Part shown: piece by piece, positions 1 to 20,360 of the stretch
Layout of the letters: each line of letters begins with the position of its first letter
Position numbering within the stretch: position 1 is the stretch's first letter
From: a virus
IMG/VR virus record: IMGVR_UViG_3300028559_000227
Coordinates: 1 to 20,360 of that record
Direction: 5' to 3' (one strand)
DNA length: 20,360 bases
Notes under the pieces: generated by a model
Told to the model about the DNA's origin: nothing
Seen by the model: only the letters and a program-made list of their open reading frames with translations
Database searches by the model: none
Made by a program: the position numbers and the translations under genes

Positions 1-1
1 T

Positions 2-262
2 GTTCGTGGTTGGACAGCCCAAGATATGGTTGAGGCCTTATACGCTAAGGCTGGATATGAAATGCCAAAATTAGTTTATTGGAACCTTCATTCTAGGAAT
101 GATAGCAATAAGCCAGTACATTTTGATACATATGGGACTGCATTGATTAGTGGTTTCTCAGTTAATATATTAAACAACTTGTTGGCTGGTAAAGAAATGA
201 CACCATACGGTATGATGATGTCGGTAATCGACTCAGATAGGTACGCAGAGATTACAGTATAA
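2..262 (+). CDS. C-terminal part of a DUF2828-like (vWA/TROVE-related) protein, 5' truncated by window edge
   Basis: The frame is open from base 2 and ends at a TAA at 260-262, so the gene starts upstream of the window. The residues resemble the C-terminus of DUF2828/DUF7788 proteins, a vWA-like family found in plants, large viruses and some phages: a YWN motif after 'KLVYWNLHSR', then 'GTALISGFS', 'LLAGKEMTPYGMMM' and a closing 'DSDRY'. The function of this family is not established. The last 39 codons are repeated in diverged form at 1199-1318, on the far side of an inserted endonuclease gene. A strong hairpin follows immediately. Family assignment is from memory of the motif pattern; the fold and vWA metal site lie outside the window. 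Confidence 0.6.
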   Translation, partial: VRGWTAQDMVEALYAKAGYEMPKLVYWNLHSRNDSNKPVHFDTYGTALISGFSVNILNNLLAGKEMTPYGMMMSVIDSDRYAEITV

Positions 263-299
263 TTAAAAGGAAGAGGTCAACCTCTTCCTTTTAAATTTT
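263..299. terminator. Bidirectional intrinsic terminator between convergent genes
   Basis: A 14-bp perfect inverted repeat spans 263-276 and 281-294 around the loop TCAA, with A- and T-rich flanks on both sides. It can end the DUF2828-like gene on the + strand and the GIY-YIG gene on the - strand. The TGA stop of the endonuclease lies in the loop and arm, so the hairpin doubles as coding sequence. Confidence 0.85.
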
Positions 300-972
300 T
301 ATACACCCATTTAAAACCATAAGCAGTTTCTCTACTACCTTTTGCACATCTGTTGATACTTTTAGCTAACATACCATGATTTTCACGTTCTATATCCACA
401 GCTGACCCCCATTCTTTAATAAAATCACCATCTAAAGTATATTGTAGTACTGGTTGTTTCATTTTTTTTAAACTTTCAATATTATGTTTTTTACCATACA
501 TTGAATTTTTATTACCACTATTTTCTTCACTATATTTTTTCTTTTGTTCTTCAGAATGGACATGAACACCTAGTTTAGCCTTAGATACTTTATCTTTATG
601 TTCTTGGCTTTTAGGAACCCCTTTGAGTTTTTCAGATAATTTTTGTCTAGATAATGGGTTTGACATGGGGTTATAATCACCACCTTCAGTAATATTTTTA
701 AGAGTAAAACCCCATGTTTTAAATTGTGCTATCCAATATATTTCTAACCACTCCCACGGACCATATATTTCGTCTATAATATCCATTTTAGGCTCTAAAT
801 TATTTTTTAATAATGATTTAATCCAATTACACGATAAATTATTGCGTCTATTAGTCTTAGCATCTTTAATATGACATCTTAATCTATCTTTAGGGTTAGT
901 TGTTTTACCAATATATTTTACTACGTCAGTAATAGGGTCTGATAGAGTATATATGTATGTTAATTTTTCCAT
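277..972 (-). CDS. GIY-YIG homing endonuclease with NUMOD motifs
   Basis: This 231-residue protein has the GIY-YIG nuclease pattern at its start: YIY at residues 6-8, YIG at 20-22, then the Arg-containing helix 'KDRLRCH'. The middle (about 105-150) carries NUMOD3-like repeats such as 'KGVPKSQEHKDKVSKAKLG'. The end (about 173-228) is a NUMOD1-like DNA-binding module with 'VLQYTLDGDFIKEWGSAVDI'. These are features of free-standing phage homing endonucleases, which cut DNA at a target site and spread by repair. It lies opposite to its surroundings between two copies of the same gene end. Its start overlaps the upstream ribbon-helix-helix gene by 13 bases, so the two are probably translated together. 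Confidence 0.9.
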   Translation of the reverse strand: MEKLTYIYTLSDPITDVVKYIGKTTNPKDRLRCHIKDAKTNRRNNLSCNWIKSLLKNNLEPKMDIIDEIYGPWEWLEIYWIAQFKTWGFTLKNITEGGDYNPMSNPLSRQKLSEKLKGVPKSQEHKDKVSKAKLGVHVHSEEQKKKYSEENSGNKNSMYGKKHNIESLKKMKQPVLQYTLDGDFIKEWGSAVDIERENHGMLAKSINRCAKGSRETAYGFKWVYKNLKGRG

Positions 973-1115
973 TTGTTGATATATTTTAATAAAATTGACT
1001 CTATTAATTTTGATTTATTTCCTGAAAGATTATCTAGTTTATTATTTAATTCCCTAGATAATGTGATACTAAGTTTTATTTTAGTTTCTTCTGTTGGTAA
1101 TTTATTTTTACTCAT
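960..1115 (-). CDS. Small ribbon-helix-helix (CopG/Arc-like) protein, probable regulator of the endonuclease
   Basis: This 51-residue frame begins with ATG at 1115 and ends with TAA at 960-962, overlapping the GIY-YIG start. The sequence has a ribbon-helix-helix look: a short strand 'TKIKLSITLS', then helix 'RELNNKLDNLSG', then 'NKSKLIESILLKYINKW'. Such proteins usually dimerise and bind short tandem DNA repeats. A tandem 11-base repeat lies 35-57 bases upstream at 1151-1172. The natural inference is an autoregulated operon that keeps endonuclease expression low. No domain search was possible; the short length leaves room for another helical fold. Confidence 0.6.
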   Translation of the reverse strand: MSKNKLPTEETKIKLSITLSRELNNKLDNLSGNKSKLIESILLKYINKWKN

Positions 1116-1150
1116 AATTCTTCTTTAATATAATTATCATAATATTTTAG

Positions 1151-1172
1151 AAAAGTAGTATAAAAGTAGTAT
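1151..1172. repeat. Tandem 11-bp repeat, candidate operator
   Basis: The unit AAAAGTAGTAT occurs twice head to tail at 1151-1161 and 1162-1172. It sits upstream of the minus-strand ribbon-helix-helix gene, where a promoter would be expected. Ribbon-helix-helix repressors typically bind such tandem sites, so an autoregulatory role is likely but inferred. Confidence 0.5.
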
Positions 1173-1195
1173 ATTTAAAAAAAATAATAAATAAT

Positions 1196-1318
1196 ATGTT
1201 GATTTCAGGGTTTTCTCCGTCAATCCTTACCAGCCTATTAGCTGGAAAAGAAATGTCACCATATAGTATGATGATGACAGTCGTTGATAGCGAAAGGTAT
1301 CAAGCTGTTAGAGTATAA
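1196..1318 (+). pseudogene. Remnant second copy of the DUF2828-like gene 3' end
   Basis: The 40 codons starting at ATG 1196 read 'MLISGFSPSILTSLLAGKE' and onward to 'DSERYQAVRV' and a TAA. They match the final residues of the gene ending at 262 at 26 of 39 positions, with more divergence in the DNA. No start region or body of the gene precedes it; the sequence before it is the noncoding A-rich upstream region of the minus-strand operon. It looks like the original gene end, cut off when the endonuclease cassette arrived with its own copy. It could be translated as a tiny protein, but I see no reason for that. Confidence 0.75.
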
Positions 1319-1342
1319 TTTTAGTTGTTTTTAAAAATGATG

Positions 1343-1371
1343 AAGGGGCAAATCGCCCCTTTATTATTTTT
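1343..1371 (+). terminator. Intrinsic terminator after the gene remnant
   Basis: The stem AAGGGGC / GCCCCTT (1343-1349 and 1355-1361) closes a 5-base loop and is followed by a T-rich tract, a standard intrinsic terminator. It fits as the original terminator of the DUF2828-like gene, now separated from it. Confidence 0.85.
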
Positions 1372-1409
1372 AGACTTGACTATTATAAAATTTTACTGTA
1401 AATTTAAGT

Positions 1410-1673
1410 ATGGGAAAAATAATAATAAAAGAAATTGATGTATTTAAGAGTAAATTATTTAAAAATAAAACAATCTCTGAATACTTAATAAGTGTAATAT
1501 TAAATGATATTTGTGTATCAGCCTATACTGAAATTGGTGAGGTGGCTAAAAAAGAACGTGTTAATGAATTATTGGTTAAATTTTTCATTAATGATAATAG
1601 ACCCTCAATCAATATTGAGGATATAATAACAGAGATTAAAATACAAGATAAACAAATACAAAATGCAAAATAA
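1410..1673 (+). CDS. Small unknown protein
   Basis: An 87-residue acidic and basic mixed protein starting at ATG 1410, with predicted helices around 'EYLISVILNDICVSAYTEIG' (about 24-43) and a lysine-rich end. It overlaps the next gene by 11 bases, so the two are probably in one operon. I do not recognise a family. A possible -33 TTGAC lies at 1375-1379, but the matching -7 box is poor. Confidence 0.6.
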   Translation: MGKIIIKEIDVFKSKLFKNKTISEYLISVILNDICVSAYTEIGEVAKKERVNELLVKFFINDNRPSINIEDIITEIKIQDKQIQNAK

Positions 1674-2001
1674 TTATCCTTTAATAATCGTTTTTTACCT
1701 GGACTCAGAGTTGATGCGTAATCCAGAAATAATTAAACCATTCGCTGATTCAATTAATCAAATGCTTTTAGTTAAGAATGCTAACGCTTTAGCGTTTTTC
1801 CTACCAACAACTGGCACTGAGCGAGTTGAGTGTATTAATCCAGTTCAAGTGGCTGAAACAGATATGGCCGAAATCAATAGACTGGTAGAGGATATCAAGA
1901 AAAGCTTCTCAATTGAGACTGAAGTGGTCGAAGAGCCAACCAGTGAACCAAAGCCATGTGAATGTGGTAATAACCCTAACGGGAACTGCCAATGCGATTA
2001 A
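1663..2001 (+). CDS. Unknown protein with cysteine-rich C-terminus
   Basis: This 112-residue protein opens with a hydrophobic strand 'YPLIIVFYLDSELM', has an alpha/beta middle, and ends in a cysteine cluster 'CECGNNPNGNCQCD' with four Cys that could bind a metal. It begins inside the previous gene and is followed after 8 bases by the next, in what looks like a single transcript. No family is recognised. Position before the tail tube-like gene suggests, weakly, a structural or assembly role. Confidence 0.65.
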   Translation: MQNNYPLIIVFYLDSELMRNPEIIKPFADSINQMLLVKNANALAFFLPTTGTERVECINPVQVAETDMAEINRLVEDIKKSFSIETEVVEEPTSEPKPCECGNNPNGNCQCD

Positions 2002-2009
2002 TTTAATAT

Positions 2010-2567
2010 ATGGAAGAACAAATAAAGTGGGATTATTTAGGTTGGAAGGATGATAGAATTCATAATAACCCATACACACAAGAATACTGGAACCAAACAT
2101 TGTTGACTCGTATAAACCAAGCATCAAATCGAATATATAGTAAAATATTTAGAGGTGGTGATAATCAGTTAAGAGTTCATCCAAAGATGTTATTATTACT
2201 ACAAGAACTTGCATATTTTAGTAAAGTTAAAGATAATACGTTTAAGTTGAATAGTATGGAAGTTGTAGTTGATGATACAGTACGTCTTGACGAAATATTA
2301 GTTTCACACCATGACCCAATGTTCGAAAAGTTAAAATCATCAAATATGGTGTTAACCATTGAAGAAGTAAAATTAGAAGAAGGTCCTAAAGTAACTAATG
2401 GTTTTGATAGTTTATATATTATACCATCAAGCTATACTGAAATGAAAATGCAATGTTTACTAGTTGGTAGTGATGAGTATAATGAGGCTTTAGCTAACCC
2501 AAATATAAGAGTTATAACTGAAGATATGTTAACTCAAGAAATAACAATATTAAATTATCCAAACTAG
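2010..2567 (+). CDS. Unknown phage protein upstream of the tail tube gene
   Basis: A 185-residue soluble protein without signal or membrane segment. Its N-terminal part contains 'WNQTLLTRINQASNRIYSK' and a leucine-rich helix 'KMLLLLQELAYFSKV'; the C-terminal half reads as beta-rich. The gene lies in a tight run (8 bases after the previous gene, 2 before the next) that ends with a tail tube-like protein. That context favours a virion or virion-assembly role, but I cannot assign a family from the sequence. Confidence 0.75.
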   Translation: MEEQIKWDYLGWKDDRIHNNPYTQEYWNQTLLTRINQASNRIYSKIFRGGDNQLRVHPKMLLLLQELAYFSKVKDNTFKLNSMEVVVDDTVRLDEILVSHHDPMFEKLKSSNMVLTIEEVKLEEGPKVTNGFDSLYIIPSSYTEMKMQCLLVGSDEYNEALANPNIRVITEDMLTQEITILNYPN

Positions 2568-2569
2568 TT

Positions 2570-2758
2570 ATGACAAACCAAGAAAAAGGTAGACTATACG
2601 ACCAATATCTACGTGAAAGTGATGCACTACAATTAGCTAACTCTAGGCTTAGAAGCCAATACGTATTGAATATACCACCACAAATACAAAAAATAATTGA
2701 TGAAAATAATGCCAAGATAGGTATCATTATCAAAAGACTGGAAAACCTATACATATAA
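2570..2758 (+). CDS. Small helical, probably coiled-coil, protein
   Basis: A 62-residue charged protein that appears wholly alpha-helical, with heptad-like spacing in the first half ('RLYDQYLRESDALQLANSRL') and in the second ('KIIDENNAKIGIIIKRLENL'). Its stop shares one base with the start of the tail tube-like gene (TAATG), which implies translational coupling. It could be a small tail-assembly factor; that is inferred from position only. Confidence 0.7.
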   Translation: MTNQEKGRLYDQYLRESDALQLANSRLRSQYVLNIPPQIQKIIDENNAKIGIIIKRLENLYI

Positions 2759-3195
2759 TGGCTACAGCATTAGAAAAAATGCCTTTATTTTACGAACCTA
2801 AAAGAAATAACCGTTGGTTAATTACTTTTCCAAGTGAGTATGGCATACAACAATGGTGGTTAGCGTCTGCTTCTAGACCTAGCTATCAAATCAAGAGATA
2901 TAGTATCTTTGGTAAAACACTCTGGACCAAACGTGTCTATGATGATTTGGTGTTAGTATTTAACGACCCTATAGGTCCATCGGCATCAAGTGCAATCTAT
3001 AAAATGATTGAGGTCAATAAACCCATGGATATAATATTAGAACTGCTTGACCCAACAGGTGTTGTTATAGAAAAATGGTCAATTAGTGATTGTAAAACTA
3101 ACAAGGTCCATTTTGGATATCTTTCAATGAAAGATGATTCGATAGCCAAGATAACATTAGCATTATCAGTTGGTAAATCAGCCCATATATATTAA
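2758..3195 (+). CDS. T4 gp19-like tail tube protein
   Basis: This 145-residue protein resembles the contractile-tail tube family typified by T4 gp19 (163 residues). Recognisable parts are an early 'RWLITFPSE', the segment 'ASASRPSYQIKRYSIFGKT' before the tube hairpin, 'VLVFNDPIGPSASSAIYKMI' in the middle, and 'LLDPTGVVIEKWSISDC' near the end. In this family the subunits stack as hexameric rings inside the sheath and conduct DNA. A tube paralogue such as a gp54-like initiator or another tube-related protein is possible. The stop overlaps the convergent gene by 4 bases. Confidence 0.7.
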   Translation: MATALEKMPLFYEPKRNNRWLITFPSEYGIQQWWLASASRPSYQIKRYSIFGKTLWTKRVYDDLVLVFNDPIGPSASSAIYKMIEVNKPMDIILELLDPTGVVIEKWSISDCKTNKVHFGYLSMKDDSIAKITLALSVGKSAHIY

Positions 3196-3848
3196 GGTCT
3201 TGTTGTACGTCTTCGTATCTTGGTATAAGGCCATTTTGTCTTTTCATGAATCAAATCATAGAGAATACCGATAGTGGCTTTGCTTGCGGTACCCATGAAT
3301 AATAAGCTCTTAATCTTTTGCTTATTAACAATCTTAGCCAGCGTATGGTGTAATCGCTGAGCATCCAATAGGTTCTTACATATTACCATATCAAACTGGT
3401 CTTCATTATAAATGATTAATTTATTATGAACAACGATTACTTGTTTAACCATCTTAGTTGAATGAGCACCAATCATTAGTCGTTTAACGATTTCACTTAT
3501 ATTTGGTCTAACCTTCTTAGGGTTATACCCATATATCCAGAATGTCTCCTCAATATCAAATGGTTGTGAGTGTAGTATGGTCCAATCACCAATCGGTTTC
3601 TCGGTATATAACCTACCATAATCATCTCGTAGCATTCTGAAGGTATCACCTTCTTCTGTTGGCTTGGTGATGAATATTTCATACTTAACTGGTATAATGC
3701 CATTGGTATTGATGAATTTTTGCGGATATAATACCTTATTTTGAGATTTTATCCGATTAAAGTTAATAAATGCAGTTTCTCTAGTCTTACACCTATGTAG
3801 TGTTTTTTTATAAACACCATTACTTACTAAAATCACCCTGTACTCCAT
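3192..3848 (-). CDS. Unknown protein, convergent to the tail gene
   Basis: A 218-residue basic protein on the minus strand that overlaps the tail tube-like gene tail-to-tail by 4 bases. The N-terminus reads 'YRVILVSNGVYKKTLHRCKT', suggesting an alternating alpha/beta domain. The C-terminus is highly basic, with 'KIRRRTTRP' at the end, which could contact nucleic acid. There is no signal peptide or clear catalytic motif. I do not recognise the family. It is the only gene in this strand between 1115 and 9860, so it is probably transcribed separately. Confidence 0.75.
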   Translation of the reverse strand: MEYRVILVSNGVYKKTLHRCKTRETAFINFNRIKSQNKVLYPQKFINTNGIIPVKYEIFITKPTEEGDTFRMLRDDYGRLYTEKPIGDWTILHSQPFDIEETFWIYGYNPKKVRPNISEIVKRLMIGAHSTKMVKQVIVVHNKLIIYNEDQFDMVICKNLLDAQRLHHTLAKIVNKQKIKSLLFMGTASKATIGILYDLIHEKTKWPYTKIRRRTTRP

Positions 3849-3853
3849 TTAAA

Positions 3854-3885
3854 TTTGGTTTTCTAATAAAATATACTTACCTTTG
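3854..3885 (+). promoter_or_regulatory. Bacteroidetes-type promoter of the DnaJ-like gene
   Basis: The -33 box TTTGG (3854-3858) and -7 box TACCTTTG (3878-3885) are about 20 bases apart, the consensus used by the Bacteroidetes primary sigma factor. The ATG follows 20 bases after the -7 box. Confidence 0.85.
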
Positions 3886-3905
3886 TGGTAAAATAAACAT
3901 TAATT

Positions 3906-4877
3906 ATGGCTAAGAAAGATTATTATGAGGTATTAGGTATCAATAAAGATGCTTCAGCTGATGAAATAAAGAAAGCTTATAGAAAGCTGGCGCTAAAGTA
4001 TCACCCTGATAAGAACCCAGATGATGCTAGTGCTGAGGGTATGTTTAAAGAAGCTTCCGAAGCATATGAAACCTTATCTAATTCAGAAAAGAAACAAGTC
4101 TATGACCAATTTGGTCATGATGGGGCAAGAAATATGGGTGGTTTTTATAGACAACCACAAAGAACTGGTGAAAACATACGTCTATTGGTTACCATAACAT
4201 TAGAAGAAGCCTATATTGGTGTAACCAAACAAGAAAAATACCATAGGAAAATTAATTGTAATGTTTGCACTGGTCTTGGTGGTACTGGTAAGTCAACTTG
4301 TAATACTTGTCATGGTCGTGGTTCACTTCGTCAATCAATTCAAACGATTATTGGTATGTATGAAACTATTGTCGTTTGTCATGATTGTGAAGGAATAGGT
4401 TCAACATATAAGGATGCATGTGGTGGTTGTCATGGTTCTGGTGTTGTTGGTGTTGAAGAAACCGTTAATGTTGAAATACCAACAGGTATATTAGATGGTA
4501 TGGCTTTCGTTATGTCTGGGTTAGGTAACTCAGTTAGGGGTGGAATAGCTGGTGATTTAATCATTGGTGTCAAAGAACAACAACATAAGACATTTACTAG
4601 GAATGGTAACGATTTGAGAATGAATGTTAAGTTGAAATATCCACAATTGGTCTTGGGTGATAAGGTAGATATAACAACCATCGATGGTGCTAAGATTAGA
4701 GTTAATATACCAGAGTATAGTAACGTTGGGACCAATTTTAAGGTAGTAGGTAAGGGTATGATACCATTGCGTAGCTCAAAGCGTGGTGACTTAATTATCA
4801 CCATAGACCTTCAAGTTCCTAAAGAAATTAGCGATGAAGAACGGTCATTAATTGAGCGATTAAAAAATCTAGAATAA
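3906..4877 (+). CDS. dnaJ: DnaJ/Hsp40-type co-chaperone
   Basis: A 323-residue class I DnaJ. Residues 1-70 form the J domain with the HPD triad at 33-35, which in the family triggers ATP hydrolysis by DnaK. The Gly-rich linker is unusually short. Four zinc-binding CxxCxGxG-type repeats follow ('CNVCTGLGG', 'CNTCHGRG', 'CHDCEGIG', 'CGGCHGSG'), then the C-terminal substrate-binding barrels. Bacterial DnaJ is about 375 residues, so this is a compact form. No DnaK is in the window, so it probably recruits host DnaK for folding or virion assembly. It has its own consensus promoter and is followed by another. Confidence 0.92.
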
Positions 4878-4890
4878 AATTCTAAAATAC

Positions 4891-4921
4891 TTGTGGTCTA
4901 TTGATTTAAATAGTATCTTTG
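4891..4921 (+). promoter_or_regulatory. Bacteroidetes-type promoter of the 4959-6971 operon
   Basis: TTG at 4891-4893 and TATCTTTG at 4914-4921 are separated by 20 bases. It sits just after the DnaJ-like stop and 37 bases ahead of the next start codon, so it likely drives the five-gene operon through 6971. Confidence 0.85.
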
Positions 4922-4958
4922 TGGTATAAAATAATAGAAACCATAAAAAAAAAACAAA

Positions 4959-5399
4959 ATGGCTAGAAGAACATTCGTAGAACCCTTTGAAGACACCTTA
5001 CAAATCTTTAATCGTGTAATTGACACAACCTTACTAAGACAAAACGGTATAACGGTTATTATTCTTGCGGATAACACCGCTAAGAAACTATATCATCCAG
5101 TATTGGCAAATCCAATACATAAACATAGAACTGGTGATGATGTAATCATAACAATAAATGAAACAATCTTTGACCAATTAACACCTGAGCAAAAAGAAAT
5201 TGTTGCACACCAAGCATTAGCGTATGTTAATTACGACCTAGAGAAAGAGAAATTAAGCATCGTTAAGCCAGATGTTATTGAACACTCTGGTGTTGTTCAG
5301 AGGTTTGGTATTGATGCCGTTAACGTATTAAGATTATCAGTTGAGGCTCTTTACCAACAAGAAGAATCAGATGCTGTTGAAGCCGAACATATAATTTAA
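4959..5399 (+). CDS. Unknown protein, possibly a degenerate phage metallopeptidase-like domain
   Basis: A 146-residue soluble protein. The region 'LTPEQKEIVAHQALAYVNYD' (about residues 72-91) has the spacing and hydrophobic pattern of phage HExxH metallopeptidase-like proteins, but the sequence reads HQALA, so the catalytic Glu and second His are missing. If related, it has lost that activity. The C-terminus is acidic ('QQEESDAVEAEHI'). It is first in an operon with two small widespread phage proteins and ClpP. The relationship is a suggestion, not a firm call. Confidence 0.75.
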   Translation: MARRTFVEPFEDTLQIFNRVIDTTLLRQNGITVIILADNTAKKLYHPVLANPIHKHRTGDDVIITINETIFDQLTPEQKEIVAHQALAYVNYDLEKEKLSIVKPDVIEHSGVVQRFGIDAVNVLRLSVEALYQQEESDAVEAEHII

Positions 5400-5402
5400 G
5401 TT

Positions 5403-5657
5403 ATGATAGGAGAAGAAATAGCTGAAATAAACCCAGAAGCCTTATTATGTGATGGGTTCGATGATGCAATCATCGGTATGGCAGAGCGAATCAACTTAGG
5501 CCCTGTTGTTGCGTATGATGTTGAGAAGATTATATCTATTATGGTTAATCGTGACGGCATGACTGACGAGGAAGCTTGGGAATTCTATTACTTTAATATC
5601 GTAGGTGGTTGGCATGGTGAATTTACGCCAATCTTTATAACAAAAATTGAAAACTAA
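5403..5657 (+). CDS. Small conserved phage protein of unknown function
   Basis: An 84-residue acidic protein containing 'LLCDGFDDAIIGMAERI', 'VAYDVEKIISIMVNRDGM' and 'EAWEFYYFNIVGGWHGE'. I recall this pattern (GFDDAIIG followed by RDGM and an EFxxFN..G segment) from small proteins of many unrelated tailed phages; no function is known to me. It lies 3 bases after the previous gene and 6 before the next. Confidence 0.75.
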   Translation: MIGEEIAEINPEALLCDGFDDAIIGMAERINLGPVVAYDVEKIISIMVNRDGMTDEEAWEFYYFNIVGGWHGEFTPIFITKIEN

Positions 5658-5663
5658 TATACG

Positions 5664-5915
5664 ATGAAAGAACTATTAATTGAAATGTTGAGGACACAAT
5701 TAGAAGCTCAACGAAGCAAGGCTTTATTAACATTACATTTATTATCACATCATTCAGTTGGAATTGGTGACCATTCAACTGGTGACTTTTACAAAAATGC
5801 TGATGAAGCATTAACTATGTTATCAGAAGCCGATGATAAATTGGGAACGTTAACAAGATATACCCTTAATAGGTATGACGTGAAGCAAAACATTAACATA
5901 GAGGAAAATAAATAA
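5664..5915 (+). CDS. Small conserved phage protein of unknown function
   Basis: An 83-residue, mostly helical protein with 'SVGIGDHSTGDFYKNADEAL' (about 31-50), a pattern I recall from small proteins in other tailed phages often found near the preceding family. Function unknown. It ends one base before the ClpP-like start, so it is almost certainly cotranslated with it. Confidence 0.75.
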   Translation: MKELLIEMLRTQLEAQRSKALLTLHLLSHHSVGIGDHSTGDFYKNADEALTMLSEADDKLGTLTRYTLNRYDVKQNINIEENK

Positions 5916-5916
5916 T

Positions 5917-6633
5917 ATGAATTTTAACTTTTACGAAGAATTTACAGAATATGCCATAAAACATATGGGTATTAGTAGTTTACAGATGCATTATTGGGAA
6001 CAATTGCAAAATGAACTTTATAATAAACCCCAAGTTTTTAATTCTATAACTCCAATGGTCTTGGAAGAAAGAGAAGTTAGGGCAACTCTAATGTCTGTAT
6101 TCGATAGGATGATGATGGACCGTATTATTTGGTTGGCTGGACCAGTAAATGATAGAATGAGTACCGTTGTCCAAGCACAATTAATGTTCTTGGATAATTT
6201 AGAAAATAAAGATGTTACAATGCATATTGATTCTCCAGGCGGTTCGGTAAAGTCTGGCCTATCAATCGTGGACGTAATGGATTACGTTGCTTCAGATATC
6301 GTTACAATCAATACTGGTATGGCTGCTAGTATGGGTAGTATCTTGTTAGGTGCTGGAACCAAGGGTAAACGTTATAGTCTTAGATATAGTAAGGTTATGT
6401 TGCACCAAGTATCTTCAGGTGCGTCTGGTAATATTCAAGATATAAGGGTTTCAATGGCCGAAAGTGAAAAATATAATAATATATTATTTGATATGCTTGG
6501 TAGTTATTGCGATAAAGAACCTGAACAAGTAAAGCTAGATGCAACACGTGATTTATGGATGAATGCCGAAGAAGCAAAAGCCTATGGTATTATTGATAAT
6601 ATAATAACTAAGAAAAAACAAAAATTAAAATAA
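5917..6633 (+). CDS. clpP: ClpP-type serine protease
   Basis: A 238-residue ClpP homologue. The core has 'IDSPGGSVKSGLSI' (oxyanion region, about 104-117), the nucleophile Ser138 in 'GMAASMGS', His163 in 'MLHQVSSG' and Asp212 in 'ATRDLWMNAEEA', so the catalytic triad is complete. In cells ClpP forms a barrel fed by AAA+ unfoldases such as ClpX. About 65 extra N-terminal residues precede the usual start of the fold and could be a propeptide or docking segment. Possible roles are prohead maturation or general proteolysis. A tmRNA is encoded 1.8 kb downstream, so degradation of tagged proteins is another option. The stop overlaps the next start by one base. Confidence 0.92.
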   Translation: MNFNFYEEFTEYAIKHMGISSLQMHYWEQLQNELYNKPQVFNSITPMVLEEREVRATLMSVFDRMMMDRIIWLAGPVNDRMSTVVQAQLMFLDNLENKDVTMHIDSPGGSVKSGLSIVDVMDYVASDIVTINTGMAASMGSILLGAGTKGKRYSLRYSKVMLHQVSSGASGNIQDIRVSMAESEKYNNILFDMLGSYCDKEPEQVKLDATRDLWMNAEEAKAYGIIDNIITKKKQKLK

Positions 6634-6971
6634 TGGACGAAAGAGGTATTAATCCCAGTGAAGTACTTAGGTCAGTTTCTGTTAGAAATGATGTACCAAA
6701 TAATACTAGACAGTATGAGTCACCAGACGAAATTGTAGATGAATCTGTAGATGGAGAAGGGTATCCAGATAATAGAGCTAAACCTCTGCGCCCTATAGAA
6801 ATAGAGCCAATTAGTTCTGGGTTCCTTGTTAGGGTTGGTTGTCAACGTATTGCAATTGAAACTCCAGATAAACTAATCTATATGCTAACTAAATACTTAA
6901 CGGACCCAACTAAGTTTGAGACTGAATGGTATTCTAAGGATGTTATCAATAGGTTAGATAATATTAAATAA
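6633..6971 (+). CDS. Small unknown protein coupled to ClpP
   Basis: A 112-residue protein that starts in the stop codon of the ClpP-like gene (TAATG). The first 55 residues are polar and probably disordered ('ESPDEIVDESVDGEG'); the rest, from 'IEIEPISSGFLVRVGCQRI', looks folded with two strands and a helix. Tight coupling suggests a ClpP partner or adaptor, but that is inferred from position alone. No family recognised. Confidence 0.7.
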   Translation: MDERGINPSEVLRSVSVRNDVPNNTRQYESPDEIVDESVDGEGYPDNRAKPLRPIEIEPISSGFLVRVGCQRIAIETPDKLIYMLTKYLTDPTKFETEWYSKDVINRLDNIK

Positions 6972-6990
6972 TTTATATTATTAATTTAAT

Positions 6991-7029
6991 TAATGCCAGA
7001 CATATATTTATTTATATAGTCTGGCATTA
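6991..7029 (+). promoter_or_regulatory. Long-loop hairpin enclosing a TATATTTAT motif before the secreted-protein gene
   Basis: A perfect 10-bp stem (6992-7001 with 7019-7028) encloses a 17-base AT-only loop that contains TATATTTAT (7003-7011). The stem ends directly at the ATG of the next gene. There is no T tract, so it is not a standard terminator. The loop motif recurs upstream of several other genes here and may be a late-type promoter element; the hairpin could then also affect access to the start codon. Confidence 0.5.
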
Positions 7030-8342
7030 TGTTTATAGATATAGTCAAACATTTGGTGTTTATCATAACACTCTTCATAATAGGGTTAACGATACCTATT
7101 GAATCAAATGCCAATCATCTAATAACTGCTGATATTGGTTATAAATACGTAAACGATACAACTTATGAAATAACAATTAGGGTTTATCTTGAGTGTGATA
7201 GCTCACTTGTTTCAGTCGGATTTAATGTTTATAACTACGATTCATTATTAAAAAATGATATATTAATACAGTTGTTCCAAGGTGTTATTGATTCACCATC
7301 AATTAGGGATATCTCAAATAATTGCGATGGTTGTTTAAATCCAAGTCAAGATGTAATTTCAATACTTGAATATACATTTAAAAAAGAATTTATCTTTCCT
7401 CGTGGAAAATGGTTAATTAAATACAATACAAGTGGTAGGTATGATTTTAATAACTTAGATTATGGTACAAGACCCTCACAAGTGGGTTTTAATACTGAAA
7501 TACTTTTAGATAATACAAAGGGTTCTATTAATGATAGCCCATTATGGTATGATTTACCAATAATTTATATTTGTCCAGATAATCCAACTATTTTTAACTT
7601 TAGGACTAGTGATAATGATAGCATAGTAATTACACCGACATTTACAACAGAAGGATTATATAATATTATTATACCCTTTAGTAATGGATTAAATATTTCT
7701 AATCCAGTTAATTATCGAGATTATCAATTTATGGGTAATGGTTTTAGTTTTATCGCTGAAAATCAAGCTAATATATTAACGTTCATTATAGATGAATATC
7801 GTAATGATATTCTTATATCAACAGGCTTAAGGGATATCGCTATTATACCATATCCCTGTGATGAGGATTCAATACCAGATATATATCTACAAACTGAGTC
7901 ATTTTCAAGCTGTTTAAGCGATAGTATCTTGATATTGATACTTGGTATCCCAGATTCAGCTTTAATTGAATACTATGGCCCTAATGAGCTTAATTTGACC
8001 ATAGATGATGGTGTATTAACATATAAGGGTATAAACCAGAATACCAATATAGAAATAGCCTTTAAATTAACATCATTAAGTTGCCCATTTAACTATACCA
8101 ACTATTTTAATTTTGAGATTCAAGTAGATACCTTAGGTTGCCTAGTTAATGGACTTGATTCCATTAAAAAAGAACCAATATTATTACACGTAGATACACT
8201 CATATACAACATGTTAGGTCAATATATTGGTAACAACGAACTTGAGTTCGTGTCTGGTGGTTTATATATTTATCGATTAGTTAGATACTATCAAGATGGG
8301 TTGGTTGAAGAAAAGTTTTATAAAAAGATGAAAATAAAATGA
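7029..8342 (+). CDS. Secreted protein with T9SS-type C-terminal sorting domain
   Basis: A 437-residue protein with an N-terminal signal peptide: Lys, a hydrophobic stretch 'LVFIITLFIIGLTIPI' and a cleavage site near 'SNA'. The mature start 'HLITADIGYKYVNDTTYEI' and the later 'SPLWYDLPIIYICPDNPTI' resemble a Bacteroidetes family of large extracellular proteins that begin 'HLMGGEI' and contain 'PVPYICVGQPF'-like segments. The last 50 residues, with 'IYNMLGQYIG', 'SGGLYIYRL' and a Lys-rich end, match the type A sorting domain of the type IX secretion system. I infer export and attachment at the host surface. Possible jobs are blocking superinfection or altering adhesion. It is probably of host origin. 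Confidence 0.75.
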   Translation: MFIDIVKHLVFIITLFIIGLTIPIESNANHLITADIGYKYVNDTTYEITIRVYLECDSSLVSVGFNVYNYDSLLKNDILIQLFQGVIDSPSIRDISNNCDGCLNPSQDVISILEYTFKKEFIFPRGKWLIKYNTSGRYDFNNLDYGTRPSQVGFNTEILLDNTKGSINDSPLWYDLPIIYICPDNPTIFNFRTSDNDSIVITPTFTTEGLYNIIIPFSNGLNISNPVNYRDYQFMGNGFSFIAENQANILTFIIDEYRNDILISTGLRDIAIIPYPCDEDSIPDIYLQTESFSSCLSDSILILILGIPDSALIEYYGPNELNLTIDDGVLTYKGINQNTNIEIAFKLTSLSCPFNYTNYFNFEIQVDTLGCLVNGLDSIKKEPILLHVDTLIYNMLGQYIGNNELEFVSGGLYIYRLVRYYQDGLVEEKFYKKMKIK

Positions 8343-8349
8343 AAAAGAC

Positions 8350-8380
8350 TTGCATAGTTAGAAATAATGTCGTACCTTTG
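8350..8380 (+). promoter_or_regulatory. Bacteroidetes-type promoter of the tmRNA
   Basis: TTG (8350-8352) and TACCTTTG (8373-8380) are 20 bases apart. The tmRNA begins 65 bases after the -7 box, leaving an AT-rich 5' leader to be removed by processing. Confidence 0.85.
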
Positions 8381-8445
8381 TAACAGATAAATAATAAAGG
8401 CGTTTTTTAATTACTACGCTATTTATTAATAGTTCTTTAATTTAT

Positions 8446-8802
8446 GGGGCAATACAGGTATTGATTGGGTATAGTCGTAATTGACAGGCATGTAGTGCTA
8501 AATTGGAAGCACTTTAATAACTCTATTGAACAATTGAATTGACAACGATTTTATCGTTTCCGAAAATTTCCTTGACGTGGCTGCTTGCAGTTTCGCAGGA
8601 GAGCTTGCTGTAGCCTAATACACGCTAATAGTGGTATCCCACTTCATTATGGTATGTCCCATAACATAATGGTAGTCCATTTGATTTTGGTCGAAAATCA
8701 TTAAAAATCGAAATATTTTGAAGAGTTAGAAAACTCTATTCTAAACATGTAGAATGTTTTTGAAGAGTGCTCAAGACAAGGGTTCGATTCCCTTTTGCTC
8801 CA
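8446..8802 (+). ncRNA. ssrA: tmRNA (ribosome rescue RNA)
   Basis: The 357-base span has both halves of the tRNA-like domain. The 5' end GGGGCAA (8446-8452) pairs with TTGCTCC (8795-8801), followed by the discriminator A. The T arm AAGGG / TTCGATT / CCCTT precedes the 3' half. The middle contains a candidate tag frame from GCA at 8595 to TAA at 8616, encoding AGELAVA. This resembles the Bacteroidetes tag start AGE and the usual small hydrophobic Ala-rich end, but is shorter than the normal AGETNYALAA-type tag. CCA is not encoded; the next bases are CA. tmRNA with SmpB rescues stalled ribosomes and tags the nascent chain for ClpXP. A GIY-YIG gene follows directly. Confidence 0.88.
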
Positions 8803-8805
8803 CAT

Positions 8806-8836
8806 TTGACTTTTTTATTTTTTATCGTATATTTAT
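8806..8836 (+). promoter_or_regulatory. Promoter-like region of GIY-YIG gene 2
   Basis: TTG (8806-8808) starts 4 bases after the tmRNA 3' end, and TATATTTA (8828-8835) follows after 19 bases, a near match to the -7 box. The same arrangement precedes the third GIY-YIG gene at 10596-10626. Confidence 0.55.
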
Positions 8837-8840
8837 ACAT

Positions 8841-9656
8841 ATGATAAAAGAAAAAGCAAACATACATTACTTATATAAAACAACTTGTTTAATTACAGGT
8901 AGATATTATATAGGAATGCACTCTACCAGTAATCTAGAAGACGGTTATATGGGTAGTGGGAAGAGATTAAGATTTTCAATTAGATATCACGGTAAAGATA
9001 ACCATGCTAAAGAAATATTAGAGTTCTTTGATAATCGAGAATTATTGATTGAAGCCGAGATTAAGGCTATTACACCAGAAATGATAAGTGATAGAAACTG
9101 TATGAACCTAAAAGAAGGTGGTTACGGTGGTGGTTTTTGGTCTGACGAACACATGATGAAATGTTCAAGAGCTGGTAACAAAGCCTTTAAAGAAAAATTA
9201 GCTACTGATAAAGCCTTTAGAGAGGCTAAATCAATTAAAAGTAGTGAAAACACTAAAAAAGGAATGGCTGAAGGTAAGATTAAACCTATTGACTATAGTT
9301 GGTTAGGTAAGAAGCATTCTGATGAATCTAAGATAAAAATGTCTGAGTCATCAAAAGGTGCTGGAACTAGCGAAGATAATTCACAATATGGTACTTGTTG
9401 GGTAACCAAGGAAGGATTAAATAAAAAGATAAAAAAAGATGATTTAGGTATATACCTAAATGAAGGTTGGGTTAAGGGAAGATTCACTGAGATAAAAGGT
9501 GAGTTGGTTAATAATTCAAAATTAACTAATAACGATGTTATTGAAATAAAAAAGTTATTAGATAAAAATGAGTTATCGCAGGGCAAGATTGCTAAGTTAT
9601 ATAATGTTCGTCAAGAAACAATAGGTAAAATAAAAAGAAAACTTATTTGGAAATAA
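8841..9656 (+). CDS. GIY-YIG endonuclease 2, following the tmRNA
   Basis: A 271-residue protein from ATG 8841; the frame is open further upstream, but that part lies within the tmRNA, so this ATG is preferred. The nuclease domain shows 'HYLYKTTCLITGRYYIGMHS' at residues 9-28 and 'RELLIEAEIKAITPEM' with the acidic residue expected near position 70. A NUMOD3-like 'GKKHSDESKIKMSESSKG' and a 'GTCWVTKEG' module follow. The C-terminus adds a helix-turn-helix 'LSQGKIAKLYNVRQETIGKI' for DNA binding. It is closely similar to the gene at 10641 over most of its length. Placement right behind tmRNA suggests a mobile gene using that site. Confidence 0.9.
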   Translation: MIKEKANIHYLYKTTCLITGRYYIGMHSTSNLEDGYMGSGKRLRFSIRYHGKDNHAKEILEFFDNRELLIEAEIKAITPEMISDRNCMNLKEGGYGGGFWSDEHMMKCSRAGNKAFKEKLATDKAFREAKSIKSSENTKKGMAEGKIKPIDYSWLGKKHSDESKIKMSESSKGAGTSEDNSQYGTCWVTKEGLNKKIKKDDLGIYLNEGWVKGRFTEIKGELVNNSKLTNNDVIEIKKLLDKNELSQGKIAKLYNVRQETIGKIKRKLIWK

Positions 9657-9721
9657 AGACTTTTGTACCTTGTCGTAATTGATTCTTATCCAAAGATTAA
9701 CCTATCGGATGGGAAATAAAA

Positions 9722-9749
9722 ACCCAAATAAAAAACGCTTTATTTGGGT
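9722..9749. terminator. Bidirectional intrinsic terminator
   Basis: An 11-bp perfect stem (9722-9732 with 9739-9749) closes a 6-base loop, with A-rich sequence on one side and T-rich on the other. It can end GIY-YIG gene 2 on the + strand and the small minus-strand gene at 9762-9860. Confidence 0.8.
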
Positions 9750-9761
9750 ATTTAATTACGA

Positions 9762-9860
9762 TTACTTACTCGGCCTTGGGGCTGGTGTTGGTGGTGTGAT
9801 AGGTCTAGTAACAGTTGTTGTTTTTGGCTTACCACATCCGCATCCGTTAGTTGTTTGCAT
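9762..9860 (-). CDS. Possible 32-residue Cys/Pro-rich small protein
   Basis: A minus-strand frame from ATG 9860 to TAA 9762 encodes 32 residues beginning 'MQTTNGCGCGKP' followed by a Thr/Pro-rich tail. It ends 12 bases before a strong terminator facing the right way, which is the main support. The Cys-Gly pattern recalls the Cys-rich end of the protein at 1663-2001. No clear promoter was found. An overlapping plus-strand frame runs through the terminator and is less likely. Confidence 0.4.
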   Translation of the reverse strand: MQTTNGCGCGKPKTTTVTRPITPPTPAPRPSK

Positions 9861-9932
9861 GTTCTTTGAATTTTAGTTTAATGTTATAGTAATAAATACT
9901 TGATTTTATAAAATTATACCCTATAATTGGGT

Positions 9933-10172
9933 ATGTTTAAATCCAAGTATACGATAACGTTAATTAATAGTAAATGGGAAGTCATAGAACGAAATGTAAA
10001 TATTTCTATTCTACCAAGAAGTAATGAGTATTTGTTCCATAACAAGCAGTATTACGAAGTAATAAACGTAGTACATATGCTTAATAAGGTACAAGATATA
10101 TTTGTAATTATCGAGCCATTAAGTGTTAATTTTAGCTTAAATGTTGGTGAAATAAAAATAATTGAAAAATAA
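9933..10172 (+). CDS. Small unknown protein
   Basis: A 79-residue protein if translation starts at ATG 9933; an in-frame TTG at 9927 would add two residues. The sequence looks like a small beta barrel: 'KYTITLINSKWEVIERNVNI', then 'YLFHNKQYYEVINVVHML', then 'DIFVIIEPL'. There is no signal or membrane segment. A weak promoter-like pair (TTG 9900-9902 and TATAATTG 9922-9929) lies very close to the start. Function unknown. Confidence 0.65.
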   Translation: MFKSKYTITLINSKWEVIERNVNISILPRSNEYLFHNKQYYEVINVVHMLNKVQDIFVIIEPLSVNFSLNVGEIKIIEK

Positions 10173-10184
10173 TTTGAAATTTAC

Positions 10185-10215
10185 TTGACAAATACAAAAA
10201 TAGTTAGTATCTTTG
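10185..10215 (+). promoter_or_regulatory. Bacteroidetes-type promoter of the long structured transcript and tRNA-Met
   Basis: TTGAC (10185-10189) and TATCTTTG (10208-10215), 20 bases between the TTG and the -7 box. No protein gene follows for 425 bases; the transcript is RNA only until 10641. Confidence 0.88.
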
Positions 10216-10520
10216 TATTACTTAAACCAAAAAGGTGAGTTCAGCAAACGAACAAAAAACTATACAGACAAGAGTTGTGAATCTCTGAGTATTAATTTAA
10301 GCCTTAGGACTTAAATAGTATTACAAAAAATCACTACGGTTTGGTTCCGTATAAAGTAAACACCCACGGTGGTAATCGTGTAATAAAATATGGCTAAGTC
10401 TACGAGGACTTAACAATAAACTCGAACAGTCATCTTGGGAGTTTAATGATGGTGTCGATTAAGTAAGTCATATCCTATCTTGGGGTATATAGAGGCTCAT
10501 ACCCTCTCACCGTCACATAT
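10216..10520 (+). ncRNA. Unassigned structured RNA leader, about 300 bases
   Basis: This promoter-driven stretch has no convincing protein frame but many local helices. They include ATTTAAG/CTTAAAT (10295-10316), a T-arm-like TACGG/CCGTA with a 7-base loop (10335-10351), CACG/CGTG (10365-10380), TAAGTC/GACTTA (10395-10412) and AAACTC/GAGTTT (10418-10444). An anticodon-arm-like AGAGG/CCTCT with loop CTCATAC lies at 10491-10507. GGTGAG near 10236 can pair with CTCACC near 10506, closing the whole region. It does not show the motifs I know for RNase P RNA, group I introns or 6S RNA. It may contain one or more degenerate tRNAs or be a distinct noncoding RNA. Confidence 0.55.
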
Positions 10521-10592
10521 TGCGCTTCAGAGAAATGGTAACTCGCTAGGCTCATAACCTAGAGATAGTAGGTTCGATTCCTACAGGCGCTA
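10521..10592 (+). tRNA. tRNA-Met (CAT), initiator-like features
   Basis: The acceptor TGCGCTT/AGGCGCT has a T-T mismatch at 1-72 and six other pairs. The D stem GAG/CTC gives an A11-T24 pair. The anticodon arm CTAGG / CTCATAA / CCTAG has anticodon CAT (10553-10555), and the T arm GTAGG / TTCGATT / CCTAC is perfect. The 1-72 mismatch and A11-T24 pair are hallmarks of bacterial initiator tRNA, though the three consecutive GC pairs of the anticodon stem are absent. Discriminator A; CCA is not encoded. A GIY-YIG gene follows. Confidence 0.88.
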
Positions 10593-10595
10593 CTC

Positions 10596-10626
10596 TTGAC
10601 TTTTTTGTACTTTGTCGTATATTTAT
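10596..10626 (+). promoter_or_regulatory. Promoter-like region of GIY-YIG gene 3
   Basis: TTGAC begins 3 bases after the tRNA-Met discriminator and is followed after 19 bases by TATATTTAT (10618-10626). The layout copies that before GIY-YIG gene 2, so this leader probably moves with the endonuclease. Confidence 0.55.
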
Positions 10627-10640
10627 TGTAAAATAGATAT

Positions 10641-11339
10641 ATGGCAAGGAAAAAAGCAGACATTCATTACTTATATAAAACAACTTGTTTAATCACAGGT
10701 AGGTGGTATATAGGAATGCACTCCACAAATAATCTAGAAGATGGTTATATGGGTAGTGGAAATAGATTAAGAAGAAGTATACGTAAGTATGGTATTAATA
10801 ATCACAAAAAAGAAATCATCAAGTTCTTTGAGACTAGAGAGTTATTAATTGAGGCTGAGAAGAAAGCTATTACACCAGAAATGATTATAGATAATAACTG
10901 TATGAATTTAAAAGGTGGTGGAGAAGGCGGTTTTTCAAATGAAAAACATAAAGAAAATTTTTTAACATATGGTGTTAAAAATGGAAGATTAGCTTGCGAT
11001 AAAAAATTAAAAGAAAAACACGGTGATAATTTTTTAAGTGTTATTTCTAAAATTTTTTGGTCAAAATTAAAAAATGATTCTGACCTTATGAATGACTTTA
11101 TAGTTAAAGTTAAACAAGGGCAAATAAAATCTGGATTTGAAAATGGTTGTTTCTTTGGTAAAAAACATTCCGATGAAACAAAAATAAAAATGAGTGAGTC
11201 ATCAAAAGGTACTGGAACTGGTGAAACAAATAGCCAATACGGTACATGTTGGATAACCAAGGATGGTAGTAACAAAAAGATTAAAAAAGAAGACCTTGAA
11301 ACCTTCGTTAATGAAGGTTGGGTTAAAGGTAGGGTATAA
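10641..11339 (+). CDS. GIY-YIG endonuclease 3, following tRNA-Met
   Basis: A 232-residue relative of the gene at 8841: 'HYLYKTTCLITGRWYIGMHS' near the start, 'RELLIEAEKKAITPEM' in the nuclease core, NUMOD3-like 'GKKHSDETKIKMSESSKG' and 'GTCWITKDG' later. The central linker differs and the C-terminal helix-turn-helix of gene 2 is missing, so it ends right after 'NEGWVKGRV'. The two are recent-looking paralogues inserted behind different RNA genes. Its expected activity is site-directed DNA cleavage for spread; the target may be the tRNA locus itself. Confidence 0.9.
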   Translation: MARKKADIHYLYKTTCLITGRWYIGMHSTNNLEDGYMGSGNRLRRSIRKYGINNHKKEIIKFFETRELLIEAEKKAITPEMIIDNNCMNLKGGGEGGFSNEKHKENFLTYGVKNGRLACDKKLKEKHGDNFLSVISKIFWSKLKNDSDLMNDFIVKVKQGQIKSGFENGCFFGKKHSDETKIKMSESSKGTGTGETNSQYGTCWITKDGSNKKIKKEDLETFVNEGWVKGRV

Positions 11340-11444
11340 ACTTAAAATCAGGAGTGAGGAGGGGTGAGAACCCCTTCTCCACTACCATGGGCTGGCTTAC
11401 ACAGGTAAAGTCAAAAATAATGAGCAATCATCCCACCTGTAAAT
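11340..11444 (+). ncRNA. Structured intergenic RNA with GAGA-loop hairpin
   Basis: The stretch between GIY-YIG gene 3 and the next tRNA-like gene has a strong hairpin at 11353-11383 with a GGGGT/ACCCC core and a GAGA tetraloop. There is no T tract, so it is not an ordinary terminator. A second stem pairs ACAGGT (11401-11406) with ACCTGT (11435-11440). No protein frame is evident. It may be a processing signal or the remains of an RNA gene split by the endonuclease. Confidence 0.4.
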
Positions 11445-11514
11445 ACGAGTGTAGCTTAAATTTAAAGCACCAGCGGTAAGCTGGGGACTAATGGTTCAAA
11501 TCCATTCTCTTGTA
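11445..11514 (+). tRNA. Non-canonical tRNA, five-base anticodon loop (Thr GGT-like)
   Basis: The acceptor ACGAGTG/CTCTTGT has one T-T mismatch, the D arm GCTT/AAGC has a 7-base loop without GG, and the T arm AATGG / TTCAAAT / CCATT is perfect. The anticodon stem CCAGC/GCTGG (11470-11484) is perfect but encloses only GGTAA. A normal tRNA-Thr loop would be TTGGTAA, so bases 32-33 appear missing. Reading a four-pair stem instead gives CGGTAAG with anticodon GTA and no T33. Isotype is therefore uncertain. Discriminator A; no CCA. Confidence 0.6.
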
Positions 11515-11515
11515 C

Positions 11516-11640
11516 TAATTTCGTATGTGGAATCAACTTCGAATCAGTTTATGGTCTGATTGTAGGGATGGTAGGGCTTTAGCGAGTCTCCATAAACAAA
11601 ACCTAGTAACCTTGATATGGTTATCATATGCGAAATATTT
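11516..11640 (+). ncRNA. Structured RNA, possibly degenerate tRNA-like
   Basis: TTTCGTA (about 11519) can pair with TGCGAAA (about 11629) to close the region. Inside are an ATCAG/CTGAT hairpin with loop TTTATGGT, resembling an anticodon arm with an 8-base loop, and TAACC/GGTTA with loop TTGATAT, resembling a T arm. The roughly 50 bases between them do not fold as a standard variable region. I cannot decide between an expanded tRNA and another RNA. Confidence 0.35.
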
Positions 11641-11645
11641 TATTT

Positions 11646-11714
11646 ACGGGAATAGTTTAAGTTAGAACGTGGCCCATGGGGGCCTTGATGTTGGTTCAAG
11701 TCCAGCTTTCCGTA
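11646..11714 (+). tRNA. Non-canonical tRNA with six-base anticodon loop (Pro TGG-like)
   Basis: The acceptor ACGGGAA/TTTCCGT has seven pairs and the T arm GTTGG / TTCAAGT / CCAGC is good; the D arm has GTT/AAC. The anticodon arm is GGCC / CATGGG / GGCC (11671-11684), giving a 6-base loop in which TGG would read as a proline anticodon, without the usual T33. The region from base 26 to the T arm is two bases shorter than normal. Discriminator A; CCA absent (CA follows). Confidence 0.6.
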
Positions 11715-11719
11715 CAAAT

Positions 11720-11791
11720 TGCGAAGTAGAGCAGAGGTAGCTTGCTAGGCTCATAACCTAGAGGTCGGGGGTTCGAATCCTTCCTTCGATT
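11720..11791 (+). tRNA. tRNA-Met (CAT), second copy
   Basis: A full cloverleaf with D arm GAGC / AGAGGTA / GCTT, anticodon arm CTAGG / CTCATAA / CCTAG (anticodon 11752-11754) and T arm GGGGG / TTCGAAT / CCTTC. The anticodon arm is identical to that of the tRNA at 10521. Acceptor pairs 3-7 are good, but positions 1-72 and 2-71 are mismatched (T-T and G-A), and the D stem has A11-T24, again initiator-like. CCA not encoded. Confidence 0.85.
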
Positions 11792-11800
11792 CAAAAGGTT

Positions 11801-11834
11801 CCTAATAACCTATGAATTAGTTCAAGTTATTAGG
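11801..11834 (+). other. Hairpin between tRNA genes
   Basis: CCTAATAAC (11801-11809) pairs perfectly with GTTATTAGG (11826-11834) around a 16-base loop. It lies between tRNA-Met and the next tRNA-like gene and could be a processing signal for the array transcript. No T tract follows. Confidence 0.45.
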
Positions 11835-11844
11835 TCAACAAATT

Positions 11845-11913
11845 GGGGGTATAGTATAATAGTAGTACGTTCTCGTCTTGAGAAAAATGGTGGTTCAAGT
11901 CCATCTACCCCCA
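11845..11913 (+). tRNA. Non-canonical tRNA, five-base anticodon loop (Lys CTT-like)
   Basis: The acceptor GGGGGTA/TACCCCC is perfect, the D stem GTAT/GTAC is good, and the T arm GGTGG / TTCAAGT / CCATC has five pairs. The anticodon stem TTCTC/GAGAA (11870-11884) is perfect and encloses only GTCTT. Read as G32-T33-CTT, bases 37-38 are missing and the anticodon would be CTT (Lys), consistent with discriminator A. The stretch from base 27 to the T stem is 19 bases instead of 21-22. CCA not encoded. Confidence 0.65.
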
Positions 11914-11916
11914 CAA

Positions 11917-11975
11917 AGAATGGTTACAGCAAATAAAAAACTTGTATTCTGAAAAACACAACCAAAATCCATTCT
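11917..11975 (+). other. 7-bp closed stem with 45-base interior
   Basis: AGAATGG (11917-11923) pairs with CCATTCT (11969-11975), like an acceptor stem, but the A-rich interior shows no D, anticodon or T arm. It could be a decayed tRNA or a processing stem before the terminator. Confidence 0.3.
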
Positions 11976-11980
11976 GTTTA

Positions 11981-12015
11981 GAAAAGCCTCACAGGAATGT
12001 GGGGTTTTTCTCTTT
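11981..12015 (+). terminator. Intrinsic terminator of the first tRNA group
   Basis: GAAAAGCCTCACA (11981-11993) pairs over 13 positions with TGTGGGGTTTTTC (11998-12010) around GGAA, followed by TCTTT. It closes the transcript that starts at about 10215. Confidence 0.8.
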
Positions 12016-12035
12016 ATAATGAAAACTAAAGAAAT

Positions 12036-12896
12036 ATGAAAGCAGTAACAACATCAATTAAACTCCTGGTATTGGGGGCGGCTCGTCATGGAAAAGATAG
12101 TTTTGCGGAAATACTTAACGAAGTATATGGTTTAACCTTTAAATCATCATCACAAGCTGCCGCTGAAATCTTTCTATACGATACCCTAAAAGAAAAGTAT
12201 GGTTATAATTCCCCAGAGGAATGCTTTGAGGACCGAATGAATAGAAGACCAGAGTGGTATACCGCAATATGTGAGTATAACAAGGATGATAGGGCTAGGT
12301 TAGCTAAGGGTATATTAGAGCAATCTGATTGCTATGTTGGTATGCGAGATAGAGATGAGATAGAAGAATGTCTTAGGCAGGGTTTATTTGATTTGATAAT
12401 TTGGGTTGACGCTTCTGAGCGTTTAGCATTAGAAAGTCCAGATTCCTTTAATATTGATAAATCATGTGCTCATGTCATTATTGATAATAACGGTACCTAT
12501 GAGCAATTTAGAGAGAGGACTATCAGATTTGGTCGAATACTATTCAACACGAAGCATGAAGAAACTAAAAAACCTAATTTTACTGGTGGTTTTATTAATC
12601 ACACTAGACAGTTTTTAGATGAAGATAATGAAGTATATATCTATGATTGGTTGGCATTGGTTGAGGGTTGGTTTAAAATTGATGGGGAAGTATTAGATTT
12701 CGAAAACTATGAGATAATTGAATTGGATGATTATGGTCTAAAGCTTTGGTGTGGTGGTGATTGGCAACAGCCATATTTGGTATCAATGAAATTTGATGGT
12801 AAAGCATTGCATGTAGTTGATTATGAACCATGCAATTATACTACTGGTTTATCTACACAAGAAATCAAAAAAATATTAGGAGTTTCTGAAGAATGA
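12036..12896 (+). CDS. P-loop nucleoside monophosphate kinase-like protein with extra C-terminal domain
   Basis: A 286-residue protein. The P-loop 'GAARHGKDSFAEIL' (Gly14, Gly19, Lys20, Asp21) follows a strand 'IKLLVLGAA', as in T4 gp1-type deoxynucleotide kinases. 'RRPEWYTAICEYNKDD' and the strand 'DLIIWVDASERL' fit the lid and core of that fold. In the family such enzymes phosphorylate dNMPs for phage DNA synthesis. The N-terminal kinase covers about 180 residues; the remaining 100, starting near 'DEDNEVYIYDWLALVEG', is an extra acidic domain I cannot identify. The substrate is not evident. The next promoter overlaps its stop region. Confidence 0.72.
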   Translation: MKAVTTSIKLLVLGAARHGKDSFAEILNEVYGLTFKSSSQAAAEIFLYDTLKEKYGYNSPEECFEDRMNRRPEWYTAICEYNKDDRARLAKGILEQSDCYVGMRDRDEIEECLRQGLFDLIIWVDASERLALESPDSFNIDKSCAHVIIDNNGTYEQFRERTIRFGRILFNTKHEETKKPNFTGGFINHTRQFLDEDNEVYIYDWLALVEGWFKIDGEVLDFENYEIIELDDYGLKLWCGGDWQQPYLVSMKFDGKALHVVDYEPCNYTTGLSTQEIKKILGVSEE

Positions 12897-12897
12897 T

Positions 12898-12928
12898 TTG
12901 GACATGTCAAAAAGCTTTACTACCTTTG
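12898..12928 (+). promoter_or_regulatory. Bacteroidetes-type promoter of the 12954-13438 gene pair
   Basis: TTG (12898-12900) begins two bases after the preceding stop codon, and TACCTTTG (12921-12928) follows after 20 bases. The ATG at 12954 is 25 bases downstream. Confidence 0.88.
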
Positions 12929-12953
12929 TTGTATAATAATCAAAAGCACAACT

Positions 12954-13166
12954 ATGAACGCAGAGCCAACATCCAAGGATAGATATAGTAAAGCAATAAA
13001 AAAATTGTATAAGTTGCTTGGAGAACACAAAGCAAATAGAAGTCACTTTTATACACAAGAGGATGTTGACGACCATAATGCTGAAATTAGAGGAATTAAA
13101 TTGGCAATAGATTATCTCCACCAATCTAGAATAGAGGCAAAAACAAATATAAATCAAAACAAATGA
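12954..13166 (+). CDS. Small unknown helical protein
   Basis: A 70-residue charged protein, apparently two helices: 'SKAIKKLYKLLGEHKAN' and 'HNAEIRGIKLAIDYLHQSRI'. The stop overlaps the next start (ATGA), so the two are translated together. No family recognised. It has a clear promoter. Confidence 0.75.
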   Translation: MNAEPTSKDRYSKAIKKLYKLLGEHKANRSHFYTQEDVDDHNAEIRGIKLAIDYLHQSRIEAKTNINQNK

Positions 13167-13438
13167 AATCATCAAACATAATACTCACGATGCTATTGGT
13201 AGCATTTATATCGATTTCCGCCACTATAGGTGTGTCTAAGTTATCTGAGCGCTCCACTAGCCAAGTTGTTATCGTTAAGTCAGACCTAAAAAGCTTAATT
13301 ACTGAAATGAATATCTACTACGCTAAAGACTACCGAGTAGTCTTTATGGTATCTCAAGGATGGGTGCCTGGTCATGATTATGGTGGTGGTAGTTCATTGG
13401 GTAAGGCTACACCCGTGATTGTAATAATGGAAAAATAA
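13163..13438 (+). CDS. Small membrane-anchored or secreted protein
   Basis: A 91-residue protein with an N-terminal hydrophobic segment 'IILTMLLVAFISISATIGV' (about 6-24) after one Lys, fitting a signal anchor with the rest outside the inner membrane. The body contains 'DLKSLITEMNIYYAKDYRV' and ends 'VIVIMEK', with a glycine-rich 'GHDYGGGSSLG' loop, a pattern I have seen in small phage proteins of unknown role. It overlaps the previous gene by 4 bases. A role at the host envelope is possible but inferred. Confidence 0.75.
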   Translation: MKSSNIILTMLLVAFISISATIGVSKLSERSTSQVVIVKSDLKSLITEMNIYYAKDYRVVFMVSQGWVPGHDYGGGSSLGKATPVIVIMEK

Positions 13439-13439
13439 T

Positions 13440-13470
13440 TTGGAAATGTCAAAAAGGTTTCGTACCTTTG
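13440..13470 (+). promoter_or_regulatory. Bacteroidetes-type promoter of the tRNA-Cys unit
   Basis: TTG (13440-13442) and TACCTTTG (13463-13470), 20 bases apart. The tRNA begins 6 bases after the -7 box, so the transcript should start at or very near the mature tRNA 5' end. Confidence 0.88.
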
Positions 13471-13476
13471 TAGTAT

Positions 13477-13547
13477 GGTTGGATGTCTGAGCGAATAGGT
13501 ATAATCTTGCATAGATTATCAGGGAGGTTTAACTCCTCCTCCAACCT
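13477..13547 (+). tRNA. tRNA-Cys (GCA)
   Basis: The acceptor GGTTGGA/TCCAACC has seven perfect pairs with discriminator T, the known Cys identity base. The anticodon arm TAATC / TTGCATA / GATTA has anticodon GCA, and the T arm GGAGG / TTTAACT / CCTCC is perfect, although its loop has T instead of C at position 56. The D stem has three pairs. CCA is not encoded (CA follows). Confidence 0.88.
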
Positions 13548-13553
13548 CAACAG

Positions 13554-13642
13554 TATCGAATGGTGTAACCATCTGTTAAAACAGCATTACTGGTCAGAGT
13601 ACCAGAGGCTTTCCGTAATTATGGTACTCGGAAGTTCGATAA
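13554..13642 (+). ncRNA. tRNA-like structured RNA between tRNA-Cys and terminator
   Basis: TATCGAA (13554-13560) pairs fully with TTCGATA (13635-13641) like an acceptor stem. The interior has four small hairpins: TGG/CCA, CTGT/ACAG, the D-arm-like CTGG / TCAGAGTA / CCAG, and TTCCG/CGGAA with a 13-base loop. The last takes the T-arm position but lacks a TTC loop. An anticodon cannot be fixed. It is cotranscribed with tRNA-Cys and ends at a strong terminator. Confidence 0.5.
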
Positions 13643-13645
13643 ATT

Positions 13646-13666
13646 GGCCCTTCGGGGCCTTTTTTA
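13646..13666 (+). terminator. Intrinsic terminator with TTCG tetraloop
   Basis: GGCCC / TTCG / GGGCC (13646-13659) followed by seven T, a textbook terminator with an exceptionally stable tetraloop. It ends the tRNA-Cys transcript. Confidence 0.93.
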
Positions 13667-13693
13667 TTCATCATTAATTATTTTAGTCCTAAT

Positions 13694-13724
13694 TAGGTTC
13701 TATCAAAAAAATTAACTACCTTTG
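13694..13724 (+). promoter_or_regulatory. Promoter of the denV-like gene, weak -33
   Basis: TACCTTTG (13717-13724) is a perfect -7 box. The -33 position holds TTAG rather than TTTG. The ATG is 23 bases after the -7 box. Confidence 0.7.
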
Positions 13725-13747
13725 TATTTCACCAATAGTTAATAATT

Positions 13748-14149
13748 ATGACAAGGATAAACGCTGGCATTCCAGTTACCACGTTATGTGACCAACACCT
13801 ATTAGCTGAGGCTAGAGAAATCAAGCGTATTCCTAATTGTATCATATCTGGTAGATATAACCTAATTGGTCAACCAAAAAAATTTACGCTAGGTACTGGT
13901 CACGTTAAGTTTTTTTACGATAAACAACTATACTTATTTAATAGATATCAAGAACTATATTCAGAATGCCTTAAGCGTGGCTTTAAGGTAACCGACTTTA
14001 GTAACGCTTGGAATGGAATACCCAGTAATCTATTAAATGATTATATACCAAGTGATGCCGATAGGTTAATCATCATGGATAGGATTAACGAGAGACTTGA
14101 TGGGATGAAGAAAATAACATACACCAAGCATTTGGAAATAAAGAATTAA
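13748..14149 (+). CDS. denV: Pyrimidine-dimer DNA glycosylase/AP lyase, T4 endonuclease V homologue
   Basis: A 133-residue protein (T4 DenV is 138). It starts MTRIN as in T4; Thr2, whose amino group is the nucleophile after Met removal, is present, and Glu24 in 'HLLAEAREI' corresponds to catalytic Glu23. 'LGTGHVKFFYDK', 'YSECLKRGF' and 'DYIPSDA' match conserved blocks. The enzyme recognises UV-induced cyclobutane dimers, cuts the glycosylic bond and nicks the abasic site, starting repair. The C-terminus differs and lacks the T4 Trp-Tyr-Lys-Tyr-Tyr tail that contacts the dimer, so substrate contacts may differ. It stands alone under its own promoter. Confidence 0.93.
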   Translation: MTRINAGIPVTTLCDQHLLAEAREIKRIPNCIISGRYNLIGQPKKFTLGTGHVKFFYDKQLYLFNRYQELYSECLKRGFKVTDFSNAWNGIPSNLLNDYIPSDADRLIIMDRINERLDGMKKITYTKHLEIKN

Positions 14150-14162
14150 TTTAGTACCTTTA
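14131..14162 (+). promoter_or_regulatory. Promoter of the CCA-adding enzyme gene, predicting a leaderless mRNA
   Basis: TTTG (14131-14134) lies within the end of denV, and TACCTTTA (14155-14162) follows after 20 bases. The ATG begins only 5 bases after the -7 box, so transcription should start at or next to the start codon. Confidence 0.75.
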
Positions 14163-14166
14163 CACT

Positions 14167-15330
14167 ATGAAAAACGAGATTAAACAAATATTAAGAGAGG
14201 GATTGATTCGTGAAGAACGTATCAAGTTCGCTATGAATATACCTGACGATATTAAAGCCATAGCAAATATCTTTAAGGAAAATAATTACGAGATTATGGT
14301 TGTTGGTGGGGCCGTTAGAGATTCTTTGTTAGGCAAGGCACCTAAGGATTTTGACTTGGCTACTGATGCAGTTCCAGATAAGGTTGAAGAAATGATGAAA
14401 GCGGCTGGTCTTAGAACCATAGCCACTGGTAAAGCATTTGGTGTTATTAACGTATTTACCGACCAAGGTGAATACGAGATTGCTACCTACAGGTTAGATT
14501 CTAAGGAAGGTGACGGAAGGAGACCAGATTCAGTATCATTTACCAACATCGAGGGTGATGTATCTCGCAGAGACTTGACAATCAACGCTTTATTTTATGA
14601 TATAGACAAGGGTGAAGTTGTTGACCTTGTTGGTGGAATTGAAGACCTAAGGAATGGTGTTATAAGAACCGTGGGTGCTGCTGAAGATAGATTTGGAGAG
14701 GATAGGCTTAGAATTTTACGTAGCATTAGATTTGCTGGTAGATTTGGTAGTCAATTAGAACCATCAATTGATGCAGCACTCCAAAAAGATGCTAGTCTTG
14801 AGGGTATTTCTGGTGAACGTATTCGTGATGAATTCATCAAGGGTATTAGTTCAGCCAAGTCACAAAAGGCTTTTCTTCAAATGATTGATAAGTATGGATT
14901 ATTTGATTGGGTATTTAGGGGGTTAAATGTCGATAGAAGCGCTTTTAGTGACGATAGCGACTACATCGTTCTATTGGCAAGACTACTTAAGGGTAATAGC
15001 ATAGATGCGCTTAGAAAGACTCTAAATAACCTAAAGTACACTTCAGAAGAAGTAAAAGCCATTTCCTTTTTGGTTGCTATGCTTAGCTTAGGTATTGATA
15101 ATGCGGTTGTATTAAAAAGAGCTGAACAACATGCTGGTGTAACGCCAGAGCAAATCAAAGCCTTTACAAGTAAGGAAGGCATCGATACTAAGTTGGTAGA
15201 TGCGTTTAATAGGTTTAGACTTACCGTAAGTGGGCCAGAGGTAATGGACATGATGAATCTAAAGCCAGGTCCTGAGGTTGGTAAAGCAATTCAAAAGATT
15301 GAAACGGATAACTTTAAAAAACTTTTATAG
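14167..15330 (+). CDS. cca: CCA-adding enzyme (tRNA nucleotidyltransferase), class II
   Basis: A 387-residue class II nucleotidyltransferase. Motif A has GGAVRD at 47-52 and the catalytic aspartates in 'DFDLATD' (61-67); 'RRPDSV' (118-123) and 'RRDLTINAL' (134-142) are the next blocks; 'EDRLRILRSIRFAGRF' is the conserved Arg-rich segment before the helical body. The enzyme adds CCA to tRNA 3' ends, or poly(A) in some relatives. Almost all tRNAs and the tmRNA in this window lack an encoded CCA, which fits the first role. An extra N-terminal segment 'MKNEIKQILREGL' resembles that of other proteins nearby and may be a capsid-sorting signal (LRE at 9-11). Confidence 0.93.
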   Translation: MKNEIKQILREGLIREERIKFAMNIPDDIKAIANIFKENNYEIMVVGGAVRDSLLGKAPKDFDLATDAVPDKVEEMMKAAGLRTIATGKAFGVINVFTDQGEYEIATYRLDSKEGDGRRPDSVSFTNIEGDVSRRDLTINALFYDIDKGEVVDLVGGIEDLRNGVIRTVGAAEDRFGEDRLRILRSIRFAGRFGSQLEPSIDAALQKDASLEGISGERIRDEFIKGISSAKSQKAFLQMIDKYGLFDWVFRGLNVDRSAFSDDSDYIVLLARLLKGNSIDALRKTLNNLKYTSEEVKAISFLVAMLSLGIDNAVVLKRAEQHAGVTPEQIKAFTSKEGIDTKLVDAFNRFRLTVSGPEVMDMMNLKPGPEVGKAIQKIETDNFKKLL

Positions 15331-15370
15331 TCTTTATATAAACCTAGATATTTATATACAAAGTAATATC

Positions 15371-15934
15371 ATGGAAAAGAAAGAATTCCTTACAGAAACC
15401 AAAAGAAAAGCTTTATTAGCGGATAGAGAAAAAGCTATCATTGAGTCATTTGCAAAAAATTTTAACAAAATAAAAAGATTAGATGAAGCATATTGTATGT
15501 CATCTGAAGAAGCAGATAAGGAAAACTTAAATGAGTTGAGTCCAGAGTTGAAGCAAAGGGCGATGAATAAATCGTTTGATAAAGTATTTCAAGCTGGTGA
15601 TTTAGAGAAGGCTAAATATATTGACCAAGGAGAGGCTTTTAGTAGTCATATAAGTAATCCAGAAATTAAGGTTTTATTCGAAAAACTAGCTAGCACTTTA
15701 AAACCTAATACTATGGTTAATATTATAAAATCGTCCATCAATAATCCCAACATACTTGTTCGTTTTGAACATCCTGATGGTGATGGTGATTTTTTTGTAA
15801 AGATTACCAATGATTCCTACAAGTTATCGGATGAGAGTATTGTTAAGGAATTAAATAGAGCGCAATTACAACTATTTATCAAAGCAATAAAGTTAGCGCA
15901 AACAGAAATACCAAGTGACGATAACTATTATTAA
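15371..15934 (+). CDS. Unknown 187-residue protein, possible capsid-targeted
   Basis: ATG 15371 is chosen because it lies after the previous gene and just behind an ATATTTAT motif; the frame extends upstream into that gene. The N-terminus 'MEKKEFLTETKRKALL' resembles the T4 capsid-targeting sequence (pattern MKxYxEFIxEA) with an LTE site at 7-9. The rest is charged and helical at first ('KAIIESFAKNFNKIKRLDEAY'), then mixed, with a possible folded domain from 'EIKVLFEKLASTLK' on. No family recognised. If the N-terminal signal is real, the protein would be packaged in the head. Confidence 0.7.
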   Translation: MEKKEFLTETKRKALLADREKAIIESFAKNFNKIKRLDEAYCMSSEEADKENLNELSPELKQRAMNKSFDKVFQAGDLEKAKYIDQGEAFSSHISNPEIKVLFEKLASTLKPNTMVNIIKSSINNPNILVRFEHPDGDGDFFVKITNDSYKLSDESIVKELNRAQLQLFIKAIKLAQTEIPSDDNYY

Positions 15935-15978
15935 TTTAAACAAAATACAACTAATTTTAAAAATAATTACAAAAAGAC

Positions 15979-16009
15979 TTGACAATATCAAAAATTAGTA
16001 GTACCTTTG
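15979..16009 (+). promoter_or_regulatory. Bacteroidetes-type promoter
   Basis: TTGAC (15979-15983) and TACCTTTG (16002-16009), 20 bases between TTG and the -7 box. The transcript would cover a 33-codon frame and end at the terminator near 16237. Confidence 0.88.
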
Positions 16010-16074
16010 TAATACTTTTAGCAATAAGAGCATATTTATTAGAAACGGAAGAAATTCCAAAAAAATTAAAAACA

Positions 16075-16176
16075 ATGAGAAACATTAATATACATATAAA
16101 TTCGATTAGCATGTGGAGACGTAATAGTCTTTCGCTTGAGTCGGCTATGTCTGTTAGTTTCTTCGATGATTTTTAG
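16075..16176 (+). CDS. Possible 33-residue peptide
   Basis: ATG 16075 opens a 33-codon frame beginning 'MRNINIHINSISMWRRN' and ending 'SVSFFDDF'. It sits between a consensus promoter and a strong terminator, 65 bases after the -7 box, with an A-rich leader. The frame is open upstream into the promoter, so only the downstream ATG is useful. It may be a real small protein, or the transcript may act as RNA. Confidence 0.45.
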   Translation: MRNINIHINSISMWRRNSLSLESAMSVSFFDDF

Positions 16177-16203
16177 AATTAAAGAAAATAACATAAAGAT
16201 ACA

Positions 16204-16237
16204 ACCCGATTCAGAGCAATTTGATTCGGGTTTTTTT
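16204..16237 (+). terminator. Intrinsic terminator
   Basis: ACCCGATTCA and TGATTCGGGT (16204-16213 and 16221-16231) form a 9-10 bp stem with one T-T mismatch, followed by seven T. It closes the short transcript from 16009. Confidence 0.88.
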
Positions 16238-16252
16238 ATTTAATGAAAAGTT

Positions 16253-16423
16253 ATGACTGAAGAAAGATTTAAGAAGCTTGGTATAGTAAAACAAAAAGAC
16301 TTAACCAAAAACTTTGATGAGATTTATGAAGTCTATAGATTGAAAGCGTTGGAAGCTGGATACAGAGGTGAACTTAAGTTCATCAAAGAACATGGAAAGG
16401 TTCTGATTTATGTAGTTATTTGA
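16253..16423 (+). CDS. Small unknown protein before the tRNA array
   Basis: A 56-residue frame from ATG 16253 to TGA 16421. The sequence 'MTEERFKKLGIVKQKDLTK' continues with 'FDEIYEVYRLKALEAGYRG' and 'ELKFIKEHGKVLIYVVI', a plausible compact helical protein with charged faces. It follows a terminator by 16 bases and lies 15 bases before tRNA-Trp, so it may share a transcript with the array. No promoter was identified for it and no family is recognised. Confidence 0.6.
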   Translation: MTEERFKKLGIVKQKDLTKNFDEIYEVYRLKALEAGYRGELKFIKEHGKVLIYVVI

Positions 16424-16438
16424 AATATTGGTTATTAC

Positions 16439-16509
16439 ACGGGTATGGTGCAATGGTAGCATACGGCTCTCCAAAAGCTTTGATGTGGGTTCAACCCCTA
16501 CTACTCGTG
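16439..16509 (+). tRNA. tRNA-Trp (CCA)
   Basis: The acceptor ACGGGTA/TACTCGT has seven pairs, the D arm is GTGC / AATGGTA / GCAT, the anticodon loop CTCCAAA gives CCA, and the T arm GTGGG / TTCAACC / CCTAC is good. Discriminator G is the Trp identity base. The 3' CCA is not encoded (CTA follows). This is an ordinary cloverleaf and opens the main array. Confidence 0.92.
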
Positions 16510-16515
16510 CTATAC

Positions 16516-16605
16516 GTACTCGCTCATTGGAGCGACCAGCTGGCTCCAACCCAGTTCTTAACAGAGTCTTACGATTGGATGAGGGTTCGACTCCCTACGG
16601 GTACG
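16516..16605 (+). tRNA. Non-canonical tRNA, CCA anticodon loop, long variable region
   Basis: The acceptor GTACTCG/CGGGTAC has seven pairs and the T loop is TTCGACT, with T stem GAGGG/CCCTA one pair short. The anticodon arm GCTGG / CTCCAAC / CCAGT again gives CCA (16546-16548). There is almost no spacer before a D-like hairpin GCTC / ATTG / GAGC, whose 4-base loop is far below the usual 7-11. The variable region is 25 bases without a clear stem. A second tRNA-Trp or a modified relative; discriminator G fits. Confidence 0.55.
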
Positions 16606-16607
16606 CT

Positions 16608-16699
16608 ATTACGTTGGCTGGGAGGCTTAAAGCAGTCTATCGTGGAGATAGGTGACCCATCTTGATGTGGGTCCATGGGTTCGAATCCCATACGTAATA
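16608..16699 (+). tRNA. Non-canonical class II tRNA, five-base anticodon loop (Ser GGA-like)
   Basis: The acceptor ATTACGT/ACGTAAT is perfect and the T arm ATGGG / TTCGAAT / CCCAT is perfect. A long variable arm pairs GACCCA with TGGGTC. The anticodon stem CTATC/GATAG (16637-16651) is perfect but closes only GTGGA. Read as G32-T33-GGA this would be tRNA-Ser lacking bases 37-38; discriminator A, however, is not the usual Ser base. With a four-pair stem the loop would be CGTGGAG without T33. Isotype uncertain. Confidence 0.6.
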
Positions 16700-16703
16700 C
16701 TAT

Positions 16704-16789
16704 GGAAGGTAGCGCCCATGGGGGCAATCAGACTTGAAATCTGTGCCAACGGTGAGGAGCCGTTGGGGGTTCGATTCCTCTACCTTCCG
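16704..16789 (+). tRNA. tRNA-Ser (TGA)
   Basis: The acceptor GGAAGGT/ACCTTCC has seven pairs with discriminator G. The anticodon loop CTTGAAA gives TGA, and the long variable arm CCAACGG/CCGTTGG is typical of Ser. The T stem GGGGG/CCTCT includes two G-T pairs. The D arm GCC/GGC has a short 6-base loop CATGGG. CCA not encoded. Confidence 0.9.
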
Positions 16790-16817
16790 CCCTAGACTTT
16801 TTTGTACCATTTATAAC

Positions 16818-16860
16818 ATGCGGTGAATCTTAAAATATTCACCGCAAAAAATGCGGTGAA
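16818..16860 (+). repeat. Three-part inverted/direct repeat, possible RNA switch
   Basis: ATGCGGTGAA occurs at 16818-16827 and 16851-16860, with the complementary ATTCACCGCA at 16837-16846 between them. The middle copy can pair with either neighbour, giving two mutually exclusive 9-10 bp hairpins. It lies between tRNA-Ser and the promoter of tRNA-His, whose -33 box begins 4 bases later. The second hairpin is followed by only AAAATTTG, so terminator function is weak on the + strand. Confidence 0.7.
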
Positions 16861-16863
16861 AAT

Positions 16864-16894
16864 TTGTTTAATTTAAAAATTATTAGTACCTTTG
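16864..16894 (+). promoter_or_regulatory. Bacteroidetes-type promoter of the tRNA-His group
   Basis: TTG (16864-16866) and TACCTTTG (16887-16894), 20 bases apart. The tRNA-His starts 16-17 bases downstream. Confidence 0.88.
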
Positions 16895-16910
16895 TGGTAC
16901 AATTGCATAT

Positions 16911-17002
16911 GGTGTATGAGCTGGATATTAGTTTGCCAGACTTGTCTGTGAAACAAGGAACCCGAAAGGGTTATACGAGTTCAATTCTCGTCATACACAC
17001 CA
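16911..17002 (+). tRNA. tRNA-His (GTG) with a long variable arm
   Basis: The acceptor GTGTATG/CATACAC (16912-16918 with 16992-16998) is perfect, preceded by G at -1 as expected for His. The D arm CTGG/CCAG has an 11-base loop. The anticodon arm CTTGT / CTGTGAA / ACAAG has anticodon GTG, and the T arm ACGAG / TTCAATT / CTCGT is perfect. Unusually, the variable region has a 5-bp hairpin AACCC / GAAA / GGGTT; bacterial tRNA-His normally has a short one. It is the only tRNA here followed by CCA (17000-17002). Confidence 0.85.
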
Positions 17003-17011
17003 GATTCGTTT

Positions 17012-17081
17012 AACCACTATTAAGACATGTGTCTTAATCTCCCAGATGGGATGCTCAAGAAGTTAAGTCTTGGGAGTGGTT
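17012..17081 (+). ncRNA. Small branched RNA between tRNA genes
   Basis: AACCA/TGGTT (17012-17016 with 17077-17081) encloses two arms: a perfect hairpin ATTAAGAC / ATGT / GTCTTAAT (17019-17038) and CTCCCA/TGGGAG (17039-17044 with 17071-17076) with a 26-base loop. The result is a three-way junction of about 70 bases. It has no T arm or anticodon arm, so it is not a tRNA. Function unknown. Confidence 0.5.
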
Positions 17082-17101
17082 TTGCGGTTATAAAAACATA
17101 T

Positions 17102-17187
17102 TATCGTAGCAAACCGTTGTGATATAGCTATACCTCGGTTAAATAGGTTTCCTATTGGAAAAAGTGGTTCGAATCCATCTACGATAG
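17102..17187 (+). tRNA. Non-canonical tRNA (Glu TTC-like or D-arm-less)
   Basis: The acceptor TATCGTA/TACGATA is perfect with discriminator G, and the T loop is TTCGAAT with a four-pair stem. Two interior arms exist: AACCG/CGGTT with a 19-base loop, and AATAG/CTATT with the 5-base loop GTTTC. Taken as D and anticodon arms, the loop reads G32-T33-TTC (Glu) lacking bases 37-38, and the D loop is oversized. Alternatively the first is an anticodon arm with an expanded loop and the second a variable arm. I cannot settle this. Confidence 0.5.
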
Positions 17188-17259
17188 CTAAGATTAAAAC
17201 TATGAAAAAATCTAACGATATGCTTTAGGTACCTAATTAAACAATAGGTCGCCAAAGCG

Positions 17260-17481
17260 ATGAGCAAGAATAGAAACAGAGCTAAACTGAACAAAGCAAA
17301 AACAAGCAACGAGTATAATAAGATACTATTAAACATCATATATCCTTCTTACTGGGATGAAGGTTTAATATTCTTTCCTAGACTTAAGCGAGGTTATAAA
17401 AACCCAACCAAGACGATTTTGAAATATCAAGTCAGAGCGTATAGAAGTTGGAAGTATAACCGAAAAACAAAATGGAAGTAA
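17260..17481 (+). CDS. Small basic unknown protein within the array
   Basis: A 73-residue strongly basic protein from ATG 17260. It contains 'NRNRAKLNKAKTSNEYNK', an aromatic middle 'YPSYWDEGLIFFPRLKRGY' and a closing 'YQVRAYRSWKYNRKTKWK'. I recall the closing YRxWKxNRKTxWK pattern from other phage small proteins. Such a charge pattern suits RNA or DNA binding. It lies between two tRNA genes and ends 5 bases before the next, so it is cotranscribed with them. Confidence 0.75.
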   Translation: MSKNRNRAKLNKAKTSNEYNKILLNIIYPSYWDEGLIFFPRLKRGYKNPTKTILKYQVRAYRSWKYNRKTKWK

Positions 17482-17486
17482 ATTTT

Positions 17487-17556
17487 TGGGGTGTAGTATA
17501 AGTAGTACAGGTGCCAACCATGGGGCCGAGTGTTGGTTCAACTCCAACCACTTCAG
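17487..17556 (+). tRNA. Non-canonical tRNA, irregular anticodon arm
   Basis: The acceptor TGGGGTG/CACTTCA has seven pairs (two G-T), with discriminator G. The D stem has three pairs and the T arm GTTGG / TTCAACT / CCAAC is perfect. The anticodon region pairs GGTGCC with GGGGCC through one G-G mismatch around AACCAT. The overall length is normal, but no register gives both a five-pair stem and T33, so the anticodon (ACC, CCA or CAT) is undetermined. Confidence 0.5.
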
Positions 17557-17569
17557 CAAGTAACAACAT

Positions 17570-17652
17570 TGTGACGTGGATGAATGGTATAGTCACCACG
17601 CTGATAACGTGGGCATGAAAATGCAACGTGGGTTCGAGTCCCACCGTCACAA
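17570..17652 (+). tRNA. tRNA-Ile (GAT) with a long variable arm
   Basis: The acceptor TGTGACG/CGTCACA is perfect, the anticodon arm CCACG / CTGATAA / CGTGG has anticodon GAT, and the T arm GTGGG / TTCGAGT / CCCAC is perfect. The D arm has GAT/GTC. The variable region is 15 bases with a hairpin GCAT / GAAA / ATGC, whereas bacterial tRNA-Ile has a short variable loop. Discriminator A. An HNH endonuclease gene begins about 14 bases further on. Confidence 0.87.
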
Positions 17653-17665
17653 CAAAATAAAAGTA

Positions 17666-18076
17666 GTGGGAAGAGGGAAATGTATCAAAAAAACATGTAA
17701 ACATTGTAGTGCCGAATTCAATGCTTTGGTATCAAAAATAAAACAAGGCGGTGGTTTATACTGTACAGTTGATTGTTACAAGAAATCAAGACAAATAGAT
17801 GTAAGAGATATAAAAATCACTAATATTTTATATCAAAAAAAATACAAATATGGATTAAATTCGTATGATTATTTTGAACTTTTCAATCAACAAAATAATA
17901 AATGTGGTATATGTGGTGTTTCGTTTAATGAAGTTGAAGATTGTGTGGACCATTCCCATAAAACAGGTAAAGTGAGAGGGTTATTATGTGATAAATGTAA
18001 TCGAGGTTTAGGTTTCTTTAAAGAAAGTGTTGAAAATTTACAAAATGCTATTTTCTATTTAAATAGAACAATATAA
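17666..18076 (+). CDS. Endonuclease VII-type HNH nuclease, following tRNA-Ile
   Basis: A protein of about 136 residues from GTG 17666. The frame extends upstream into tRNA-Ile, and no ATG lies in frame between the tRNA and the first motif, so the start is uncertain. The N-terminal zinc finger has 'KTCKHCSAEFN' and 'LYCTVDCYKKS'. The C-terminal half has 'CGICGVSFNE', 'CVDHSHKTGKVRGLLCDKC' and 'GLGFFKESVENLQNAIFYL', the pattern of recombination endonuclease VII-like HNH enzymes, which are often mobile. It could act in homing or in resolving branched DNA; location behind a tRNA favours homing. Confidence 0.87.
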   Translation: MGRGKCIKKTCKHCSAEFNALVSKIKQGGGLYCTVDCYKKSRQIDVRDIKITNILYQKKYKYGLNSYDYFELFNQQNNKCGICGVSFNEVEDCVDHSHKTGKVRGLLCDKCNRGLGFFKESVENLQNAIFYLNRTI

Positions 18077-18082
18077 GTGATA

Positions 18083-18159
18083 GATGGGGCAGCTTTAAAA
18101 TGCTCGATTCGGTAGCCAACCGCAACTAATGGTAGGTGCAAATACAGCAGCCTTCATCC
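18083..18159 (+). tRNA. Degenerate tRNA-like gene (Gly GCC-like)
   Basis: GATGGGG (18083-18089) pairs with CTTCATC (18152-18158), as an acceptor stem. AGC/GCT could be a D stem, and CGG / TAGCCAA / CCG resembles a tRNA-Gly anticodon arm with T33 changed to A. The T-arm region has no TTC loop and little pairing. Probably a decayed or strongly modified tRNA. Confidence 0.35.
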
Positions 18160-18199
18160 ATGGTAAATTATTGTATTTCGCTTGCCGAGAGTGCTACGT

Positions 18200-18259
18200 T
18201 ATGACAAGTAAATACGTGAAACTAGTCATTATTATGCGTGGAAAGCATAATAAATTTTT
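18200..18259 (+). terminator. Two consecutive hairpins ending in a T tract
   Basis: TATGAC with AGT pairs to ACT with GTCATTA (18200-18230), then TTATTATGC / GTGGAAA / GCATAATAA (18229-18253) forms a perfect 9-bp hairpin followed by five T. It reads as an intrinsic terminator but abuts the next tRNA (18260) directly. The second loop resembles an anticodon loop with GGA. The preceding 40 bases from 18160 show nothing clear. Confidence 0.55.
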
Positions 18260-18336
18260 GGGCTTATATCGGCTCTCGCTCATAACGAGTTGAAACCGTA
18301 ATCGGTCACATGGGGGTTCGAATCCCTCTAGGCCCA
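18260..18336 (+). tRNA. D-arm-less tRNA (CAT) with long variable arm
   Basis: The acceptor GGGCTTA/TAGGCCC has seven pairs and discriminator A, and the T arm GGGGG / TTCGAAT / CCCTC is perfect. The anticodon arm TCTCG / CTCATAA / CGAGT has four pairs and anticodon CAT. Only a 7-base linker (18267-18273) stands where the D arm should be. The variable region is 21 bases with hairpin ACCG / TAAT / CGGT. The tRNA-Arg at 18968 has the same segment lengths. No CCA. Confidence 0.65.
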
Positions 18337-18348
18337 CTAATAAAATAA

Positions 18349-18445
18349 TCGGATGTAGCTCAGAGGCAGAGCGTTCGCCTGTTGTCAGTTTTAAATAAAC
18401 TGATTCTTAAGCGAAATGTCGGGATTTCGAAATTCCCCATCCGAG
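18349..18445 (+). tRNA. tRNA-Asn (GTT) with 25-base hairpin insert in the anticodon loop
   Basis: The acceptor TCGGATG/CATCCGA is perfect with discriminator G, as in Asn. The D arm GCTC / AGAGGCA / GAGC and anticodon stem TTCGC/GCGAA are perfect. The loop is CTGTT, then 25 bases (18384-18408), then AA. Removing the insert restores CTGTTAA with anticodon GTT. The insert folds as TCAGTTT / AAACTGA around five bases. Its boundaries are ambiguous by two bases because both ends carry TT. The T stem is also slightly irregular. An intact tRNA-Asn follows 6 bases later. Confidence 0.7.
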
Positions 18446-18451
18446 CAAAAT

Positions 18452-18525
18452 TTACCCATAACTCAGCGGTTTAGAGTGTCGTCCTGTTAAGTCGAAAGTC
18501 ACTGGTTCGAATCCAGTTGGGTAAG
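18452..18525 (+). tRNA. tRNA-Asn (GTT)
   Basis: The acceptor TTACCCA/TGGGTAA is perfect with discriminator G, the D arm is ACTC / AGCGGTTTA / GAGT, and the anticodon arm TCGTC / CTGTTAA / GTCGA has one T-T mismatch and anticodon GTT. The T arm ACTGG / TTCGAAT / CCAGT is perfect. CCA not encoded (CA follows). An ordinary counterpart of the interrupted gene before it. Confidence 0.9.
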
Positions 18526-18543
18526 CAAATAAAATCTAATACC

Positions 18544-18750
18544 ATGGATAACAAACCAAGTGAAAAGATGACTGAATTCCTAGATAAGGTAGATGCCTTA
18601 TGCAATGAATATGGTTATGAATTTTGGCCTACGATTAAGGGTTGGAATCCAGATGGTGTTAAGGATGGTGAATATGAAACCTTTGCTTGTATTGGTAATG
18701 GTGAAGCTGTCAAGCTAGTGTTCTTAGATGGTGATGGTAGAGGTAAATAA
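18544..18750 (+). CDS. Small unknown protein within the array
   Basis: A 68-residue acidic protein from ATG 18544, 18 bases after tRNA-Asn. It begins 'MDNKPSEKMTEFLDKVDAL' (helix) and continues with 'YGYEFWPTIKGW' and 'AVKLVFLDGDGRGK', suggesting a small alpha/beta fold. Codon use looks like the neighbouring genes. It ends 7 bases before the next tRNA and is presumably cotranscribed. No family recognised. Confidence 0.7.
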   Translation: MDNKPSEKMTEFLDKVDALCNEYGYEFWPTIKGWNPDGVKDGEYETFACIGNGEAVKLVFLDGDGRGK

Positions 18751-18757
18751 ATTGATA

Positions 18758-18829
18758 TTGCATGGCTTATTGGAAAAGGCTCAGCTCTCATAAGGCAGAG
18801 TAAGACGGCTCGGCTCCGTTCCATGCAAC
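18758..18829 (+). tRNA. tRNA (CAT), Met or lysidine-type Ile
   Basis: TTGCATGG/CCATGCAA gives an acceptor of seven or eight pairs. The D arm is GCTT / ATTGGAAA / AGGC with little or no spacer before it. The anticodon loop CTCATAA has CAT (18789-18791), in a stem with one A-A mismatch. The T arm GACGG / CTCGGCT / CCGTT has an atypical loop beginning C. CCA absent. CAT may be read as Met, or as Ile if modified to lysidine. Confidence 0.7.
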
Positions 18830-18832
18830 TAG

Positions 18833-18886
18833 TATAACTGTGAAGGTTATATGAAGTCATGGTTCAATTACGTAATTGGCTATGAT
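18833..18886 (+). other. Hairpins between tRNA genes
   Basis: ATAAC / TGTGAAG / GTTAT resembles an anticodon arm (about 18834-18850). It is followed by an interrupted hairpin around CAATTA/TAATTG (18864-18877), flanked by TCAT and ATGA. There is no acceptor stem, so this may be a tRNA remnant. Confidence 0.3.
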
Positions 18887-18887
18887 T

Positions 18888-18959
18888 TGTAATATGGAGT
18901 AGTGGTAGCTCAGCCTCGTTATAAGGGGAAGGTCAGTGGTTCAATTCCATTTATTACAA
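18888..18959 (+). tRNA. tRNA-Ile (TAT)
   Basis: The acceptor TGTAATA/TATTACA is perfect with discriminator A, the D arm is GAGT / AGTGGTA / GCTC, and the T arm AGTGG / TTCAATT / CCATT is good. The anticodon loop GTTATAA has TAT, in a stem with four pairs. A TAT anticodon for AUA codons is unusual in bacteria, which mostly use a lysidine-modified CAT tRNA. It would suit the AT-rich phage genes. Confidence 0.85.
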
Positions 18960-18967
18960 CTAATGAT

Positions 18968-19044
18968 GCAAGCGTATCCCCCTAGTCTTCGAAACTAGAG
19001 TGCGGTAATGGAGGTAGATATGGGTTCGAATCCCATGGCTTGTT
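18968..19044 (+). tRNA. D-arm-less tRNA-Arg (TCG)
   Basis: The acceptor GCAAGCG/GGCTTGT has six pairs with a G-G mismatch at its base. The anticodon arm CTAGT / CTTCGAA / ACTAG is perfect with anticodon TCG, and the T arm ATGGG / TTCGAAT / CCCAT is perfect. A 7-base linker (18975-18981) replaces the D arm, and the variable region is 21 bases, exactly as in the CAT tRNA at 18260. The linker TATC could pair with GATA near the T arm. CCA absent (CA follows). Confidence 0.65.
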
Positions 19045-19151
19045 CACTAAGGGTCAATTAAAACGGAAAGAGTCGCAATCCCCGTGGAAATGGTGATACC
19101 CCTTCGGGAGCGTGGGGGTTAATATACATCGACCAATTAACGCTCCCACTT
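19045..19151 (+). ncRNA. Structured RNA between tRNA-Arg genes, possibly tRNA-Ser-like
   Basis: GGGAGCG (19106-19112) pairs with CGCTCCC (19141-19147), and TTAAT (19119-19123) with ATTAA (19136-19140). An alternative fold pairs GGTCAAT (about 19050) with ATCGACC (about 19128), with a loop holding GTGGAAA like tRNA-Ser (GGA) and a variable-type hairpin CCC / TTCG / GGA; but no T arm can be formed. I leave it unassigned. Confidence 0.35.
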
Positions 19152-19225
19152 GGTCTCATGGCCCAACTGGATAGGGTACTTCCTTGCGAAGGAAGCGATT
19201 GAGGGTTCGAATCCCTCTGAGACCA
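19152..19225 (+). tRNA. tRNA-Arg (GCG)
   Basis: The acceptor GGTCTCA/TGAGACC is perfect with discriminator A. The D arm is GCCC / AACTGGATA / GGGT, the anticodon arm CTTCC / TTGCGAA / GGAAG has anticodon GCG, and the T arm GAGGG / TTCGAAT / CCCTC is perfect. An ordinary cloverleaf; CCA not encoded. GCG is used here rather than the common ACG. Confidence 0.93.
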
Positions 19226-19228
19226 CAT

Positions 19229-19301
19229 GGTTCTATAGTGTAAGGGATTAACACATCTCTCTTCTAAAGAGATAATCTGAGTTCGAATCTCAGTGGAACC
19301 A
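19229..19301 (+). tRNA. tRNA-Arg (TCT)
   Basis: The acceptor GGTTCTA/TGGAACC, D arm GTGT / AAGGGATTA / ACAC, anticodon arm TCTCT / CTTCTAA / AGAGA with anticodon TCT, and T arm CTGAG / TTCGAAT / CTCAG are all complete. Discriminator A, no CCA. It starts 4 bases after the previous tRNA. It reads AGA, a codon common in the genes of this window. Confidence 0.93.
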
Positions 19302-19309
19302 CTAATAAT

Positions 19310-19395
19310 GGAAGATTAACTGGTCAGGGTACCAGACCTCCCTGCTAAGGAGTGTGCGTGTTTTAATGCGTGAGTTTCGAGTACTCAATTTTCCG
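19310..19395 (+). tRNA. tRNA-Ser (GCT)
   Basis: The acceptor GGAAGAT/ATTTTCC has seven pairs with discriminator G. The D arm is CTGG / TCAGGGTA / CCAG, the anticodon loop CTGCTAA gives GCT, a long variable region carries GCGT/ATGC pairing, and the T arm TGAGT / TTCGAGT / ACTCA is perfect. It is the last tRNA of the array; no CCA. Confidence 0.9.
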
Positions 19396-19403
19396 CTCTA
19401 AAT

Positions 19404-19465
19404 AATAACCAATATGAAAGTTCCGTATATTTATATTATATGAAGCTTAATATTAAAAAACAACT
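19404..19465 (+). repeat. 62-bp direct repeat, copy 1 of the gene leader
   Basis: This block, running from AATAACCAATATGAAAG through TATATTTAT and the first nine codons of a gene, recurs at 20195-20256 with four differences. It thus duplicates a promoter-like leader plus an N-terminal coding segment, 791 bases apart. Confidence 0.9.
19426..19434 (+). promoter_or_regulatory. TATATTTAT motif, candidate late promoter element
   Basis: TATATTTAT ends 5 bases before ATG 19440. The identical motif precedes starts at 7029, 8841, 10641 and 20231, and a variant (GATATTTAT, 15347-15355) precedes 15371. In the order and distance seen it may be a phage-specific promoter core; that is inferred. Confidence 0.5.
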
Positions 19466-19502
19466 TTCTGAATCGTTAATGTCTGAGTTAACGTATAAAT
19501 AA
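19440..19502 (+). pseudogene. N-terminal 20 codons of a kinase-like gene, out of frame with its body
   Basis: ATG 19440 opens 'MKLNIKKQLSESLMSELTYK' and then hits TAA at 19500. The body of the following gene reads in another frame, where in-frame codons before its ATG at 19544 give 'IIEDYLGEDYPSSFN'. A one-base insertion, or a -1 shift at TATAAAT, would fuse both into one protein. The N-terminus closely matches the next gene (20231). Either a recent frameshift, a programmed shift, or a separate leader peptide. Confidence 0.55.
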
Positions 19503-19543
19503 TTGAAGATTATTTAGGTGAAGATTACCCGTCTTCATTCAAT

Positions 19544-20122
19544 ATGGAGGAATTCAAAAAATTAAATTCATTTAAGAACCGTATATCTTATTGTGAGTCT
19601 AAACTTAAAAGGATATCATCTGGTTCATCTAGAATAGTTTATGCGATAGATGGAACCAAGGTATTAAAATTAGCCAAAAATGCAAAAGGGTTGGCCCAAA
19701 ATGAAGTTGAGGCTACTTACGCAAATTATAGTGATTTAAACTCTATTCTTGCTAGGGTTTTTGATTATAATGATGATAATTTGTGGATTGAGATGGAATT
19801 GGCACGTAAGGTTTCTAAAAATAATTTCAAACAAATAATTGGTTATACATACGAAGACTATGTGGCAGCACTTAATTATCACTACTATACCGATATAAAA
19901 CCATCAAGAACCTTTAGACCCAACAAACCCGATGCTTATGATGATATGTGGGAAAATGAATTTATTTATGATATGTTTAATTATATAGGTAGTTACAAAA
20001 TACCAGTTGGTGATTTGGGTAGGTTAAGTAGTTATGGTTTGGTTAAACGAGAAGGCTCGGAGTCAATAGTGTTAATAGATTATGGTTTGACCAATGAAGT
20101 TTATACTGGTTATTATTCATAA
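19544..20122 (+). CDS. Protein kinase-like fold protein
   Basis: A 192-residue protein with kinase-like landmarks. A Gly/Ser loop 'RISSGSSRIVYAIDG' (about 23-37) precedes Lys42 in 'KVLKLAKNA', where kinases bind ATP. A hinge-like 'LWIEMELARKVS' follows, and a late 'ESIVLIDYGLTNEVYTG' resembles the DFG segment, with Asp-Tyr-Gly. A clear HRD catalytic loop is not seen, and the protein is smaller than typical kinases (250 or more), so it may be a pseudokinase. The in-frame region before ATG 19544 looks coding and may belong to the protein through a frameshift. Targets are unknown; it might enter the cell with the phage DNA. Confidence 0.65.
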   Translation: MEEFKKLNSFKNRISYCESKLKRISSGSSRIVYAIDGTKVLKLAKNAKGLAQNEVEATYANYSDLNSILARVFDYNDDNLWIEMELARKVSKNNFKQIIGYTYEDYVAALNYHYYTDIKPSRTFRPNKPDAYDDMWENEFIYDMFNYIGSYKIPVGDLGRLSSYGLVKREGSESIVLIDYGLTNEVYTGYYS

Positions 20123-20125
20123 AAT

Positions 20126-20156
20126 TTGCATTTCTGCAAAAAAGTTAATACTTTTG
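20126..20156 (+). promoter_or_regulatory. Bacteroidetes-type promoter before the last gene
   Basis: TTG (20126-20128) and TACTTTTG (20149-20156), 20 bases apart. It lies upstream of the duplicated leader, so gene 20231 may have both a host-type promoter and the TATATTTAT element at 20217-20225. Confidence 0.8.
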
Positions 20157-20194
20157 TATTGGGAAGATAAGGTCTATTTAATTTTCCACTGGAA

Positions 20195-20256
20195 AATAAC
20201 CAATATGAAAGTTTCGTATATTTATATGGTATGCAGCTTAATATTAAAAAACAACT
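20195..20256 (+). repeat. 62-bp direct repeat, copy 2 of the gene leader
   Basis: Counterpart of 19404-19465, identical at 58 of 62 positions. It contains TATATTTAT (20217-20225) and the first nine codons from ATG 20231. Confidence 0.9.
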
Positions 20257-20360
20257 ACGTGAGGCCCTAAAATTAAAATCTTGGGATGAGTATCTAAAAT
20301 TAGTTGCGGATGCTTATAACAATGCGCCTAATTATGAGGCTTCTGCGGTTAAACACTGGA
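20231..20360 (+). CDS. Start of an unknown gene, truncated by window edge
   Basis: Forty-three codons are visible. The N-terminus 'MQLNIKKQLREAL' is nearly the same as at 19440 and similar to that of the CCA-adding enzyme, with LRE at 9-11. The continuation 'SWDEYLKLVADAYNNAPNY' and 'EASAVKHW' differs from the kinase-like gene and recalls a domain I have seen in other large-phage proteins without known function. The shared N-terminus may be a capsid-sorting or other targeting signal. Confidence 0.75.
   Translation, partial: MQLNIKKQLREALKLKSWDEYLKLVADAYNNAPNYEASAVKHW

Follow-up and report, generated by a model that had tools for sequence, protein, structure and literature searches.

A group I intron is built around a catalytic core (P3-P8/P4-P6) that spans at least about 200 nt; the 5' exon ends in U, and the intron itself ends in a required G. 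According to a review, the tRNA introns of bacteria are group I introns, and the tRNA introns spliced by proteins are confined to archaea and eukaryotes (PMC4090602). A third system concerns the mending of tRNAs rather than their splicing: a set of Rnl1 and Rnl2 ligases, a kinase with cyclic-phosphate activity, a nucleotidyltransferase and a CCA enzyme has been described near the tRNA genes of jumbo phages, and repair sets of this T4 type mend tRNAs broken by anticodon nucleases, which is a role in defence (PMC7824862). Here we describe a phage tRNA-Asn gene with a 25-nt insert in its anticodon loop. The best explanation, to which we give just short of an even chance, is that the insert is a mini-intron in a jumbo-phage tRNA-Asn, from which it would be excised by cutting and resealing.

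The Interrupted tRNA-Asn Gene

The window (the whole stretch of DNA analysed) is a viral fragment of 20,360 nt; it carries genes for a CCA-adding enzyme, DnaJ and ClpP, together with a tmRNA match and an array of tRNA genes. The CCA-adding enzyme (14167..15330, + strand; PolyA_pol, Pfam PF01743, 4e-39; 70% identical in L001) served as the marker for finding relatives: CCA-adding-enzyme-like proteins, followed by an alignment search, led to about 25 related virus contigs, the longest of 362 kb, whose tRNA arrays are similar, and the window belongs to this jumbo-phage clade. The tmRNA match lies at 8446-8805 (70.6 bits), and the related contig L002 also has a tmRNA. Since the phage has a tmRNA, its host is presumably a bacterium.

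The gene for tRNA-Asn(GUU) at 18349..18445 (+ strand) is interrupted in its anticodon loop. It is recognised by ARAGORN when introns are allowed and scores 46 bits with the Rfam tRNA model (RF00005, cut-off 29 bits) despite the insert. Its acceptor stem (TCGGATG/CATCCGA, 7/7 pairs), D-stem (GCTC/GAGC, 4/4) and anticodon stem (5/5, TTCGC at 18374..18378 pairing in full with GCGAA at 18411..18415, both + strand) are perfect. The T-stem has four of five pairs, with a T53.T61 mismatch that is common to a whole class of viral tRNAs; because this odd T-arm body belongs to a widespread viral class with many anticodons, the mismatch is not decay. The gene ends in the discriminator base G73 (18445, + strand), the base used by asparaginyl-tRNA synthetases, and the CCA is not encoded. 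The anticodon loop has 32 nt instead of the usual 7 and reads CTGTT-GTCAGTTTTAAATAAACTGATTCTT-AA. When positions 18384-18408 are taken out, it becomes CTGTTAA, the standard tRNA-Asn(GUU) loop, and ARAGORN calls this spliced form tRNA-Asn(gtt), whereas the unspliced form is not called unless introns are allowed. The spliced junction would be expected to read TTCGCCTGTTAAGCGAA.

The insert (18384..18408, + strand) is delimited by the sequence itself and by blast matches to the intact tRNA-Asn genes of cultured phages, which break off at 18383, right where the insert starts to intervene. Its boundary slides over TT and can be placed between 34/35, 35/36 or 36/37. Positions 18384-18391 pair with 18397-18404 to give the 7-bp hairpin TCAGTTT/AAACTGA with a 5-nt loop (18385..18403, + strand) plus the pair G18384.U18404. 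The insert alone folds at -6.8 kcal/mol (z -5.0), and the anticodon arm together with the insert at -13.3 kcal/mol, against -3.9 +/- 1.7 kcal/mol for shuffles (z -5.4), a stability far from chance. The sequence-only reading had described a tRNA-Asn with a 25-base hairpin insert in its anticodon loop, the recovery of CTGTTAA on dropping 18384-18408 and a 7-bp hairpin with ambiguous TT boundaries; the stems, the loop, the 46-bit score and the ARAGORN call all agree with it, and the hairpin gains one G.U pair. That reading had also placed an intact tRNA-Asn next door. This second tRNA-Asn(GUU) (18452..18525, + strand; ARAGORN; RF00005 63.2 bits) is indeed uninterrupted, but its anticodon stem contains a U.U mismatch. 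The interrupted copy has no such mismatch and is, by this measure, the better preserved of the two.

The insert could be a small palindrome that came to be tolerated in a tRNA copy that is redundant and is losing its function on the way to becoming a pseudogene. A second tRNA-Asn is, after all, present, and the insert is found in one phage only: the same tRNA-Asn subtype occurs without it in L001 (16141-16213), L153, L160 and L161, no second copy of the hairpin exists in the window even when three mismatches are allowed, no exact copy turned up in a pattern scan of viral contigs, and no homologue of the insert was found in the data searched. Against this, the gene shows no other decay, its three perfect stems comparing favourably with the mismatched stem of the uninterrupted neighbour. 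The sequence-only reading had named, as evidence against itself, relatives in which the insert varies while the rest of the tRNA decays; the insert does vary among the relatives, but the window gene is not decaying.

Comparison with Known Introns

The inserts described here and below resemble the group I introns of bacterial and phage tRNAs in their location in the anticodon loop and in their bacterial or phage setting. However, at 25-53 nt, they are far below the group I core and far too small for known self-splicing introns. The Rfam model of group I introns (Intron_gpI, RF00028) has no match at 18349-18445, with E up to 0.5, and none at the other inserts scanned. Moreover, the window insert ends in U, and none of its possible boundaries would end it in G.

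The likeness to the bulge-helix-bulge (BHB) introns of archaea and eukaryotes is that of a short insert in the anticodon arm, the removal of which restores the tRNA exactly, and it extends to healing and sealing enzymes of the kinase, cyclic phosphodiesterase and ligase type, found here in relatives. In contrast, the bulge-helix-bulge is not found at the junctions: the window insert scores 6/10, compared with an average of 6.6 for shuffled inserts and 10/10 for a synthetic BHB, and the other inserts score at or below shuffled ones. Neither is there a gene for the splicing endonuclease (tRNA_int_endo, PF01974) in 13 related virus records, and the host is presumably bacterial. The inserts fit neither the group I nor the BHB definition. 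Provisionally, they are filed as a variant of the tRNA intron, which would become a class of its own if splicing were proven; no published report of such phage tRNA introns was found in the open-licence literature, preprints aside.

Inserts in Related Phages

Asn(GUU) is the commonest tRNA call in the relatives (43/291), usually with two or three genes per array. A first pattern based on the tRNA body gave at least 120 matches with many anticodons, none of them with an insert. A scan for members of the window's tRNA body class with a long anticodon region then gave a single match, a tRNA-Asn in L146 (1267-1370) in which a hairpin of 31 nt is inserted at 32/33 or 33/34, and a scan with another T-arm gave a tRNA-Asn with a 30-nt insert at L336 1367 (L369 3781-3883). 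These two inserts are homologous, having the same hairpin with one compensatory pair change, and they occupy the anticodon loops of different tRNA bodies. In the L336 phage, the interrupted gene lies between an Ile tRNA and Arg tRNAs and adjoins an intact tRNA-Asn, as in the window. A covariance model of the pair (R1) has no match in the window, the insert of which is not homologous to them despite being in the same arm of the same type of tRNA; a weak R1 match in L121 was not recognisable as a tRNA and was rejected. The search in related phages suggested by the sequence-only reading has revealed other inserts in tRNA-Asn (L146 and L336) but not the same one.

These findings bear on the possibility of an assembly or sequencing artefact. 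The window is a single metagenomic record; nevertheless, the placement of the insert is exact, its fold is strong, and similar inserts occur independently in other records, at the same place and in the same type of tRNA. We consider an artefact very improbable.

The tRNA body shared by the window gene at 18349-18445 (TAGCTCAGAGGCAGAGC ... GTCGRGATTTCRAAATTCYC, with T53.T61) occurs with many anticodons across L018-L138 (e.g., L021, L024 and L112), a distribution that suggests an expansion of this class by duplication and anticodon change.

A second insert family (family 2) comprises 41-53-nt inserts in the Pro, Asp, Glu-like and Tyr tRNA genes of nine virus records, with a core made up of AAAAA, a 6-bp hairpin and GTTCAGCA. 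It was first seen among unusually long tRNA matches of the relatives, where a tRNA-Asp (G001) and a Glu-like tRNA (G003) have nearly the same insert, of 48 and 41 nt, respectively, at 29/30. When 35 records were searched with a pattern, the same element also turned up in the tRNA-Pro of G017 and G063; the G017 phage is also the carrier of the L336 Asn insert. A covariance model (R2) built from these four and run over 50 virus records gave 10 matches at E<0.001, nine of which are in tRNA genes in the sense orientation: Pro at 35/36 in G017, G063, G064 (a near-copy of G063) and G011; Asp at 29/30 in G001, G002 and G034; Glu-like, also at 29/30, in G003; and Tyr, in the D-arm region, in G033. Five of the nine lie outside the training set, G064 being nearly identical to G063. 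The tenth match, a weak one (26.9 bits) in coding-like sequence without the CAGCA motif, was rejected. R2 has no match in the window, the insert of which is thus a separate family.

The family-2 hairpin pairs in every sequence, and two of its pairs are changed on both sides, which 9/500 shuffles also achieve (in this test, the loops were removed and one T was added to one row for register). The bases after GTTCAG often pair, as judged by eye, with the last bases of the exon (AATG with CATT in G001). Among insert-bearing genes of all kinds, removal of the insert restores an ARAGORN tRNA in 14/14 tested, the family-2 genes tried (Tyr left out) included, and one of the 14 has an unclear anticodon call; the expected spliced junction in the G001 Asp gene is AACAATGGCCTGTCACGCC. 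Some family-2 carriers have imperfect anticodon arms: two of the Pro genes have A33, and positions 27 and 43 are mismatched in two of the Asp genes.

Both the Asn pair and family 2 persist, with conserved structure, across phages with about 50-70% protein identity. They would not survive neutral decay, which further argues against an insertion that is simply tolerated in a redundant copy, and we regard that explanation as distinctly unlikely for the window gene. A slightly better, though still unlikely, alternative is that the interrupted gene gives rise to a stable RNA of tRNA shape that escapes splicing altogether and takes no part in decoding, serving as a decoy, a sponge or the carrier of a hairpin. 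This would fit with the family-2 core being about as conserved as the surrounding anticodon arms and with the existence, in other viruses, of conserved tRNA-shaped genes with middle parts replaced or enlarged. It would also fit with the presence of an intact copy of the same isoacceptor wherever this was checked in insert-bearing phages, which leaves room for a loss of function. On the other hand, an RNA that is not decoded has no need of the complementary stem halves, the complete GUU loop and the G73 that the window gene has kept. As for a decoy for an Asn-targeting nuclease, the role put forward in the sequence-only reading, it has become weaker because the insert destroys the 7-nt loop attacked by anticodon nucleases and because similar inserts affect not only Asn but also Pro, Asp, Glu-like and Tyr tRNAs.

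RNA-Repair Enzymes beside the tRNA Arrays

Close to the tRNA array, on its downstream side, 14 of 16 related records encode a P-loop protein (MRGIPGSGKSTKAK) that bears two motifs of the H-x-T type and in which a P-loop 5'-kinase is fused to a 2H 2',3'-cyclic phosphodiesterase (KinCPD). Pfam searches with 11 members found AAA_33 in all 11 and the CPD domain of the fungal tRNA ligase (tRNA_lig_CPD) in seven. An AlphaFold model (mean pLDDT 85) has the fungal RNA kinase 6u05 as its top Foldseek match and also resembles CNPase and the polynucleotide kinases of bacteria and T4; having two domains, the protein gives low whole-chain TM-scores. Searches for KinCPD gave only partial, distant matches in cultured phages and three partial matches in bacterial genomes. 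The KinCPD reading frame of the L146 phage (L241 10230-11072) is longer by six in-frame nt, which place a TAA within the P-loop.

KinCPD is followed by a T4 Rnl1-type ligase in 12/13 records, and an Rnl2-type ligase is found in 11/13; in the L146 phage, a nucleotidyltransferase and a Nudix protein lie between them. A ligase and an end-healing enzyme are present in both of the phages with related Asn inserts (L146 and L336), and KinCPD is present in all nine family-2 records. Among 37 records tested, family 2 occurs in 7/17 with KinCPD and in 0/20 without it (Fisher p 0.002, the phages being kin and not independent). The same repair genes also occur in relatives in which no insert was found. 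RtcB and Tpt1 were looked for in the related records and are absent.

The window itself stops before the expected place of these genes. Its conserved ORF at 19544..20122 (+ strand) has orthologues (tblastn) in L001, L153, L160 and L245, which in the relatives lie between the tRNA array and the KinCPD gene; the last 238 nt after this ORF contain a different, partial ORF, and the record ends about where the repair set would start.

The sets found here are like the T4 Rnl1/Pnkp-type sets of jumbo phages in having ligases, a kinase, a nucleotidyltransferase and a CCA enzyme near tRNAs, but those were described for nuclease-broken tRNAs, and no intron-bearing tRNA genes figure in the accessible part of that description (PMC7824862). 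With fungal Trl1, KinCPD shares both a kinase and a CPD domain, in the same order, while the ligase here is a separate Rnl1-type protein, and there is no Tpt1 to remove the 2'-phosphate.

Another possibility is that the insert protects, either by breaking an anticodon-loop DNA site of homing endonucleases or integrases or by shielding a reserve of tRNA from anticodon nucleases until it is spliced. Homing-endonuclease-like genes (GIY-YIG/NUMOD3 and endonuclease VII matches) do lie among the window tRNAs, and archaeal introns have been proposed to block integration into tRNA genes (PMC4090602). However, no cleavage site was identified, and protection would explain why the insert is retained but not how the tRNA functions, for which either splicing or a loss of function is still needed. 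We find it improbable as the main explanation.

Other Unusual tRNA Genes

Several further oddities were observed in the window, in its relatives and in other viruses. In the window, the tRNA genes at 11445-11514 and 16608-16700 have G for the nearly universal T33, their best 7-nt anticodon loops being CGGTAAG and CGTGGAG, respectively. Seventeen tRNA genes lack a normal D-arm (window 18260-18336 and 18968-19043; L002, L003, L148, L149, L157, L158, L166, L174, L241, L370 and L371). They consist of an acceptor, a 7-8-nt linker (TAnCC..) and a canonical anticodon arm, with several anticodons, followed on the 3' side of that arm by a stretch of 20-25 nt containing GTA...GG...TTGAAAA. The linker tends to be complementary to the bases immediately ahead of GTA, which gives the impression of a D-stem whose halves lie on either side of the anticodon arm (17/2000 shuffles pair as well as this).

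Inserts in other viruses include a branched one of 49-51 nt at 35/36 of a Lys-type tRNA (L029 11962, L175, L177 and L176 1337), in two versions with several compensatory changes, and structured anticodon-loop inserts of 37-44 nt in Thr (L180 4219; L225, L240), CAU (L215 7278; L234) and Gly (L328 4082) tRNAs, the removal of which restores the tRNA. Among the records of these Lys, Thr, CAU and Gly carriers, several of which are short fragments, Rnl1 was found only in the L176 phage; these inserts may be of a different nature and are left out of the system proposed here. A number of other apparent inserts turned out to be adjacent tRNAs.

Two tRNA-Met-like genes (L187 9010 and L223 4246) have an anticodon loop that apparently holds another tRNA gene. 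In some tRNA-Asn genes, about 30 additional nt separate the D-arm from an intact anticodon arm (L178, L203, L208 and L235), and some conserved tRNA-shaped genes of other viruses lack a recognisable anticodon arm although their 5' end and T-arm are normal (L195, L212, L229; L199, L232; L207, L230; L197, L216). Across 24 loci of the clade there are 10 calls of amber-suppressor-like CTA tRNAs (e.g., L001 7289-7362, L153, L155 and L158), hinting at TAG recoding.

A Possible Splicing Pathway and Its Significance

How might the window insert be removed? The interrupted tRNA-Asn would be transcribed as a precursor, in which an endonuclease of the phage or the host would sever the anticodon loop before and after the hairpin; the resulting tRNA halves would be healed by KinCPD and sealed by the T4 Rnl1-type ligase. 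The window's own phage, to judge from its relatives, probably encodes KinCPD and Rnl1 past the end of the record. The insert, the intact exons, the exact restoration of the loop and the similar inserts and enzymes in relatives are observed. The new type of tRNA intron considered in the sequence-only reading has thus gained recurring insert families, covariation and adjacent repair genes, while excision itself we infer.

Our confidence in the mini-intron stays near one half for three reasons: the interrupted genes are second copies wherever this was checked, some of the family-2 carriers have the imperfect anticodon arms mentioned above, and the repair genes have a known purpose in mending the damage done by anticodon nucleases (PMC7824862). 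Also speaking against it are the absence of tRNA_int_endo, RtcB and Tpt1 from the related records examined, the TAA in the KinCPD frame of the L146 phage, the occurrence of the repair genes in relatives in which no insert turned up, and the lack of a homologue of the window insert in the data searched. A broader proposal, which we hold somewhat more tentatively, is that jumbo phages of bacteria have a protein-dependent tRNA splicing of their own, with several families of 25-53-nt introns, unrelated to the group I and BHB types, that a nuclease would excise from the phage tRNAs before KinCPD and Rnl1 seal the halves.

Even if the inserts are not spliced, tRNA genes of these phages that are hidden from default finders carry conserved RNA elements. 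The junction sequences are concrete enough to be sought in existing small-RNA data. If the proposal is true, these would be the bacterial world's first tRNA introns that do not splice themselves, and in one family the intron would pair with the 5' exon and would have spread across several tRNAs, at several positions. If the inserts are spliced, enzymatic tRNA splicing would extend to bacterial viruses, which would suggest a link between tRNA repair, as a counter-defence, and tRNA splicing.
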